Of a stretch of DNA of 64,000 bases, positions 1 through 64,000 are shown piece by piece (positions within the stretch are counted from its first letter, which is position 1; each line of letters opens with the position of its first letter). The stretch is from Curtobacterium poinsettiae (lineage in GTDB: Bacteria > Actinomycetota > Actinomycetes > Actinomycetales > Microbacteriaceae). The stretch covers positions 558,001 to 622,000 of the forward strand of contig NZ_CP106879.1 of assembly GCF_025677645.1 (NCBI RefSeq), written 5' to 3'. The notes beneath the pieces are model-generated. The model was not told the origin of the DNA. It worked only from the letters and a program-made list of their open reading frames with translations, and did not search any database. Made by a program: the position numbers and the translations under genes.

Positions 1-174
1 GGACCGGCCGTCCTCGAACCGGAGTCGGTCGAACGCCTCCACACGAGCGGGCATGCCAGCAGCCTCGAGCGCGACCAACGTCTGCGTGATGTCGATGGTC
101 CATCCCAGTCCGAACGGCAACGACAGGATCGTCTGTTGGTGTCGGATGTCCTGCACCCACTGCCGGTCACTCAT
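1..174 (-). CDS. Unknown protein, N-terminal 58 codons (runs off window)
   Basis: Reading leftward from an ATG at 174, an open frame of 58 codons (beginning MSDRQWVQDIRHQQ) reaches the window edge without a stop. The start overlaps the stop of the 215-residue gene just upstream by 8 bp (an ATGAGTGA junction), so the two are probably translationally coupled. The visible part is soluble-looking, with a short hydrophobic strand LSLPFGLGW and an amphipathic segment rich in Ala and Arg. I do not recognise a family; too little is visible to assign a role. Confidence 0.6.
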   Translation of the reverse strand, partial: MSDRQWVQDIRHQQTILSLPFGLGWTIDITQTLVALEAAGMPARVEAFDRLRFEDGRS

Positions 175-814
175 CAGGGCTGCCCCGGCTCGGCCTTGAC
201 GGCGGGCGCTCATCACGGCCGGCGAGCCTCGGGTCGTCATCTGAGAGCCGCTCGAGTCCGAGTCCGGACGCGTCGAGGATGGCGTTCTCGGACTCCTCGG
301 TGGCGACGAACGACCCGATCTCCGCGTTGACCGCGACAAGAGTCCCTATTCGACTGCGCGCGTCCAACACCACCGCGGCGATCTCCTCGTCCGTGCAGTC
401 AGACGTGAACTCGGGCTTCGATGGATGGAGGGCGGGGAACTCGAGCTGCTGCACCGGCGGATGCCACTTCACACCTATGCGGAGGACGCGGTCGTCGGCA
501 TCGTTGCGGTAGAACATCGACCCGAACGGGCGACCTTTGTCGAGGGTCAGGTCCGCACCATGAAGGGTCCAGCCGGTGGCCGCAAACCGCGGCTCCCACC
601 GTTCGACGAGCAGGGCGCCGACCCCCATCCGGAGGCCCGGGATGAGCGCCTGGCCGTCGGCGACCTCTGTGTACAAAGCATCGGGCTGCAGCCGTGGCTC
701 CTCACGCAGACGGGCGAGCGGGATACGACTTATCCCACGGATCGCGTCGAGCTGCCGTCTACGGCGAACTTCTGGGTCGTCATCTTCTGAAGGCGGCTCG
801 CGCGTCTCCTGCAT
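167..814 (-). CDS. Uncharacterised 215-residue soluble protein
   Basis: ATG at 814 gives 215 residues with no signal peptide or membrane segment. The N-terminus is acidic then basic (SEDDDPEVRRRR), the middle is a mixed alpha/beta body (about residues 45-165), and the C-terminus is a disordered Arg/Pro/Ser tail. No catalytic motif is recognisable. It is the first gene of a leftward pair, overlapping the next gene by 8 bp. The ribosome binding site is weak. Its position beside a conflict-type gene set suggests accessory DNA, but the function is unknown. Confidence 0.6.
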   Translation of the reverse strand: MQETREPPSEDDDPEVRRRRQLDAIRGISRIPLARLREEPRLQPDALYTEVADGQALIPGLRMGVGALLVERWEPRFAATGWTLHGADLTLDKGRPFGSMFYRNDADDRVLRIGVKWHPPVQQLEFPALHPSKPEFTSDCTDEEIAAVVLDARSRIGTLVAVNAEIGSFVATEESENAILDASGLGLERLSDDDPRLAGRDERPPSRPSRGSPDE

Positions 815-880
815 GCGCTCATTGTAACGAGCGGTGGTTTGGCTGTCTACCTCGCCTTCAATGGTCCGTGCAGCACGCCG

Positions 881-2224
881 TCACGGCGCTCCTTGCGGGA
901 TGTAGGCAAGGGCGATCAACGCGGCGATGCTCACTGCGGCGATCAGCCCGCAGGTCCACGCTGCCGCTTTTGCTCCCATGACTCCGCGGTGCCCGAAGGC
1001 GGCAGCTTCCCGCGCCGCGCGACGACCCAACAGGACACCGAACGGGAAGAACGGCACTGCAACCCATGACCAAAGCACTAACCGTCCCAGCCGTGCACGA
1101 TGCTGCTGACCGGGTGCTCGTTCCAGCCGGTCGAGCCGTCGCTGGAGAACTAGCCGCACATCGTTGATGATAAACCCGCCTCGGCGGTCGCTCCTCCGCG
1201 CAGCGAGCCCCATCACAGCAAATGGGAGAGCGGCAACACAGACCCACATCCCAAGGAGCCCCCGAGCAAGATCGGTGGTCGTGGTCGTGGTCGCCGCGCC
1301 GTGCAGTTGCAACTGTGCCTGTAAGACCACGATGAGGAGTTCGCCGGCGAGGAGTATTCCGAACAGGACGAGGCCGATCAGCAGACCCGGTTGCCGATCG
1401 AAGAGTGCTTGCATGAACAGCAGCACCATCAGCCATGCGGTGGCAGTCACTAACACGATGATGCTGAACCGTCCGACAAGCTGAATGGTGTCGTGAGCGG
1501 GGAGGAACACGTCGCTGAGAGCCGTACACATCACCGGGGCGACGACAAAAGCAGCGAACCTCTGCGTCCAAACGGTTCGCCGTCGACTCGGCGGGGGAAA
1601 GCCGGTTCGCACGACATGGCGCAGCAACTGCTGCCGTCGATGCTGGAGGAGCTCCCGCACCGCCCCGGCCACCGGATACTGAAGTAGCACATGCGTCTCA
1701 GCGGCGATGAAGGCGAGAAATGTGCTTGTCAGGAGGGCGCCGACCACGCGCGTGACATCGAGATGCGGCAGACGTGCGTACCAGATCGTTGCCAGACACC
1801 CCAGGAGGACCGCGGCGAAGAGGGCTCCGGTCGCGAGGGCGCGGAGGAAGTTGCGTTGCACCACGCTTCGCGCGGTGGTCCGCAGGTCCGAGCCTTCTGC
1901 GGCGATGACGGACCTCGCCCCGAACTGCAAAGCGACGATGACACCGCCGAGGCCGGCGTAGACGCCGACGATGGTCGCACCGGAGAGAGGATGTACCTCG
2001 AACATTGGTTCGTTCTCGGTCGGATTCTGTGTCCCGAACAGAGCGGCAGCGAGCCAGAGGTAGAGCAAGAGCCCGACGGTGACGAGTGTGGCGCGAAGAA
2101 CCAGTGATTGCACTGCTCGGCCGTACAGCCGGGATTCTCGAACGACCTGCGAGGCGATCAGTTCCCCCGGAGAAGGTTCTTCAATCGCGTCGATCGAGTT
2201 CGATTCCCGCGTCCACCACGGCAT
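881..2224 (-). CDS. Multi-pass integral membrane protein, unknown function
   Basis: The start is set at the ATG at 2224 because an AGGGGGA ribosome binding site lies just upstream; an upstream in-frame start at 2293 lacks one. The 447-residue product has about ten hydrophobic helices (roughly 44-65, 82-104, 130-150, 160-180, 222-242, 252-275, 280-303, 322-342, 384-402, 420-441). Arg-rich loops lie between helices 4 and 5 (about 187-221) and between helices 8 and 9 (about 343-383), and a run of six Thr at about 312-317 comes from a GTGGTC microrepeat. No transporter signature is evident. It is transcribed divergently from the AlbA_2-like gene, with a shared 113-bp promoter region (2225-2337). 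Confidence 0.7.
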   Translation of the reverse strand: MPWWTRESNSIDAIEEPSPGELIASQVVRESRLYGRAVQSLVLRATLVTVGLLLYLWLAAALFGTQNPTENEPMFEVHPLSGATIVGVYAGLGGVIVALQFGARSVIAAEGSDLRTTARSVVQRNFLRALATGALFAAVLLGCLATIWYARLPHLDVTRVVGALLTSTFLAFIAAETHVLLQYPVAGAVRELLQHRRQQLLRHVVRTGFPPPSRRRTVWTQRFAAFVVAPVMCTALSDVFLPAHDTIQLVGRFSIIVLVTATAWLMVLLFMQALFDRQPGLLIGLVLFGILLAGELLIVVLQAQLQLHGAATTTTTTDLARGLLGMWVCVAALPFAVMGLAARRSDRRGGFIINDVRLVLQRRLDRLERAPGQQHRARLGRLVLWSWVAVPFFPFGVLLGRRAAREAAAFGHRGVMGAKAAAWTCGLIAAVSIAALIALAYIPQGAP

Positions 2225-2337
2225 GGTTCCCCCTGAGCGTTCTCGGCAACCCCGATCAGTTGCGGACACCACCGTAGAAGAGGGCGCAGACAAAACCGGC
2301 GTATGCCACCGTGGGCCGGGGGGCTAGATTGCTGCGC

Positions 2338-3435
2338 ATGCGTTCCGTTGAATACTCGCAAGCCGATGCGATCTGGCTCGTCGCCGGTGAGGAGCGGGCG
2401 GTGGACTGGGAGGGGTACCTGCAGCTGTTCAAGGACGAACTGCAGACGCTCGTCGCAAGCGACCTCCGCGACGGTCTCATCGCAGAAGCCGGGACGATGG
2501 AACCGAGTCACGCGAGGGCGTATGTCGTATCGGTGCCTCGTGGGTATGAAGAGGAGTACGGGCCGTACGAGCCGGTGCACTTCGAATGGGATGGCGTGAA
2601 TCTCACCGTCGTCATGTTGCACACCGGCCCGTCCGACGGAATCCACGAGGACGTCTTCGTCGACCGGATACGGGAGCTGCTGCAGCCGTTCGTCGACTAC
2701 TGCGACGGGACAGACCTGGACGTCGAGTTCGCGTACGAATGGGCTGGGGCCCTCGACTCTGCGGTGACGATCCGCTTCGCTGTGCCGATCGCAGATCGGA
2801 GCGTCGCGGACATCCTCAGCGACGGAATGGACGCGCTCCGACTCTGCCATGCCTTCTCCGCGAGAGCGATCACCCGCGAGAGCGTCGGGAACCTCGTCCG
2901 AGGTGGTGCGGCGCACCTACTCGTCGGACAGGAAGAAGGGAACTGGTTCGACGCAAAACAGATGCTCTACGAAGACACCCTCACTGGCCACATATCCCTA
3001 GCGCAGGACGTCGCACGATTCTGCAACGCCGAGGACGGCGGTCTCATCCTCATCGGAGCGAAAACCAAACCCATCCCCGGTGGGGAAGTGGTCAAACGAA
3101 TACGCGGAGTCGAAGCGCCACTCGGGATCGACGCTCGCTACAGCGGCATCCTCGACCGGTACCTGTACCCGCTACCGGCGGGCGTGCGTATCAACAGCGT
3201 CCCGCTGCCCAACGGCAAGAGTGTCGTCGCCGTCGACGTCCCGCCGCAGCAGGAAACGCAAAAACCGTTCCTCGTCCATGGGGCCATCCGAGCGGATGGC
3301 GAAGTCGAGGGAGCGTTCATCAGCATCGTGCAGCGACGAGGTGAAGCGAGCGTGCCGATCACCGCCCCAATGATCCACGCCACACTCGCAGCCGGCCGTG
3401 CCCGGCTCCGAGGGGAAGATAGCCGCAGCAGCTGA
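2338..3435 (+). CDS. AlbA_2 / Schlafen-like nucleic-acid-binding domain protein
   Basis: ATG at 2338 gives 365 residues. The first ~190 residues are unassigned. From about residue 197 the pattern E-G-N-W-F-D-A-K-Q, then DVARFCNAEDGGLILIGAK (about 224-242), matches the AlbA_2 (formerly divergent AAA_4) fold: an acidic-aromatic start, an iAaFaN-like helix and a GG-hhhhG strand. Proteins of this family bind or cleave nucleic acid or act as regulators in conflict systems. No HTH or helicase is fused. It heads a rightward series with the GNAT-PIN and ASCH genes (227-bp gap), so a joint role is possible but unproven. Base composition is lower in GC than in the metabolic part of the window. Confidence 0.65.
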   Translation: MRSVEYSQADAIWLVAGEERAVDWEGYLQLFKDELQTLVASDLRDGLIAEAGTMEPSHARAYVVSVPRGYEEEYGPYEPVHFEWDGVNLTVVMLHTGPSDGIHEDVFVDRIRELLQPFVDYCDGTDLDVEFAYEWAGALDSAVTIRFAVPIADRSVADILSDGMDALRLCHAFSARAITRESVGNLVRGGAAHLLVGQEEGNWFDAKQMLYEDTLTGHISLAQDVARFCNAEDGGLILIGAKTKPIPGGEVVKRIRGVEAPLGIDARYSGILDRYLYPLPAGVRINSVPLPNGKSVVAVDVPPQQETQKPFLVHGAIRADGEVEGAFISIVQRRGEASVPITAPMIHATLAAGRARLRGEDSRSS

Positions 3436-3662
3436 GCGCCCTACTTCGACCATTTGCGCATGAACGCTGGAGCACGGGAAGAGTGCGAGGGCAGTCGTGC
3501 ATCCCGCCACTTCCTCGGCGTTGTCCTGCCAACGAGGGAGTGACGGTGGCACCTTGAGCGGAGTGAAGCCAGCGTCAGTGGCGCTTCGGCGAGGCGCACC
3601 GAGCCGACGCGACGCTGCTGTTGAATGAGGGCGTATCAACTACAAGACCGGGGGAGAACGCC

Positions 3663-5675
3663 GTGTCCTACGAGCTGACCTATCCGCAGGACCAGGATCG
3701 GATGGGTCAGGGGACGGTCCTCGACGACGTTTACGCGTTGTGGAAGCGGCACTCCGCGACCCTCGGATTCTTACCGTTCACGGCATTCAACGACCGTGCC
3801 GCTGCCCGGCAACTCCTCGCAGCCCGCCGCGATGACATCGTCGTCGGGTACGTCCTATTCGACCTGCCGAGAACCGGGCAGATCATCCTCCGACATGTCT
3901 GTGTGGCGAAATCAGAGCGTGGTCGCAGCCTCGCACGCTTCATGACCGACCGGATCATCGCCGACCATCCCGAACGTCTCGAGATTGCAGCGGACTGTCG
4001 GGAAGACTATGGTCTGCATGGCTTCTGGACCAGGCTCGGGATGACGCCCCGAGCGGAACGACCGGGCCGGCGCCAACTTGGATCAGTCCTCACGAGGTGG
4101 CGGCGCTCGCTCGGCCAATTGGATCTCATCGAAGCAGCGCTCCTGGCATCGCCGTTACCGCTGGCGGTGCTCGACTCGAATGTAGTCACCGACCTGTGCA
4201 GCGCAGCCCACGTACATCGTGATCGTGTTCAGGAATCCGCCGGGTTGAACGCTTCGTGGCTGCAAGACCATCTCGTCTACGCGGTGTCAGGCCAACTCGA
4301 CGAGGAGATTCGCCGCACTGCTGACGTTGCGCAGCGCGCCGCATTGCGAACCGGATCGCAGCACTGGGTGCGGCTACGAACGACCCGGCCCACCGATACC
4401 TCCCTTGAAGACGAGCTCCTTGAACGGCTCGGTCCCGCCGCAAAGCGAGACAAGTCGTTCGCTGACGACGTTCTGCACGTCGCCGACGCCATCCGCGCCG
4501 ACGCTGCATACTTTGTCACCAACGACGACAACTTCATCGGCAGCACCGACGGATGGCTCCGAGCGGACTACGGCATTGAAGCCATCCGACCGCACGTGCT
4601 CATCGGCCGGATCCGCAGCAACATCGGACAGCCTTCCTTCATCCCGAGGCTGATCGACTCCGTCAACCTCGACTGGGTGACTCCGGAGCGCCTAGACGCT
4701 CAGACCACCCAGAACGCCTTCGCCGCGCATCGTGCCGGTGAACGTGGTCGCTCCCTCCTGCAGCGCCTTGCGGACGCGCGCAGCCATCCGCAGAGCACAC
4801 GAGTGCAAATTCTCGTCAACGGCGGGTCGCCATGGGCTCTCCTCGCGGAGCGGCGCGACGGTGACGAACTCGTCGTACCGCTACTGCGTGTCGCCGCCGG
4901 TCCACAAGCATTGACCGTCGCGTTGCAGCTCGCCCGTCACCTGCGCCGCCTTGCCGTGAGGAGTGGTTGCGTGAGGGTGCGTGTCACCGACATCACTACC
5001 GACGCGACAACCGTCGGTGAAGCGCTCCGCGAAGATGGGTACACCATCGACGAAAACGCATTCGTCGTCAGTCCCGTCGGAGGAACGCAGTATCTGCCCG
5101 GACTAAGCGCGGTCGAAGTCAGCGACAGGGAACGACTGCACTATCCGTTGGCGGTCGTCGGTGCAGACATGCCCGTGGCAGTGGTGCCAATCCAGCCCCG
5201 ATTCGCCGAAGGTCTCCTCGGATACGCTGCTGACACTCTGTTGCAGCTACGATCGACGGCCTTGGGTGTCCTCCGTCAACACGTGTACTTTCACAAGCCG
5301 TCAGGATCGCCGTTGACGGTCCCGTCGCGGCTGCTCTGGTACGTCACCGCCGACGACCTAGCCGTGACTCGTCGCCTCGTAGCTCGATCACGGATCATCG
5401 CTAGTGAGGTGCTACCAGCCGAGGAGGCACATGCCATCTACCGGGAGCTGGGCGTCCTGCCACTTCGAGAGATCCGCGCCGCGGCGAACGGTAACGGTGA
5501 CGTGCATGTCATACGGTTCGAGGACACTGAACTGCTAGAACGGGAACTCAGCCGCCGGCAGGTGCTGCAGCTCAACCATGAGCACGGTATCAACGGCAAC
5601 TTCCAGTCAGTCCGAGCCGTTCCATCCGCATACTTCGACGATGTGATGCGTCTACAAGAAACGGAGCACGGATGA
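3663..5675 (+). CDS. GNAT acetyltransferase - PIN nuclease fusion protein
   Basis: I choose the GTG at 3663 because GGGGGAG (3650-3656) sits 6 bases upstream; a TTG at 3621 is in frame but lacks a site. The product is 670 residues. Residues about 20-130 are a GNAT domain (acetyl-CoA loop near 78-97, ending in a GLHGFWTRLGM-type strand). Residues about 166-320 are a PIN domain with the expected acidic residues: Asp171 in VLDSN, Glu214/215, Asp268/269 in ADDVLHVAD and Asp288/289 in TNDDNF. The C-terminal half (about 350-670) may hold a second, degenerate GNAT-like fold and an unassigned tail. It overlaps the ASCH gene by 4 bp (ATGA). PIN domains are Mg-dependent RNases, so acetylation plus RNA cleavage, perhaps acting on tRNA, is an inference. 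Confidence 0.75.
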   Translation: MSYELTYPQDQDRMGQGTVLDDVYALWKRHSATLGFLPFTAFNDRAAARQLLAARRDDIVVGYVLFDLPRTGQIILRHVCVAKSERGRSLARFMTDRIIADHPERLEIAADCREDYGLHGFWTRLGMTPRAERPGRRQLGSVLTRWRRSLGQLDLIEAALLASPLPLAVLDSNVVTDLCSAAHVHRDRVQESAGLNASWLQDHLVYAVSGQLDEEIRRTADVAQRAALRTGSQHWVRLRTTRPTDTSLEDELLERLGPAAKRDKSFADDVLHVADAIRADAAYFVTNDDNFIGSTDGWLRADYGIEAIRPHVLIGRIRSNIGQPSFIPRLIDSVNLDWVTPERLDAQTTQNAFAAHRAGERGRSLLQRLADARSHPQSTRVQILVNGGSPWALLAERRDGDELVVPLLRVAAGPQALTVALQLARHLRRLAVRSGCVRVRVTDITTDATTVGEALREDGYTIDENAFVVSPVGGTQYLPGLSAVEVSDRERLHYPLAVVGADMPVAVVPIQPRFAEGLLGYAADTLLQLRSTALGVLRQHVYFHKPSGSPLTVPSRLLWYVTADDLAVTRRLVARSRIIASEVLPAEEAHAIYRELGVLPLREIRAAANGNGDVHVIRFEDTELLERELSRRQVLQLNHEHGINGNFQSVRAVPSAYFDDVMRLQETEHG

Positions 5676-6148
5676 GCGCCGACCGATGTGTCCTGCTGTC
5701 CGTCCGGCCCCAGTACGCACACGCCCTCCTCGCCGGTACCAAGACGGCCGAAGTGCGACGCCGGTTCCCTGACCTCGACGCCGGCACCATCCTCTTCGTG
5801 TACTCAAGCTCCCCAGAGCGGAAAGTCATCGGAACGCTCCGTCTGAAGGCAGTGCATCAGCTGCACCCCACGACGGTGTGGCAACGCTTCAAACGCATGA
5901 TTGGCATCGACCAGGCATACCTCGACGACTACCTCCGAGGGGCATCCAATGCCGCAATAGTCGAGGTGGACGAACCGCAACAATGGTCCGAGACGGTGAC
6001 CCTCCAACAACTGCGGGATCACCTCGGACTGGAACCCGCGCAAAGCTACCGGTACCTCGACCTGTGGACAGCCGAGCAGCTCGAGGAGATCAGAAGCCTG
6101 GACTCGGGTGTGACGAACACGACCAGCCCCGCGTGGACTGCGGCCTGA
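5672..6148 (+). CDS. ASCH-domain (PUA-like) RNA-binding protein
   Basis: The ATG at 5672 overlaps the stop of the GNAT-PIN gene (ATGA), indicating coupled translation. The 158-residue product has the ASCH signature LLAGTKTAEVRRRFP at about 18-32 (GxKTxExR pattern), preceded by the VLLSVRPQYA strand and followed by the ss-E-R-K-V-I-G-T-L strand. ASCH domains have a PUA-like fold and are thought to bind RNA or modified nucleotides. The C-terminal part (about 90-145) is helical, with a YRYLDLWTAEQLEEI segment. The constant spacing with the PIN partner suggests it either guides or restrains that nuclease; which one is not visible. Confidence 0.75.
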   Translation: MSADRCVLLSVRPQYAHALLAGTKTAEVRRRFPDLDAGTILFVYSSSPERKVIGTLRLKAVHQLHPTTVWQRFKRMIGIDQAYLDDYLRGASNAAIVEVDEPQQWSETVTLQQLRDHLGLEPAQSYRYLDLWTAEQLEEIRSLDSGVTNTTSPAWTAA

Positions 6149-6258
6149 CGCAACAGCTGCCCCAGGAAAGGCAGATCGCCCGACCAACATCACAACGCTC
6201 GCGGCAACGGCTGACCCCGGGATGGCGTCTAGCCGGCCAGGACCGCCGACCGCCCGTA

Positions 6259-6471
6259 TCAACGCAGGCCGTCGCGTTCTTGCCGTGCCACACGCAGCCA
6301 GCTCGTCAGCGTTCCGAACGGAACACCAACACGGGCAGCAGCATCCCGCTGCGTCACCCCAGCATCAGTCAACGCCAACAGCTGCGCACGCGCCATCCGC
6401 GCATCCGACGCGCTCTGCCGCAGCAGGTACCGGACCTCCACGAAGCCCTCATCAACATCAGCCTTGTCCAC
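6259..6471 (-). CDS. Small helix-turn-helix protein
   Basis: The start is GTG at 6471, preceded by GGAGA five bases upstream, which makes this 70-residue frame credible. Residues about 30-62 read LLALTDAGVTQRDAAARVGV then PFGTLTSWLRVAR, a classic HTH (helix, GVTQRDAAARVGV turn, recognition helix TLTSWLR) like those of Xre-type regulators or transposase/resolvase DNA-binding ends. No catalytic domain follows. It is convergent with the ASCH gene (111 bp apart) and may regulate the neighbouring module or be a relic of a mobile element. Confidence 0.55.
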   Translation of the reverse strand: MDKADVDEGFVEVRYLLRQSASDARMARAQLLALTDAGVTQRDAAARVGVPFGTLTSWLRVARQERDGLR

Positions 6472-6662
6472 AACGTCTCCAACCGACTACCGATACGGGA
6501 TACTGATCGACAGCGGACTGCACCCGATGCGCCAAGCGACAAGGGTCTCGGGAGTCCAGAGGATTTCAGTGGAGCGAAGAGAGGATATGACTGTAACAGG
6601 TCAGAAAACTAGCCTGCAAACAGGCGCTGATCAGGTATTTTCCTAACAACCCACCAGGCGAG

Positions 6663-6702
6663 AACAGGAAAGGCCCCGGAGGAATCCGGGGCCTTTCCTG
6701 TT
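6663..6702. terminator. Strong bidirectional hairpin terminator
   Basis: A perfect 17-bp stem (6663-6679 with 6686-6702) encloses a six-base loop and ends AACAGG/CCTGTTT, giving T-tracts on both sides. It lies just downstream of the 3' end of the 159-residue membrane-protein gene and separates the accessory-looking left end from the metabolic part. Confidence 0.85.
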
Positions 6703-6743
6703 TCTCCGGGGTCTTCCTCGGAGTCGTCCGCGGTTCCTGGCTG

Positions 6744-7223
6744 TCAGGCCCGGTCGGCCTCCGTCGTGTGGTCGGCATCCGGCCTGGAGGCACGGCTCGG
6801 CCCCGACACGCCGGTTCCGTCGAACCCGTGGTCGGTTCTGCGGGCCTGCTGCGGAGCGAAGAACAGGCGCGCGCTGGGCAGGAAGAGCAGGACCGCGGCG
6901 ACGACCGACAGCGCGATCGTCAGGACCGCGAGTTCGCCGCCGGTGACGCTCAGGAGCGCGCGGAAGGCCGCGACGACGACGAGCACGGTGCGCGCGACGC
7001 GGGAGCCCGCGGCCATCCGGAACACCGCCCACGTCACCAGGGCCCAGAGGACCAGGGCGACGATCCCGGCGAGGACCGGCGCCCGGCCGACCGCCGCGTC
7101 CGTCGCGAAGAACTGGAGCACCGTGGCGGCGACGCAAGCTGCCACCCACACCAGCCACAGCACGAAGGACACGGTGACCACCTGCGGTCGGTCCGGTCGT
7201 CGGAGGATGAACGTCCTGGTCAT
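6744..7223 (-). CDS. Four-helix membrane protein, unknown
   Basis: The ATG at 7223 (MTRTFILRRPD) has a GAGGAC ribosome binding site about 8 bases upstream. The 159-residue product has four hydrophobic helices (about 17-40, 50-70, 76-93, 98-118) and a polar Asp/Ser/Arg tail of about 38 residues that should be cytosolic. No conserved motif is recognised. Its stop is followed by the 6663-6702 terminator. It is divergent from the Nudix gene. A longer upstream open frame antisense to the Nudix gene is not real. Confidence 0.65.
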   Translation of the reverse strand: MTRTFILRRPDRPQVVTVSFVLWLVWVAACVAATVLQFFATDAAVGRAPVLAGIVALVLWALVTWAVFRMAAGSRVARTVLVVVAAFRALLSVTGGELAVLTIALSVVAAVLLFLPSARLFFAPQQARRTDHGFDGTGVSGPSRASRPDADHTTEADRA

Positions 7224-7313
7224 GCTGCACCGTCCTCTGCCGCTCCCTGGTGCGGCACGTCGAGCGTACCGAGCGGACGGGGTCCTGCCGAGGTGCCCGG
7301 CTACGGTGACCGG

Positions 7314-8015
7314 GTGACCGACGAACGCACCACCGTCCAGCGTCCCGGAGTGGACGTCCCCGACGACCGTGGGCGGACGGGCCTCGACGCCGTGGGCCGT
7401 GCCCTCGACCGCAACCCCGACGTCGTCGTGCGGGACGTCGAGGTGGTGTCGAACGGGTGGCACGTGCTCCGTCGTACGACCCTCGACGTCCGGCGCCGCG
7501 ACGGTCGCTGGGACCGGCAGCAGCGCGAGACCTACGACCGCGGGAACGGCGCGACGGTGCTGCCGTACGACGCCGAGCGCGGCACCGTCCTGCTCACGCG
7601 GCAGTTCCGGTGGCCGGCGTACGTGAACGGACACCCGGACGGCATGTTGATCGAGGCCGCGGCGGGACTGCTCGACGAGGACGACCCCGAGACCGCGGTC
7701 CGGCGTGAAGCCGCCGAGGAGCTCGGCATCCGGCTCGGCGTGCTCGAGCACCTGGGCGACGTGTTCATGAGCCCCGGTTCGGTCACCGAGCGGGTCCACT
7801 TCTACCTCGGCGCGTACACGCCGGCTGACCGGGTCGAAGCCGGTGGCGGCGTCGAGGACGAGGGTGAGGACATCGAGGTGCTCGAGGTGCAGCTCGACGA
7901 GGCGCTCGCGATGGTGGCGGACGGTCGGATCGCCGACGGCAAGACGATCATGCTGCTGCAGTGGGTGGCACTGCGGTCGATGGCGCTGCGGCGGGTGTCA
8001 CCGCGACAGGGCTGA
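7314..8015 (+). CDS. Nudix hydrolase (ADP-ribose / GDP-mannose pyrophosphatase type)
   Basis: GTG start at 7314; 233 residues. The Nudix box is at about 120-142 (core REAAEELGI after a GLLDEDDPETAV segment), preceded by LLTRQFRWPAY, the strand that positions substrate in NudK/NudF-like ADP-ribose and GDP-mannose pyrophosphatases. The C-terminal VLEVQLDEALAMVADGRIAD segment followed by DGKTIMLLQW is typical of that branch. It likely hydrolyses a nucleoside-diphosphate sugar in the cytosol. The 3' end overlaps the convergent TetR gene by 18 bp. Confidence 0.85.
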   Translation: MTDERTTVQRPGVDVPDDRGRTGLDAVGRALDRNPDVVVRDVEVVSNGWHVLRRTTLDVRRRDGRWDRQQRETYDRGNGATVLPYDAERGTVLLTRQFRWPAYVNGHPDGMLIEAAAGLLDEDDPETAVRREAAEELGIRLGVLEHLGDVFMSPGSVTERVHFYLGAYTPADRVEAGGGVEDEGEDIEVLEVQLDEALAMVADGRIADGKTIMLLQWVALRSMALRRVSPRQG

Positions 8016-8639
8016 CCCGTCCAGGCCCACCGCTCGCGCGATCGTCGTGCGGACCAGGGCCTCGCGGGTCGGGCGGTCGAGGTAGTCGACCAGGGCGTAC
8101 CCGTTGGTGGCGTCGACGAGCGCGAAGAGCAGGCGTCCGACGCCGTCCGGGTCGTCGGTGTGCAGCACACCCGCGCGGACCCCGTCGACGACGACCGTGG
8201 TCGCGAGGAGCTGCCAGTCGTCCATGACGTCCCGTGCCGCGGTCGCCAGTGCCGCGTTCGTGCGGCCGATGCTCCACGCGTCGGCCCACAGGGTGGCGAC
8301 GTCGTCGCGGGCGGGATCGGCGATGCAGCCGAGCAGGGTGCGGAGGCCGGAGACGGGGTCGGGCGCAGCGGCGACGATCGCGCGGACCTCGGCGACCTCG
8401 GCGTCCGCGACGGTGCGGAACGTCTCGCCGACCAGGTCCTCCATGCTCGGGCGGTAGTGGGCGACGAGCGAGGGCGCGACCCCGATCACTGCGGCGACAC
8501 CGCGGAGGGTGACGGCCGCGAGTCCCTCGGCGCGGGCGACGTCGATCGCGGCGGCGCTGATCTGCGCCTCGCGTTCGGCCGGACTCAGGCGCCGGCGGGC
8601 CGGTGTCGTCGGCATCGTCCCACGGTATCCGCGCGTCAC
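7998..8639 (-). CDS. TetR-family transcriptional regulator
   Basis: The start is taken as GTG at 8639, which overlaps the stop of the PucR gene (GTGA) and has a GAGG site upstream; an ATG at 8615 is the alternative. The N-terminal HTH is at about residues 22-68 (AAAIDVARAEGLAAVTLRGV, then IGVAPSLVAHY, the usual tetR turn and recognition helix). The C-terminal part (about 80-213) is the variable ligand-binding bundle, with WADAWS near 123. The tight coupling to pucR suggests the two regulators are made together and sense amine or GABA metabolism, but the ligand is unknown. Confidence 0.85.
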   Translation of the reverse strand: MTRGYRGTMPTTPARRRLSPAEREAQISAAAIDVARAEGLAAVTLRGVAAVIGVAPSLVAHYRPSMEDLVGETFRTVADAEVAEVRAIVAAAPDPVSGLRTLLGCIADPARDDVATLWADAWSIGRTNAALATAARDVMDDWQLLATTVVVDGVRAGVLHTDDPDGVGRLLFALVDATNGYALVDYLDRPTREALVRTTIARAVGLDGSALSR

Positions 8640-10171
8640 GCGCCCTCGACCACGAAGGCCGCCCAGAGGTCGGCCCGCGTCGAGAAGACGGAGAGGTCAC
8701 GGTCGAGGAGTCGACCGGCGTGCTCGACCCGGGCGCGGGCGGTGTGCCGGTGGATGCCGAGGACCCGTGCGGTGCGGTCGTACTCGCAGTCCTCCTGCAG
8801 CCAGGTCCGGACGGTGCCCGTGAGTTCGGTGCCGGCGGTGCGGTCGTGGTCGAGCAGGGGCGCGAGGAAGGCGCGGGCGACGGCACCGGCGTCCACGTCG
8901 ACGTGGGCGAGGTGGGCGAGCACCCCCTCTCGGGCCAGGTCGCCGAACTCGGTGGTGCCCGGGCGTCCTTCACGGCGACGGTCGAGTGCCTGCACGGCCT
9001 CGGTGCGGGCGCGTCCGAACGACCGGTACGCGGCACCGTCGGACAGGCCGGCGCGCAGGTCGAAGCGGTCGACGAGTGCACCGACGATCCCGGTGTCGTC
9101 CGCGTTCACGCAGAGGAACACGGCGTCGTCGACCGCGAAGAACAGGCGCCCCGGACGGTCCTGCACCCAGAGTTCGAGCAGGTCCACCACGGTGTCGAGG
9201 TCGTGGTCGGGGACGTCGACGGCCGCGATCCGGACGGGTTCGGCGGGCAGTGGCCCCCACACCTCGCGGGACGTCGCCTGCACCACCTCGGGTTCGCCGA
9301 CCGACAGCATGGTCAGGAGTCCGGTGCGCAGGAGTCCCCGGGCACGGGCGAGCTCGCGGTTCTGCTGCAGTGCGAGGCCGGCCAGGGCGATGACGGCCGT
9401 GACGACCTCGCGTCCGGCCCGGTCGAGGGCTCCGCCGTTCGCGATCGCGAGCACGCCGCTCAGGTGCCCGCCGCTGCCGAGCGTCTGCAGGGTGTACCCG
9501 ACGCCCCGGTCCGTGGCGACCGGCAGGCTGGCCCGCTGCCCGGAGCGCAGCAGCCGCAGCGCCTCGGTCCGCAGGAGGTCGAGGTCGGCGGCGGGGAGAC
9601 CGTCGGCGGGGTGTCCGCGGTCGAGCCGCCCGGAGACGTCGAACAGGCCGACCCACCCGTCGAGCTGCCGGGACAGCTCGGCGATGGTCGCGCCGAGTCC
9701 GTCCGGTCGCATCGCGGCGAGCGAGATGGCACGCTGCGCGGCGAGGGCCCAGGCGCCCCGCGCGTTGGCGTCCCGCGCGACCGCTTCGGCGTTGGCCTGC
9801 GCGACCGCGATGAAGGAGGTCTCGTAGGGCACCTCGAACAGCGGCAGTCCGTGCCGGGTGCAGGCGGCGACCAGGGCGTCGGGGGTGCCGGCGCGGACCA
9901 CCTCGGTGCCGAAACCGAGCGCCACGACACCGCCGTCGACGAGCCGCCGGACGTAGGCCTCGGCGACGTCGTCACGCACCTCGGCCTCGGCGCCGAACTG
10001 CGTGCCGGTGGTGAGCAGCCCCTGACCCTCGGCGAGGAACGGGGTCGGGTCCTCGAGGTCCGAGCTGTGCAGCCAGGAGAGCGGGGCGTCGAGGGCGTGC
10101 TCGTCCGCGTCGGTGAGCGGGCGCAGGTGGAGTTCACGCCGGTGCAGCAGGGAGCGCAGCGTTGCGGGCAT
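8636..10171 (-). CDS. PucR-family regulator of the gab genes
   Basis: The 511-residue product has an N-terminal PucR domain (about 5-130, with VVALGFGTEVV and LPLFEVPYETSF), a central GGDEF-like/GAF region and a C-terminal HTH_30 domain (about 450-505, with YDRTARVLGIHRHTARARVE). PucR proteins control purine and GABA catabolism; members next to gabT commonly activate it. The gene is divergent from gabT across a 92-bp gap (10172-10263) that contains two direct GGGTCGAT copies. Its stop overlaps the TetR start by 4 bp. Confidence 0.85.
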   Translation of the reverse strand: MPATLRSLLHRRELHLRPLTDADEHALDAPLSWLHSSDLEDPTPFLAEGQGLLTTGTQFGAEAEVRDDVAEAYVRRLVDGGVVALGFGTEVVRAGTPDALVAACTRHGLPLFEVPYETSFIAVAQANAEAVARDANARGAWALAAQRAISLAAMRPDGLGATIAELSRQLDGWVGLFDVSGRLDRGHPADGLPAADLDLLRTEALRLLRSGQRASLPVATDRGVGYTLQTLGSGGHLSGVLAIANGGALDRAGREVVTAVIALAGLALQQNRELARARGLLRTGLLTMLSVGEPEVVQATSREVWGPLPAEPVRIAAVDVPDHDLDTVVDLLELWVQDRPGRLFFAVDDAVFLCVNADDTGIVGALVDRFDLRAGLSDGAAYRSFGRARTEAVQALDRRREGRPGTTEFGDLAREGVLAHLAHVDVDAGAVARAFLAPLLDHDRTAGTELTGTVRTWLQEDCEYDRTARVLGIHRHTARARVEHAGRLLDRDLSVFSTRADLWAAFVVEGA

Positions 10172-10263
10172 GCCGTCACCCTATCCACCGGGTCGATCCA
10201 TCCGGGGGTCGATGTACGCCGTGGACAGTGGGAGGACACGGCGGTGACTCCTACCATCGCGGC

Positions 10264-11625
10264 ATGTCCTCCACCGCAGCGTCCGCGACCCGAGCGACCA
10301 CCGGCGGCCCGTCGCTGCCCCAGGAACGGCGGCTCGTCACCGCCGTGCCGGGTCCGCGATCGCAGGAGCTGCTCGCCCGGAAGGCCGGCGCCGTCGCGGC
10401 CGGGGTCGGCGTCGCCGTGCCCATCGCGGTCGTCGCGGCCGGTGGCGGCGTGGTGGTCGACGCCGACGGCAACTCGTTCGTCGACCTCGGGTCCGGGATC
10501 GCCGTGACCTCGGTGGGCAACGCCCACCCCGGCGTGGTCGCCGCCGTCACCGAACAGGTCGCCGCCTTCACGCACACGTGCTTCACCATCGCCGCCTACG
10601 ACGGGTACGTCGCCGTCGCCGAGGCGCTCAACCGTCTGACCCCCGGCGACCACGAGAAGCGGACTGCCCTGTTCAACTCGGGTGCCGAGGCCGTCGAGAA
10701 CGCCGTCAAGATCGCCCGGAAGCACACCGGTCGGCAGGCCGTCGTCGTCTTCGACCACGCCTACCACGGCCGCACGAACCTGACGATGGCGCTGACCGCG
10801 AAGAACCAGCCCTACAAGAACGGCTTCGGGCCGTTCGCACCCGAGGTCTACCGCGTCCCGATGTCGTACCCGTTCCACGACGGGCTGTCGGGCACAGAGG
10901 CGGCGAAGCGTGCGATCAGCCAGATCGAGAAGCAGGTCGGCGCCGAGAACACCGCCGCGGTCCTGATCGAACCGATCCAGGGTGAGGGCGGCTTCGTCGT
11001 CCCGGCACCGGGGTTCCTCACCGCACTGTCCGAGTGGACGACCGCCAACGGCGTCGTGTTCATCGCGGACGAGGTGCAGACCGGGTTCGCCCGCACCGGC
11101 GCGATGTTCGCCAGCGAGCACGAGGGGATCGTGCCCGACGTCGTCACGACCGCGAAGGGGATGGCGGGCGGACTCCCGTTGTCCGGTGTGACCGGGCGTG
11201 CGGCGATCATGGACTCGGCCCACGTCGGCGGCCTCGGCGGGACGTACGGCGGCAACCCGATCGCCTGCGCCGCAGCACTCGCGGCCATCGACGCCTTCGA
11301 GCACGACGGACTCGTCGAACGCGCCGGGGCCATCGGCACGGTCCTGCTCGACGCCCTGCGCAGCGCCCAGGCCGACGACCCCCGCATCGGCGACGTCCGC
11401 GGCCGCGGTGCCATGGTCGCGATGGAACTCGTCGACCCCGCCACCGGTGATCCCGACCCGGGCCTCACCGGACGGGTGGTGCGGTACGCGTTCGAGCACG
11501 GGGTCATCGCGCTCACGGCCGGCACGTACGGCAACGTCGTGCGCTTCCTGCCGCCGCTGTCGATCGACGACGACCTGCTCCGCGACGGCCTGACCGTCGT
11601 CCTCGACGGGCTGGCCGCGTCGTGA
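10264..11625 (+). CDS. gabT: 4-aminobutyrate aminotransferase
   Basis: The ATG at 10264 gives 453 residues, normal for this class III PLP aminotransferase. Visible landmarks are FNSGAEAVENAVKIAR (cofactor phosphate region), HAYHGRTNLTM, the IADEVQTGFARTG strand with the PLP-pyridine Asp, and the Schiff-base lysine Lys298 in TTAKGMAGG. It converts GABA and 2-oxoglutarate to succinate semialdehyde and glutamate. It is the first gene of an operon with gabD and a flavin amine oxidase, joined by GTGA and ATGA overlaps, and faces the PucR regulator. Confidence 0.95.
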   Translation: MSSTAASATRATTGGPSLPQERRLVTAVPGPRSQELLARKAGAVAAGVGVAVPIAVVAAGGGVVVDADGNSFVDLGSGIAVTSVGNAHPGVVAAVTEQVAAFTHTCFTIAAYDGYVAVAEALNRLTPGDHEKRTALFNSGAEAVENAVKIARKHTGRQAVVVFDHAYHGRTNLTMALTAKNQPYKNGFGPFAPEVYRVPMSYPFHDGLSGTEAAKRAISQIEKQVGAENTAAVLIEPIQGEGGFVVPAPGFLTALSEWTTANGVVFIADEVQTGFARTGAMFASEHEGIVPDVVTTAKGMAGGLPLSGVTGRAAIMDSAHVGGLGGTYGGNPIACAAALAAIDAFEHDGLVERAGAIGTVLLDALRSAQADDPRIGDVRGRGAMVAMELVDPATGDPDPGLTGRVVRYAFEHGVIALTAGTYGNVVRFLPPLSIDDDLLRDGLTVVLDGLAAS

Positions 11626-13181
11626 GCGCGACGATCCCCGCGACCGCGTGGCCCACCGTCCCCGACGCGACCGGACCAGCCGCCGAACAGGCGGTGCTCG
11701 ACCGCGTCCCCACGGGCCTCCTGGTCGGCGGTGTCTGGCGGCCGGCGGCCGACGACGCGACCTTCGCCGTGGTCGACCCTGCGACCGGCGGAACACTCCT
11801 GCACATCGCCGACGCCTCACCCGAGGACGGCCGGAAGGCGCTCGACGCCGCCGTCGCCGCACGGCACGGGTGGGCGGCGACGCCGCCGCGGCAGCGCGCC
11901 GAGGTGCTGCGCCGCGCCTTCGACCTGCTGCAGGAGCGACGCGAGGAGTTCGCGCTCCTGATGACGCTGGAGATGGGCAAGCCCCTGGCCGAGGCCCGCG
12001 GCGAGGTCGCGTACGGCGGCGAGTTCCTCCGCTGGTTCTCGGAGGAAGCGGTCCGGATCGGCGGTTCGTACGGCACCAACCCGGAAGGGACCGGCCGCGC
12101 CACCGTCTCGCACAAGCCCGTCGGACCCGCGTTCCTGATCACGCCGTGGAACTTCCCGTTGGCGATGGCGACCCGCAAGATCGCACCGGCGCTCGCCGCC
12201 GGCTGCACCGTCGTCGTGAAGCCGGCCGAGCTGACGCCGCTGACCACCCTGCTGTTCGCCGACCTGCTCGTCGAGGCCGGTGTGCCCGCGGGCGTCGTCA
12301 ACGTCGTCCCGACCACCCGGGCCGCCGCCGTCTCCGCGCCCGTGATCGCCGATCGCCGCCTGCGCAAGCTGTCCTTCACGGGGTCCACGCCGGTCGGACG
12401 CACGCTGCTCGGTCAGGCGGCACAGAACGTGCTCCGGACGAGCATGGAACTCGGGGGCAACGCCCCGTTCCTGGTGTTCGCCGACGCCGACCTCGACCTG
12501 GCGGTGGAGGGCGCCCTCGCCGCGAAGTTCCGGAACACCGGCCAGGCCTGCACCGCCGCGAACCGGTTCCTGGTGCACGAGGACGTCGCCGACGAGTTCA
12601 CCCGCCGGGTCACCGAGCGGGTCGCCGCGATGCGGGTCGGCCGGGGGACCGAGGACGGCGTCACCATCGGGCCGCTCATCGACGCCCGCGCCGTGGACAA
12701 GGCCCACCGCCTGGTCACCGACGCGGTCGAGCGCGGAGCGACGGTCCGGACCGGCGGACACCCGGTCGACGGGCCCGGCACCTTCTACGCGCCGACGGTC
12801 CTGACCGACGTGCAGCCCGGCAGCGCGATCCTCGACGACGAGATCTTCGGGCCGGTGCTCGCGATCCGCACGTTCCACTCCGAGGACGAGGCCGTGGCCG
12901 CCGCGAACGACACCGAGTACGGTCTGGTCGGCTACGCGTTCACCGACGACCCGGCACGCGGGCAGCGCCTGATGGAGCGGCTCGAGACCGGCATGCTGGG
13001 GCTGAACACCGGGGTCGTGTCGAACGCCTCGGCACCGTTCGGCGGCGTGAAGCAGTCCGGCCTCGGTCGCGAGGGCGGCGGCGAGGGCATCGCCGAGTAC
13101 CTCGAGACCATGTACACGCTGACCCCGGACCCGTTCCGGCACACCGACAGCACCACGACCGCACAAGGAGCAGCTCGATGA
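11622..13181 (+). CDS. gabD: NAD(P)-dependent succinate-semialdehyde dehydrogenase
   Basis: GTG start overlapping the gabT stop (GTGA); 519 residues, with about 30 extra at the N-terminus compared with typical GabD. Aldehyde dehydrogenase landmarks are present: TPWNFPLAM (substrate channel), the general base Glu276 in MELGG, and the nucleophile Cys310 in GQACTAANRF. It oxidises succinate semialdehyde, the GabT product, to succinate. An AAGGAG site lies inside its 3' end (13164-13170) to serve the next gene, which it overlaps by 4 bp. Confidence 0.93.
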   Translation: MSATIPATAWPTVPDATGPAAEQAVLDRVPTGLLVGGVWRPAADDATFAVVDPATGGTLLHIADASPEDGRKALDAAVAARHGWAATPPRQRAEVLRRAFDLLQERREEFALLMTLEMGKPLAEARGEVAYGGEFLRWFSEEAVRIGGSYGTNPEGTGRATVSHKPVGPAFLITPWNFPLAMATRKIAPALAAGCTVVVKPAELTPLTTLLFADLLVEAGVPAGVVNVVPTTRAAAVSAPVIADRRLRKLSFTGSTPVGRTLLGQAAQNVLRTSMELGGNAPFLVFADADLDLAVEGALAAKFRNTGQACTAANRFLVHEDVADEFTRRVTERVAAMRVGRGTEDGVTIGPLIDARAVDKAHRLVTDAVERGATVRTGGHPVDGPGTFYAPTVLTDVQPGSAILDDEIFGPVLAIRTFHSEDEAVAAANDTEYGLVGYAFTDDPARGQRLMERLETGMLGLNTGVVSNASAPFGGVKQSGLGREGGGEGIAEYLETMYTLTPDPFRHTDSTTTAQGAAR

Positions 13182-14548
13182 TCGAGAAGGACGTCGTCGT
13201 CATCGGAGCCGGTGTCGCCGGTCTCACCGCCGCGAACCGCCTGCGGGCCGCAGGCCTGCGGGTCGCGGTGCTCGAGGCCCGCGACCGGGTGGGGGGCCGC
13301 ACCTGGACGAACGACATCGACGGGGTGAGCCTGGAGATCGGCGGGCAGTGGGTCTCGCCCGACCAGACCGCACTGCTCGAGACCCTCGACGAGCTCGGCC
13401 TGCAGACGTACGACCGGTACCGCGAGGGCTCGAGTGTCTACATCGACGCGGACGGCACCCGGACCGAGTACACCGGCGACATCTTCCCGCTGCCCGAGGC
13501 CACGGCGAACGAGATCGAACGGCTCGTCGCCGTCGTCGACGAGTACGTCGCGAAGGTCGACCCGGCGCGCCCCTGGGAGACCCCGGACGCGGCCGCCCTC
13601 GACGAGGTCTCGTTCCGTGCCTGGCTGCACACGCTCAGCCCGGACCGTGTCGCCACCGACAACGTCGAGCTGTTCATCGCCGGCGCGATGCTCACGAAGC
13701 CCGCGCACGCGTTCTCGGCACTGCAGGCTCTGCTGATGGCGGCGTCCGCCGGGAGCTTCACCAACCTGGTCGACGCCGACTTCATCCTGGACAAGCGGGT
13801 CGTCGGCGGCATGCAGCAGGTGTCCGAGCGGCTCGCGGAGCGCCTCGGCGACGACGTGCACCTGAACGCCCCGGTCCGGACGCTGCGCTGGGGCGACGAC
13901 GGGGTCGTCGCGCTCGCCGACGGCGGGATCGAGGTGCACGCCCGGCAGGCCCTCGTCGCGGTGCCGCCGCCCCTGTACTCGCGGATCTCGTACGAGCCTC
14001 CGTTGCCCCGACGCCAGCACCAGCTCCACCAGCACCTGTCGATGGGCTTCGTGATCAAGGTGCACGCCGTCTACGACCGTCCCTTCTGGCGTGCGGCGGG
14101 CCTGTCCGGCACCGCGTTCAGCCCGTACGAGGTCGTGCACGAGGCGTACGACAACACCTCGCACGGTTCCGAGCAGGGCACCCTGGTCGGGTTCGTCTCC
14201 GACCAGCACGCCGACGACCTGTTCGCGCTGTCCACCGAGGAACGGCGTGCCCGGGTGCTCGCCTCGCTGGCGCACTACTACGGCGACGAGGCCCTGTCGC
14301 CGGTCGTCTACTACGAGAGCGACTGGGGCACCGAGGAGTGGACGCGCGGCGCCTACGCCGCGAGCTTCGACCTGGGCGGGCTCGTCCGCTACGGCGCCGA
14401 CCAGCGTGCCGCGGTCGGTCCGATCCGGTTCGCCTCGAGCGACCTGGCCGGGCAGGGCTACCAGCACGTCGACGGTGCCGTGCGCATCGGGCGCGAGGTC
14501 GCGGAGGAGATCCTCGCGGTCGTTCCGCAGACCACTACTGCGCGGTAA
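13178..14548 (+). CDS. Flavin amine oxidase, putrescine-oxidase-like
   Basis: ATG at 13178, overlapping the gabD stop (ATGA). The 456-residue protein begins with the FAD Rossmann motif VIGAGVAGLTAANRL, then VLEARDRVGGRTW, and ends with a C-terminal FAD-contact segment (GYQHVDGAVRIGREVAEEIL). No signal peptide is present, so it is cytosolic. The size and lack of a membrane tail fit actinobacterial putrescine/monoamine oxidases. In this operon it would make 4-aminobutanal from putrescine and feed GABA to GabT/GabD; the exact amine substrate is inferred from context. Confidence 0.88.
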   Translation: MIEKDVVVIGAGVAGLTAANRLRAAGLRVAVLEARDRVGGRTWTNDIDGVSLEIGGQWVSPDQTALLETLDELGLQTYDRYREGSSVYIDADGTRTEYTGDIFPLPEATANEIERLVAVVDEYVAKVDPARPWETPDAAALDEVSFRAWLHTLSPDRVATDNVELFIAGAMLTKPAHAFSALQALLMAASAGSFTNLVDADFILDKRVVGGMQQVSERLAERLGDDVHLNAPVRTLRWGDDGVVALADGGIEVHARQALVAVPPPLYSRISYEPPLPRRQHQLHQHLSMGFVIKVHAVYDRPFWRAAGLSGTAFSPYEVVHEAYDNTSHGSEQGTLVGFVSDQHADDLFALSTEERRARVLASLAHYYGDEALSPVVYYESDWGTEEWTRGAYAASFDLGGLVRYGADQRAAVGPIRFASSDLAGQGYQHVDGAVRIGREVAEEILAVVPQTTTAR

Positions 14549-14624
14549 CCGTATTGGTGGGTCACGGCTGGGTGCCGTGTCCAGGCGCTGACGTACCCAG
14601 GCGTTCGCGCGTACCGTCCGGGCC

Positions 14625-14783
14625 ATGAGTGACGCAGCGAACGGGTCCAGCGACCCCAGCGAGGCCGAAGAGCAGTACACCGAGGACCTGCCAGACGGGT
14701 CGCCCACGGGCGACGCGACGGAGGACCCGCAGCAGGACAGCGACACCGACTCCGGCGGCGAGCCCGCCGACCCGCAGCAGTAG
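14625..14783 (+). CDS. Small acidic, disordered protein
   Basis: A 52-residue frame from ATG at 14625 (MSDAANGSSDPSEAEEQ) to TAG at 14781. It is rich in Asp, Glu, Ser, Gly and Pro with almost no hydrophobic residues, so it is probably unstructured. Codon use shows the high third-position GC of its neighbours, which supports it being real. It ends 7 bp before a long hairpin terminator. Function is unknown. Confidence 0.5.
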   Translation: MSDAANGSSDPSEAEEQYTEDLPDGSPTGDATEDPQQDSDTDSGGEPADPQQ

Positions 14784-14790
14784 CGGCGAC

Positions 14791-14840
14791 CGACGGACGG
14801 GAGGCGCGGTGCCAGCTGGCACCGTGCCTCCCGTCCGTCG
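14791..14840. terminator. Long hairpin between convergent genes
   Basis: A 15-bp perfect outer stem (14791-14805 with 14826-14840) carries a nested GGTGCC/GGCACC inner stem. There is no clear T-tract, as is common for actinobacterial terminators. It lies between the small acidic gene and the leftward aldehyde dehydrogenase, so it can stop both. Confidence 0.75.
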
Positions 14841-14862
14841 TCACCCGGGTCCAGGGCGTCCG

Positions 14863-16227
14863 TCAGCCGATGCGGATCAGCTTCTTGTTCACGAACTCGT
14901 CGGCCCCCAGGGGGCCGAGCTCGCGGCCGAAGCCGCTGCCCTTGACGCCACCGAACGGCAGCTCCGGGCTGTCCGCGCCGACGATGTTCACGTAGACCAT
15001 GCCGGCCTCGAGCCGGTCGGCGACCCGGAGTGCCTGGTCGGCGTCGGTGGTGAACAGGTACGAGCCGAGCCCGTACGGGGTGTCGTTGGCGAGTGCGACG
15101 GCGGCGTCCTCGTCGGCGACCCGGTACACGGCGGCGACGGGGCCGAAGAACTCCTCGCGGTAGGCGTCGTTGTCCGGCGAGACGTCCGTCAGGATCGTCG
15201 GCACGAAGGCGTTGCCCCGGCGATCGCCGCCGGTGACGACGGTCGCACCCTGCGCGACGGCGGATGCGAGCTGCTCCTGCAGCCGGTCCGCGGCGGTCGG
15301 TGACGACAGGGGGCCGAGTTCGGCACCCGGCACGGACGGATCGGTCGGCGAGACCGCCGACATCGCCGCGGTGAACTTCGCCAGGAACTCGTCGTACAGG
15401 CTGTCGACCACCAGGAAGCGCTTCGGGGCGTTGCAGACCTGCCCGTTGCCCTCGAGGCGGGTGGTGACGGCGGACTCGACGACGGCGTCCAGGTCGTCGG
15501 TGGACAGCACGATGAAGGGGTCCGATCCACCGAGCTCGAGCACGACCTTCGTGAGGTTCCGGCCCGCGATCTCGGCGACGGCGGCACCGGCGCGGGCGGA
15601 CCCGGTCAGCGAGACGCCCTGCACGCGCGGGTCGGCGATGACGTCGGCGACCTGGTCGTTCGTCGCGAACACGTTCGTGTAGGCCCCGGCGGGGAAGCCG
15701 GCGTCGTGGAAGATCCGCTCGATGGCCAGGGCGGACTCCGGGCACTGCGGTGCGTGCTTGAGCAGGACGGTGTTGCCGATGACCAGGTTCGGGCCGGCGA
15801 ACCGTGCGATCTGGTACGCGGGGAAGTTCCACGGCATGATGCCGAGCACGACGCCGATGGAGGCCTTGCGGATGAACGCGGACCCCGCGGACCCGTCCGC
15901 CAGGGTGATCGGCTGGTCGGCCAGGAACGCCTCCGCGTGGTCCGCGTAGTAGTCGTAGATGTCGGCGCAGAAGTCGACCTCGCCCTCGGCCTGGTCGATC
16001 GGCTTCGCCATCTCGCGCACGATCGTGGCGGCGAGTTCGGCGTGCCGCTCCCGGTACAGGTCCGCGACCCGGTGGAGCAGGGCTGCACGGTCGGCGACCG
16101 TCGTCGTCCGTGACCACTCGGTGTGCGCGCGGTCGGCGACTGCGACGGCGTCGTGCAGCTCGGCGTCCGTGATGGTCGGGTAGGTCTCGAGGGTCGTGCC
16201 GGTGGTGGGGTCGGTGACGGCGTACAT
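14863..16227 (-). CDS. Aldehyde dehydrogenase, succinate-semialdehyde type (Sad/GabD2-like)
   Basis: 454 residues from ATG at 16227. Landmarks are MPWNFPAYQIARF (about 131-143), the base Glu231 in ELGG and the nucleophile Cys265 in GQVCNAPKRF. The short N-terminus and the C-N-A-P-K-R-F context resemble NAD-dependent succinate-semialdehyde dehydrogenases of the YneI/Sad branch. It is the last gene of the leftward aguB-aguA-permease unit, so it probably handles an aldehyde from putrescine breakdown; 4-aminobutanal rather than succinate semialdehyde is possible. Confidence 0.88.
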   Translation of the reverse strand: MYAVTDPTTGTTLETYPTITDAELHDAVAVADRAHTEWSRTTTVADRAALLHRVADLYRERHAELAATIVREMAKPIDQAEGEVDFCADIYDYYADHAEAFLADQPITLADGSAGSAFIRKASIGVVLGIMPWNFPAYQIARFAGPNLVIGNTVLLKHAPQCPESALAIERIFHDAGFPAGAYTNVFATNDQVADVIADPRVQGVSLTGSARAGAAVAEIAGRNLTKVVLELGGSDPFIVLSTDDLDAVVESAVTTRLEGNGQVCNAPKRFLVVDSLYDEFLAKFTAAMSAVSPTDPSVPGAELGPLSSPTAADRLQEQLASAVAQGATVVTGGDRRGNAFVPTILTDVSPDNDAYREEFFGPVAAVYRVADEDAAVALANDTPYGLGSYLFTTDADQALRVADRLEAGMVYVNIVGADSPELPFGGVKGSGFGRELGPLGADEFVNKKLIRIG

Positions 16228-16233
16228 GGCGTC

Positions 16234-16291
16234 CTCTCGTGGTGGCCGGTCAGGCCTGGTCGCTCTCGTGGTGGCCGGTCAGGCCTGGTCG
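16234..16291. repeat. 29-bp perfect tandem duplication
   Basis: Two identical 29-bp units abut exactly (16234-16262 and 16263-16291). The unit carries the last codons and stop of the permease gene plus the GAGAG ribosome-binding region of the following dehydrogenase, so both signals are now present twice. The permease still ends at the first stop met (16279-16281). Confidence 0.9.
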
Positions 16292-17691
16292 GTCAGCTGC
16301 TTGTTCACACCGGTGACGGGCTGGTTCTCGTCGAAGCCCTTCGGTGCGACCCGGAAGCCCTTCGTGATGACGAGCAGGTAGACGAACCCGATCGCGGCCC
16401 ACACTCCTCCTGCGATCAGGGCGTCGGCATGGAGCTGCGACCAGAGCACCCCGGTCAGGACCATCGCGAGGCCCGGCAGCACGATGTACTTCCAGCGGTC
16501 GCCCGCCGTGTGGCGACGGCCCTGCCGCACGGCGAAGTGCACGATGACCGTGGCGTTGACGAACGTGAACGCGACGAGGGCACCGAAGTTGATGTACGCG
16601 GCGACCGTGTCGAGCGAAAAGCTCATCGCCAGCAGGGTGACCGCGCCGACGAAGACGACGTTGAACACCGGGGTGTGCGTGCGGGGGTGCACGTAGCCGA
16701 AGACCCGCTTCGGCAGCACGTTGTTCCGGCCCATCACCATGAGCATGCGGGCGACGCTGGCGTGCGACGCGAGCCCCGAGGCGAGTGCGGCGACGAACCC
16801 GGCCGACACGAGGACCGCCTGGAACACCGGACCGCCGACGAGCAGGCCGATCTGGGGGAGCGGGTCGTCGGTGAACTCGCCGAACGGTGCGTTGGTGGGG
16901 AAGCGGAGCTGGGCGAAGTAGGCGGAGACCAGGAAGATCGCGCCACCGAGCAGGACCGTCAGCATGATGGCCTTCGGCATGATGCGGATCGACTTCGCCT
17001 CTTCCGTGTACATCGTCACGGCGTCGAAGCCGATGAACGAGAAGCACACCACCGTCGCACCGGTGAGCAGGGCCGACATCGTCACCCCGTCGTGCACGAA
17101 GGGCTCGGCGCTGACGATCGTGCCCGCACCGGCACCGTGGGTGAGCTCGATGACGGTGAAGACCACGAACGCGATCATCGCCAGGACCGCGCCGATGAGC
17201 AGCACCATGTTGAGGTTCGACGTCCCGCGCATCGACAGGCAGATGACCGTCGTCACGAACACCGTGTAGACGACGACGGTCACCCACGGCGGCAGGCCCG
17301 GGAACACCTGCTCCAGGTAGAGCCGGATGATCAGGGCGTTCACCATCGGCAGCAGCAGGTAGTCGAGCAGCGACGCCCAGCCGACCATGAAGCCGAGGTT
17401 CGGGTGCATCGACTCCCGGACGTACGTGTACGCCGAACCGGCGGCGGGGTAGACGCGCACCATCTTCCCGTAGCTGATCGCGGTGAGCGCCATGATGACC
17501 AGGGCGATGAGGTACGCGCTCGGCACCGCGCCGTCGGTCTGCCCGGACACGATGCCGAAGGTGTCGAACACGACCGTCGGGGTCATGTAGCCGAGGCCGA
17601 GTCCGACGATCGCCCAGAGCCCGAGGCTCCGCTTCAGCGACCCGCCGCGCACCGGTGCTGCCGGCGCGGTGACCGCGATCGGTGATGCCAT
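16279..17691 (-). CDS. APC-family amino acid/polyamine permease (PuuP/PlaP-like)
   Basis: The ATG at 17691 (MASPIAVTAP) has an AGGGAAG site upstream, giving 470 residues and about twelve membrane helices. The first helix has the APC pattern GLWAIVGLGLGYMTP; FIGFDAVTMYTEEAKSI (about 225-242) is the conserved helix 6 with the F-x-G-F-D and E-E-x-K signature, and a charged tail follows. The location between aguA and a semialdehyde dehydrogenase points to uptake of putrescine or agmatine across the cytoplasmic membrane. Its 3' end lies in the tandem duplication. Confidence 0.88.
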   Translation of the reverse strand: MASPIAVTAPAAPVRGGSLKRSLGLWAIVGLGLGYMTPTVVFDTFGIVSGQTDGAVPSAYLIALVIMALTAISYGKMVRVYPAAGSAYTYVRESMHPNLGFMVGWASLLDYLLLPMVNALIIRLYLEQVFPGLPPWVTVVVYTVFVTTVICLSMRGTSNLNMVLLIGAVLAMIAFVVFTVIELTHGAGAGTIVSAEPFVHDGVTMSALLTGATVVCFSFIGFDAVTMYTEEAKSIRIMPKAIMLTVLLGGAIFLVSAYFAQLRFPTNAPFGEFTDDPLPQIGLLVGGPVFQAVLVSAGFVAALASGLASHASVARMLMVMGRNNVLPKRVFGYVHPRTHTPVFNVVFVGAVTLLAMSFSLDTVAAYINFGALVAFTFVNATVIVHFAVRQGRRHTAGDRWKYIVLPGLAMVLTGVLWSQLHADALIAGGVWAAIGFVYLLVITKGFRVAPKGFDENQPVTGVNKQLTDQA

Positions 17692-17777
17692 GTGACTTCC
17701 CTGCTCTTCGGGGCCGGGCAGCGGTGCCCGGATCAGTTCGGAGCACCATACCGACGGGCCGGCAGTGGGTGGACCGG

Positions 17778-17817
17778 CCGCGGTGTACAGGCGATCAGGG
17801 CCCGCTGTACACCGCGG
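17778..17817. promoter_or_regulatory. Inverted repeat with two TGTACA cores
   Basis: Perfect 13-bp arms CCGCGGTGTACAG (17778-17790) and its complement (17805-17817) flank a 14-base spacer. Each arm contains TGTACA, and the two cores are 22 bp apart, about two helical turns. It sits between the aguA stop and the permease start, so it is either a terminator/attenuator hairpin or a double operator upstream of the permease. Confidence 0.65.
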
Positions 17818-17824
17818 CGGTGGT

Positions 17825-18838
17825 TCAGGCCGCCGGTTGCTGCTGTGTGATGCAGTGCAGCCCACCACCCCGCGCGAACACCTGTCGCGCGTCGATCGAG
17901 CGGACCTGTCGGCCCGGGTACGCCTCGGCGAGGATGCCCCTGGCGCGGTCGTCAGTGACCGGGTCGCCGAACGCGCAGGCGATCACGGCGCCGTTCACCA
18001 CGACGTGGTTCACGTAGTTCCAGTCCACCGGTCCACCGTCGTCGTCCGTCAGGGTCGACGGTGCCGGTAGTTCGACGATCGTCGCGTCCGTGGCCTGCTC
18101 GAGTGCCCGACGGATCTGCGGCATCACCAGGTGGTCCGGGTGGCCGGCATCCGGCTGGGCGTGCAGCAGGACCGTGCCCGGGTCGGCGAAGGTCGCCACC
18201 ATGTCGACGTGGCCCCGGGTGCCGAAGCCGTCGTAGTCGCGCGTCAGGCCGCGGGGCAGCCAGACCACCCGCGTGGCACCGATCGTGCGGGCCAGCTCCA
18301 ACTCGACGCGTTCCCGGTCGGCGTACGGGTTCCGGCGTGGGTCGAGCTGCACCGTCTCCGTCACGAGCACGGTGCCGGCACCGTCGACGTGGATCGCCCC
18401 GCCCTCGTTCACGAGCAACGAGCGGATCTGCCTGGCTCCCGCAGCATCGGCGACCGTGGCGGCGACCTCGGCGTCGCGCGTCCAGGTCGACCACGGGTTC
18501 GCGCCCCAGCCGTTGAAGACCCAGTCGACTGCGCCGAGCTCGCCGGTCACGTCGTCGACGACGAACGTCGGCCCGATGTCGCGCATCCAGAAGTCGTCCA
18601 GGGGCGCTTCGAGCACGTCCACCTGCTCCGACAGCAGCCGGCGGGCGTCGCTGCGCGCCACCGGGTCCACGACGATCGTGACGGGCTGGTGCTCGCTGAT
18701 CGTGTTGGCCGTGGTCGCCCACGTCCGCCGCGCCGCCTCGGCGCTCGCCGCGTCGTCACCGAGCGTCAGGCCGGGGCGCGGGAACGCCATCCAGGTGCGT
18801 TCTTGCGGAGCCGTCTCGGGAGGCATCACCCACGTCAT
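17825..18838 (-). CDS. aguA: Agmatine deiminase
   Basis: The ATG at 18838 overlaps the aguB stop (ATGA); 337 residues, usual for the peptidyl-arginine-deiminase-like AguA family. Seen are the opening MPPETAPQERTWMAFP, the substrate Asp in LDDFWMRDIGPTFV, the NEGGAIHVDG strand, the His in GTRGHVDMVATF and the nucleophile Cys329 in the C-terminal GGGLHCITQQQP. It converts agmatine to N-carbamoylputrescine, the substrate of the coupled AguB. Confidence 0.93.
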   Translation of the reverse strand: MTWVMPPETAPQERTWMAFPRPGLTLGDDAASAEAARRTWATTANTISEHQPVTIVVDPVARSDARRLLSEQVDVLEAPLDDFWMRDIGPTFVVDDVTGELGAVDWVFNGWGANPWSTWTRDAEVAATVADAAGARQIRSLLVNEGGAIHVDGAGTVLVTETVQLDPRRNPYADRERVELELARTIGATRVVWLPRGLTRDYDGFGTRGHVDMVATFADPGTVLLHAQPDAGHPDHLVMPQIRRALEQATDATIVELPAPSTLTDDDGGPVDWNYVNHVVVNGAVIACAFGDPVTDDRARGILAEAYPGRQVRSIDARQVFARGGGLHCITQQQPAA

Positions 18839-19869
18839 GCGCGTGCCTCCGGTCCGGCGTCGGTCGCCGCCACGGCCAGGGCCGCGTCGATCGCGTCGCG
18901 TGCGCCGTACGCGTGGTGTTCCTCGTCGACGGGTTCGACGAGTCCCGCGTACAGGTCGGGGCGCCGCGTGATGTAGAAGGGGAACAGCCGGAGCCACTCC
19001 GTCCGGGCCTCGAGGTCGAGGTCGGCCACGAGCACCGCGTCGGCGTCACGCGGTGCCTCGACGAGCACGCGGCCGAACGGGTCCGAGATGAAGGACGAGC
19101 CGTAGAACGTGATGTCGCCCTCGTCACCCCACCGGTTCGGCACGACCATGAACTGCCCGGCGGTGATGCCGTTCGCCACGATCACCCGCTGCCAGATCGG
19201 CGCGGTGTCGAAGTCGGGGAAGGTCGGTTCGGAGCCGATCGCCGTCGGGTACACGAGCACCTCGGACCCGGCGAGGCCGTAGGACCGGGCGACCTCGGGG
19301 AACCACTCGTCCCAGCACGTCGGCAGCCCGAGGCGCACGCCGAGTCCGGCGGGCTCGTACACCGGGAAGGCGTCGTCGTCCGTCCCCGGGCGGAAGTACG
19401 TGTCCTCGTGGTACCCGGCGCTGATCGGGATGTGGGTCTTCCGGGTCCGGCCGACCAGGGTGCCGTCGGGCGCGACGAGGATCGCCGTGTTGTACCCGCG
19501 CGGGTCGTCGGGCTGGTCGTCGTCATCCGGCCGCTCATAGAGGGAGGCGTGCACGAACACCCCGTGCTGGATCGCCTGGGCACGGGCGAAGGCGACGGTC
19601 GGACCGTCCTGCAGCGACTCGGCGAGGTCCTTCGGGGTCCCGCTCGCCGGGGAGTCGCCCGGGTAGCGGCGCAGCGTGAGTTCGGGCAGGAACACCGCGG
19701 TGGCTCCGTGCGCTGCGGCGGTCGCGATGCCGTCGGCGAGCTGGGCTCGGTGCTCGTGCGGGTCGGGGAGCCACCGCACCTGCACGAGGGCGACGCGGAG
19801 GGACCGGCGGGGTGCGCCGGTGTCGGCGTGCAGCGGCGACGGGAGCGAGGGTGCGGTGACGACGTCCAT
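18835..19869 (-). CDS. aguB: N-carbamoylputrescine amidase
   Basis: 344 residues from ATG at 19869, about 45 longer than typical because of an N-terminal extension before LRVALVQV. The nitrilase-superfamily triad is Glu63 (FLPELTL), Lys144 (RTRKTHIP) and Cys185 (LPTCWDEWFPE). It hydrolyses N-carbamoylputrescine to putrescine, CO2 and ammonia. No ribosome binding site precedes the ATG; instead a GTTGATC/GATCAAC palindrome lies 9 bp upstream, so the mRNA may be leaderless, or a later in-frame start is used. Confidence 0.92.
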   Translation of the reverse strand: MDVVTAPSLPSPLHADTGAPRRSLRVALVQVRWLPDPHEHRAQLADGIATAAAHGATAVFLPELTLRRYPGDSPASGTPKDLAESLQDGPTVAFARAQAIQHGVFVHASLYERPDDDDQPDDPRGYNTAILVAPDGTLVGRTRKTHIPISAGYHEDTYFRPGTDDDAFPVYEPAGLGVRLGLPTCWDEWFPEVARSYGLAGSEVLVYPTAIGSEPTFPDFDTAPIWQRVIVANGITAGQFMVVPNRWGDEGDITFYGSSFISDPFGRVLVEAPRDADAVLVADLDLEARTEWLRLFPFYITRRPDLYAGLVEPVDEEHHAYGARDAIDAALAVAATDAGPEARA

Positions 19870-19877
19870 GCGCCATT

Positions 19878-19895
19878 GTTGATCACACGATCAAC
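19878..19895. promoter_or_regulatory. Palindromic operator candidate upstream of aguB
   Basis: GTTGATC-ACAC-GATCAAC, two perfect 7-bp arms with a 4-bp spacer, ends 9 bp before the aguB ATG. TTGATC..GATCAA palindromes are typical binding sites of dimeric GntR- or TetR-type repressors. The position suggests control of the whole aguB-aguA-permease-dehydrogenase unit. The cognate regulator is not identified. Confidence 0.6.
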
Positions 19896-19984
19896 TATCG
19901 CAAGACCTCGGTTTCGAACCTCGAATATCAGTATGCTGGTCTCGGGTTCCGTATCGTCGCCGGGACGCGGGCCCGGGCAGAGAA

Positions 19985-20018
19985 GAAGCCCACCACTGCA
20001 GCAACAGTGGTGGGCTTC
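19985..20018. terminator. Hairpin terminator
   Basis: A perfect 14-bp stem (19985-19998 with 20005-20018) and a six-base loop, followed by GATTTGTCC. It lies between the divergent aguB promoter and the small gene at 20161, insulating them. No gene runs into it from the left, so an unseen short transcript may end here. Confidence 0.7.
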
Positions 20019-20160
20019 GATTTGTCCTCCGAGTGGAGAACGAGGGACGAACTGGGTCCCGAGCCTGAAACTCGGAGCCAGTGTAACGCGCTCGTCGAGC
20101 GAGTTGCATCCCTCGGCCTGCGCTTCTCGTGTCCGCCGGCGCTGACACGAAGGTGGTCCG

Positions 20161-20271
20161 ATGTCGAACGACACCGAACCGCGTCGCGGCCGTCGAGTGC
20201 CGTGGTTGGGGATCGCGAGCTTGCTCGTGACCGTGGCCCGGTTCCTGCTCGAGCTGTGGCGCAAGGGCTGA
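20161..20271 (+). CDS. Small basic membrane-associated peptide
   Basis: A 36-residue frame from ATG at 20161 preceded by AAGGTGG at good spacing. It begins MSNDTEPRRGRR and continues into one hydrophobic or amphipathic helix, WLGIASLLVTVARFLLELW, ending with RKG. A terminator hairpin follows 6 bp after the stop. The ribosome binding site, helix and terminator together make it a plausible small protein; function is unknown. Confidence 0.55.
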   Translation: MSNDTEPRRGRRVPWLGIASLLVTVARFLLELWRKG

Positions 20272-20277
20272 GCCCCA

Positions 20278-20308
20278 GGGCACCCCGCGCATCTCGCGCG
20301 GGGTGCCC
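20278..20308. terminator. Hairpin terminator between convergent genes
   Basis: A 13-bp perfect stem (20278-20290 with 20296-20308) with a five-base loop directly after the 36-residue gene and just before the 3' end of the leftward membrane-protein gene. Confidence 0.75.
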
Positions 20309-20328
20309 GTCGGGTCGTGTCGGGAGGG

Positions 20329-20982
20329 TCAGCTGATGATGTTGACCGCGCGCGAGATGACCAGTGCCAGCAGGATGAACCCGCTGAGCGCCTGGTAGGC
20401 CATGATCATCTTCGCTCGGACGGTCATCGGCATCGTGTCCGTCGGGCTGAACGCCATCATGTTCGTCATCGCCACGTAGAGGTAGTCGAGGTAGACCGGC
20501 CGCCAGTCCGCGGTCTTCGGGTCGGTCTCCTGCGGGAACTGGAAGTCTGCCTCGGCACTCGCCTACAGCTCGGGGCGACGCCGTGCCACCGGACCCCCGC
20601 GGTCGAGCTCCCAGTAGACGAGCCCGAACACGATGATCGTGCTCACCCAGACCTGCAGCGCGGTGAGCAGCACGGCCGCACCGTCCGCGTGCCCGCCGAG
20701 CAGCTCGGTGATGGTCCGGATGACGGTGAGCTGGCTGGCGACGGTGAGCAGGGCCGCGAGCGCGAACGACAGCCAGCGTGACCAGGTGGTCTCGCGCGTC
20801 AGACGCCGCGGGTTGAAGACGATGAGCGGAGCGAGCAGCAGGACGCCCAGGACGGGCACCACCCACGACGGGAAGAACAGCACCTCGTCCGGCAGGAACA
20901 GGCTCAGCGCCAGGTTCACCAGGACCGCGACGGCGACCGGTGCCCGGTGTTCGTGTCTCGGTCGGGTCCTCGTCGGGGTCAC
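20329..20982 (-). pseudogene. Membrane protein gene with in-frame amber stop
   Basis: From GTG at 20982 the frame encodes 139 residues with four hydrophobic helices (LVNLALSLFL, WVVPVLGVLLLAPLIVF, a segment around SFALAALLTVASQ, and VWVSTIIVFGLVYW), ending VARRRPEL at a TAG (20563-20565). Reading through in the same frame continues for 77 codons with good coding character (ADFQFPQETDP, then VYLDYLYVAMTNMMAFSP and another helix ending AVNIIS) to TGA at 20329. The two halves look like one family: the FQFPQ motif and the last helices belong to the same fold. I read it as a nonsense mutation; readthrough or a functional shortened protein cannot be excluded. Confidence 0.7.
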
Positions 20983-21022
20983 GGAGCGAGTGTCGCACGG
21001 GCCGACACCCGCGGGGGTGCGC

Positions 21023-22366
21023 TCAGGGCGTGGACAGCGGGTCGGCGAGCGAGAGCGGCTCGACCTGGGTGCCGAGCAACCGCCCGGCCGCCCGCAGCCC
21101 GGACAGCAGCGCCCCGTGCACCGTCGCCGGGTCGTCGCTCCACGTGGCCTCGCCGGCGAGCTGCACCCGGCCGGACGGGGTGCCGAGCAGGTCGTGGTCG
21201 TCGGGTGACGCCCCGACGTGCAGGTACGAGTACGAGCCCCGCGAGAACGGGTCCTCGGCCCACCGGGTGATCCGGAACGCCTCGGGTCGGGGGACGGACG
21301 GGCCGAACATCTTCCGCAGCGCTGCCACCCCCTCGTCGACGACCATGGCGTCCGGCAGGGTCTCGAGCCGACGGGCTCCGGCACCACCGACCAGGGCGGC
21401 GAGCACCGGCGCACCGGTCACCCGGGACATGTCGTACCAGGAGTGCCAGTCGACGCCGGCGGACCCCTGCTGCCGGATCACCCACGAGTCGCCCCAGAAC
21501 CGTGTGGGGAACCGCAGGAACACCTTGTCGTAGGTGCCCATCCCGAGCCGGCCGAGCGCTCCGGTCACCGGCGCGGACAGGGGCGGGTCGAAGACCACGT
21601 CGCCGGCCTGCAGCACCCCGAGCGGCACGGTGACGACGACCTGCGGCGCGACGACGGTGGTGCCGTCGGCGAGCCCCACGGTGACGGCGTCGCCCGTTCG
21701 GGCAACCGACCGCACGACCGACGACAGCCGGACGTCGAGACCCTCGGCCAGCGCGCGGGCGTACTGGGCGTAGCCGCCGGGGAACACCACCTCGTCACCG
21801 GGGACGTGCTCCTCGTCGAGGCCGTGGGCGTCGAGGACGGTGACGGGTGCGCCGCAGAGGTCCTCCGAACGGTGGGCCGTGTACTCGCGGACCCGTGCGG
21901 CTCGGTCGCCCTGCCACCGCAGCGACCGCAGCACGGTGTCGACGGCGGCCGCGTAGGTCGAGGGCGGGGGCGCTTGCGCGACGACGGCGTCGAGGGCCGC
22001 GTCGACGGTGTGCAGGTCCGCCACGAACGCCGACGCGTCCTCGGCGGAGAGTGCGGCGCCGGACGGGCCGTGCCACGCGATCGGACGGCCGTCGAACTGG
22101 AAGCTCCCGACCGTGAACTCCACGGTGTCGATGCCGAACCGGGGCGCCAGGGCCCAGAGCGGGTTGCCGTCGACCCCGTGGATCCACGAGGCGCCGAGGT
22201 CGACCGGCACTCCGAGCGACGAATCGGTCCAGGTGCGCCCGCCGATCCGGTCGCGGGCCTCGAGCACGACGACCCGCTGCCCGCCGAGTGTGAGCGCCCG
22301 GGCGGCGGCGAGCCCGGCGACCCCCGCCCCGACGACCACGACGTCGGCGTCGAGACCAGCAGCCAT
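21023..22366 (-). CDS. Flavin-dependent polyamine/monoamine oxidase
   Basis: ATG at 22366 overlaps the stop of the upstream oxidase by one base (TGATG). The 447 residues open with DADVVVVGAGVAGLAAARAL, then EARDRIGGRTWTDSSLG, and continue GASWIHGVDGNPLWAL, a hallmark of spermine/polyamine-oxidase-type flavoproteins. The C-terminal FAD segment is VQLAGEATWSDDPATVHGAL. It probably oxidises a polyamine. It differs clearly from the putrescine-oxidase-like protein at 13178, so the locus holds two amine oxidases. Confidence 0.85.
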   Translation of the reverse strand: MAAGLDADVVVVGAGVAGLAAARALTLGGQRVVVLEARDRIGGRTWTDSSLGVPVDLGASWIHGVDGNPLWALAPRFGIDTVEFTVGSFQFDGRPIAWHGPSGAALSAEDASAFVADLHTVDAALDAVVAQAPPPSTYAAAVDTVLRSLRWQGDRAARVREYTAHRSEDLCGAPVTVLDAHGLDEEHVPGDEVVFPGGYAQYARALAEGLDVRLSSVVRSVARTGDAVTVGLADGTTVVAPQVVVTVPLGVLQAGDVVFDPPLSAPVTGALGRLGMGTYDKVFLRFPTRFWGDSWVIRQQGSAGVDWHSWYDMSRVTGAPVLAALVGGAGARRLETLPDAMVVDEGVAALRKMFGPSVPRPEAFRITRWAEDPFSRGSYSYLHVGASPDDHDLLGTPSGRVQLAGEATWSDDPATVHGALLSGLRAAGRLLGTQVEPLSLADPLSTP

Positions 22367-23730
22367 CAGTGCCCTCCGGTCAGCGGTGCCATGAGCCGGG
22401 CCGCCAGACTCGGCCGTCCGGTCAGCGCTTCTTCGCGGTCGGCCAGGTCGGTCGCGACGAGTCCCGCGTTCGCCCCGAGGAACCGCAGCGGCTCGGGTTC
22501 CCAGTCGGGCGATCGGTGGTTCACCCACGGCAGGGCGGTCAGCGACGTCGACTCCCCGCGCACGAGGTCAGCGAGGGTCCGTCCGGCCAGGTTCGTCGTC
22601 GACAGGCCGTCGCCGACGTACCCGCCGGCGCTGCCGACGTGGCCGTCCCAGGTCACCGAGGCGCACCAGTCGCGCGGCACCCCGAGCGGTCCGCCCCACG
22701 TGTGGGTGACCGGGGCGTCCGCGACGACGGGGAACAGGTCGACCAGGGCGTTCCGCAGGTGCTCGAACACCCGCGGCACCCGGTCGTACCCCGGCGTGAT
22801 CGAGGACCCCCAGTGGTAGCGGGCTCCGCGGCCGCCGAACCCCAGCCGGTCGTCGGCCGTCCGCTGCCCGTACACCAGCAGGTGCCGGTAGTCGGAGAAC
22901 GTCTGCCCGTGCTCGAGCCCGATGCGATCCCACGCGGACGCCGGCAGCGGGGCCGTCGCGATCATGAGCGAGTACAGCGGCAGGATCCGCCGCTTCGTCT
23001 GCTCCAGCTGGGCGCCGTAGCCCTCGACCGCGATCACCACGGCGCCCGCCGTGACGGTGCCGCGCGCCGTGACCACACGCCCGCGATCCCAGGACGAGAC
23101 GGGCGTGTGCTCCGCGATCCGGACGCCACGGGCCTCCAGGGCGGCCGCGAGGCCACGCACCAACGCGGCGGGCTGCACGCGCGCGCAGTCCGGGGTCCAC
23201 GCGACACCCGCCGATCCGGCGGCGTCGCCCGCTCGAGCGGGTCGCCACGTCATGTCGTCGCCCCATGCCGCGGAGGACGCGACCTCGTCGTGGGCGGCGC
23301 GTTCCTGCACGGCGGAGCGTGCGTACAGGACGGTCCCGCCCTTCACGTAGTCGCAGTCGACCTCGGCTTCGGCCGCGGCGCGGCCGACCTCGTCGACGGT
23401 GTCGCGCATGGCGGCCCGCAGCGCCAGCGCAGCGTCTCGCCCGTGCTCCGCGGCGATCGCGGAGGCGGACCGCGGGAACAGCGCCGAGCACCAGCCGCCG
23501 TTCCGACCGGACGCGCCGAAGCCGGCGATCTCGCGTTCCAGGACGAGGATCTGGAGGCCCGGGTCGGCCTGGTGCAGGTACCAGGCGGTCCAGAGACCCG
23601 TCAGTCCACCGCCCACGATCACGACGTCGGCCGTCGTGTCGCCGTCGAGCGGCGGCCGGGGCGTCAGGTCGTCGCGTCCGGTGGACGCGAGCTGGTCGAG
23701 CCAGAACGAGACGCCCCGGTAGCCGCTCAC
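22366..23730 (-). CDS. FAD-dependent oxidoreductase, PuuB-like
   Basis: 454 residues. The opening SFWLDQL motif, then DVVIVGGGLTGLWTAWYL and FGASGRNGGWCSALFP, is characteristic of the DAO family that includes gamma-glutamylputrescine oxidase (PuuB). The C-terminal half carries a second dinucleotide-contacting segment, GYVGDGLSTTNLAGRTLADL. PuuB would need a gamma-glutamylputrescine synthetase (PuuA), which is not in the window, so another N-substituted or free amine may be its substrate. It lies 2 bp after the aminotransferase stop. Confidence 0.83.
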   Translation of the reverse strand: MSGYRGVSFWLDQLASTGRDDLTPRPPLDGDTTADVVIVGGGLTGLWTAWYLHQADPGLQILVLEREIAGFGASGRNGGWCSALFPRSASAIAAEHGRDAALALRAAMRDTVDEVGRAAAEAEVDCDYVKGGTVLYARSAVQERAAHDEVASSAAWGDDMTWRPARAGDAAGSAGVAWTPDCARVQPAALVRGLAAALEARGVRIAEHTPVSSWDRGRVVTARGTVTAGAVVIAVEGYGAQLEQTKRRILPLYSLMIATAPLPASAWDRIGLEHGQTFSDYRHLLVYGQRTADDRLGFGGRGARYHWGSSITPGYDRVPRVFEHLRNALVDLFPVVADAPVTHTWGGPLGVPRDWCASVTWDGHVGSAGGYVGDGLSTTNLAGRTLADLVRGESTSLTALPWVNHRSPDWEPEPLRFLGANAGLVATDLADREEALTGRPSLAARLMAPLTGGH

Positions 23731-23732
23731 GG

Positions 23733-25190
23733 TCAGATCTTCGTCCAGGCCTCGGACAGGACACTGCGCAGGATCGACGTCATCTCGCGGAACTCCGGCT
23801 GCCCGATGGTCAGCGGCGGTGCGAGCTGCACGACCGGGTCACCGCGGTCGTCGGCCCGGCAGTACAGCCCCGCGTCGAACAGCGCCTTCGACAGGAACCC
23901 GCGCAGGAGCCGCTCGGACTCGTCGTCGTCGAAGGTCGTCTTGGTGGCCTTGTCCTTGACGAGCTCGATGCCGTAGAAGTAGCCGTCACCGCGGACGTCC
24001 CCGACGATCGGCAGGTCGAGCAGGGTGTCGAGCTCGGCGCGGAAGAGCGGCGCGTTCTGCTGCACGTTGGCGAGCAGCCCCTCTTCCTCGAAGATGTCGA
24101 GGTTCTCCATCGCGACGGCGGCCGACACCGGGTGCCCGCCGAACGTGTAGCCGTGGTAGAAGGTCGTGTCCCCCTTGGCGAACGGCTCGAACAGCCGGTC
24201 GCTGATGATCGTCGCGCCGATCGGGGAGTACCCGGAGGTCATCGCCTTGGCGCACGTGATCATGTCGGGCACGAAGCCGTAGGTGTCGCAGGCGAACATC
24301 GTGCCGATCCGGCCGAAGGCGCAGATGACCTCGTCCGAAACGAGCAGCACGTCGTACTCGTCGCAGATCTCGCGCACCCGCTGGAAGTACCCCGGCGGCG
24401 GCGTGAAGCAGCCGCCGGAGTTCTGCACCGGCTCGAGGAACACCGCGGCGACGGTGTCGGGGCCCTCGAACTCGATCATCTCGCGGATCCGCTCCGCCGC
24501 CCAGAAGCCGAACTGCTCCTCGGTGCCCCCGGGGAAGCCCATCTCCTCGGCGCGGTAGGAGTTCGTGTTCGGGACCCGGAAGCCGCCGGGGGTCAGGGGC
24601 TCGAACATCTCCTTCATCGCCGGGATGCCGGTGATCGCCAGGGCGCCCTGCGGGGTGCCGTGGTAAGCGACCGCGCGGGAGATCACCTTGTGCTTCATCG
24701 GCTTGCCCTGGAGCTTCCAGTAGTACTTCGCGAGCTTGAAGGCGGTCTCCACCGCCTCGCCGCCGCCCGTGGAGTAGAAGACCTTGTTGAGGTCACCGGG
24801 GGCGTGCTCGGCCAGCCGGTCGGCGAGCTCGATCGCCGCGGGGTGCGCGTACGACCAGATCGGGAAGAAGCTCAGCGTCTCCGCCTGCTTCGCGGCCATC
24901 TCGGCCAGGCGCTTCCGCCCGTGCCCGGCGGCGACGACGAACAGGCCGGACAGCCCGTCGATGTACTCCTTGCCGTGGCTGTCGTAGACGTGGTGGCCCT
25001 CGCCGCGCACCATGATCGGCACGTCGGCGCCGGCCTGGTTCGCACCGTGCCGGGCGAAGTGCATCCACAGGTGGTCCCGGGACTTCCGCTGCAGGTCGGC
25101 GTCGTCGACCGGCGCGAACGGGTCGTAGGAGTGGAGGCGAGCGGCCGGGCCCGTCGTGGTCCGGCCTGTGGCCTGTTCGGAGATGGTCAT
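23733..25190 (-). CDS. Class III aminotransferase, putrescine-pyruvate type
   Basis: The ATG at 25190 overlaps the Lrp stop (ATGA), with GGGGAA upstream; 485 residues. PLP landmarks: STGGGEAVETAFKLAKYYW, AYHGTPQGAL, VSDEVICAFGRIG and Lys315 in ITCAKAMTSGYSPIG. The TFYHGYTFGGHPVSAAVAMENL block is typical of SpuC-like omega-transaminases that use putrescine or cadaverine with pyruvate. In this cluster it would give 4-aminobutanal for the divergent aldehyde dehydrogenase. Confidence 0.87.
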   Translation of the reverse strand: MTISEQATGRTTTGPAARLHSYDPFAPVDDADLQRKSRDHLWMHFARHGANQAGADVPIMVRGEGHHVYDSHGKEYIDGLSGLFVVAAGHGRKRLAEMAAKQAETLSFFPIWSYAHPAAIELADRLAEHAPGDLNKVFYSTGGGEAVETAFKLAKYYWKLQGKPMKHKVISRAVAYHGTPQGALAITGIPAMKEMFEPLTPGGFRVPNTNSYRAEEMGFPGGTEEQFGFWAAERIREMIEFEGPDTVAAVFLEPVQNSGGCFTPPPGYFQRVREICDEYDVLLVSDEVICAFGRIGTMFACDTYGFVPDMITCAKAMTSGYSPIGATIISDRLFEPFAKGDTTFYHGYTFGGHPVSAAVAMENLDIFEEEGLLANVQQNAPLFRAELDTLLDLPIVGDVRGDGYFYGIELVKDKATKTTFDDDESERLLRGFLSKALFDAGLYCRADDRGDPVVQLAPPLTIGQPEFREMTSILRSVLSEAWTKI

Positions 25191-25669
25191 CGCGTTCCCC
25201 AGTCGTAGAGCTGTTTGCGGAGTTGCAGGTAGACGAAGGTCTCGGTGCCGGCGACGCCCGGGATGGCCCGGATGGTGCCGTTGAGCAGTTCGATCAGGTC
25301 GTCGTCGTCCTCGCACACGACCTCGACCATCAGGTCGAAGCTGCCGGCGGTCATCACGAGGTAGTCGACCGCCGGCAGCTGTTCCAGGGCATCGGCGACG
25401 GTTCGGGTGTCGCCGCTGACCCGGATGCCGATCATCGCCTGGCGGTGGAAGCCCAGTTGCATCGGGTCGGTGACCGCGACGATCTGCATGACGCCGGTCT
25501 CGGTCAGCTTCTGCACGCGCTGTCGGACCGCCGCTTCACTGAGACCGACGGCCTTGCCGATCTCGCCGTACGGGCGGCGCCCGTCCGCCTGGAGTTGTTC
25601 GATGATCCGCTTCGAGGTGTCGTCGATCGGTCCCGGACGTCGTGGTGCTGCCGCCATGCCGGACAGCAT
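25187..25669 (-). CDS. Lrp/AsnC-family regulator
   Basis: 160 residues from ATG at 25669 (156 from an alternative ATG at 25657; neither has a strong ribosome binding site). The N-terminal wHTH is at about 16-66 (DDTSKRIIEQLQADGRRPYG, then GLSEAAVRQRVQKL); the RAM/ligand domain follows (about 75-155, with TAGSFDLMVEVVCEDDDDL). It heads the leftward aminotransferase-oxidase operon and is divergent from the aldehyde dehydrogenase/pot operon, so it most likely controls both in response to an amine or amino acid. Confidence 0.88.
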   Translation of the reverse strand: MLSGMAAAPRRPGPIDDTSKRIIEQLQADGRRPYGEIGKAVGLSEAAVRQRVQKLTETGVMQIVAVTDPMQLGFHRQAMIGIRVSGDTRTVADALEQLPAVDYLVMTAGSFDLMVEVVCEDDDDLIELLNGTIRAIPGVAGTETFVYLQLRKQLYDWGTR

Positions 25670-25697
25670 GGCAGCGAGGTTCGGGGTGCGCAAGGGA

Positions 25698-25737
25698 TTC
25701 CGTTGTGAACACCGTGTTTCGCGACGATTTCCGTTGT
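25698..25737. promoter_or_regulatory. Direct repeats in the Lrp/ALDH divergent promoter
   Basis: TTCCGTTGT occurs at 25698-25706 and again at 25729-25737, 31 bp apart (three helical turns), followed by GGTTCTCCACAACC. Lrp-type octamers wrap DNA on phased sites, so these may be autoregulatory boxes for the adjacent Lrp protein. Confidence 0.45.
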
Positions 25738-25802
25738 TACGGTTCTCCACAACCTCCGGATCCTTCTTCCGCGCCGCTGGAATCCGTGTCAGTATCACCG
25801 CC

Positions 25803-27257
25803 ATGCTGGACGCACAGAGCACGGCGACGGCGGACACCGACACCCGGGTCCTGCGGAACTTCATCGGGGGTACCTCCGTCGAGTCGACCGCCGACACCAC
25901 GTTCGACCTGGTCGACCCGACCGACGAGCACGTCTACGGCACGTCCCCGGTGTCCACCCCTGCCGACGTCGACGCCGCCTTCGGTGCGGCGGCGACCGCG
26001 TTCGAGACCTGGCGCCGCACCACCCCCGGCGAACGACAGCTCGCCCTGTTCCGGATCGCCGACGCGATGGAGCAGCGGGCGTCGGAGTTCGCCGACCTCG
26101 AGTCGCTCGACACCGGGAAGCCCCGCGCCACCCTGGTCGAGGACGAGATCCTGCTGTCCGTCGACCAGATCCGCTTCTTCGCCGGGGCCGCCCGGAACCT
26201 CGAGGGCCGGAGCGCGGGCGAGTACCTGGCCGACCACACGTCGTTCGTCCGGCGCGAGCCCATCGGTGTCGTCGCCCAGGTCACCCCGTGGAACTACCCG
26301 CTCAACATGGCGGTGTGGAAGTTCGCCCCGGCGCTCGCTGCGGGGAACACCACCGTGCTCAAGCCGAGCGACACGACACCCCTGTCGACGCTGCTGCTCG
26401 CCGAGGTCGCCGCGGAGTTCCTGCCGCCGGGGGTCCTGAACGTCGTCGTGGGGGACCGCACCACCGGTGCCGCGATGGTCGACAACCCCACCCCGCAGCT
26501 CGTGTCCATCACCGGGTCCGTCCGCGCCGGCACGGAAGTCGCCCGCGCCGCCGCCGGTGACCTCAAGCGCACCCACCTCGAGCTCGGCGGCAAGGCCCCC
26601 GTGATCGTGTTCGACGACGCGGACATCCCCGCCGCCGTCGCCGGCATCGTCGCCGCCGGGTTCTTCAACGCCGGACAGGACTGCACCGCGGCCACCCGGT
26701 TGCTCGTGCAGGACGGCATCCACGACGAGTTCGTGGCGGCGCTCGCAGAAGAAGCACGGCACAACGCGCGAACCGGGTCAGACGGTTACTTCGGTCCGGT
26801 GAACAACGCGAACCAGCTCGCCCAGGTCCGGTCGTTCCTCGACACGCTCCCCGACCACGCCACGATCGAGCTCGGCGGCGCACGACAGGGCGACCGCGGG
26901 TACTTCCACGAGGCCACGATCGTCTCCGGTCTGCGCCAGGACGACCGTGCCGTGCAGCAGGAGATCTTCGGTCCGGTGCAGACCGTGCAGCGGTTCTCGA
27001 CGGAACAGCAGGCCCTGACGTGGGCGAACGACGTCGAGTACGGGCTCGCGAGCTCGGTGTGGACGACCGACCACTCCCGGGCGATGCGCTTCGCCCGCGA
27101 CCTGGACTCCGGCTGCGTGTGGATCAACACGCACATCCCGATCGTCGCCGAGATGCCCCACGGCGGGTTCAAGCACAGCGGGTACGGCAAGGACCTGTCC
27201 CAGTACGGCTTCGACGACTACACCCGCATCAAGCACGTCATGTCCTACATCGGCTGA
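25803..27257 (+). CDS. Aldehyde dehydrogenase, 4-aminobutyraldehyde type (PatD-like)
   Basis: ATG at 25803; 484 residues. Landmarks: VTPWNYPLNMAVWKFAPALA, base Glu260 in LELGGKAP and nucleophile Cys294 in GQDCTAATRLL. The W-N-Y-P and Q-D-C-T-A patterns and the MPHGGFKHSGYGKDLS tail resemble gamma-aminobutyraldehyde/betaine-aldehyde dehydrogenases. It would convert 4-aminobutanal to GABA. It is the first gene of a rightward operon with the potABCD-like importer 23 bp downstream. Confidence 0.9.
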   Translation: MLDAQSTATADTDTRVLRNFIGGTSVESTADTTFDLVDPTDEHVYGTSPVSTPADVDAAFGAAATAFETWRRTTPGERQLALFRIADAMEQRASEFADLESLDTGKPRATLVEDEILLSVDQIRFFAGAARNLEGRSAGEYLADHTSFVRREPIGVVAQVTPWNYPLNMAVWKFAPALAAGNTTVLKPSDTTPLSTLLLAEVAAEFLPPGVLNVVVGDRTTGAAMVDNPTPQLVSITGSVRAGTEVARAAAGDLKRTHLELGGKAPVIVFDDADIPAAVAGIVAAGFFNAGQDCTAATRLLVQDGIHDEFVAALAEEARHNARTGSDGYFGPVNNANQLAQVRSFLDTLPDHATIELGGARQGDRGYFHEATIVSGLRQDDRAVQQEIFGPVQTVQRFSTEQQALTWANDVEYGLASSVWTTDHSRAMRFARDLDSGCVWINTHIPIVAEMPHGGFKHSGYGKDLSQYGFDDYTRIKHVMSYIG

Positions 27258-27280
27258 GGCCGACAACCCCTGGAGGCACC

Positions 27281-28468
27281 ATGGCAACGACCGGAACGTT
27301 CGCCGAATCGGGAGCCGATCTGCGGCTCGACCAGATCACGAAGTCCTTCCCCGGCCACACCGCGGTGGACAGCCTCGACCTGACGGTGCCTGCCGGCTCG
27401 TTCTTCGCGCTGCTCGGTCCGTCGGGCTGCGGCAAGACGACGACCCTGCGGCTCGTCGCCGGGCTCGAGGAACCCACGAGCGGCACCATCACCATCGGCG
27501 GCCAGGACGTCACCGACACGAAGCCGTACCAGCGGCCCGTCAACACGGTGTTCCAGAACTACGCGCTGTTCCCGCACATGAGCGTGCTCGACAACGTCGC
27601 GTTCGGACTGAAGCGCCGCCGGATCCCGGACCCGATGACGAAGGCGAAGGAAGCGCTGCGGCTCGTCGAGCTCGAGGGGTCGGCGTCGAAGCGCCCCGCC
27701 CAGCTCTCCGGTGGCATGCAGCAGCGCGTCGCCCTGGCCCGAGCAATCGTGAACCGGCCGGCCCTGCTGCTGCTCGACGAACCGCTCGGCGCCCTCGACC
27801 TGAAGCTCCGCCACCAGATGCAGCTCGAGCTGAAGACGATCCAGGCCGAGGTCGGGCTCACGTTCCTGCACGTCACCCACGACCAGGAAGAGGCGATGAC
27901 GATGGCCGATACGGTCGCCGTCATGAACGGCGGCCGGATCGAGCAGATGGGCAGCCCGCAGGACCTGTACGAGCTGCCGCGCACGGCGTTCGTCGCGAAC
28001 TTCCTCGGCCAGTCGAACCTGCTCGAGGGCGAGGTCCGCGGCACCGATGCCGGCCTGCTCGTCGTCGCCACCGCGGCCGGGTCCATCGCGGTGCCCGCCG
28101 ACCGTGCCGTCGCCACGACCGGTCGCGTCGTCGTCGGCGTCCGGCCCGAGAAGCTCAAGATCCGCACCGCGGAACCGGCCCCCGAGGCCGGACGGAACAT
28201 CCTCGGCCCCGGTCGGGTCGTGGACGTCTCGTTCTCCGGCGTCAGCACCCAGTACCTGGTCGACGTGCCGGGCGCCGGGCGCGTCTCGGTGTTCGCGCAG
28301 AACTCGAAGGGCGGGCCGCGCATCGCGACCGGTACCGAGGTCTGGCTCACGTGGGGCGTCGACCACGGTTTCGGCCTGGAGGCGCACCCCGCGTCGGACG
28401 CGACCGTCACCACCCACAGCGCCCCGGGCCTCCAGGCCGTCCCCGCCACGGCGGGATCGCTCGCGTGA
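27281..28468 (+). CDS. potA: Polyamine ABC transporter ATPase
   Basis: ATG at 27281 with a GGAGG site 5 bases upstream; 395 residues. The Walker A is GPSGCGKTTT, the Q-loop is in VFQNYALFPHM, the signature is LSGGMQQRVALARA, the Walker B is LLLLDEPLGALD and the H-loop is HVTHDQEEAM. A C-terminal TOBE domain (about 285-365) follows, as in spermidine/putrescine PotA proteins. It energises import by the following permeases. The stop overlaps the binding-protein start (GTGA). Confidence 0.93.
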   Translation: MATTGTFAESGADLRLDQITKSFPGHTAVDSLDLTVPAGSFFALLGPSGCGKTTTLRLVAGLEEPTSGTITIGGQDVTDTKPYQRPVNTVFQNYALFPHMSVLDNVAFGLKRRRIPDPMTKAKEALRLVELEGSASKRPAQLSGGMQQRVALARAIVNRPALLLLDEPLGALDLKLRHQMQLELKTIQAEVGLTFLHVTHDQEEAMTMADTVAVMNGGRIEQMGSPQDLYELPRTAFVANFLGQSNLLEGEVRGTDAGLLVVATAAGSIAVPADRAVATTGRVVVGVRPEKLKIRTAEPAPEAGRNILGPGRVVDVSFSGVSTQYLVDVPGAGRVSVFAQNSKGGPRIATGTEVWLTWGVDHGFGLEAHPASDATVTTHSAPGLQAVPATAGSLA

Positions 28469-29685
28469 CCGGCGCGGTGCCCGGTCCGGACCTGCTGCGC
28501 GGGCTGACGTCGGCCCGCGTGAGCCGACGCGGCCTGCTCGCCGGCGGCGGGGCCGCCGCGCTGGCCGCCCTGCTCACCGGTTGCAGCATCAAGGGCTCCG
28601 CCGCCGCCGGCGCCGAGGACACCGTCGACTGGGCGGCGTTCTGGAAGGACGCGAAGGCGACCGGCACCCTGAACTTCGCGAACTGGCCGCTGTACATCGA
28701 CTCCGACCACGGCAAGTCCGAGTCCCTGGCGCTGTTCAAGGAGGAGACCGGGATCGCGGTCGACTACCAGGCGGTGATCCAGGACAACGCGACCTTCTAC
28801 GCCACCGTCTCCCCGATCCTGCGGGCACACGGTGCGACCGGCTACGACCTCGTCGTCATGACGAACGGGTTCGAGCTGACCCAGATGATCAAGAACGGGT
28901 TCGTGTGCGAGCTCGACCACTCGCGGCTGCCGAACTTCGCCGCGAACGCCTCGGACTCCGTGAAGGACCCCATCTACGACCCGGGCAACAAGCACTCCGT
29001 CGTCTGGCAGACCGGGTTCACCGGGCTCGCCTACAACCCGAAGTACACCGGGCGGAAGATCACCTCGCTCAAGGACCTGCAGGACCCGGCCTTCCGGGGC
29101 CGCATCGGACTGATGAGCGACAACACCGAACTCGGGTCGCTCGGACTGCTCGCGCTCGGCATCGACCCGGAGACCTCGACGCCCGCGGACTGGCGGAAGG
29201 CCCAGGCGTGGCTGCGCGAACTGCGGCCGAGCGTCACCGGCTTCTACGACCAGAGCTACATCAACCGGTTGGAGAACGGCGACACCTGGATCACCCAGGC
29301 GTGGTCGGGCGACGTGTTCCAGGCGCAGCAGTCCGGGTTCCCCGACCTGGAGTTCGTCACGCCGGAAGAGGGGCAGATGACCTGGCACGACAACATGCTC
29401 ATCCCACGGCAGGCCGCGAACCCGGTGTCGGCGCTCGAGTGGATGAACTTCTACTACACGCCGAAGGTCGCCGGGATCGTCGAGGACTGGGTGAACTACG
29501 TCTGCCCGGTGCCCGCGGCCGAGGACTACGTGCGCGACGAACTCGACGACGCCACCGTGGCGGACAGCCCGCTCGTGTTCCCCTCTGCGGACGTCCTGGA
29601 GCAGTCACACGAGTTCCGGGTGTTCGAGAACTACGACGAGTACTCGGAGTGGAACGGCATCTTCAACGCGGTGGTGCAGTCGTGA
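28465..29685 (+). CDS. potD: Polyamine-binding lipoprotein
   Basis: GTG start overlapping the potA stop; 406 residues. The N-terminus has a twin-arginine-like SRRGLLAGGG motif, a hydrophobic segment and the lipobox LLTGC, so it is likely a lipoprotein anchored on the outer face of the membrane. LNFANWPLYID and the YDLVVMTNGF strand are characteristic of spermidine/putrescine-binding proteins, as is the C-terminal YTPKVAGIVEDWVNYVCPV segment. Substrate is inferred from the family and cluster. Confidence 0.92.
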   Translation: MTGAVPGPDLLRGLTSARVSRRGLLAGGGAAALAALLTGCSIKGSAAAGAEDTVDWAAFWKDAKATGTLNFANWPLYIDSDHGKSESLALFKEETGIAVDYQAVIQDNATFYATVSPILRAHGATGYDLVVMTNGFELTQMIKNGFVCELDHSRLPNFAANASDSVKDPIYDPGNKHSVVWQTGFTGLAYNPKYTGRKITSLKDLQDPAFRGRIGLMSDNTELGSLGLLALGIDPETSTPADWRKAQAWLRELRPSVTGFYDQSYINRLENGDTWITQAWSGDVFQAQQSGFPDLEFVTPEEGQMTWHDNMLIPRQAANPVSALEWMNFYYTPKVAGIVEDWVNYVCPVPAAEDYVRDELDDATVADSPLVFPSADVLEQSHEFRVFENYDEYSEWNGIFNAVVQS

Positions 29686-30632
29686 GCGCGGTCGGGGTGG
29701 CGCCGGGGCTCGGCCCCGGTGGTCCCGGTGGTTCCGCCGGTCCTTCCGGTTCCGCGCCGGTGCGGCGGGGACGCCGTCGGAGCACACCGTTCTTCCTGGC
29801 GCTCGTCGGCACCGCGTACCTCTGCGTGTTCTTCGTCATCCCGTTGGTGTCCGGGCTGATCGTCTCGCTCATGACCGGCAACCCGGACGACGGCTACACG
29901 TTCACCTGGAACTTCGGGATCTACGGCTCGCTGTTCGTCGACCCGCAGGTGCCGTACCTGACGTTCCTGCTCCGGTCGCTCTGGTACGGCGCCGCCGCCA
30001 CGATCGCCTGCATCGTCGTCGGGTACCCGGTGGCGTACTTCATCGCGTTCCGGGTGTCGCCGCGGTGGAAGAACCCGCTGCTCATGCTCGTCTTCATCAG
30101 CTTCCTGGTGTCGTTCATCATCCGCACCGACATGTGGGCGTTCGTGCTCGCGTCGCAGGGCCCGGTCGTCACGACCCTGCAGGCGCTCGGGCTGGCCGGC
30201 AAGGACTTCCACATCCTCGGCACCGGCGGCGCGGTGATCTTCGGCGACGCCTACAACGACCTGGCCTTCATGGTGCTGCCGATCTACGCCGCCCTCGAGC
30301 GCATCGACCCACGACTCGGCGAGGCCGCGAACGACCTGTACGCCGGCAGGTTCCGGGCGTTCTGGCACACCACGCTGCCGCTGTCCCGCTCGGGCATCTT
30401 CGCCGGGGTGCTGCTCGTCTTCATCGACAGCGTCGGCGACCCGGTGAACTCGGCCCTGCTCGGGGGCACGAACACGTACACGATCGGTCAGGCGATCCAG
30501 GACGCCTACTCCGGCAACCAGCAGTACAACGTCGCCGCGGCCCTGTCGACCGTGCTCATGGTCGTGCTCGGCATCATCCTGTTCATCTACGCCCGCGTCT
30601 CCGGCACCGACGACCTCGAGGACCTCGTATGA
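29682..30632 (+). CDS. potB: Polyamine ABC transporter permease (PotB-like)
   Basis: GTG start overlapping the previous stop (GTGA); 316 residues. After a Gly/Pro-rich cytosolic leader there are six membrane helices, and the cytoplasmic EAA loop reads GEAANDLYAGRFRAFWHTTLP (two segments around residue 215), the site that docks on PotA. It overlaps potC by 4 bp. Confidence 0.92.
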   Translation: MSAVGVAPGLGPGGPGGSAGPSGSAPVRRGRRRSTPFFLALVGTAYLCVFFVIPLVSGLIVSLMTGNPDDGYTFTWNFGIYGSLFVDPQVPYLTFLLRSLWYGAAATIACIVVGYPVAYFIAFRVSPRWKNPLLMLVFISFLVSFIIRTDMWAFVLASQGPVVTTLQALGLAGKDFHILGTGGAVIFGDAYNDLAFMVLPIYAALERIDPRLGEAANDLYAGRFRAFWHTTLPLSRSGIFAGVLLVFIDSVGDPVNSALLGGTNTYTIGQAIQDAYSGNQQYNVAAALSTVLMVVLGIILFIYARVSGTDDLEDLV

Positions 30633-31507
30633 CCGCCGTCGCACCGTCCCGTTCCGCCGCCGCTCCGGCCTCGCCGGTGACCGGTCCCGTCGCCGGTCGT
30701 CCGCGTCGCCACGGTGTGAACCGTCGTGGGCCCTGGCTCGCCATCGTGTACTGGGTGACGATCGCGATCACCCTGGTGCCGATCGTCTACATGATCGTGT
30801 ACTCGTTCAACGACGCCCCCACGAACCGGCTGTCGTTCGCCTGGAACGGTTTCACGACCTACTGGTACGCGAACCTGGTGAACGTGTCCGGGCTCGGGGC
30901 GGCGTTCGTCACGTCGGTGGTCGTCGCGTTCCTCGCCGCCATCATCTCCGTCGCGATCGGACTGCCCCTCGCGCTGGCGCTGGAGCGGTACCGGTTCCCG
31001 GGTCGCGGTGTCGTGAACACCGTCGTGTTCGCCGACATCGCGGCGCCGTCGATCGTCGTCGGTTCCGCGTCGCTCTCCTTCTTCCTGTCGGTGGGGCTCG
31101 GCACCGGGTTCCTGACCGTGCTCATCACGCACGTCGCGTTCGACGTCGCCTACGTGGTGGTCGTGCTGCGGGCCCGGATCGCGGGGACCTCGCGGGCGCT
31201 CGAGGAGGCCGCCGGTGACCTCGGGGCGACACCGTTCCAGGCCTTCCGGCTCGTCACCCTGCCGCTGCTGGCGCCGGGCATGCTCGCCGCGGGGCTGCTG
31301 GCGCTGGCGATGTCGATCGACGACTACGTGATCACCTCGTTCGTCGCCGGGCCGGCCGTCACCTTCCCGCTGTTCGTGTACGGCGCCGCGAAGGCCGGGA
31401 TGCCGCCGCAGGTGCTGTGCTTCGGGACGCTCGTGTTCGCCGTGGGACTGCTCGTCGCGCTGCTGAACGGGGCGCTCAACCGGCGGTTGGCGCGCACGCG
31501 GGGGTAG
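30629..31507 (+). CDS. potC: Polyamine ABC transporter permease (PotC-like)
   Basis: ATG at 30629 overlaps the potB stop (ATGA); 292 residues, six helices, with the EAA loop EEAAGDLGATPFQAFRLVT near residue 190. The VYMIVYSFNDAP and SIDDYVITSFVAG segments are typical of PotC/PotI permeases. Last gene of the aldehyde dehydrogenase-pot operon; a weak GC hairpin follows. Confidence 0.92.
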   Translation: MTAVAPSRSAAAPASPVTGPVAGRPRRHGVNRRGPWLAIVYWVTIAITLVPIVYMIVYSFNDAPTNRLSFAWNGFTTYWYANLVNVSGLGAAFVTSVVVAFLAAIISVAIGLPLALALERYRFPGRGVVNTVVFADIAAPSIVVGSASLSFFLSVGLGTGFLTVLITHVAFDVAYVVVVLRARIAGTSRALEEAAGDLGATPFQAFRLVTLPLLAPGMLAAGLLALAMSIDDYVITSFVAGPAVTFPLFVYGAAKAGMPPQVLCFGTLVFAVGLLVALLNGALNRRLARTRG

Positions 31508-31513
31508 GCGGCG

Positions 31514-31539
31514 GCCCGCGCGGTGCGGCTTTCGCGGGC
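31514..31539 (+). terminator. Weak GC hairpin after potC
   Basis: GCCCGCG (31514-31520) pairs with CGCGGGC (31533-31539) across 12 bases, 6 bp after the potC stop. The stem is short and there is no T-tract, so the assignment rests mainly on position. Confidence 0.35.
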
Positions 31540-31694
31540 TGGTGCGGGGTTGCGCGCGTGGTGCGTGCTCGTCGGGGCGCACGGTGCCGACGGCAGTTCA
31601 GTGGACGTGACCACCGGTGGACGGGCGTGTTACGGGCACGAGTCGGGCGGTGTGCCGCGATGCGCACCACGGCCGCCCCGCGTAGGTTCCAGCC

Positions 31695-34256
31695 ATGAGT
31701 GCAGAGCTGACGCTCGGCGCCGAGGAAGAGCTGCACCTCATCGACCTCGAGTCCGGCCGACTTTCCGCGAAGGCCCCGCGCCTTCTGCCCAAACTGCCCA
31801 CCGACCGCTTCGGCGCGGAGCTGCAGCGCACGACGATCGAGACGAACACCCCCGTGGTGCGGACCCTCGACGACCTGCGGCGGGTGATCGTCGACCTGCG
31901 CAGTGAGCTCAGCACCGCGATCGCGCCGGCCGGGGTCACCATCGCCGCCGTCGGTACCGCTCCGAGGTCGGAGTACGCCGACTTCGAACTGAGCTCCGGC
32001 GGTCGGTACGGCCGGATGCAGGAGCAGTACCGGATGCTCGTCGACGAACAGCTCATCTGCGGCCTGCAGGTGCACGTCGGGGTCAGTGACCGCGACCTGG
32101 CGGTCCTCATCGCCCAGCGGGTGGCGCCGGTGCTCCCGGTACTGCTCGCGCTGAGCGCGTCGAGTCCGTTCTGGAACGGGCAGGACACCGGGTACGCCTC
32201 GTTCCGGAGCATCATCTGGCAGCGGTGGCCGTCGGCCGGCAGCTTCGGTCCGGTGGAGGACGCCGCCGAGTACGACCGGGTGCTCGACGACCTGATCGCC
32301 TCGGGCGTGATCGCCGACAGGAAGATGGCCTACTTCGACGTGCGGCCGTCGTCGCACGCGCCGACGCTCGAGCTGCGGGTCTGCGACGCGACCCCGGTGG
32401 TGGACGACGCCGTGCTCATCGCCGGACTCTTCCGCGCCGCGGTGCGCAAGGCCGAGAAGTCGGTCGTGTCCGGCGCCGAATGGCACCCGCGCAGCGAACC
32501 CCTGCACCGTGCGGCGATGTGGCAGGCCGCCCGCTCCGGGTTGAGCGGGGAACTGGTCGGACTGGGGCAGCACCCCGAACGGCTGCCCGCCGAGGTCGCG
32601 GTGCGCCAGCTCGTGTCCCGGCTGCGCCCGGAGCTCGAGGAGCTCGGCGACTGGGGCACGGTGACGGAGCTGCTCGACGCGACCCTGGCCCGCGGCAACT
32701 CCACCGACCGGCAGCGCACCGCGTACGCCGAGCGCGGGGAGATGGACGACGTCGTCGCCCTGGTGGTGGAGGACACCGCGGGGCTGCCGTCCGGACGCGA
32801 CGAGGACCCGGTGGTCCCGATCCCCGGGTACCGCGTCCGTGCCGGCGACGAGGCGGTCGGCCCCGGGGCGCGCCCCCGTCCGGCGTTCCGTGACCTGGCG
32901 GCCTTCTTCACCGGCTGGGACGCCGAGACCGCGATCGACCGCTGCACCGCCCGCGACGTCTGGACCCGCGAGCACCACGTCGGCTTCGTGGTCGACGGCG
33001 GCGCGCAGGAGTTCGGCTGCGACCTGGTGCCCCGGACGATCAGCGCGTACGAGTGGTCGCAGCTCGAGCGTGGCCTGGGGCAGCGGGCCCGCGCGATCGA
33101 ACTGTTCCTGCGTGACGCGTACGGCGAGCGACGGATCGTGGCCGACGGCGTGCTGGACGCGGACCACTTCGTCGGCGCGACGGGCTGGGACCCGGACGCC
33201 ACCCGGCTGCCGGCGACCGCCGTTCGTGCGCCGGTGCTCGGGTTCGACCTGGTGCGCAACGAGTTCGGCGGCTGGCGGGTGCTCGAGGACAACGTCCGCT
33301 CGCCCTCGGGCGTCGCGTACGGCATCGCCCTGCGCGAGCTGATGGACGACGTCGTGCCGGACGCCCCGCGGCCGGCGCACCTGCGCGACCCGCACGGCGT
33401 GATCGACCGGCTGCACCGGACCCTCTGCGCGAACACCACCGCGGTGACGGGCACGACCGACCCCGTGATCGCACTGGTCAGCGACGGCCCTGCCGCCGGC
33501 GCGTGGTTCGAGCACCGCAGGCTGGCCGACGGTGCCGGGATGCGCCTGGTGTCCGGGTCGGACCTGGACGTCCGTGACGGACACGTGGTCGACGTGACGA
33601 CGGGTGACCTGCTCGACGGACTGTACCTGCGGATCGACCGCGACGTCAGTGCGCTGACGGCGGAGCACGCTCCCGACCTCGGTGCGCGGATCCTCGACGC
33701 GGCCGAGGCAGGACGCGTCTACCTGGCGAACGCGCCCGGCAACGCGCTGGTCGACGACAAGGCGATGTACGTCACCGTGCCGGACCTGATCTGGTACTAC
33801 CTGGACGAGAAACCCCTGCTGGCATCGGTGCCGACGTACCGCACGAGCATCGAGGTCGAACGGCTGTCGGTCCTGGACCGCGTCGGGGAACTCGTCACGA
33901 AGCCGGTCGACGGCGAGGGCGGCCGCGGGGTCTTGATCGGACCGAGCGCCAGCGCCCCCGAGGTGGCCGAGCGACGCCGCGAGATCGCCGCGGACCCCGC
34001 CGGGTGGGTGGGGCAGGAGGTGGTGCAGCTGTCCTCGCACCCGACCATCGGACCGGCCGGTCTCGACCCGCGGCACGTGGACCTGCGGGCCTTCGTGTAC
34101 GCGACGGGGACCGGACCGGATGACGTGCACCTGGCCGACGTCGCCCTGACGCGCGTCGCGCCCGAGGGCAGCATGGTCGTCAACTCGTCGCAGGGCGGCG
34201 GCGCGAAGGACACGTGGATCGTCGGGAACCCGGCGGACACCGAGGGAGAGCACTGA
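31695..34256 (+). CDS. GCS2-type carboxylate-amine ligase fused to permuted ATP-grasp ligase
   Basis: ATG at 31695; 853 residues. Residues about 5-350 form a glutamate-cysteine-ligase type 2 (YbdK-like) domain starting LGAEEELHLIDLESG with the LQVHVGVSD strand. Residues about 460-845 match the circularly permuted ATP-grasp type 2 family (COG2308-like): GGWRVLEDNVRSPSGVAYG, ANAPGNALVDDKAMY and TKPVDGEGGRGVLIG. Both parts form amide bonds using ATP. The gene overlaps the amidotransferase start by one base, so the two products very likely act in one pathway making a modified Glu/Gln-containing peptide. The product is not known. Confidence 0.85.
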   Translation: MSAELTLGAEEELHLIDLESGRLSAKAPRLLPKLPTDRFGAELQRTTIETNTPVVRTLDDLRRVIVDLRSELSTAIAPAGVTIAAVGTAPRSEYADFELSSGGRYGRMQEQYRMLVDEQLICGLQVHVGVSDRDLAVLIAQRVAPVLPVLLALSASSPFWNGQDTGYASFRSIIWQRWPSAGSFGPVEDAAEYDRVLDDLIASGVIADRKMAYFDVRPSSHAPTLELRVCDATPVVDDAVLIAGLFRAAVRKAEKSVVSGAEWHPRSEPLHRAAMWQAARSGLSGELVGLGQHPERLPAEVAVRQLVSRLRPELEELGDWGTVTELLDATLARGNSTDRQRTAYAERGEMDDVVALVVEDTAGLPSGRDEDPVVPIPGYRVRAGDEAVGPGARPRPAFRDLAAFFTGWDAETAIDRCTARDVWTREHHVGFVVDGGAQEFGCDLVPRTISAYEWSQLERGLGQRARAIELFLRDAYGERRIVADGVLDADHFVGATGWDPDATRLPATAVRAPVLGFDLVRNEFGGWRVLEDNVRSPSGVAYGIALRELMDDVVPDAPRPAHLRDPHGVIDRLHRTLCANTTAVTGTTDPVIALVSDGPAAGAWFEHRRLADGAGMRLVSGSDLDVRDGHVVDVTTGDLLDGLYLRIDRDVSALTAEHAPDLGARILDAAEAGRVYLANAPGNALVDDKAMYVTVPDLIWYYLDEKPLLASVPTYRTSIEVERLSVLDRVGELVTKPVDGEGGRGVLIGPSASAPEVAERRREIAADPAGWVGQEVVQLSSHPTIGPAGLDPRHVDLRAFVYATGTGPDDVHLADVALTRVAPEGSMVVNSSQGGGAKDTWIVGNPADTEGEH

Positions 34257-36085
34257 TGTGTGGACTCGCGGGTGAGATCCGGTTCGACGGCCGAGCGCCG
34301 GACGTCGGGGCGGTCGCCCGGATGACCGGCTGCATGACGCACCGCGGCCCGGACGGCGACGGCCTGTGGGCTCGCGGCCCGGTCGCCCTCGGGCACCGAC
34401 GGCTGTCCATCGTCGACCTGTCCACCGCGGGCGCGCAGCCGATGGTGCTGGCCGAGGCGGGGCTGACGATCGCCTACAACGGGATGGTCTACAACTACCG
34501 GCAGCTCCGCGACGAGCTGCACGGCAAGGGGCACCGGTTCGCGTCGACGTCGGACACCGAGGTCATCGCCCTGGCGTACGCCGAGTGGGGCACCGCGTTC
34601 GTCGACCACCTGATCGGGATGTTCGCCATCGCCATCTGGGAGCACGGCAGCGGCCGGCTGGTGCTGGCGCGGGACCGGCTCGGGATCAAGCCGCTCTACG
34701 TCGCACCCGTCCCGGGCGGGCTGCGGTTCGCTTCGTCCCTGCCGGCGATCCTGGCCGGCGACGCCGGCAGCGGAGGCAACGGCAGCGCGAGCGGCACCGG
34801 CACCAAGGAAGTCGACACGTCCATCGACCCCGTCGCCTTCGCCTCGTACATGAGCTTCCACTCGATCGTCCCCGCGCCCCGCACGATCCTGGCCGGCGTC
34901 GGCAAGCTCCCGCCCGCGACCGTCCGGGTGATCGAGCCCGACGGCACCGCGCACGACACCGTCTACTGGGAGCCCCGCTTCGAGCGTGACCCCGCCAGGG
35001 CCGACTGGTCCGAGCGCGACTGGGAGCAGGCGTTCATCGGCTCGCTCCGCACCGCGGTCGAGCGCCGGATGGTCGCCGACGTCCCCGTGGGCGTCCTGCT
35101 GTCCGGCGGGATCGACTCGTCGCTCGTCGTGGGGCTGCTCGCCGAGGCCGGGCAGCAGGACCTCGCCACGTTCAGCATCGGCTTCGAGGCGGCCGGCGGT
35201 GAGTCCGGCGACGAGTTCGAGTACTCCGACCAGGTCGCGGAGCACTTCGGCACCGACCACCACCGCATCCACATCCCCTCGTCGCGCCTGCTCGACGGCA
35301 TCGACGGTGCGGTCGCCGCCATGAGCGAGCCGATGGTCAGCCACGACTGCGTCGCCTTCTACCTGCTGTCGCAGGAGGTCTCGCAGCACGTCAAGGTGGT
35401 GCAGTCCGGCCAGGGCGCCGACGAGGTGCTCGCCGGCTACGACTGGTACCCGCCGCTCGCCGACGTCCCCCGCGACCAGGCCGCCGAGGCCTACCGCTCC
35501 GTGTTCATGGACCGCCGCTGGCCGGCGCTGCAGGGCCTGCTCGGGGAGCGGTGGAAGAGCGACGACGACACCCCGTCGGCGTTCGTGGACCGCCAGTTCG
35601 CACGGCCGGGAGCAGAGACCAGCGTCGACGCCGCGCTCCGCAGCGACACCACGATCATGCTCGTCGACGACCCGGTGAAGCGCGTCGACAACATGACGAT
35701 GGCGTGGGGCCTCGAGGCCCGCGTGCCGTTCCTGGACCACGAGTTCGTCGAGCTCGCTGCCGCGATCCCGCCGTCGATGAAACTCACCGACGGCGGGAAG
35801 GGCGTGATGAAGCGCGCCTCGCGCGGGATCGTGCCCGACGCCGTCATCGACCGCAGCAAGGGCTCGTTCCCGGTCCCCGCCATCCGGCAGCTCGAGGGCC
35901 CCTACCTGGAGCGCGTCCGCGACGCGCTGCACGCACCCGAGGCGCGGGAGCGCGGACTCTTCGACCCCGCCACCGTCGAGCGGATGCTGCAGGACCCGAA
36001 CAGCACCAGGACCGCGATCGGCGCGAACGCGCTCTGGCAGCTCGGCCTGATCGAGATGTGGCTGCAGCAGCAGGGGGTGCGGTGA
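34256..36085 (+). CDS. Asparagine-synthase-like amidotransferase (NAGGN amidotransferase type)
   Basis: ATG at 34256 overlaps the preceding stop (TGATG) with GAGGGAG upstream; 609 residues. Cys2 of MCGLAGE is the glutaminase nucleophile; the synthetase PP-loop is VLLSGGIDSSLVVG. The whole resembles N-acetylglutaminylglutamine amidotransferase (AsnO/TIGR03104-like) more than housekeeping AsnB, with a Gly/Ser-rich insert around 170-190. It would amidate a carboxylate using glutamine and ATP. It overlaps the peptidase gene by 4 bp. Confidence 0.85.
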   Translation: MCGLAGEIRFDGRAPDVGAVARMTGCMTHRGPDGDGLWARGPVALGHRRLSIVDLSTAGAQPMVLAEAGLTIAYNGMVYNYRQLRDELHGKGHRFASTSDTEVIALAYAEWGTAFVDHLIGMFAIAIWEHGSGRLVLARDRLGIKPLYVAPVPGGLRFASSLPAILAGDAGSGGNGSASGTGTKEVDTSIDPVAFASYMSFHSIVPAPRTILAGVGKLPPATVRVIEPDGTAHDTVYWEPRFERDPARADWSERDWEQAFIGSLRTAVERRMVADVPVGVLLSGGIDSSLVVGLLAEAGQQDLATFSIGFEAAGGESGDEFEYSDQVAEHFGTDHHRIHIPSSRLLDGIDGAVAAMSEPMVSHDCVAFYLLSQEVSQHVKVVQSGQGADEVLAGYDWYPPLADVPRDQAAEAYRSVFMDRRWPALQGLLGERWKSDDDTPSAFVDRQFARPGAETSVDAALRSDTTIMLVDDPVKRVDNMTMAWGLEARVPFLDHEFVELAAAIPPSMKLTDGGKGVMKRASRGIVPDAVIDRSKGSFPVPAIRQLEGPYLERVRDALHAPEARERGLFDPATVERMLQDPNSTRTAIGANALWQLGLIEMWLQQQGVR

Positions 36086-38028
36086 CCGTGGGTTCCGTCC
36101 GGACTGGAGGCGCGCAGGGCGTCGCGTCGTCGGCCACCGTCGAGCCGTCGGTCACCACCAGGGCCGCGGCCGACCTGGGAGCGCAGCTCACCGCCGCCTG
36201 GGGATCGTGGGGACCGACCATGACCCGGAACGCCCGGCGCGTGGCGTTCGTGTCCGACCGGCACGGCACCCCCGAGGTCTTCGTGCAGGACGTCGTCGTC
36301 GACGGCGAGCCGCCGCAACCGGTGCGGATCGCGCTGTCCGACGACCCGGTGATCCGGGTGTCGTGGTCGTCCGACGGGGAGTGGCTCGCCGTCGCCATCG
36401 CGACCGACGGCGGCGTGAAGCAACAGGTCTGGGTGGTGCGGCCGGACGGCTCCGACGCCGCGCAGATCGCCGGCTCGCGGTACCAGCACGCCGAACTCGG
36501 ACCGTGGAGCCGCAGCGGCCACCGGGTCGTCATCACCCTGCCCTCGACCGAAGCCGACCAGCCGGCTCGCTCGTACCTGGTCGACCCGGTCTCCGGCGAC
36601 CGCGACGACCTGGCCGTGGGGGAGCTCATCCACATCCTCGACCTGTCGGTGGAGGAACGGCTCGTCGTGCTGAGCGACGGCCAGCGCGGCCAGGAGTTCG
36701 TCGTCGTGGTCGACCGGCTCACCGACGAGAGCCACGCCCTGTTCGCCGACGACCCCGACGGGTCCGCCGAGATCGCGTTCCTGCGACCCGCGCCCGCGAG
36801 CGAGACCAGCCCGCTCGTCGCCTACGTCGCCACCGAGGCCGGACTGCCCCGCCGCGGACTCGTCGCGCAGCCGGTCGGGCCGCACGGCTGGCGTGGCACA
36901 CCCCGGCCGATCGTCGAACGCGACGACGCCGAGCTCGAGTACCTGGACGCCGACGACGCCGGCCGCACGCTGCTGCTCGTCTGGAACGTCGACGGGCGCA
37001 GCGAACTCGACCTCATCAACACCCACGACGCCTCGCGCACCCCGGTGCCGGACCTGCCCGGGTACGTCGTCACCGATCCCGTGCTCAGCCGCGACGGCCG
37101 GAGCGTGCTGCTCGCCGTCGAGGGGCCGACCCGGCCGCGCGAACTGTGGCGGCTCGACACGAACGCGCTGACCTGGAGCCGGGTCACCGACGTGCCGGCG
37201 CTGCCCGACGTGCAGCTGGTCGAGCCGACGCTCGAACGGTTCGCCGCCCGTGACGGACTGGAGCTGACCGGCTGGCTGTACCGGGCCGTGGAGCCGACCG
37301 CGTCGGTGGCGGGAGCCGACGTCGGAACGCATGTCGGGCCTCCCGGCCGCGCAGCGCTCGTCCACCTGCACGGCGGACCGGAGTCGCAGGAACGACCCAC
37401 GTTCTCGCCGCAGCACCAGGCGCTCGCCGCCGCCGGGGTGACCGTGTTCGCGCCGAACATCCGTGGGTCCTCCGGGTACGGTCACGAGTTCGTGCACGCC
37501 GACGACCTGGCGCTGCGGTGGAACGCGCTCGCCGACGTCGTCGACTGCGCGCGGTTCCTGGTGACCAACGGGTACGCCGAACGGTCCCGGGTCGCGGTCG
37601 AGGGACGCTCGTACGGTGGGTACGCGACGCTCGCGTCGTTGGCGTTCACGCCCGACGTGTTCGCAGCCGGGGTCGCGGTGTGCGGGATGAGCGACTTCGC
37701 GACCTTCTACCGCGACACCGAACCGTGGATCGCGGCTGCTGCCGCCACGAAGTACGGCCACCCCGTCGAGGACGAAGCCCTGCTCGCGGCACTGTCGCCG
37801 ATGCGCGCGATCGACGACGTCACGGCGCCGTTGCTCGTCGTGCACGGTGAGCTCGACACGAACGTGCCGATCGGTGAGGCGCACCAGGTGGTCGCGGCGC
37901 TGCGGGAGCGGTCGCACGACGTGGAGTACCTGGAGCTCGAGGGCGAGGGGCACGAGTACCGCCGGGCATCGTCGCAGGCGCTGCTCGTGCGGCGGATGGT
38001 GGAGTTCGTGGCGTCCCGGCTGGGGTGA
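36082..38028 (+). CDS. S9-family (prolyl oligopeptidase/DPP-like) serine peptidase
   Basis: GTG start overlapping the amidotransferase stop (GTGA); a second GTG lies two codons on. The 648-residue protein has an N-terminal beta-propeller (about 30-400, repeated SDDPVIRVSWSSDGEW-type blades) and a C-terminal alpha/beta-hydrolase. The triad is Ser510 (GRSYGGY), Asp592 (GELDTNVP) and His624 (EGHEYRR). No signal peptide is present, so it is cytosolic. In NAGGN loci a peptidase is usually present; here it may recycle the dipeptide made by the upstream ligases. Confidence 0.88.
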   Translation: MTVGSVRTGGAQGVASSATVEPSVTTRAAADLGAQLTAAWGSWGPTMTRNARRVAFVSDRHGTPEVFVQDVVVDGEPPQPVRIALSDDPVIRVSWSSDGEWLAVAIATDGGVKQQVWVVRPDGSDAAQIAGSRYQHAELGPWSRSGHRVVITLPSTEADQPARSYLVDPVSGDRDDLAVGELIHILDLSVEERLVVLSDGQRGQEFVVVVDRLTDESHALFADDPDGSAEIAFLRPAPASETSPLVAYVATEAGLPRRGLVAQPVGPHGWRGTPRPIVERDDAELEYLDADDAGRTLLLVWNVDGRSELDLINTHDASRTPVPDLPGYVVTDPVLSRDGRSVLLAVEGPTRPRELWRLDTNALTWSRVTDVPALPDVQLVEPTLERFAARDGLELTGWLYRAVEPTASVAGADVGTHVGPPGRAALVHLHGGPESQERPTFSPQHQALAAAGVTVFAPNIRGSSGYGHEFVHADDLALRWNALADVVDCARFLVTNGYAERSRVAVEGRSYGGYATLASLAFTPDVFAAGVAVCGMSDFATFYRDTEPWIAAAAATKYGHPVEDEALLAALSPMRAIDDVTAPLLVVHGELDTNVPIGEAHQVVAALRERSHDVEYLELEGEGHEYRRASSQALLVRRMVEFVASRLG

Positions 38029-38048
38029 GGCGGGGCGCGCTCGGTCTG

Positions 38049-38109
38049 GTGCGAGGTTCCGTACTCCGTGCGGTGCACGTGCGCTCGCACCGAGTACGGA
38101 ACCTCGCAC
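38049..38109. repeat. 18-bp perfect inverted repeat (REP-like/terminator)
   Basis: GTGCGAGGTTCCGTACTC (38049-38066) is exactly complementary to 38092-38109 with a 25-base spacer, and pairing nearly continues inward (CCGTGCG against CGCACCG with one mismatch). It starts 21 bp after the peptidase stop. It could terminate the operon, but its length and mismatch-free arms also fit a mobile intergenic palindrome. Confidence 0.75.
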
Positions 38110-38205
38110 GGGCCGTGGGCCCCCTCGCACCGTGCGAGCCGCGGCACGGCGTCACCGGGTGCAACGATGTGTCGGCGGCGCTCGCCGCGGGCGGAGAATG
38201 GTGGG

Positions 38206-39123
38206 ATGACGACGACTGCGCCGACCTCGACCGCGCTGCCCCGACCCGGAGAGGTCTTCGTGGCCTCGGCAGCGGACGTCGAGCAGGTCGTGCAACGCGC
38301 CACGAACCAGTACGCCTCGGGCGTCGTCGCGGACACCGCCGGGTGGGCGGACGGCGATCGCCGCCGGATCGAGGACCTCGGGTTCCGCGGCGGGGACTCC
38401 CGCGGCGAGGCGCTCCGGACCCTCGACCTGACCATCGCCGACGACGGCACCCCGACGCGCGTGCTCGACGCGCCCGCGATGGCCGCGCTGAACAGCCACC
38501 ACGCGCGGTTCGCCGAGCGGCGCGGCGACGTGGTCCGCTACCAGACCGACGTGTCGGTGTGGACGGGGATTCCCGCGCAGCCCACCGCGCAGGACTGGGA
38601 GGACGTCCGGGCGCTGCTCGGGTCGGGCGGGATGCTCGGCGTCGGTGCGGCTGCCGTCCTGCCCGAGGGGTGGGAACTCGTCGAGGGTGCCGGCGGCGTG
38701 CAGCTGACCGGCGAGGCGATCGAGGGTGCGCCGGACGACGAAGCCGTCGTGCTGACGCCCGACGACGTGCCGGAGATGACCGCCCTGGTGGAGCGGACGA
38801 AGCCGGGGCCGTTCCTGCCGCGCACGATCGAGCTCGGCACGTACCTGGGCATCCGGCGGGACGGACGGCTCGTCGCGATGGCGGGGGAGCGCCTGCACCC
38901 GCCGGGGTGGACCGAGATCAGCGCGGTGTGCACGGACGAGACGTACCGGGGGCAGGGGTTCGGGCGTCGGTTGGTGCTCGCCGTCGCGCACGGGATCCGG
39001 GAGCGTGGGGAGACCCCGCTCATGCACGCGGCCGCCGGGAACACCGGGGCGATCGGGCTGTACCAGCACCTCGGCTTCCGACTGCGGGACCGTGGGGCGC
39101 CGCGGTTCGTGCGGGTGCCGTGA
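38206..39123 (+). CDS. GNAT-family N-acetyltransferase
   Basis: ATG at 38206 (MTTTAPTSTALPRPG); 305 residues. The N-terminal half (1-165) is unassigned. The C-terminal part is a GNAT of the FR47 type: LGIRRDGRLVAMAGERLH strand, AVCTDETYRGQGFGRRLVLAV as the acetyl-CoA loop (R-x-x-G-x-G) and AGNTGAIGLYQHLGFRLRDRG. A role in acetylating the dipeptide from the upstream operon is conceivable, but the palindrome and a 177-bp gap separate them. Confidence 0.85.
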   Translation: MTTTAPTSTALPRPGEVFVASAADVEQVVQRATNQYASGVVADTAGWADGDRRRIEDLGFRGGDSRGEALRTLDLTIADDGTPTRVLDAPAMAALNSHHARFAERRGDVVRYQTDVSVWTGIPAQPTAQDWEDVRALLGSGGMLGVGAAAVLPEGWELVEGAGGVQLTGEAIEGAPDDEAVVLTPDDVPEMTALVERTKPGPFLPRTIELGTYLGIRRDGRLVAMAGERLHPPGWTEISAVCTDETYRGQGFGRRLVLAVAHGIRERGETPLMHAAAGNTGAIGLYQHLGFRLRDRGAPRFVRVP

Positions 39124-39144
39124 GCTGCGTCCGGGCCTGACGGG

Positions 39145-39999
39145 TCAGAACGCGGCGAGGGCATTTCGGAGCATGTCGTGGCCCTGGGCCTCGAAGCCCT
39201 CGTCGCCGACCGCGTAGGCCCAGGTCGCGGTGCCCACTGCTTCGCGGAGTTGCAGCCAGCGCCACGCGTCCGGGGTGCGTGGATCGTCGCCGTACCCGTC
39301 GAAGAACGCCGCTTCGAGCCCGGGATCGTGCTGCCAGTGCAGCACCGCGAGGCGGGTGAGGTCGAAGGACACGGGGCGCCAGCCGAAGCGGCCGAAGTCG
39401 ATGACGCGCAGTCGGCCGCCGTCGACGATCCAGTTGCGCGGGTGGAAGTCGCCGTGGGTCGGGACGAGGGCCTGCGTCGCGTGGTCGGTCGGGAGTGCGC
39501 GTAGTGCCGCTCGTGCGCGGGCGACCACGTCGTCGGGGATCCGGTGCGGTGCGTCGAGGGCGGCCAGTGCCTTCGCCTGCTCGTGCTGCAGGAACGTCGG
39601 GTCGTGGCGGGTGTCCTGGTCGTGCAGCCGTCGGAGCAGTGCTCCGGCCTGTCGGTGGACGTCGGTGTCGTGCTCGTCCGGGGTGCCGAGGGCGAGGTGC
39701 CCGGGGACGCGTTCGAGCACGAGGACGCGGTGCTCCTCGTTCGCGGCGACGAGGGCACCGGCGTCCCCGCTGGCTCGGAGTGCGGCGGTGGCGGTGCGGT
39801 GTGCTTCGAGCTCGCGGGGGAAGTGCGTGTTGGTCTGGCTGGAGGCCTTCACGGTGAAGCCGTCGTCGCCAGCGCGGACGTGCAGGACCCTCGTGTCGAG
39901 GAGCCCCCACGACTCATCGGCCACGACGTTGGCGTCGGGAAGCGTCTGCTGGACGAACGCGATCTGGTCGACCTCGAGTCCGGTGTCCCCCCAGTGCAT
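39145..39999 (-). CDS. Aminoglycoside-phosphotransferase-like small-molecule kinase
   Basis: 284 residues from ATG at 39999. The APH/ChoK fold shows VPTHGDFHPRNWIVDGGRL with the catalytic Asp, then VIDFGRFGW for metal binding, plus an upstream VLVLERVPGHLAL hinge. Such enzymes phosphorylate aminoglycosides, choline, homoserine or other small molecules; nothing here identifies the substrate. It is convergent with the GNAT gene. Confidence 0.83.
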   Translation of the reverse strand: MHWGDTGLEVDQIAFVQQTLPDANVVADESWGLLDTRVLHVRAGDDGFTVKASSQTNTHFPRELEAHRTATAALRASGDAGALVAANEEHRVLVLERVPGHLALGTPDEHDTDVHRQAGALLRRLHDQDTRHDPTFLQHEQAKALAALDAPHRIPDDVVARARAALRALPTDHATQALVPTHGDFHPRNWIVDGGRLRVIDFGRFGWRPVSFDLTRLAVLHWQHDPGLEAAFFDGYGDDPRTPDAWRWLQLREAVGTATWAYAVGDEGFEAQGHDMLRNALAAF

Positions 40000-40185
40000 G
40001 GCTGCACGCTACCGTCCTGCTCCGCTGATCGTTCCGGGCCGGTCCTTATCGGTTCCGCCGTCGAACTTTCGACCCCCTCATGTGGGGGCGCAGGCATGAG
40101 AGAAGCTCCGTAACGTTCTGTTTGGTTGCACAGCACCGTCGCAGGGACTGGTGAGCTTGGGCAGCCCTAGAGGGGTTCTTTTCGC

Positions 40186-43100
40186 GTGTTCGCTGCGTCG
40201 TGGTCCGGTCGTGTTCGTGGAGTGATGCTGGCAGTGGTGACGTTGGTCGCCCTGCTGGGTTCGTTGCTGGTGGTGGTGTCGCAGCCGGCACCGGCGCAGG
40301 CTGCGGTGACCGGGACGGGCGGGCAGTACGTGCCGATGCCGTCCAACGCCCGCGTGTTGGGTGGTGCGACCGAGAAGGGCGTGTTCCGCACGGTGCAGGT
40401 CGCCGGAGTCGCCGGACTGCCGTCGTCCGGGATCGGCGCGGTGACGATGATGGTCACGATCGCCGACCCGTCGGGGTCGGGGCAGCTGCAGATGCGCGCC
40501 GACGCTGACGACACGACGACACTGATGATGATCTACAACTCTGGTGTCGGCGGGAACACGTCGAACACGGGCCTGCTCGCGGTGGCGGATGACGGCACGA
40601 TCCAGGTGCGGACGGAGACGGCGCAGTCGAAGGTGATCATCGACGTCACCGGGTACTACACGTCGACGAAGAACGGTGTCTCGGCCGGTGGGTTCGTGGC
40701 GATGTCGCCCGCTCGCGTCCTGGACTCCCGCGGCGGGATCGGTGCCGCGCAGGGGCAGATCCCTGCAGGTTCGCAGCGCACCATCCAGGCGACCGGGTCG
40801 AATGGGATCCCGGCGGGTGCTGCGGCGGTCGCGGTGAACATCATCGTGATCAACCGTGAGGCCAAGGCCGGCTACGTCCGTCCCACGCCGACCGGTGAGA
40901 CCCGCAGCACGGGGGTGCTGAACTACAACTCCAACGAGGGCCAGACGACGGCGATGAACGCGCAGGTCGCGTTGAACGCCGACGGGAAGTTCAGCATCGA
41001 CACCGCCGCGGAGGGCGGGAAGATCGACCTCGTCGTCGACATCCAGGGCTACTTCCTCCAGTCGAACCCGGGTGGTGGCTTCACCCCGCTGAACGGCCGG
41101 CTCATCGACACCCGCAACAGTTCGAGCATCGCCTCGGGCGCATCGTTCACGGTCCAGGTCGGCGGGGTGCAGGGGGCTCCGACGGTCGAGGGGGGACTGT
41201 CCGCAGTCGCCGTGACGTTCACCGCGGTCAACGACAGCGGTGCTGACTCGTACGCGAAGATGTGGGCCGACGGTGCCGCGGAGCCGGAGTCGTCAGCGAT
41301 CAGCAGCGACCGAACCTCGAAGGTCACGAACACGGTCGTCGCGCCGGTCGGTGCGAACGGGAAGATCCGCATCAAGAACATGGGCACGGCGGCGATGAAC
41401 TACCTCGTGGACCTGCAGGGTGCCTACAACTCGCTGCCTGGTGGCCCGGGCAACACGAACCGGACCGGTCAGCGCACCTCGGCGACGACGCTGCCGTTCC
41501 CGATCACGGACCAGACCAACGCGTCCGTCGACGTCGGCACCGGCAACCTGCTCGTCACCACGACGGCGATGAGCCTGCCGGGTGTGACGCAGAACACCAC
41601 GATCGGTGCCGCGTACAACTCCCGCAGCACCACCGTGGGGGATGCGAACACGATGGATGCGAACCGGTGGCAGTACGCCCTCGCCGGCGCGGGGGATCTC
41701 ACCGCGAACGCCGACGGTGTCATCTACACCGACGCTGTCGGCACGGCGTGGCAGTTCCGTCCGTCGGGGGCGCAGGGTGCGTTCATCAGCCCGGCCGGTC
41801 TGCCGCAGACCCTGACCCGCGTCGACAACTCCACGACGCATGAGTACACGCTGAAGGGGTGGACGTCGAACTCGACCACGCACTTCAACCTCGCCGGCCA
41901 GCCGACGTCGATCGTGGACCGGAACCAGAACCAGATCAGCTTCAACTCCGACGAGCCCGGCTACACGCTGAAGTCCCTCGTCTCGACCGCCGGTGTGGCG
42001 GGGGCGCGGACGGCGAACTCGTCGTACGCGAGCGGTGTGCAGACGTTCTCGCAGACCAGCGGCTCGAGCTCGCGTTCGGTGTCGTGGACGAAGAACAGCA
42101 CCGGCGACATCACCACGTACACGGACGCAACCGGCAAGAAGACCACGTTCGCCTACACCAGCGGGGACCTCACCTCGATCACGGCACCCGAGGGTGGGGT
42201 GACGGCGTTCACGTACGACTCATCCGACCGGGTCACCAAGGTCGAGCAGCGCAATACGACCGCCGGCTCGCCTGGGACCGCTGTGACGCGGTTCTCGTTC
42301 AAGGACGACACCACCACGTTGGTCGCTGACCCGCGGTCGGACCAGTCGGTCGCGGTGGCGGATGCGAAGTACACCAACTACACCCTCGACGGGAACGACC
42401 TCGTCACGAACGTCGTCGACGCCGCGAAGCGGGAACAGTCCCGCTCCTACAAGTCGACGAACAACGGCGTCGAGAACTCCACCGTCGGTGCCGGCGCGGG
42501 CGCATCCAAGACCGAGAACACCTACGGCGCCAACAACGAGCAGTCCCTGACCCAGACCCAGACCGGTTCGGGCACCAAGGGCACGGCGACCTACGGCTCC
42601 GGTGCTGCAACGGCGTACCTGCCGGCATCAACCACAGACAGCTCGGGCAACGAGACCAAGTACGAATACGACGGCCCCGGCAACCAGACCTCGACCGCCA
42701 CGGGCGGCACCGGTCCGGAAGCGGCGAAGGCAGAGCTCGAGTACAACAAGAAGGGCACGGATCCGTACGCGTGGGGTGCGGTGAAGTCCGCGACTGCTCC
42801 CGGCGACGGGGATCGGAAGACGACGTATTCGTACGACACCCACGACCAGCTGCTGGCCATCACGGCGCCGGCGAACACGGTCGGGGAGCAGAAGTACTCC
42901 TACGACGACTTCGGCCGCGTGAAGAGCTACACCGACGGTGACGGCGGCGTCACGACGTACACGTACGACAACGACGACCGGCTCCTGACGACCGCGTTCG
43001 ATGACGGCACCGCAACGGTGACGAACACCTACGACGGCAACGGCAACCAGCTGTCTGAGCAGTCCGCGACGGGCACCATCACCAACACGTACGACCAGCG

Positions 43101-44649
43101 GAACCGGCTCACCTCCACGGTGAACACCGCCGGCGGCAGCACCGTGTCCTACGGCTACGACCTCGCCGGCAACACCCACACCGTCACTGACGGCCACGGC
43201 ACGGTCACGCACGACTACGACGTCGCCAACGTCCTGACTCGCACCACCTACCCGACCGCGAACGGCGGGACGGCGAAGCAGGTCTACAAGAACGACGACC
43301 ACGGCCGCCGCACCGACACCTGGCTCGGCGCCGTCGAGAACACGGACCCCACCGAGGACCCGACGTCGTGGCAGGCGCACCAGACGATCACCTACGGGGT
43401 GTCCGACCACGTCACCGATGTTCGCGCCGTGAACGCCGATGACCCGTCCAAGCCCGTCGTGAGCCTGACGTACTGCTACATCACCGGGATCGACGCCGGG
43501 AGCGACTGCTCGGCGACGAACAGTGCGAACGCCACGGACAGGATCCAGTGGGTCAAGGACAACATCACCCAGCAGACCACCACGTACACGTATGACTCGA
43601 ACAGCCGCCTCACCAAGGCAGCGCAGGCCGGCGGCGCGACGAACATCACGTGGGCGTACACCTACGACGCCGCCGGGAACCGGCTCACCGCCAAGCGCGG
43701 CGGCAACGTCACGAGCTCGCAGACGCTGACCTACAACACCGTCGGGCAGATCACGACCGATGGTTACGCGTACGACGGCGTTGGCAACATGGTGACGGCA
43801 CCCGGGCAGACGTTCACCTACAACGGTGCGCAGCAGATGACGTCCTCCACGAAGGACGGTGTCACCACCCGCTATGAGTACGCCGGCGGCGACATGAACA
43901 AGCTGCTCTCGCAGGCCACCGACGGGGGAGCGGAGTACGACTACACGTATGGCACGTCCGACTCCAACGGTGTCCCCGTGGTGACCAGCCGCACCATCGC
44001 CGGCACCGGAACCGCGTCGGTCATCAGCGACCCTGGCACTGGGCAGCCGCTGGACCTGCAGACGACTGATGGCACCACGAGCATGTGGGTCATCGACGGC
44101 ACCGGCAGCCCGGCCGCCGCGATCGCCGACACAGGCAAGACGGCCTACACCGTCTCGTACGACCCCTACGGCGTCGAAACCGTCAAGATCGGCGGCGAAA
44201 GCGCCCAGTGGCAGCAAAATCCCTACGGATTCAAGAGCGGCCTGCGCTCGTCCAGCACCGACAATGGCCTCACGAAATTCGGGTACCGGTGGCAGACCAG
44301 CGTCACTGGCGGGTGGATCGAACGCGACACCCTCGACGCACCCCTCGACTCTCGTAACGGGAACCGGTATGCCTATGCAGGGACCGATCCGCTCAATGCC
44401 TCCGACGCCTCCGGCAAGAGCGCTTACGACGATGTGTACGATCAGGCTTGCGGTCTCGGAGTCGGCACAACAGTAACCTTTGGTACTGGCATTACCGGGC
44501 TATTGGGCGGATTTGCGGTTTCCGCCGCAGCAGGAGTTGGCGGCCTTGCCTATGCGGGAGCATGCGCACTCGGCGGAATTCCTCGCAACATGCCTGATCT
44601 GTATGCCGACAACCCTGAACTACTCGTTGCTACAGCAGGCGGTTATTAA
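40186..44649 (+). CDS. Secreted RHS/YD-repeat polymorphic toxin
   Basis: GTG at 40186; 1487 residues. A Sec signal peptide (hydrophobic core about 14-33, cleavage near APAQA-AV at 39/40) is followed by three ~120-residue repeats, each starting with an ARVL(D/G)-type motif and ending VD-x-x-G-Y/A-Y (about 45-158, 165-290, 297-415). YD-repeats typical of RHS shells (YSYDTHDQL, TYTYDNDDRL, TYDSNSRL) fill about 640-1310, and the RHS-associated core occupies 1320-1411 (YDPYGVE to NRYAYAGTDPLNASDASG). The final 76 residues (1412-1487) are a distinct Gly/Ala-rich hydrophobic tip of lower GC. The RHS cage would deliver this tip to a neighbouring cell. Confidence 0.88.
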   Translation: MFAASWSGRVRGVMLAVVTLVALLGSLLVVVSQPAPAQAAVTGTGGQYVPMPSNARVLGGATEKGVFRTVQVAGVAGLPSSGIGAVTMMVTIADPSGSGQLQMRADADDTTTLMMIYNSGVGGNTSNTGLLAVADDGTIQVRTETAQSKVIIDVTGYYTSTKNGVSAGGFVAMSPARVLDSRGGIGAAQGQIPAGSQRTIQATGSNGIPAGAAAVAVNIIVINREAKAGYVRPTPTGETRSTGVLNYNSNEGQTTAMNAQVALNADGKFSIDTAAEGGKIDLVVDIQGYFLQSNPGGGFTPLNGRLIDTRNSSSIASGASFTVQVGGVQGAPTVEGGLSAVAVTFTAVNDSGADSYAKMWADGAAEPESSAISSDRTSKVTNTVVAPVGANGKIRIKNMGTAAMNYLVDLQGAYNSLPGGPGNTNRTGQRTSATTLPFPITDQTNASVDVGTGNLLVTTTAMSLPGVTQNTTIGAAYNSRSTTVGDANTMDANRWQYALAGAGDLTANADGVIYTDAVGTAWQFRPSGAQGAFISPAGLPQTLTRVDNSTTHEYTLKGWTSNSTTHFNLAGQPTSIVDRNQNQISFNSDEPGYTLKSLVSTAGVAGARTANSSYASGVQTFSQTSGSSSRSVSWTKNSTGDITTYTDATGKKTTFAYTSGDLTSITAPEGGVTAFTYDSSDRVTKVEQRNTTAGSPGTAVTRFSFKDDTTTLVADPRSDQSVAVADAKYTNYTLDGNDLVTNVVDAAKREQSRSYKSTNNGVENSTVGAGAGASKTENTYGANNEQSLTQTQTGSGTKGTATYGSGAATAYLPASTTDSSGNETKYEYDGPGNQTSTATGGTGPEAAKAELEYNKKGTDPYAWGAVKSATAPGDGDRKTTYSYDTHDQLLAITAPANTVGEQKYSYDDFGRVKSYTDGDGGVTTYTYDNDDRLLTTAFDDGTATVTNTYDGNGNQLSEQSATGTITNTYDQRNRLTSTVNTAGGSTVSYGYDLAGNTHTVTDGHGTVTHDYDVANVLTRTTYPTANGGTAKQVYKNDDHGRRTDTWLGAVENTDPTEDPTSWQAHQTITYGVSDHVTDVRAVNADDPSKPVVSLTYCYITGIDAGSDCSATNSANATDRIQWVKDNITQQTTTYTYDSNSRLTKAAQAGGATNITWAYTYDAAGNRLTAKRGGNVTSSQTLTYNTVGQITTDGYAYDGVGNMVTAPGQTFTYNGAQQMTSSTKDGVTTRYEYAGGDMNKLLSQATDGGAEYDYTYGTSDSNGVPVVTSRTIAGTGTASVISDPGTGQPLDLQTTDGTTSMWVIDGTGSPAAAIADTGKTAYTVSYDPYGVETVKIGGESAQWQQNPYGFKSGLRSSSTDNGLTKFGYRWQTSVTGGWIERDTLDAPLDSRNGNRYAYAGTDPLNASDASGKSAYDDVYDQACGLGVGTTVTFGTGITGLLGGFAVSAAAGVGGLAYAGACALGGIPRNMPDLYADNPELLVATAGGY

Positions 44650-45027
44650 ATGCGCAGGGGTTTACTAGTGGGCGTGATTGCGCTCTCATTTGGCTGGCTT
44701 GGCGCACTTGCGGCGCTCAGGCTGGAACAACGATCTGACATGGGAGCGTTGTGGGTCCCGGGGAGCGTGCTAGCCATATTGGCTATGCTGCTTCTGCGGG
44801 GTGAGGGGAATAGAGGTAAGCGAATAATCTCACGGCCCTTGGTTACAGTATCGGCAGCACTTTGTATCGTCGCTTTTGTTATGGTCTTCGTGCTTCCCAG
44901 CATTGCGGGCGTCTTTGGTGGTGTAGCAGGTGGGTCGCTCGGCATTCTTATTGGCCATCTGACCGGCATATCGAGGCAAGCCTCCGACCGAGCCGGTCGG
45001 GAGCATTCGGAAGCGAATTCCAGGTAG
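44650..45027 (+). CDS. Small polytopic membrane protein, candidate immunity protein
   Basis: The ATG follows the RHS stop with no gap. The 125-residue protein has about four hydrophobic helices (about 4-24, 33-51, 63-88, 88-107) and a polar C-terminus. Its GC is clearly lower than that of the core genes, as for the RHS tip. In RHS loci the gene after the tip usually encodes immunity; a membrane-spanning immunity protein fits a membrane-acting toxin. No family is recognised, so this is an inference from position and topology. Confidence 0.65.
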   Translation: MRRGLLVGVIALSFGWLGALAALRLEQRSDMGALWVPGSVLAILAMLLLRGEGNRGKRIISRPLVTVSAALCIVAFVMVFVLPSIAGVFGGVAGGSLGILIGHLTGISRQASDRAGREHSEANSR

Positions 45028-45580
45028 GCGAAGGTCGGCGTACGCCAGGGCCGGCTCACTCCGTGGCGGAGCTCCTACGCGGCGTGAAGCATCTGGCTGT
45101 CGAAAGGGCACAGTATGGCCCTAAAGAGGCTCTACTGGTGATGTCGGAACCGGTGAGGGCGCAGAAGCCTCGGTAGGGCATACCCGCAGGATCACACAGG
45201 AGGCGAAACGCTGTCCGATAGCCGGTTGTTCACCGCTACACGCCAACTGTCGCCCTCAGAGCGCTCCGTTGTCTTCTGCTGTCTGACCAGGGGCTTCCGG
45301 TATGACTGTCCCGCAAAAATTCCCGGTGAAGGGGCGCTGAATGCTTCACCGTTTCGTGCTCATCCTCGAGGTGCTCAGCAGTGGGCGTCGCGGGAGAGCG
45401 CGACGGATGTTGCGAGCAAGCAGCTCAAGGGGCTGAAGGCCCGTGATACCCCGAGCAAGTCTGCCGTCGGCCTGGACCTGCGGGCCAGTCGATCTCGCGG
45501 GAGTGGAGCCCCGGCGACGGCCCAGCGTGCCCCGGAGTCCTCGCACCGAGCCCGAGTCATGGATTCTCTAGGATCGACCC
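45028..45580. other. Geneless lower-GC stretch downstream of the RHS locus
   Basis: About 550 bp with only short, overlapping, unconvincing frames on both strands and no start with a clear ribosome binding site. Base composition is lower in GC at the left end and returns to normal to the right. It may be the decayed remains of alternative toxin/immunity cassettes or of an insertion element, but I see no repeat ends that prove this. Confidence 0.4.
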
Positions 45581-46297
45581 ATGTCCACGACCATGCCCGG
45601 CTTCGGGACGGAGCGCATCACGCAGCTCGGCCTGCGCGACCGCGTCTACGACCGGGTGCTCGAGGTCCTGATGGGCCACGACGTCGAACCGGGCATGCGA
45701 CTGTCGATCGACGGACTGGCGCGCTCCCTCGGGGTCTCGCCGACCCCGGTGCGCGAAGCCCTGGTGCAACTCGAACGTACGGGCCTGGTCACCCGCGAAG
45801 CGAACAAGGGGTACCGGGTCTCCCCGCCCCTGGCCGGCGACCAGCTCGAGGCCCTGTTCGACGCCCGGCTCATCGTGGAGAGCGGCGCGGTCGAACTCGC
45901 GGCCCGCGGCGACGTGGACGGTCTGCGCGAGCGACTGGTGGCAGCGCTCGACGAGCAGGCTGCGGTGGCCGCCGAGGTCGCGTCCGTCGGTGCTGCGCAC
46001 GCTCCGGAAGAGCTGATGGCCCGCTTCTTCCGCAGCGACTGGCAGTTCCACCAGCTGATCTTCGACGCAACGCGGAACCCGTTCCTCGAGGAGATGTCCG
46101 AGATCATCACGACGCGCGTGCACCGCATGCGGCAGATCGTCGAGGGTGGCGGGGACGACACGGATCGTGCGGTCCAGGAACACCGGGCCATCCTGGAGGC
46201 GCTGGCTGCGGACCCGACGTCGGCCGTCGCCGCGATGCGGCTCCACATCGACGCCGTCCGGTTGCGTTCGCGCGCCGACGCGTCCCACACGAGCTGA
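45581..46297 (+). CDS. GntR-family (FadR/FCD) transcriptional regulator
   Basis: ATG at 45581; 238 residues. The N-terminal wHTH is at about 18-85 (RVYDRVLEVLMGHDVEPGMR, then LARSLGVSPTPVREALVQLE), and the FCD ligand domain at about 90-230 (LFDARLIVESGAVELAA, then SDWQFHQLIFDATRN with metal-binding His). It heads the sugar-catabolic cluster and a 16-bp perfect palindrome lies in front of the next gene, so it is probably a repressor relieved by a pathway intermediate. Confidence 0.9.
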   Translation: MSTTMPGFGTERITQLGLRDRVYDRVLEVLMGHDVEPGMRLSIDGLARSLGVSPTPVREALVQLERTGLVTREANKGYRVSPPLAGDQLEALFDARLIVESGAVELAARGDVDGLRERLVAALDEQAAVAAEVASVGAAHAPEELMARFFRSDWQFHQLIFDATRNPFLEEMSEIITTRVHRMRQIVEGGGDDTDRAVQEHRAILEALAADPTSAVAAMRLHIDAVRLRSRADASHTS

Positions 46298-46332
46298 GGC
46301 AGAGGGGTTGCGTTCCGGCGACGTACGAGTAT

Positions 46333-46348
46333 CTTTCCTATAGGAAAG
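46333..46348. promoter_or_regulatory. GntR-type palindromic operator
   Basis: CTTTCCTATAGGAAAG is a perfect 16-bp palindrome, 42 bp before the start of the isomerase-like gene and 35 bp after the GntR stop. GntR/FCD sites are short palindromes of this kind, so it is the likely operator for the downstream operon. Confidence 0.7.
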
Positions 46349-46390
46349 AGGTTCATCGCTGAACCACCACGACATGCAAGGGAGCATTCC

Positions 46391-47413
46391 GTGACCACTC
46401 CGCAGGACTGGGTCGACCAGGATTGGGACCCCACCACCTGGACGTCGGAGACCTGGCCGATCGCCGCGTGCCTGCACGGGTTCGCGCAGGTCACCCGCGA
46501 CGGGACGGCCTTCCACGACGCCCCCGCCGAAGTGTGGGACGAGGTGTTCGGGCAGATCGAGGCCGTCGGCTTCTCGCTCGCCGAACTCGCCGACAGCCAC
46601 ATCCGGCCCGCAGATCTCGAAGCCTCGCGCCGCGACGAGCTGTTCGCCGTCGCGAAGTCGCACGGCATCGGCATCCCGTCCGTGCACCTGCAGCGCAAGA
46701 GCGTCATCCAGCCCGGGCACGAGGACGAGAACCTCGCCTACGCCCACCGCACCATCGACGCGGCGGCCGAGTGGGGCATGCAGGTGTTCTCGACGGGCCT
46801 GCACCAGCCGTTCACCGAGGCCCAGAAGCGTGCGCTCTGGTTCTGGACTGCGCCGGGTCCCAAGGACCCCGACGACCCGGAGGTCTGGAACGCCGCGGTC
46901 AAGCGACTGCGGGAGCTCGGCGAGCACGCTGCGAGCGTCGGGCTGCCGATGGCACTCGAGCTGTACGAGGACACGTACCTCGGCACCGCCGACAGCGCGG
47001 TCCGCCTGGTCGAGGACATCGGGCTCGACAACGTCGGCCTGAACGCGGACGTCGCGAACCTCATCCGCCTGCACCGGCCGATCGAGGACTGGCGGGAACT
47101 GTTCGCGAAGACCATGCCGCACACGAACTACCTGCACGTGAAGAACTACACGCGTGACGAGGCCGGCGACGGCAGCTGGGCGACGAGCGCTCCGAGCACC
47201 ATGGAGACGGGCCTCATCAACTACCGCCAGGTCCTGCGCGACGCCGTCGCCGACGGGTTCCGCGGGATCGTCATGACCGAGCAGTACGGCGGGGACAGCC
47301 TCGGCGTCTGCGCCACCAACCAGCAGTACATCCGGTCCGTCCTCGCGACGACGACGCTCGACGCGACGGCGACCCCGACTGCAGCAACCAGCACCGAAGG
47401 AGCAATCCGATGA
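46391..47413 (+). CDS. Xylose-isomerase-like TIM-barrel sugar isomerase/epimerase or decarboxylase
   Basis: GTG at 46391 with GGGAG upstream; 340 residues. The AP-endonuclease-2/xylose-isomerase-like barrel shows candidate metal ligands in order: Glu in ALELYED, Asp in LNADVANLI, His in LHVKNYT and Glu in VMTEQYGG. Relatives isomerise or epimerise sugars, or decarboxylate sugar acids (3-oxo-isoapionate decarboxylase branch). First gene of the GntR-controlled operon, overlapping the dehydrogenase by 4 bp. Confidence 0.83.
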   Translation: MTTPQDWVDQDWDPTTWTSETWPIAACLHGFAQVTRDGTAFHDAPAEVWDEVFGQIEAVGFSLAELADSHIRPADLEASRRDELFAVAKSHGIGIPSVHLQRKSVIQPGHEDENLAYAHRTIDAAAEWGMQVFSTGLHQPFTEAQKRALWFWTAPGPKDPDDPEVWNAAVKRLRELGEHAASVGLPMALELYEDTYLGTADSAVRLVEDIGLDNVGLNADVANLIRLHRPIEDWRELFAKTMPHTNYLHVKNYTRDEAGDGSWATSAPSTMETGLINYRQVLRDAVADGFRGIVMTEQYGGDSLGVCATNQQYIRSVLATTTLDATATPTAATSTEGAIR

Positions 47414-48363
47414 GCACCCTCGACATCGCCGTCGTCGGGTCCGGCTACATGGGCGGCGGGATCGCCCAGGTCCTCGCCCTCGCCGGCCACACCGTCCGGA
47501 TCGCCGACGTCTCGGCCGAGATCGCCCAGCAGAACCTGGAGCGACTGCTCGGAGAGACCGAACAGTTCGTCGCCGACGGGCTGTTCCCCGAGGACGCCGT
47601 CGAACGGGTCCGCGCACACCTGAGCGCCGCAGAGTCGATCGAGGCCGCTGTCGCCGACGCGGACTTCATCGAGGAGGCCGTGCCGGAGAAGCTCGAGATC
47701 AAGCACGCGACGCTCCGCCGCATCAGCGAAGCCGCCCGCCCCGACGCCGTGATCGGCTCGAACACCTCGACGATCCTGATCGAGTCGCTGGCCGAGGCGG
47801 TCGTGGGCCCGGAGCGGTTCCTCGGCGTGCACTTCTCGAACCCGGCACCGTTCATCCCCGGCGTCGAGCTCATCCCGCACCCGACCACGAACGAGCACGC
47901 AATCGAGGTCGGCGAGACCGTCGTCGCCGCGACCGGCAAGCAGTCGGCGCGCGTGAAGGACTCGACCGGGTTCGTCCTGAACCGCCTGCAGTACGCGCTG
48001 TTCGAGGAGGCCACGAAGATCGCCGACGAGGGCATCGCGAGCCCCGACGACATCGACACCATCGTGCGGACCACGTTCGGGTTCCGCCTGCCGTTCTTCG
48101 GCCCGTTCGCGATCGCCGACATGGCCGGTCTCGACGTCTACGCGTTCTGCTTCGAGTCGCTGCAGACCCGCTGGCCCGAGCGCTTCGCCACCCCGCCGTC
48201 GCTGCAGCAGCACGTCGACGCCGGTGAGCTCGGCACGAAGTCCGGCGCCGGGTACCTCGAGGTGCCGGCCGACCGCACGCCGGAACTCGTCGCCTACCGG
48301 AACAAGGCCTACGTCGCGATGCAGAAGCTGCTCGACGAGCTCGGCCCGGCACCGATCCACTGA
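47410..48363 (+). CDS. 3-hydroxyacyl-CoA-dehydrogenase-like NAD-dependent dehydrogenase
   Basis: ATG at 47410 overlaps the previous stop (ATGA); 317 residues. Seen are the Rossmann motif VVGSGYMGGGIAQVLALAG, EEAVPEKLEIKH, SNTSTI and the catalytic dyad region HFSNPAPFIPGVELI of the 3HCDH superfamily. The lack of other beta-oxidation genes and the sugar context suggest a sugar-acid dehydrogenase (L-gulonate 3-dehydrogenase or apionate oxidoisomerase like) rather than fatty-acid degradation. Confidence 0.83.
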   Translation: MSTLDIAVVGSGYMGGGIAQVLALAGHTVRIADVSAEIAQQNLERLLGETEQFVADGLFPEDAVERVRAHLSAAESIEAAVADADFIEEAVPEKLEIKHATLRRISEAARPDAVIGSNTSTILIESLAEAVVGPERFLGVHFSNPAPFIPGVELIPHPTTNEHAIEVGETVVAATGKQSARVKDSTGFVLNRLQYALFEEATKIADEGIASPDDIDTIVRTTFGFRLPFFGPFAIADMAGLDVYAFCFESLQTRWPERFATPPSLQQHVDAGELGTKSGAGYLEVPADRTPELVAYRNKAYVAMQKLLDELGPAPIH

Positions 48364-48379
48364 GCCCGGAGCACGAACG

Positions 48380-49168
48380 ATGAGCACGCAGAACTCCCAG
48401 GGCTCCCAGGACCCCCAGACCCGCACCGTCGTCCTCACCGGGGCCGCCTCACCGCGGGGCATCGGCCGCGCCACCGCCCACCACCTGGCCGAGGCCGGGT
48501 GGGACGTCGCGATCATCGACCTCGACCAGACGGCGAGCGAACAGGTCGCAGCCGAGATCCGCGACCAGCACGGCGTCCGCGCGGTCGGCGTCGGGGCGAA
48601 CGTCGCCGACGAGTCCGCCGTCCGTGCAGCGTTCGACACGATCGAGGCCGAACTCCGGCCCATCACCGCACTGGTGAACCTGGCCGGGGTCTCGTCCGCG
48701 CACGCCTACCTCGACCTGCCCGAGGGGGAGTGGCACCGGGTGTTGTCGATCAACCTCGACGGCGTGCACTTCGCCAGCCTGCGGGCGGCGGAGTCGATGG
48801 TGCGGTCCGGCTACGGGCGCATCGTGAACCTGTCGTCCGTCTCCGCCCAGCGCGGCGGCGGCACCTTCAGCAAGACCCCGTACACGGTGGCGAAGGCCGG
48901 CGTGATCGGCCTGACCCGCGGACTGGCGCGCGAGCTCGGCCCGCGCGGCGTCACCGTCAACGCCATCGCCCCCGGTCCGATCGACACCGACATCATGGGC
49001 GGCACCCTGTCCGAGGAGCGGAAGGCCGAGATGGCCGCCGACGGCGTGCTGCCGCGCATCGGCACCCCGCGGGACATCGCTGCAGCGATCGCGTACCTGA
49101 TCAGCGAGGACGCCGGGTTCGTCACGGGCCAGACGCTCAACGTCGACGGCGGCCTGTACATGCACTAG
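48380..49168 (+). CDS. Short-chain dehydrogenase/reductase
   Basis: ATG at 48380, 16 bp after the previous stop; 262 residues. The cofactor loop is TGAASPRGIGRATA, N-L-A-G is present in LVNLAGVSS, and the catalytic Ser-Tyr-Lys triad lies in LSSVSAQRGGGTFSKTPYTVAK. The tail GFVTGQTLNVDGGLYMH is classical. It likely oxidises or reduces a polyol, tetrulose or sugar in the same pathway. Confidence 0.88.
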   Translation: MSTQNSQGSQDPQTRTVVLTGAASPRGIGRATAHHLAEAGWDVAIIDLDQTASEQVAAEIRDQHGVRAVGVGANVADESAVRAAFDTIEAELRPITALVNLAGVSSAHAYLDLPEGEWHRVLSINLDGVHFASLRAAESMVRSGYGRIVNLSSVSAQRGGGTFSKTPYTVAKAGVIGLTRGLARELGPRGVTVNAIAPGPIDTDIMGGTLSEERKAEMAADGVLPRIGTPRDIAAAIAYLISEDAGFVTGQTLNVDGGLYMH

Positions 49169-49288
49169 GGCCAGCCGCCCACGGAACGCGCGCCGACCGT
49201 GCGACGCGATCCGTGCCTCCCGTCCGGACGACCGAACCGACCGCCGGACGCCAGAACGACCGCACCGTGCTCGCAAAGGAGCGAACCC

Positions 49289-50680
49289 GTGTCACTACCC
49301 CCTGCCCCCGCGCTCGGGTCGACGAACGACCCCGGCCTGAAATCCGCCATCGGCAAGGCGACCAAGCACCTCATGCCGATGCTCGTCATCCTGTACTTCG
49401 TCGCGTTCCTCGACCGCACGAACGTCGGTTTCGCCGAAGAGGCCCTGCGCGTCGACCGCGGCATCTCCGACGCCGCCTTCGCCCTGGGCGCCGGCATCTT
49501 CTTCATCGGCTACGCGATCTTCGAGATCCCGTCGAACCTGCTGCTCAAGCGGTTCGGTGCGCGCTTCTGGCTCGCCCGCATCGCCGTCACGTGGGGCATC
49601 GTCGCCGCACTGTTCGCCTTCACGACGAACGACACGATGTTCATCATCCTGCGGTTCATCCTGGGTGTGACCGAGGCCGGGTTGTTCCCGGGCGTGATCA
49701 TGTACCTGTCCGAGTGGTTCCCGAACAAGGTGCGCGTGCGCATGTTCGCGATCTTCTACCTGGCGCAGCCGTTCTCGCAGATGATCGGCGCCCCGCTGTC
49801 CGGCGGCCTGATCAGCATCGGCGACCAGGTCACACCGTTCCACGGCTGGCAGGTCATGTTCGCCGGCGAGGGGATCCTCGCGGTGCTGGCGGGCATCGCG
49901 GCCCTGGTGTTCCTGACGAACAGCCCGCAGCAGGCGAAGTGGCTCGAACCGGGCGAGAAGGCGTCGCTCACCGCGGCCATGGAGCGCGAGGACACCGCCC
50001 GCAGCGAGGACGGCCCGAAGGGCATCTGGCGCGCGATGGCGAGCGGGCGCGTCTGGTACTTCACGATCATCTACTTCTGCCTGCAGGTCGCCGTGTACGG
50101 CACGACGTTCTACCTGCCGCAGCAGGTGTCCTCGCTGCTCGGGCAGGACGTCGGTTGGCAGGTCGGTCTGGTCTCCGCGATCCCGTGGCTCGTCGGACTC
50201 GTCGCCTGCTACCTGATCGGGTCGCGTGCGGACTCCGTCGGACGCCGTCGTCGCTGGGGCACCCTGTTCTACGTCACGACCGGCCTGTCGATCCTCGGCT
50301 CGGCGTGGGCGGGTGCGAACGGGCAGCCGGTGCTCGGCATCCTGTTCATCACCCTGGCCGTCGCGAGCTTCCTGGCCGTCGGCCCGATCACCTGGGCGTA
50401 CCCGACGGCGTTCCTGACCGGTGCCGCAGCCGCCGCGGGCATCGGCCTGATCAACTCGCTCGGCAACCTCGGCGGGTTCGTCGCCCCGATCATGCGCACC
50501 GCGATCAACGAGGTGGTGCCCACCGACAGCGGTGCGTTCGGCATCGTCTCGCTCGGCGTCCTGGCGTTCGTCGCCGCGGTGATGATCTTCTGCACCAGGT
50601 TCTTCCGCGGGGCCAAGGCCGACGAACTGCTCGACACCTCGCACGTCCGCACCACCGACCCGAAGGGCAGCAAGCGATGA
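49289..50680 (+). CDS. MFS transporter, anion:cation symporter type
   Basis: GTG at 49289 with AAAGGAG about 7 bases upstream (463 residues). About twelve helices; ILYFVAFLDRTNVGFA and GYAIFEIPSNLLLKRFGAR are signatures of the ACS branch that takes up hexuronates, tartrate, galactonate and other sugar acids by proton symport. This supports a sugar-acid substrate for the operon. The stop overlaps the kinase start (ATGA). Confidence 0.9.
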   Translation: MSLPPAPALGSTNDPGLKSAIGKATKHLMPMLVILYFVAFLDRTNVGFAEEALRVDRGISDAAFALGAGIFFIGYAIFEIPSNLLLKRFGARFWLARIAVTWGIVAALFAFTTNDTMFIILRFILGVTEAGLFPGVIMYLSEWFPNKVRVRMFAIFYLAQPFSQMIGAPLSGGLISIGDQVTPFHGWQVMFAGEGILAVLAGIAALVFLTNSPQQAKWLEPGEKASLTAAMEREDTARSEDGPKGIWRAMASGRVWYFTIIYFCLQVAVYGTTFYLPQQVSSLLGQDVGWQVGLVSAIPWLVGLVACYLIGSRADSVGRRRRWGTLFYVTTGLSILGSAWAGANGQPVLGILFITLAVASFLAVGPITWAYPTAFLTGAAAAAGIGLINSLGNLGGFVAPIMRTAINEVVPTDSGAFGIVSLGVLAFVAAVMIFCTRFFRGAKADELLDTSHVRTTDPKGSKR

Positions 50681-52383
50681 CCAGACTGTTCAACGACCCG
50701 GCGGACTTCGCCGACGAGGCGACCGACGGCTTCGTCGCCGCGAACGAGCGGTGGGTGCGGAAGGTGCACGGCGGGGTCGCCCGTTCCACCACGAGCCCCG
50801 ACGGCACCGTCGCGGTCGTGATCGGCGGGGGTTCGGGCCACTACCCCGCATTCGGCGGACTGGTCGGGCACGGCCTGGCCGCGGGTGCGGCGATGGGCAA
50901 CCTGTTCGCCAGCCCGAGCGCCCAGCAGGTGGCCGGTGTCGCGCGGGCTGCCGAGCACGGCGGTGGTGTGCTGCTCAGCTACGGCAACTACGCCGGTGAC
51001 GTCCTGAACTTCGACGCCGCGGCGCGCACGCTCGAGGCCGACGGCATCCCGGTCCGGACGGTCCGCGTCACCGACGACGTGACGAGTGCCCCGGCCGACG
51101 ACCGCGCGAAGCGCCGCGGCATCGCGGGTGACCTCTGCGTCTTCAAGGTCGCCGGCGCCGCCGCCGAGCGCGGGGACGACCTCGACACGGTCACCGCCGT
51201 CGCCGAGCGGGCGAACGACCGGACGCGGAGCTTCGGCGTCGCCTTCTCCGGGTGCTCGCTGCCGGGTGCCGAGGAACCCCTGTTCACGGTGCCCGAGGGG
51301 CGGATGGCGATCGGCATGGGCATCCACGGCGAGCGTGGCATCGACGAGACGGACGTGCCCACCGCGGACGGCCTGGCCGAGCTGCTGGTGTGCCGGCTGC
51401 TCGACGAACTGCCCGACGGCGTGGCACTCGAGGGCCAGCGGGTGGTCCCGATCCTGAACGGTCTGGGCTCGGTCAAGTACGAGGAGCTCTTCGTCGTCTA
51501 CCGCTCGGTGCAGCGGCGCCTGGCGGACGCCGGGGTCGTCATCGTGGAGCCCGAGGTCGGCGAACTCGTCACGAGCTTCGACATGGCCGGGGTCTCCCTG
51601 ACGCTGTTCTGGCTCGACGACGAGCTCGAGGAACTGTGGGCAGCGCCAGCGGACACCCCCGCCTACCGCAAGGGCGGCGCGGTCGCCGAACAGCGCGTCG
51701 ACCCGTCCACCGTGGCGGCGGACGCCGAGGGCGTGGGCATCGGCCCGGCGAGTGACGAGTCACGCGCGGTCGCCGAGCGGGTCGCCGCCGGGTTCGCCGC
51801 GGTCCGCGCCGTCCTCGACGAGCACGCCGACGAACTCGGTCGCATCGACGCCGTGGCCGGCGACGGCGACCACGGCATCGGGATGCAGCGCGGATCGCAC
51901 GCCGCCGACGCCGCAGCCGCCGACGCGGTCACCCGCGGTGCCGGTGCCGGCACCATCCTGCTGGTCGCCGCGGACGCCTGGTCCGACAAGGCCGGCGGCA
52001 CGTCCGGTGCGATCTGGGGTGCCGCCCTGGAGGCACTGGGTCGCGTGGTCGGGGACGACTCGCGTCCGTCGGGTGCCACCGTCGCGCAGGGGGTCCGCGC
52101 GGCCACCGAGGCCGTGCTCGCGTTCGGCGCCACCGTCGGTGACAAGACGATGGTGGACGCGCTGGTGCCGTTCGACGAGGTGCTCCGCACCCGGCTCGAC
52201 GCCGGGGCTGCGCTCGCCGAGGCCTGGGGTGACGCCGTCCGTGCCGCCCGCGAAGCAGCGGACGCCACGGAGTCCCTCGTGCCGAGGATGGGTCGGGCGC
52301 GGACGCACGCCGACCAGGCCGTCGGCACCGCGGACCCCGGCGCACTGTCCTTCGCCCTCGTCGTGGAGACGGTCGCCCCGTGA
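50677..52383 (+). CDS. Dihydroxyacetone-kinase-family kinase (DhaK-DhaL fusion)
   Basis: ATG at 50677; 568 residues. DhaK (about 1-335) shows GGGSGHYPAFGGLVGHG and the substrate-binding His217 in GMGIHGERG. DhaL (about 370-565) shows AVAGDGDHGIGMQRG for Mg-ATP and DAWSDKAGGTSGAIWG. This ATP-dependent fusion phosphorylates dihydroxyacetone-like ketoses; next to a TIM-like isomerase it is best read as an erythrulose or other tetrulose kinase. GHYP replaces the usual GHEP, perhaps reflecting substrate. Confidence 0.9.
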   Translation: MTRLFNDPADFADEATDGFVAANERWVRKVHGGVARSTTSPDGTVAVVIGGGSGHYPAFGGLVGHGLAAGAAMGNLFASPSAQQVAGVARAAEHGGGVLLSYGNYAGDVLNFDAAARTLEADGIPVRTVRVTDDVTSAPADDRAKRRGIAGDLCVFKVAGAAAERGDDLDTVTAVAERANDRTRSFGVAFSGCSLPGAEEPLFTVPEGRMAIGMGIHGERGIDETDVPTADGLAELLVCRLLDELPDGVALEGQRVVPILNGLGSVKYEELFVVYRSVQRRLADAGVVIVEPEVGELVTSFDMAGVSLTLFWLDDELEELWAAPADTPAYRKGGAVAEQRVDPSTVAADAEGVGIGPASDESRAVAERVAAGFAAVRAVLDEHADELGRIDAVAGDGDHGIGMQRGSHAADAAAADAVTRGAGAGTILLVAADAWSDKAGGTSGAIWGAALEALGRVVGDDSRPSGATVAQGVRAATEAVLAFGATVGDKTMVDALVPFDEVLRTRLDAGAALAEAWGDAVRAAREAADATESLVPRMGRARTHADQAVGTADPGALSFALVVETVAP

Positions 52384-53210
52384 TCACCGTCGGGGTGTCG
52401 CTGAAGACGTACTTCTCGCACGCCCGGACGCTGTCGTGGGCGGCCGAGGTCACGGACATCGCCCGGCGACACCCGGCGGTGCGCTCGGGTGCTGCGTCGC
52501 TCTTCGTGGCGCCGACGTTCCCGGCCCTCGTCCCGGTGCGTGACCTGCTCGCCGGGTCGGGAGTGCTCCTCGCCGCGCAGGACCTGTCGTGGGCCGACGC
52601 GGGCGCGTTCACCGGCGAGGTCTCCGGCGCCGAACTGCGGGAGATCGGCGTCGACCTGGTCGAGATCGGGCACGCCGAACGGCGTTCCCTGTTCCACGAG
52701 GACGACGCGACGATCGCGGGGAAGGTGCACGCGGCGTTCCGCAACCACCTGCGTCCGCTGGTCTGCGTCGGGGAGCCGGACCGGGCCTCTCCCCACGAGC
52801 TCGGCCGTCACGCTGCTCCGCGAGCTCCGCAGCGCGCCGGAACCGGCTCGCGTGGGCCCAATCCGACCGAGGCCGTGGCGGCGGTGACCGCGCAGCTCGA
52901 CCGGGCCGTCTCGACCGCCGTCGCGGACGGTCTCGCCGGACCCCTGACCGTCGCCTACGAACCGGTGTGGGCGATCGGCGCACCGGCCCCCGCACCGGAC
53001 GACCACATCGTGGCGGTGCTCGCCGGGATCGATCAGCACCTCGCCACCCGGCCCGAGCTGCACGGCAGCACCGTCCTCTACGGGGGCAGCGCCGGACCCG
53101 GGCTGCTCACCCGGGGGCAGGGGCGGATCGGCGGGCTGTTCCTCGGACGGTTCGCCCACGACCCCGCCGCGGTCGAGGCGATCCTCGACGAGGTCGCGGC
53201 GCTCAACTGA
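52380..53210 (+). CDS. Triosephosphate-isomerase-like tetrulose-phosphate isomerase
   Basis: GTG overlapping the kinase stop; 276 residues, 20-25 longer than housekeeping TIM owing to an insertion at about 135-160. Catalytic Lys9 (SLKTYF), His98 (EIGHAERRS) and Glu194 (AYEPVWAIG) are all kept, as is the phosphate-gripper GGSAGPGLL. Homologues next to DhaK-type kinases (LerI/EryH) interconvert erythrulose phosphates, so this is probably a dedicated paralogue. The 3' end overlaps the convergent gene by 8 bp. Confidence 0.88.
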   Translation: MITVGVSLKTYFSHARTLSWAAEVTDIARRHPAVRSGAASLFVAPTFPALVPVRDLLAGSGVLLAAQDLSWADAGAFTGEVSGAELREIGVDLVEIGHAERRSLFHEDDATIAGKVHAAFRNHLRPLVCVGEPDRASPHELGRHAAPRAPQRAGTGSRGPNPTEAVAAVTAQLDRAVSTAVADGLAGPLTVAYEPVWAIGAPAPAPDDHIVAVLAGIDQHLATRPELHGSTVLYGGSAGPGLLTRGQGRIGGLFLGRFAHDPAAVEAILDEVAALN

Positions 53211-54045
53211 GCTGGTCGCGGACCGGCCGTGGGGCGCGACCGAGCAGCTCGCCGAGCAGCGGATCGGTGCCGGCGAACAGGCCCCGCTCGGCGGCCTGGT
53301 ACATGCCGAGCAGGAACGCGACCATGTGCGGGTCCTGCCCCGCTGCCAGCGCACGGGCACGCCACTCGTCCTCACCCAGGGCCTCGAACCCGATCGTCCG
53401 ACCGGACACCTCGGACGCCTGCCGAGCCAGGTCGGCGAAGGTCGGCGCGTCCGGAGCGGTGAGCGTCACCGGCCCGTCGAACGGCTGGTCGGCGAGCAGG
53501 ATCGCGGCGGCTGCCTCGGCGGCGTCCTCGCGGGCGGTCCACGACACCGGGCCGTCGACGGGGACGGAAACCGTGCCGGTCTCCTGCCACGGGCCCGTCA
53601 TCCAGGCGGCGCTGTGCGCGTAGAAGCCGTTCCGCAGGCTCGTCCACGGCAGCCCGGAGTCGCGGAGCAGGTCCTCGGTGGCGGCGTGGTGCGCTGCGGG
53701 CACGAAGGGCGAACCGTGCGCGGCGCCCTGGTGGCTCGTGTACAGGACCCGGCCGACACCGGCGTCCACGGCTGCGTCGACCGCGGCACGGTGCAGCGCG
53801 ACGGCGTCGGCGGCCGGGTCGCTCGACGAGACGAGCAGGAGCTGATCGGCGCCCGCGAAGGCTGCCGGCAGGGCCTCCGGTTCGGCGTAGTCGCCGCGGC
53901 GGACCTCGACACCGCGGTCGGCGAACCGCTGTGCTCGGGCCGGATCACGGGCCACCACCGCCAGGTCGGACGGCGCGAGGTGCTCGAGCAGGTGGTCGGC
54001 GGTGGCGCCGTTGAGGGCTCCGGTGGCCCCGGTGATGACGATCAT
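53203..54045 (-). CDS. NAD(P)-binding quinone-oxidoreductase-like protein (NmrA/QOR2 type)
   Basis: The ATG at 54045 (MIVITGATGALNG) has GGAGAAG upstream; 280 residues. An atypical-SDR Rossmann fold opens the protein (GATG-A-L-N-G), followed by VRRGDYAEPEAL and LLLVSSSDP, as in QorB/YtfG-like NAD(P)H:quinone oxidoreductases. It probably reduces quinones or electrophiles. It is divergent from a TetR gene with a palindrome between them, the usual arrangement for an inducible detoxification pair. Confidence 0.85.
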   Translation of the reverse strand: MIVITGATGALNGATADHLLEHLAPSDLAVVARDPARAQRFADRGVEVRRGDYAEPEALPAAFAGADQLLLVSSSDPAADAVALHRAAVDAAVDAGVGRVLYTSHQGAAHGSPFVPAAHHAATEDLLRDSGLPWTSLRNGFYAHSAAWMTGPWQETGTVSVPVDGPVSWTAREDAAEAAAAILLADQPFDGPVTLTAPDAPTFADLARQASEVSGRTIGFEALGEDEWRARALAAGQDPHMVAFLLGMYQAAERGLFAGTDPLLGELLGRAPRPVRDQLS

Positions 54046-54073
54046 GGCTTCTCCGTATCGATGGAAACAGCGC

Positions 54074-54091
54074 GTTGGTAGCGCTGGTAAC
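54074..54091. promoter_or_regulatory. Dyad-symmetric operator between oxidoreductase and TetR genes
   Basis: GTTGGTAGCGCTGGTAAC has two-fold symmetry (GTT-N3-AGCGCT-N3-AAC, 12 of 18 positions) in the 79-bp divergent promoter. It is well placed for the adjacent TetR protein to repress both genes. Confidence 0.5.
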
Positions 54092-54124
54092 ACAGTGATA
54101 GCACAGATCCGTTATCGTTGTTCC

Positions 54125-54877
54125 GTGACCGAGCAGGGAAGCCAGCGCGACGAGACGCGTGCGCGCATCGTCGAGGTCGCCGGCAGCATGCTGCGCGAAC
54201 GCGGTGCCGCGGCGGTGACCACGCGGGCGGTCGCGGACGGCGCAGGCGTCCAGGCACCGACCATCTACCGGCTGTTCGGCGACAAGGACGGTCTGCTCGA
54301 GGCGGTCGCCGAGCACGCGATGGCGACGTTCTCGGCGATGAAGGCCGACGCCGTCCGGGCTGCTCGTGACGAGGCGACCGACCCCGTCGAGGACCTGCGC
54401 ACCGGTTGGTCGATGACGATCGGCTTCGGGCTGGCGAACCCCGACCTGTTCGTGCTGTTGAGCGACCCGGAGCGCGGCCGTCGGTCGGCAGCCGCCCGCG
54501 CCGGTACCGCGCTGCTCGCCGAACGCATCCGGCGGGTGGCCGAGGCCGGACGACTGGCCGTGCCGGAACACCGCGCGGTCGAGCTCGTGCACGCGGCCGG
54601 CACCGGTGCGGTGCTCGCGATCCTGGCCGCTCCGGCGGACGAGCGGGACCCGTCACTCGCCGATGACGTCCTCGACGCGGTGCTCGGGCGGATCCTCGTG
54701 CCGAGCCGGCCGACCAGGGACGACGGCGGCGCGGCCCCGGGTGGTCGCGGTCGGGGGACTGACGCCGTGACGAGCGCCGCGATCACGCTCCGTGCCGCAG
54801 CGCCCCGGCTCGATCGACTATCGGCAGCCGAGCGGACGATGCTCGCGGAGTGGCTCGACCGGATCGCCGCGGACTAG
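54125..54877 (+). CDS. TetR-family transcriptional regulator
   Basis: GTG at 54125; 250 residues. The N-terminal HTH is at about 8-55 (RARIVEVAGSMLRERGAAAV, then GVQAPTIYRLFGDKDGLL). The middle is a ligand-binding helical bundle and the C-terminus has a Gly/Arg linker (about 198-215) and a final helix. It probably controls the divergent quinone-oxidoreductase gene. The stop overlaps the convergent response-regulator stop by four bases (CTAG). Confidence 0.88.
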   Translation: MTEQGSQRDETRARIVEVAGSMLRERGAAAVTTRAVADGAGVQAPTIYRLFGDKDGLLEAVAEHAMATFSAMKADAVRAARDEATDPVEDLRTGWSMTIGFGLANPDLFVLLSDPERGRRSAAARAGTALLAERIRRVAEAGRLAVPEHRAVELVHAAGTGAVLAILAAPADERDPSLADDVLDAVLGRILVPSRPTRDDGGAAPGGRGRGTDAVTSAAITLRAAAPRLDRLSAAERTMLAEWLDRIAAD

Positions 54878-55545
54878 TCCTCGCGGGCGCCCGCCAGCCC
54901 GTGGTCGTGTGCGTAGACGACGAGCTGCACCCGGTCGCGCAGCGACAACTTGCCGAGGATGCTCGAGATCTGGGTCTTCACCGTCGACTCGGTGACGTAC
55001 TCCCTGGTGGCGATCTCGGCGTTCGAGAGCCCACGGGACGCCCACCCGAACACGACGCGCTCCCGCTCGGTCAGGGTCGCGTACTCCGGCGGCTGCGGTG
55101 CGGGGGCCCGCGCCACGTCGGTGCCGAACAGCTGCGCGAGGTCGTTCGGTGCGATGACCGAGCTGCCCTCGTGCACGGCCCGCACCGCGGCGAACAGGAA
55201 CGGCGGCGTGGTGTCCTTGAGCAGGAACCCGCTGGCGCCGAGCCGGATCGCGGTCGCCGCCGCAGGGTCGAGCCCGAAGGTGGTGAGCACGACGACGCGG
55301 GGCAGCGGGCCCGGGACGACGCCCGAGTAGAGCTGGCGGACGGTCTCCACGCCGTCCATGCCGGCCATCCGCATGTCGAGCAGCACCACGTCGGGGCGCA
55401 CCTCGGGGATGAGCGCGAGCGCTTCGGCGCCGTCGGAGGCCTCACCGACCACGCGCATGTCGTCCTGGGCGTCGAGCACCACCCGGAGCCCGGCGCGGAA
55501 CAGCGCCTGGTCGTCGGTGAGCAGGATCCTGATCGGTTCGGTCAT
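54874..55545 (-). CDS. NarL/LuxR-type response regulator
   Basis: 223 residues from ATG at 55545, which overlaps the kinase stop (ATGA). The receiver domain (about 5-125) has the acidic pocket Asp11/Asp12, phosphoacceptor Asp57 (VVLLDMRM), Thr in VVLTTF and Lys in LLKD. The LuxR HTH (about 155-215) reads LTERERVVFGWASRGLSNAE, then STVKTQISSILGKL. Partner of the adjacent kinase. Confidence 0.93.
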   Translation of the reverse strand: MTEPIRILLTDDQALFRAGLRVVLDAQDDMRVVGEASDGAEALALIPEVRPDVVLLDMRMAGMDGVETVRQLYSGVVPGPLPRVVVLTTFGLDPAAATAIRLGASGFLLKDTTPPFLFAAVRAVHEGSSVIAPNDLAQLFGTDVARAPAPQPPEYATLTERERVVFGWASRGLSNAEIATREYVTESTVKTQISSILGKLSLRDRVQLVVYAHDHGLAGARED

Positions 55546-56753
55546 CGGACGGGTCCCCCTTGGACGTCGAACGGGATGCGGGCGCGTGCCGTGAACACGT
55601 CGTCCAGCACGGCGGCGTCGAACGACCCACCGAGGGCGCCGAGGCGCGAGTCCATGCCGTCGATCCCGCGGCCCGAGCCGGCGGTGGTGCCGTCGCCGGC
55701 GACGTTCTCGACCTCGAGCACCAGGTCGGCGTTCCGCCAGGTCTCCCGCACGACGACCGGGTTGCCGGGGGCGCCGTGGCGCAGGGCGTTCGTGAGCATC
55801 TCCTGCAGCACACGACGGGCTGCCGTGCCGGTGTCCGGGCGCAGGGCCAGCGGGACCCCGCGCACCGTGCGGTCGACGTCGACCCCGGCGTCGCGGATGC
55901 CCTGCACGATCTCCTCGAGCGAGCCCGGGCCGGTCGCCTCGGCGGAGCCGTCGATGTGCCCGAGGACCTGCCGGACCTCGACCAGGGAGCTCCGGGCGGT
56001 GCTCGCGATGGTGGCGCTGACCGCTCGGATGCGCGCCTCGTCGTCGAGGAACGGCACCGAGTCGGCCTGCGCGATGATGACCGCGAGCGAGTGGCCGACG
56101 ACGTCGTGCACGTCGCGGGCGATGTCGGCGCGGATGCGTTCGGACTCGGCGACGTCGATGGCGCGGGTGGCGGTGGCCTCGGCCTCGGTGGCGACGGCCT
56201 CGGCACGCGATGCTGCGGCCTCGGCGTCGGCACGGCGCTCCGACTCGCGGTCGCGGGAGCGGAAGGCCCGGACGGCGACCCCGCCCGCCCAGACCCCGAG
56301 CAGCGCGGTCACCGGGGCGGCCATCGCCAGGAACGCCTGGTCGCGCGGGCCGTTGATCAGCACCAGGAACCGGAAGCCGGTCGACGCCAGGTAGACCGTC
56401 GCACCCGCCCCGGCGACGACCGCGAGCACGCCGGAGACGACGACCTCGGTGCGGGTGCCCACGACGGCGGCGGTGCCGATCACGACGAACATCGCGAGGT
56501 CCACCAGCGACGGGCGCTCGCCGCCGCCGACCTGGACCACGCCGAGGACGACGACCATCGCCATCGCGGCGGACGGGGAGATGCGACGCAGGGCGATCGC
56601 CACAGAGGCCGACAGCACCGCGGCGAGGCTCGCGTGCTCGAGCTCGAGGTCGATGGGCAGCAGGAAGACGAACGCCGCCAGGACCGCCCAGGCCACGTCG
56701 ACGACGATCGACCGGGTGGCGAGCGGCCGGAGGAACCTGCCCCGTTCGGTCAC
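55542..56753 (-). CDS. HisKA_3-type sensor histidine kinase
   Basis: I place the start at GTG 56753 (GGAGG nine bases upstream); 403 residues. About five to six hydrophobic helices (about 15-155) form a membrane sensor without an extracellular domain, then an Ala/Glu-rich coiled coil (about 168-205), a dimerisation helix with phospho-His216 (ARDVHDVVGHSLA), and an HATPase_c domain (N-box LTNALRHGAPG, G-box GRGIDGMDSRLGALGG). DesK-like architecture; signal unknown. Confidence 0.92.
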   Translation of the reverse strand: MTERGRFLRPLATRSIVVDVAWAVLAAFVFLLPIDLELEHASLAAVLSASVAIALRRISPSAAMAMVVVLGVVQVGGGERPSLVDLAMFVVIGTAAVVGTRTEVVVSGVLAVVAGAGATVYLASTGFRFLVLINGPRDQAFLAMAAPVTALLGVWAGGVAVRAFRSRDRESERRADAEAAASRAEAVATEAEATATRAIDVAESERIRADIARDVHDVVGHSLAVIIAQADSVPFLDDEARIRAVSATIASTARSSLVEVRQVLGHIDGSAEATGPGSLEEIVQGIRDAGVDVDRTVRGVPLALRPDTGTAARRVLQEMLTNALRHGAPGNPVVVRETWRNADLVLEVENVAGDGTTAGSGRGIDGMDSRLGALGGSFDAAVLDDVFTARARIPFDVQGGPVR

Positions 56754-56782
56754 GAGAGCGATCCTCCCATGCCGTACCGGCG

Positions 56783-56884
56783 TCACGCGGGCGGCGTCAT
56801 GGCCATGAGTGCGATGACGGTGGCGACCACGATCGCCGCGCAGAGCAGCAGGGTGGCGATCGTGTGCTTGGTCGAGGTCTGCAT
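56783..56884 (-). CDS. Single-helix small membrane protein
   Basis: 33 codons from ATG at 56884: a short basic N-terminus (MQTSTKHT) then one hydrophobic helix (IATLLLCAAIVVATVIALMA) and TPPA. The ribosome binding site GGGAG is closer to the start than usual, which lowers confidence. It lies between the kinase and catalase genes. Confidence 0.45.
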   Translation of the reverse strand: MQTSTKHTIATLLLCAAIVVATVIALMAMTPPA

Positions 56885-57053
56885 GCTCCCAGCCTGCGCA
56901 ACCGGACGGCCGACGGCATCGGGCGGTCGACCGAAGGGCCTCGTCCTGCCGGGTGAAGCCGATCCGCGCGATCCGGCCACCTTGGACCGCCGCTCAGTAC
57001 CCCCGGCGAACCATCGGCCGTGCAATCGCTCGATCGAGACGAAGGAGCACGAG

Positions 57054-57935
57054 TTGTACTTCCACAAGCAGGAACTCCAGTTCAAGTCGACACCCGACAA
57101 GCCGGATGCCGTGTATGCCCGCAAGCTGCAGGAGGTGCTCGGCGGCCAGTACGGAGAGATCTCCGTCGCGCTGCAGTACCAGTTCCAGGCCTGGAACATG
57201 CACATCCCCGGCAAGTACCGCGACATGGTGTTCGGCATCGGCGCCGAGGAGATGGGCCACGTCGAGATGCTCGCGACGATGATCGCGCAGCTGCTCGAGA
57301 AGTCCCCGCTCGGCATCACCGAGGACGCGCTGCAGGACGATCCCACGGTCGCCGCGATCGTCGGTGGTACCGACGTCCAGCACGCGATCGTCGCCGGTGC
57401 GGGTGCCCGTCCGGTGGACAGCAACGGCAACCCCTGGCAGGGCTCCTACATCACCGCCAGCGGCAACCTGCTCGCCGACTTCACGGCGAACGAGAACGCC
57501 GAGATGCAGGGTCGAGTGCAGGCCGCCCGGCTCTACCACATGACCGACGACCACGGCGTGCGGGACCTGCTGTCCTTCCTCATCGCCCGCGACACCATGC
57601 ACCAGAACATGTGGGCGACCGCCGCTGCCGAGCTGCGCGAGAAGGGCGTCGAGGGCTTCCCCGTGCCGAGCAACTTCCCGCAGTCGAAGGAGAACCAGGA
57701 GGTCAACTACCAGTACCTCAACTTCTCCGACGGTGCCGAGGCGGGGAACGGCCCGTGGGCGAGCGGCCCCTCGTTCGACGGCAAGGGTGAGTACTCGTAC
57801 CACGACGGCCCGACGACCTCGGTCCCGATGCCGCCGCCCACGCACCCCGACGTCCGGCTCTACGGCACCACCGAGCTGCCGAACGTCGTCGAGAAGACGG
57901 CCGGCCTGGTGCAGGACACGCTGAACAAGGAGTAG
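57054..57935 (+). CDS. Manganese (non-haem) catalase
   Basis: The start is TTG at 57054, supported by GAAGGAG (57041-57047) and by homology of the N-terminus (YFHKQELQF). 293 residues. Dimanganese ligands are in place: Glu35 (GEISVALQYQFQ), Glu66 and His69 (AEEMGHVEM), Glu150 (ENAEMQ) and His183 (TMHQNMW). It decomposes hydrogen peroxide in the cytosol, useful beside amine and flavin oxidases that release peroxide. A hairpin follows the gene. Confidence 0.95.
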   Translation: MYFHKQELQFKSTPDKPDAVYARKLQEVLGGQYGEISVALQYQFQAWNMHIPGKYRDMVFGIGAEEMGHVEMLATMIAQLLEKSPLGITEDALQDDPTVAAIVGGTDVQHAIVAGAGARPVDSNGNPWQGSYITASGNLLADFTANENAEMQGRVQAARLYHMTDDHGVRDLLSFLIARDTMHQNMWATAAAELREKGVEGFPVPSNFPQSKENQEVNYQYLNFSDGAEAGNGPWASGPSFDGKGEYSYHDGPTTSVPMPPPTHPDVRLYGTTELPNVVEKTAGLVQDTLNKE

Positions 57936-57970
57936 TCCCGACGGTCGCCCACGCGACCGACGGAACGACG

Positions 57971-58003
57971 GGAGGCCCGGCGCACGACGTGCACCGGGCC
58001 TCC
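57971..58003. terminator. Hairpin terminator after Mn catalase
   Basis: GGAGGCCCGG (57971-57980) pairs with 57994-58003; outer bases extend with one G-T pair and an inner GCAC/CGTGC element exists. It lies between the convergent catalase and the small membrane gene. Confidence 0.75.
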
Positions 58004-58017
58004 TGTCCGTCAGGTGG

Positions 58018-58344
58018 TCACCGCACCGACGGGGCGGACCCGCCCACGGTCATCAGCGCCCCCGTCTCGGGTTCTTCGTCGCGTGGTGCCTCGAAGATGC
58101 CCGAGTAGGCGCGGACCGCGCTCCACCCCGCGATCAGCAGGGCCGTGCCGAGGACCGCCGCGACCCAGGGGGCCAGGAGTGACTGCTCGAAGAGCCGTGG
58201 CGCGGCGACCCAGGCCAGGAACGTGCCGGTCAGGCTGCCGGCGGCCCCGAGCAGCACGGCGGTGCGCCGGTCCAGGCTCGTCAGCGCGAGCGCCGCGGTG
58301 ACGACGAGGACCGCCACCACCGCGTTCAGCAGGACGGACGTCAT
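58018..58344 (-). CDS. Three-helix membrane protein, unknown
   Basis: 108 residues from ATG at 58344; hydrophobic helices at about 4-22, 28-48 and 58-78, then a polar tail with EAPRDEEPETG. It starts 11 bp after the hsp20 stop, so it may be co-transcribed with the heat-shock gene. No family recognised. Confidence 0.65.
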   Translation of the reverse strand: MTSVLLNAVVAVLVVTAALALTSLDRRTAVLLGAAGSLTGTFLAWVAAPRLFEQSLLAPWVAAVLGTALLIAGWSAVRAYSGIFEAPRDEEPETGALMTVGGSAPSVR

Positions 58345-58355
58345 CGCTCAGCTCC

Positions 58356-58799
58356 TCACTCGGCGGCGGCGCCGGAACCGACCGCGAGCTGCTCGGATCC
58401 GCCACCGACGGTGACGGCGATCTTGCGCGGCTTCGCGGACTCCTTGACGGGGATCGTGACGCTCAGCACGCCGTTGTCGTACCCGGCGGTGATGCGCTCG
58501 GCGTCCAGGCCGTCGCCGAGCGTCAGCTGCCGGACGAACGTGCCGGGCTGGCGCTCGCGTGTGAGCCACTGCGACCCCTCGGGTGCTCCCAGGGTGCGCT
58601 CGGCGCGGATGGTCAGGACGGAGCCGTCCACGTCGATGTCGACGGAGCCCGGGTCGATGCCGGGCAGGTCGACGTCGAGGACGTAGTGGTCCCCGGTGCG
58701 GTACAGGTCCATCGGCATCGAGCGCGGGCCGGCGGCGGTGCCGAGGAGCGAACCCGCGAGTCGGTCGAGCTCGCGGAACGGGTCGAAGTTCATCGTCAT
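58356..58799 (-). CDS. Hsp20 small heat-shock protein
   Basis: The ATG at 58799 (MTMNFDPFRELDRLAG) has AAGGAG nine bases upstream; 147 residues. The alpha-crystallin domain spans about 28-125 with DHYVLDVDLPGIDPGSVDI and the GVLSVTIPV strand (G-V-L motif). It is an ATP-independent holdase chaperone. HAIR- and CIRCE-like operators lie 26 and 57 bp upstream of the start, so it is probably repressed by both HspR and HrcA and induced by heat. Confidence 0.93.
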   Translation of the reverse strand: MTMNFDPFRELDRLAGSLLGTAAGPRSMPMDLYRTGDHYVLDVDLPGIDPGSVDIDVDGSVLTIRAERTLGAPEGSQWLTRERQPGTFVRQLTLGDGLDAERITAGYDNGVLSVTIPVKESAKPRKIAVTVGGGSEQLAVGSGAAAE

Positions 58800-58824
58800 C
58801 GGAATCAACTCCTTCGTGGTTCTC

Positions 58825-58845
58825 GTTGAGTCCCCTCGACTCAAC
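58825..58845. promoter_or_regulatory. HAIR element (HspR operator)
   Basis: GTTGAGT-N7-ACTCAAC, perfect 7-bp arms (58825-58831 and 58839-58845). It differs from the HspR consensus CTTGAGT-N7-ACTCAAG only at the outermost symmetric base. It lies between the CIRCE site and the hsp20 start. Confidence 0.75.
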
Positions 58846-58855
58846 TGCCACCGTT

Positions 58856-58882
58856 TTAGCACTCGACCCTGGTGAGTGCCAA
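58856..58882. promoter_or_regulatory. CIRCE element (HrcA operator)
   Basis: TTAGCACTC-N9-GAGTGCCAA, with the standard 9-bp spacer and a single mismatch from the CIRCE consensus (C for T in the second arm). Located 57 bp upstream of the hsp20 start. Confidence 0.88.
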
Positions 58883-58908
58883 AAGATCGCTCGGAGGACG
58901 CCGAGAAC

Positions 58909-59562
58909 TCAGCCGAGCAGGGGCTCGAGCCGCGCGACCGCCGTCCGCAGGTGCACCAGGGCCTGGCCAGGGGACTCCACCCGGGCCGCGGGCGCGGACA
59001 ACGTCAGCCCCGCCACGAGCTCACCGCGCTCGCCGCGGACGGGCAGGGCCAAGCAACCGAAGCCCCGCACGAAGGCGCCGACCTGCGACGCCGAGGCGCC
59101 GCCGCCGGCGTGCAGCCGCCCCATCGCACTCGACCCGGGTGCCGATCGCAGGGCGGTCGCGTCGAGGAGCGGGAAGTCCGGGTCGACGTCGACGTCGCAG
59201 ATCCCGTCGGCGTCGTACCGGGCCAGGTGCACCCCGGCGCGGACCGCCGAGCGCACGTCGGACAGCACAGACCGGACGGCGCGGGGGAGTGGTGGGACCG
59301 ACGGGGCCGTGGCCGGGGCGACGCCGGCGAGCTCCGAGACCTTGTGCCCGAGTGCGAAGCCGCGCAGGTCCGGCAGCCGCACCAGGTACTCGTCCTCCAC
59401 GAGCAGCGTGATGAGCCGGTAGGTGGTCGCCCGCGGCATCCCGAGCGCGTCCGAGATCTGCTGAGCGGTGACGCCGGGCCCGGCGTGCGCGACCGCCTCG
59501 AGCACCGCGAGGGCGTTCTGGATCGCCTTCGGCTGCCGCGCGCGGAGACCGGGTTCGCTCAC
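58909..59562 (-). CDS. IclR-family transcriptional regulator
   Basis: GTG at 59562 overlaps the permease stop (GTGA); 217 residues, slightly short. The wHTH is at about 12-60 (AIQNALAVLEAVAHAGPGVT, then QISDALGMPRATTYRLITLL). The effector domain follows (about 75-215), with a shortened LHAGGGASASQVGAF region. It sits in the amine-uptake locus and probably controls the two permeases and the copper amine oxidase. Confidence 0.87.
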   Translation of the reverse strand: MSEPGLRARQPKAIQNALAVLEAVAHAGPGVTAQQISDALGMPRATTYRLITLLVEDEYLVRLPDLRGFALGHKVSELAGVAPATAPSVPPLPRAVRSVLSDVRSAVRAGVHLARYDADGICDVDVDPDFPLLDATALRSAPGSSAMGRLHAGGGASASQVGAFVRGFGCLALPVRGERGELVAGLTLSAPAARVESPGQALVHLRTAVARLEPLLG

Positions 59563-61076
59563 CGCACCCCCGTCCCGTGGCCGGGTCCGGCGGACGGCCG
59601 GGAGGCGCCCAGCAGGTCCGCCTCGACCGGCACGTCGTACACCGCCCGGCTCCGACCCCGTCGCCAGGGTCGCCGACGGGTCGCCACCAGGAACGCGACG
59701 ACGACCGCGGTGACCACCCCGACGGCGAGGACGACGGCCGGCCACCGGGGCGACGCGGCCTCGACCCCGGCGTAGGTGAGCAGCACGGCGGTGAGCAGGA
59801 CGCCGGTCGTCACCGCGGTGGTCGCCACCCCCGTCGTCAACTCGCCGATGCGTCGCAGGAACACCGGAGCCGCGAAGCACGTCATCGCGTACGCCGTCAG
59901 GTACCCGAGTGCCGCGACGACCAGTTCGGCCTCCATCAGGGACCACGTCGGGATGCCGGTGAGGAGCCCGAGGACCGGCAGCGCGGTCAGCACCGAGCAC
60001 GCCAGCATCCCCGCGACGAAGGGTGTCCGGAACCGTGCTGACGCCCGCCCGAGCGCGGCCGGCAGCACCCCTTCACGGCCCATCGCGAACAGCACCCGGA
60101 CGAGCGCCGTCGTCGAGGCGATCGCGCACGCGGCGAACGAGGCGGCGATCCCGAGGTCGAGCGCCCACCCGACCCACTGCATGCCGAAGGCCGTGGCGAG
60201 CTCGTTGACCGGCGACGCGCTCGTGGCGAGGTCGGTGCCGATCGCGGCGAACCCGGTCTGCTGGGCGGCAGCGCTCACGACGTAGAGCACGCCCGCGACC
60301 AGGACGGTCCACGAGATCGCGCGGGGGATCGCCTGGAACGGGCGCCGTGCCTCCACGCCGAGCACCGACGCGCTCTCGAACCCGACGAAGGCGGTGACCG
60401 CGAGCGCCGTGCCCACCGCGAAGGGTGCCGGCGCGGTCGGGCCGAGTGCGAGGGCGGACGTGTCGACGGGCTGCAGGCGTGCGACCAGGGCGACGATCAG
60501 CACGACGATGACGGCGACGGACAGGGTCTCGACGAGCAGGGTGAGGCGCGTCGACAACCGGACGCCGAGGGCGATGACGGCGAACACCGCGGCGCCCATG
60601 GCGGTGATCACCACGACCGTGACCAGGGAGCCGGTGCCGGCCGTCGGGACGAACCGGGACAGCAGGTAGTCGAGGTAGTAGCCGCTGCCGGTGAGCGAGA
60701 ACATCGCGATGAACCCGTAGCCGAGCAGCAGTGCGGCGCCCGCGACCACACCGGCCACCGGCCCCAGGCCGAGCGAGACGTAGGTGTAGAGCGAGCCGGT
60801 GCCCGCCACGCGTCGGACGAACTGGTTCACGGTGCGTCCGACCAGGAACGACAGCGCCATCGCGGCGAGCAGGGACCACGTCGCGCCCTGCCCGGCGACG
60901 GTCGCGACGAGCACCGGGATCGTGGTGGCCGCCGCCGACGGTGCGACCGCGGACACCGACTGCGCCAGCACGTCGACCGGGCCGACGCTCCGCCGGGACA
61001 GTCCGTCGACGGGGGAGCGCGTGCCGATGCCCGGCACCCGTGGCGGGTCGGCGATGGCACGGTCGAGCGCGGTCAT
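59559..61076 (-). CDS. APC-family amino acid/amine permease
   Basis: ATG at 61076 (MTALDRAIADPP); 505 residues, about 12-14 helices. VDVLAQSVSAVAPSAAATT (about 34-52) and VGFESASVLGVEARRPFQAI (helix 6, about 232-251) are APC motifs; the charged C-terminal tail is cytosolic. Divergent from a second APC permease, with a shared 193-bp promoter region. Substrate is inferred to be an amine or amino acid. Confidence 0.87.
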   Translation of the reverse strand: MTALDRAIADPPRVPGIGTRSPVDGLSRRSVGPVDVLAQSVSAVAPSAAATTIPVLVATVAGQGATWSLLAAMALSFLVGRTVNQFVRRVAGTGSLYTYVSLGLGPVAGVVAGAALLLGYGFIAMFSLTGSGYYLDYLLSRFVPTAGTGSLVTVVVITAMGAAVFAVIALGVRLSTRLTLLVETLSVAVIVVLIVALVARLQPVDTSALALGPTAPAPFAVGTALAVTAFVGFESASVLGVEARRPFQAIPRAISWTVLVAGVLYVVSAAAQQTGFAAIGTDLATSASPVNELATAFGMQWVGWALDLGIAASFAACAIASTTALVRVLFAMGREGVLPAALGRASARFRTPFVAGMLACSVLTALPVLGLLTGIPTWSLMEAELVVAALGYLTAYAMTCFAAPVFLRRIGELTTGVATTAVTTGVLLTAVLLTYAGVEAASPRWPAVVLAVGVVTAVVVAFLVATRRRPWRRGRSRAVYDVPVEADLLGASRPSAGPGHGTGVR

Positions 61077-61131
61077 GCGGCAACGGTACGGGGGCTGCGT
61101 TGCCCCGGTGTCTCGGTCGTGTTTCGCGGTG

Positions 61132-61171
61132 GTCTCGGGCAAATGAGACGCCTCGCCCGGGCCGTCCCATT
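61132..61171. promoter_or_regulatory. Candidate IclR operators in divergent promoter
   Basis: GTCTC-N8-GAGAC at 61132-61149 overlaps a second dyad AATGAGACG-N12-CGTCCCATT (61142-61171, one mismatch per arm pair). Such paired dyads between two permease genes next to an iclR gene are plausible regulator sites. Confidence 0.4.
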
Positions 61172-61269
61172 CGGGTGCGTGCGGGTTTCACACCCGTGGA
61201 ACGGGGGCGCAACGGTGGCGCGGGACCGTGGTCCCACCCCGACCCAGTCACCCGAACCGGAAGGCCACG

Positions 61270-62763
61270 ATGTCCAGCATCACGAAGGACCCCGCGTCAC
61301 TCGGAGCCGTACCCGCACCGCAGCGGACCATGCGCGGCTCGCTCGGCGTCACCGCGATCGTGTTCATGGTCGTCGCGGCCGCCGCCCCGCTCACCGTCGT
61401 CGGCGGCGCCGCCCCGCTGGGCATGCTGCTCGGCAACGGCGTCGGGTTCCCGTCGCTCTACGCCGCGTCCGCCGTGATCCTGCTGCTGTTCTCGGTGGGG
61501 CTGGCGGCGATGACCCGGCACCTGCCACGACCCGGCGCCTTCTTCACGTTCGTGGGCCACGGGCTCGGTCGTCCGGCCGGTGCGGGGGCGGCCACCCTGG
61601 CGCTGCTGACCTACACGACGATCCAGGTCAGCGTGCACGGCTACATCGGGTACCTGCTCGGGGTGACCGTCACGGGCCTCGGCGGGCCGGACGTCCCCTG
61701 GTACGTGTGGTCCCTGGTCGTCGTGGCGCTCGTCGGGGTGCTCGGGTACCGGCACATCGACCTGTCCAGCAAGGTCCTCGGCGTCCTGCTCGTCGGTGAG
61801 GTCGGGATCGTGCTCGTCCTGGTGGCCGCGATCGTGTTCCGCGGCGGTGCCGACGGGCTCTCGCTCGCGCCGTTCGAACCGACCCACGTCATGTCCGGCT
61901 CGCCCGGCGTCGGCCTCATGTTCGCCATCGCGGCGTTCATCGGGTTCGAGGCCACCGCGATCTTCCGTGACGAGGCGAAGGACCCGGAGCGCACGATCCC
62001 ACGGGCCACCTACACCGCCGTCATCGGCATCGGGGTGTTCTACACGCTGGCGTCGTGGGGACTCGTGATGGCCTGGGGTCCGGACGGCGTGCTCGCCGAG
62101 GCCGCGAAGGACCCGGGCGCCCTCATCCTCACCACGGCGGCGCGCTACATCGGCACCGCGGGTGAGGCCGTCCTGAACGTGCTGCTGCTCACGAGCATGT
62201 TCGCCTGCGTCCTGTCCTTCCACAACGTCATCACCCGGTACCAGCACTCGATGGCGAACGCCTCGCTCCTGCCCGGTCGTCTCGGCACCGTGCACCGCAA
62301 GCACGAGTCGCCGCACACCTCGAGCATCGTGCAGACGGTCACCGCCGCCGTGCTCATGGTCCTGTTCGCCGTCCTCGGCCTCGACCCGGTCCTGCAGGTC
62401 TTCAGCTGGTTCGCCGGTGTCGCCACCCTGGGCGTGGCGATCCTGATGGCCGCGACGAGCCTCGCCGTCATCGTCTACTTCCGTCGGAACCGCGCCGACC
62501 GCCGCATCTGGAACACCGTCATCGCCCCCGTCCTCGGGTTCGTCGGGCTCGTCGCCTCGGCCGTTCTGATCTGGGCGAACTTCCCGACGCTCGTCGGCAA
62601 CGTCGACGGTTCCGGAGCGAGCGTCTTCGGTGTCGTCAGCACCGTGCTCACCGGCCTCGTCGTGGTCGTGCCCGCCGTCGGCGTGCTGCAGGCCGTGGTG
62701 CTGCGCCGGCGCGACCGCCGCCGCTACGACCAGATGCTCGATCGTCTCGCCAGCGACGGCTGA
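61270..62763 (+). CDS. APC-family permease co-transcribed with amine oxidase
   Basis: ATG at 61270 with GGAAGG upstream; 497 residues, about twelve helices. GSLGVTAIVFMVVAAAAPLT (about 23-42) and FIGFEATAIFRDEAKDPERTIPRA (helix 6 with E-A-K-D-P, around 218-240) are classical APC signatures. It lies 49 bp upstream of the copper amine oxidase, so it probably imports the oxidase substrate. Confidence 0.9.
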   Translation: MSSITKDPASLGAVPAPQRTMRGSLGVTAIVFMVVAAAAPLTVVGGAAPLGMLLGNGVGFPSLYAASAVILLLFSVGLAAMTRHLPRPGAFFTFVGHGLGRPAGAGAATLALLTYTTIQVSVHGYIGYLLGVTVTGLGGPDVPWYVWSLVVVALVGVLGYRHIDLSSKVLGVLLVGEVGIVLVLVAAIVFRGGADGLSLAPFEPTHVMSGSPGVGLMFAIAAFIGFEATAIFRDEAKDPERTIPRATYTAVIGIGVFYTLASWGLVMAWGPDGVLAEAAKDPGALILTTAARYIGTAGEAVLNVLLLTSMFACVLSFHNVITRYQHSMANASLLPGRLGTVHRKHESPHTSSIVQTVTAAVLMVLFAVLGLDPVLQVFSWFAGVATLGVAILMAATSLAVIVYFRRNRADRRIWNTVIAPVLGFVGLVASAVLIWANFPTLVGNVDGSGASVFGVVSTVLTGLVVVVPAVGVLQAVVLRRRDRRRYDQMLDRLASDG

Positions 62764-62812
62764 CCGACCCACCCGACCCGCGCCTCCAGACCGAACCGAA
62801 GGAACCACCAGC

Positions 62813-64000
62813 ATGACGCTCACCGATCCCGTCACCGCCACCACCCACCCGCTCGCGAACCTGAGCCCTGACGAGTTCACCACCGTCCGCGACGTCGTCA
62901 CGGCGCAGCCGGACTGGACCGACACCACGCGCTTCGTCTACGTCGGCCTCGACGAGCCGCACAAGCAGCAGGTCCTGGCCTGGCAGGCCGGCGACGGCCC
63001 CCTGCCGGACCGCCGCGCCCGCGTGATGCTCCTCGACATGGCGACCGGACGTTCCACCGACGGCGTCGTCTCGATCACCGACCGGGCCGTCCTGTCCACC
63101 GACGTGCTCGACGGGTCCCGCGGACAGCTGCCCGTCCTCATCGAGGAGTTCGACGCCGTCGGCGAGATCGCGAACGCGGACGAGCGCTGGGTCGCCGCCC
63201 TGGCGAAGCGCGGCCTGACGCCGGACGAGGTGAAGTGCGTCCCGCTCTCGGCCGGGTACTACGACTACCCCGAGGAAGCGGGGCGCCGGATCCTCCGCGT
63301 GCTCGCCTTCCGCCAGGACCACCCCGCCGACCACGTCTGGGCGCACCCCGTGGACGGCCTGTCCGTGTACGTCGACGCCGCCAACCGCGCCGTGACCCGC
63401 ATCGTGGACGTCGCGGAGATGCCCGTGCCCGCCACGTCCGGCAACTTCGACGACCCGGCGATGCAGGGCGAACCGCTCGACCTCAAGCCGATCGTCATCA
63501 CGCAGCCCGAGGGGCCGTCGTTCTCGGTCGACGGCGAGTTCGTCGAGTGGGTGAACTGGCGGTTCCAGGTCGGGTTCGACGCCAGAGAGGGGCTCGTGCT
63601 CCGGCAGCTGTCGTGGCAGGACGGCGCGCGGCTGCGGCCGATCGTCTACCGGGCCTCGATCGACGAGATGCTCGTGCCCTACGGCGACCCGTCGCCGGTG
63701 CGGTTCTGGCAGAACTACTTCGACACCGGCGAGTACCTGTTCGGACGCTTCACCAACTCGCTCGAGCTCGGCTGCGACTGCGTCGGCGAGATCAAGTACT
63801 TCGACGCCGTCCTCGCCGACGAGCTCGGCAACCCGCAGACCATCCGCAACGGCATCTGCATGCACGAGGAGGACTTCGGCACGCTGTGGAAGCACGGGGA
63901 CATCTACACCGGGTCGCAGGAGGTCCGGCGCTCACGTCGGCTGGTGATCTCGTTCTTCACCACCGTCGGCAACTACGACTACGGGTTCTACTGGTACCTG
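62813..64000 (+). CDS. Copper-containing primary-amine oxidase (3' end beyond window)
   Basis: ATG at 62813 with AAGGAA upstream; 396 of about 640 residues are visible. N-terminal N2/N3 domains (about 15-210) precede the catalytic domain. Catalytic base Asp304 (YFDTGEYLFG) and the topaquinone precursor Tyr388 (VGNYDYGF) are 84 residues apart, as in Arthrobacter globiformis phenylethylamine oxidase (298/382). Copper-ligand histidines lie beyond the edge. It oxidises primary amines (tyramine, phenylethylamine type) to aldehyde, ammonia and peroxide. Confidence 0.93.
   Translation, partial: MTLTDPVTATTHPLANLSPDEFTTVRDVVTAQPDWTDTTRFVYVGLDEPHKQQVLAWQAGDGPLPDRRARVMLLDMATGRSTDGVVSITDRAVLSTDVLDGSRGQLPVLIEEFDAVGEIANADERWVAALAKRGLTPDEVKCVPLSAGYYDYPEEAGRRILRVLAFRQDHPADHVWAHPVDGLSVYVDAANRAVTRIVDVAEMPVPATSGNFDDPAMQGEPLDLKPIVITQPEGPSFSVDGEFVEWVNWRFQVGFDAREGLVLRQLSWQDGARLRPIVYRASIDEMLVPYGDPSPVRFWQNYFDTGEYLFGRFTNSLELGCDCVGEIKYFDAVLADELGNPQTIRNGICMHEEDFGTLWKHGDIYTGSQEVRRSRRLVISFFTTVGNYDYGFYWYL

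Follow-up and report, generated by a model that had tools for sequence, protein, structure and literature searches.

An RHS protein with a short tip and an abutting membrane protein gene

The window analyzed here, a stretch of 64,000 nucleotides from the genome of Curtobacterium poinsettiae (3.76 Mb), contains a long open reading frame (ORF) with YD repeats, which ends in a short hydrophobic tip and is directly followed by an ORF for a small protein with four hydrophobic segments. An earlier sequence-only reading had placed the beginning of the tip at position 44419, and its coordinates were confirmed: the RHS ORF spans 40186-44649, the next ORF 44650-45027, and 44419 is the start of codon 1412. 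The features are listed below by their positions in the window.

40186..44649, + strand: RHS protein carrying the tip, 1487 aa, GTG start; from ORF, RHS_repeat, TIGR03696 and YD repeats
40186..40305, + strand: predicted Sec signal peptide, approximately residues 1-40; by eye, with basic start, hydrophobic run 15-31 and AQA-A
41521..44415, + strand: RHS core, predicted beta cocoon, residues 446-1410; from AlphaFold2 model and Foldseek
44335..44415, + strand: predicted aspartyl-protease plug, D1384 to G1410; from Asp spacing as in Tse5 and Asp conservation
44397..45451, + strand: exchangeable cassette; no DNA match to locus L065, flanks about 90% and 95% identical
44419..44646, + strand: tip, predicted membrane-acting toxin, residues 1412-1487 with Cys1422 and Cys1460; full-length homologue at L062:4199-4429(-)
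44596..44646, + strand: tail D[LF]YA..(P/Q)E..V(A/S)TAGGY, present also on tips with other hydrophobic parts; from sequence comparison
44650..45027, + strand: 125-aa protein with four hydrophobic segments, predicted immunity protein; counterpart at L062:3825-4196(-)

By its YD repeats, core domain and predicted cocoon fold, the RHS ORF fits the Rhs/YD-repeat polymorphic toxins. The repeats were recognized by the Pfam model RHS_repeat (PF05593) with an E-value of 1.8e-27, and the NCBIfam model of the RHS-associated core domain (TIGR03696) matched with 32.7 bits at a cut-off of 32.5, its match ending at residue 1410. The end of the core was set at Gly1410 (44415), with the tip starting at residue 1411/1412. 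Behind the signal region follow approximately 400 residues with three repeats, discerned by eye, that close in ...DVTGYY, ...DIQGYF and ...DLQGAY; this region had no match in Pfam. An AlphaFold2 model of residues 446-1487 (1042 residues, 38-row alignment) had an overall pLDDT of 81.1 and was confident to approximately residue 1352, while plug and tip were modeled poorly (model residues 935-1042 below 50). Foldseek searches with the core model retrieved bacterial Rhs cores, RhsA, Tse5, teneurins and Tc BC components, with E-values of 1e-38 to 1e-42 for the bacterial matches and modest query TM-scores (0.25-0.53 for the bacterial Rhs and Tc proteins in the top ranks). Similarity of the core to Tse5 was detected in sequence (E 5.2e-12) as well as in predicted structure (Foldseek E 1.4e-38).

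In the putative plug, D1384 and D1407 are 23 residues apart, exactly as D1141 and D1164 of Tse5 (Tse5 positions from PMC10684867). Among 38 aligned cores, D1407 is invariant and D1384 is present in at least 90%; a further invariant aspartate, D1381, lies three residues ahead of D1384. The letters of the motif DPxG-x18/19-DPxG are partly kept, reading D-A-P-L and D-A-S-G in a plug that was modeled without confidence. Since the core model is not confident over plug and tip, the geometry of a predicted cleavage has no structural support.

Properties of the tip and its neighbor

The tip comprises 76 residues with a Gly/Ala fraction of 0.38 (77 residues, K1411 included). The drop in GC content reported behind the core was reproduced, from 0.660 in the core stretch to 0.564 in the tip and 0.571 in the neighboring gene, and so were the two cysteines (Cys1422 and Cys1460) and the acidic character of tip (6 D/E versus 2 K/R) and tail. 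Two possible membrane helices had been noted in the tip by the sequence-only reading, of which one is clear, as residues 29-45 (K1411 = 1) passed the hydrophobicity cut-off, whereas the second is marginal and stayed below it. Membrane segments were throughout counted by hydrophobicity, and the signal peptide was read by eye. AlphaFold2 modeled the tip alone (two-row alignment) with helices at 3-30 and 33-58 and a mean pLDDT of 58.9; this low-confidence helical hairpin would place the cysteines at positions 12 and 50 roughly opposite each other, which is only suggestive. The tip contains neither a GxxxGxxxG zipper nor tryptophan. It had no match in Pfam at an E-value of 1, and its profile found no PDB chain below E 0.1, the best being an aquaporin at E 0.12; the PDB comparison is a weak test because the Tse5 structure resolves little of its toxin part (PMC10684867).

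The ATG of the neighboring gene follows the TAA of the RHS gene without any gap, and the encoded protein contains hydrophobic segments at residues 5-21, 33-49, 65-81 and 85-101, in agreement with the membrane protein of about four helices that had been proposed. A search of genome contigs detected no relatives of this neighbor. A word-based search of limited reach in approximately 5.8 billion proteins returned only the query itself, both for the neighbor in the window (125 candidates scored) and for its counterpart at L062 (786 candidates). Comparison of tip and neighbor with Pfam, NCBIfam, PHROGs, PADLOC and PDB sequences gave nothing convincing, and the statement that neither belongs to a known family held in these database searches, which produced no named match. 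Remnants of older cassettes were sought behind the pair (45028-45700), with weak and short matches only.

A homologous pair and exchange of the cassette

A search for other RHS cores with the same tip, suggested by the earlier reading, led to a full-length homologue in genome G011 (Microbacteriaceae bacterium PS02333, locus L062). Its RHS core is 48% identical to the core in the window, and its tip has equal length, is 52-54% identical and shares the last seven residues, VATAGGY. Conservation of the tip in a second species thus extends to the final residue, which argues against a chance origin. The adjoining gene (L062:3825-4196(-)) encodes 124 residues with 28% identity to the neighbor in the window (E 1.8e-5) and with four hydrophobic segments at nearly the same positions.

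Tip and neighbor are exchanged as one cassette at one site. The DNA of L065 is approximately 90% identical to the window over 40032-44396, breaks off, and resumes with 95% identity from 45452. L064 has approximately 90% identity over 40067-44396 and 89% from 45523, with the gap of 44397-45522 interrupted by one weak match of 138 bases (45213-45349). The cores of L064 and L065 are the closest to the window core (88% protein identity), but their tips are unrelated to its tip. As a check for truncation of the tip, the continuation of homologous cores was examined, and they were found to run into other short tips and not into longer domains. Downstream units consisting of a core remnant, a tip and a neighbor are also present, as in known rhs orphans.

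The last 17 residues of the tip in the window, the tail, are its best conserved part. Genome G377, from another genus, has the tail with a few altered residues attached to another hydrophobic part; this 54-residue tip has two cysteines, stands after a short core remnant and is followed by two small ORFs with hydrophobic stretches. The four-segment neighbor was considered as a fusion of two two-segment proteins comparable to these two ORFs, and the idea was discarded as no similarity was found. In 398 genomes of the family, a two-row profile of the tip matched the window and the tail of G377 (E 2.9e-4). A profile of the tail, applied to the same genomes and 396 genomes of the order, found the window as well as G377, whose match is trivial because its sequence is part of the profile, and four further weak matches (E 0.004-0.006). 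Genome G060 contains the tail as a remnant. None of the other tips collected below has the tail, which is missing from 69 of 71, including those on the closest cores.

A class of short tips on one RHS lineage

Short tips of this kind form a class on one RHS lineage, in which paired cysteines are the commonest shared trait; the sequence-only reading did not contain this observation. Within the genus, 31 of 66 genomes contain the C-terminal part of the core (50 matches), which also occurs in 48 loci among 11.3 million genome contigs. Besides Curtobacterium, the genera represented are Leifsonia, Cryobacterium, Frondihabitans, Frigoribacterium, Schumannella, Subtercola, Microbacterium, Arthrobacter, Cellulomonas and Actinomadura. 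From the wider collection, 34 of the 48 loci were used, and L100-L113 were left out because they were judged, from the lengths of their contig names, to be the same contigs as loci already included. The 96 core ends yielded 71 non-identical tips after removal of 10 ends that stopped short of the end of the core or were cut off by the contig border, 10 duplicates, 1 identical tip and 4 ends outside a length filter of 40-140 aa (18, 20, 24 and 157 aa).

The 71 tips are 42-111 residues long (median 77). Two cysteines occur in 57 and four in 11 of them, together 68 of 71, and one tip each has none, one or three; a Poisson model with the same mean predicts an even count of at least two in 40%. Cysteine accounts for 162 of 5429 tip residues and for 80 of 36670 core residues. 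For 65 tips the adjoining ORF measures 45-160 aa and contains at least two hydrophobic segments, and six tips (L063_5905, L133_3725, three ends of L139, and L144) have no such neighbor. The neighbors start between -59 and +137 bases from the RHS stop, and for 41 of 65 the start lies no later than the first base behind it, although some of these starts are too early because the first in-frame start codon was taken. Two hydrophobic segments were counted in 60 neighbors, three in 3 and four in 2, namely those of the window and of G011. The GC content of the tip plus 300 bases was below that of the core in 62 of 68 cases.

Clustering of the tips at E 1e-5 gave 40 clusters; this threshold was used since Gly/Ala composition chains 51 tips at 1e-3, which makes such clusters useless. 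Among the 40 cluster representatives, 37 have an even number of cysteines and 36 a neighbor. Tips and neighbors co-segregate: similar neighbors were found in 19 of 74 tip-similar pairs (E below 1e-3) and in 20 of 2006 other pairs, whereas 2000 shuffling runs gave on average 1.4 and at most 8 pairs with similar neighbors. The other 55 tip-similar pairs have no detectably similar neighbors, which may reflect tip matches driven by composition, rapid divergence or genuine exchange.

Across the 71 tips, no Pfam or NCBIfam family was matched repeatedly; three DUF families were each hit by one tip (best E 2e-4), and one NCBIfam model by a single tip (E 0.0086). Individual neighbors matched assorted membrane families, none of which was hit by more than three of them (best E 1.6e-5), a scatter that is expected of hydrophobic sequence. 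A glycine zipper was considered as common motif and rejected, with occurrence in 36 of 71 tips at 24.1 expected from shuffles and absence from the tip in the window. Four to six tips are rich in glycine (L063_5905, L074, L076, L080 and L139_3382 among them) and probably form beta structures instead of membrane helices, so that one mechanism may not fit all tips.

Within the window, 1 of 38 other ORFs, chosen mechanically and not as annotated genes, has a small neighbor with at least two hydrophobic segments. As further controls served 29 RHS ends with other cores from the same genus, a convenience choice from 128 matches, none of which overlaps a match of the lineage core. Their tips are 127-379 residues long, with 0 of 29 at or below 111; 7 have an even cysteine count of at least two and 4 a small neighbor with at least two segments. 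A hydrophobic segment is present in 23 of the 29 control tips, and hydrophobicity alone therefore does not mark the class. The p-values of class against control overstate independence, as the tips are related by descent. Locus L008 carries a short, Cys-rich tip on another core type, and the plan is therefore not wholly confined to this lineage.

Proposed function and alternative explanations

We consider it likely, with a probability of roughly 0.65 and on the basis of sequence comparison, that the tip is an antibacterial membrane toxin and that the adjoining gene encodes its membrane-bound immunity protein. That tip and neighbor form a pair, as proposed earlier, is well supported by genetics, namely by the cassette swap, by co-segregation and by the second pair in a distant relative; permeabilization of the membrane is likely. 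The RHS protein would be exported via the Sec pathway by means of its N-terminal signal peptide, and its YD repeats would close into a cocoon enclosing the tip. D1384 and D1407 in the plug would cut after Lys1411 and thereby release a free peptide of 76 residues; the cut is placed there because cleavage of Tse5 takes place behind Leu1168, which lies four residues beyond D1164 (PMC10684867). Outside the reducing cytoplasm, a disulfide between the two cysteines may hold together a helical hairpin. The peptide would then enter the cytoplasmic membrane of a neighboring cell from the outside and depolarize it, so that passage into the cytoplasm would not be needed. In the membrane of the producer, the four-segment protein would block the peptide.

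Alternatively, the tip could act as a receptor-dependent inhibitor of one particular membrane protein, similar to class II bacteriocins, with the tail binding the target and the neighbor shielding it. Such a function would agree with the strong conservation of the tail and its presence next to another hydrophobic part in a second genus (G377), and known membrane toxins offer parallels: CDI ionophores require membrane receptors (PMC11630599), and the receptor of microcin V is set by its last 32 residues (PMC10233263). However, the tail was found only on a single complete homologue, an orphan unit and a remnant, and 69 of 71 tips lack it. A receptor-dependent inhibitor is an unlikely explanation, though more probable than the two that follow.

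Considerably less probable is a role as membrane or wall anchor that holds the RHS protein on the producer, with the neighbor as assembly partner. An anchor need not diversify to 40 clusters, swap as a cassette, keep paired cysteines or occur on downstream units with a mere remnant of the core, although a hydrophobic C-terminus next to a membrane protein is what one would see in this case as well. The tips of 127-379 aa on other RHS lineages of the genus (29 examined) could suggest that the tip is the degraded stump of a longer toxin domain. This explanation was rejected and is highly improbable, as a homologue of equal length stops at the same position and shares its final seven residues, and the tips of the lineage measure 42-111 aa (filter of 40-140 aa, 4 ends removed).

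Going beyond the reading of this pair as membrane toxin and immunity protein, we tentatively propose that the RHS lineage of Actinomycetota may be specialized in carrying bacteriocin-sized membrane peptides stapled by a disulfide. The cocoon might keep a self-toxic peptide soluble until Sec export and self-cleavage, each peptide would have its own membrane immunity protein, and the tail might be a detachable targeting module that is shuffled between membrane parts, comparable to the C-terminus of microcin V. This wider proposal is possible, with the odds against it.

Relation to known systems and significance

By analogy, the nearest mechanism appears to be that of Tse5 and Tsi5. Tse5 combines an Rhs cocoon and a C-terminus that forms pores, and its immunity protein Tsi5 has two predicted transmembrane regions (PMC10684867, PMC9637101). 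Shared traits are the Rhs cocoon, the pair of aspartates 23 residues apart ahead of the toxin and the small membrane immunity protein, with the membrane action of the tip and the immunity function of the neighbor being predictions. In contrast, the C-terminal toxin of Tse5 has 149 residues (1169-1317) and is carried on a PAAR-like T6SS spike, whereas the tip described here has 76 residues with two cysteines behind a predicted Sec signal, and the neighbor has four hydrophobic segments compared to the two predicted transmembrane regions of Tsi5. The Rhs/WapA protein of Streptococcus suis is a Sec-exported Gram-positive toxin that autocleaves and has truncated downstream units (PMC12704120). It resembles the protein in the window in the YD-repeat core, the exchangeable C-termini and the downstream units, with Sec export and autocleavage predicted here; the short Cys-paired, putatively membrane-acting tips of the Curtobacterium lineage have no counterpart in the available text on WapA (PMC12704120).

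CDI ionophores of the CdiA-CT EC93 type are polymorphic membrane toxins with fast-evolving membrane immunity proteins (approximately 30% identity within a group; PMC11630599), but they combine an entry domain with a five-helix ionophore containing a Gly zipper, for which the tip in the window is too short and lacks the zipper. The LXG toxins TelE and EsxX are likewise described as glycine-zipper toxins. Class II microcins are encoded by their own gene and have a double-glycine leader and an ABC exporter, whereas the tip is the end of a 1487-aa RHS ORF; microcin V is nevertheless similar in its size of approximately 5-10 kDa, a possible disulfide, action at the inner membrane and a dedicated immunity protein (PMC10233263). 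W-TIP is also a small hydrophobic polymorphic-toxin tip with two predicted membrane helices (PMC3482391, Zhang et al. 2012), but it requires RxxR and the W-TIP motif and is described there for proteobacteria only, while the tip in the window contains no tryptophan. The carrier belongs to a known kind of protein, Rhs, whereas size and Cys pattern of the tips are described by no family that was searched. A literature search outside subscription papers and preprints retrieved no publication on this class of tips, and in the sources consulted pore-forming Rhs toxins are documented for Gram-negative T6SS effectors only (Tse5).

If the proposed function is correct, an RHS lineage of Gram-positive soil and plant bacteria specializes in bacteriocin-sized tips. 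As the target lacks an outer membrane, the membrane to be attacked would be directly accessible, and this would explain how RHS proteins of Gram-positive bacteria can act without a translocation domain. The collection assembled here would then represent a catalogue of 71 small toxin candidates and 65 matched immunity candidates, and the combination of a short tip, an even number of cysteines and an abutting small membrane ORF would provide a signature for further searches.

The RHS protein of the window carries a repeated stretch ahead of its core:

window 40306-41520, three repeats of ~120 residues each, following the predicted signal peptide and preceding the RHS core

Each repeat is closed by a V[TIL]DxxGYY/F-like string, and no Pfam family matched within this three-repeat stretch. 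It is possibly the surface-binding part of the RHS protein.

In genome G377, where the last 17 residues of the window tip are found again with few changes, the layout behind the tip is different:

L156:3722-4324 (G377), two small tandem ORFs with hydrophobic stretches, 3' of the shared-tail tip

Whereas the window has one four-segment protein at this place, G377 has two small ORFs in tandem, and comparison of these ORFs with the window protein revealed no similarity.

A minority of the tips on window-type RHS cores are Gly/Ser-rich and look beta-like, namely those of loci L063, L074, L076, L080 and L139 (core ends at 5905, 5401, 5226, 5313 and 3382, respectively). Several Gly/Ser-rich tips of this lineage contain a CxxxC motif, e.g. 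CYYVCLS, and in tip-versus-tip comparison the L076 and L080 tips matched each other with E = 3e-8. Possibly, the Gly/Ser-rich tips represent a second mode of action.

At loci L065, L066, L078, L087, L063, L114, L119 and L123, additional units consisting of a core remnant, a different tip and a different small membrane ORF were observed 3' of the main RHS gene, an arrangement resembling rhs orphans.

RHS proteins with other core types were found as well:

G000:C1:142414-142569 (-), further RHS protein of the same genome, outside the window
G000:C1:2291430-2291588 (-), further RHS protein of the same genome, outside the window
L008:1501-1710 (G049), short tip containing several Cys, attached to another type of RHS core

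The first two have cores differing from the window type and tips of 304 and 266 residues, respectively, without Cys. Since L008 combines a short multi-Cys tip with a different core, this short-tip design may also have reached RHS proteins outside the window-type lineage.
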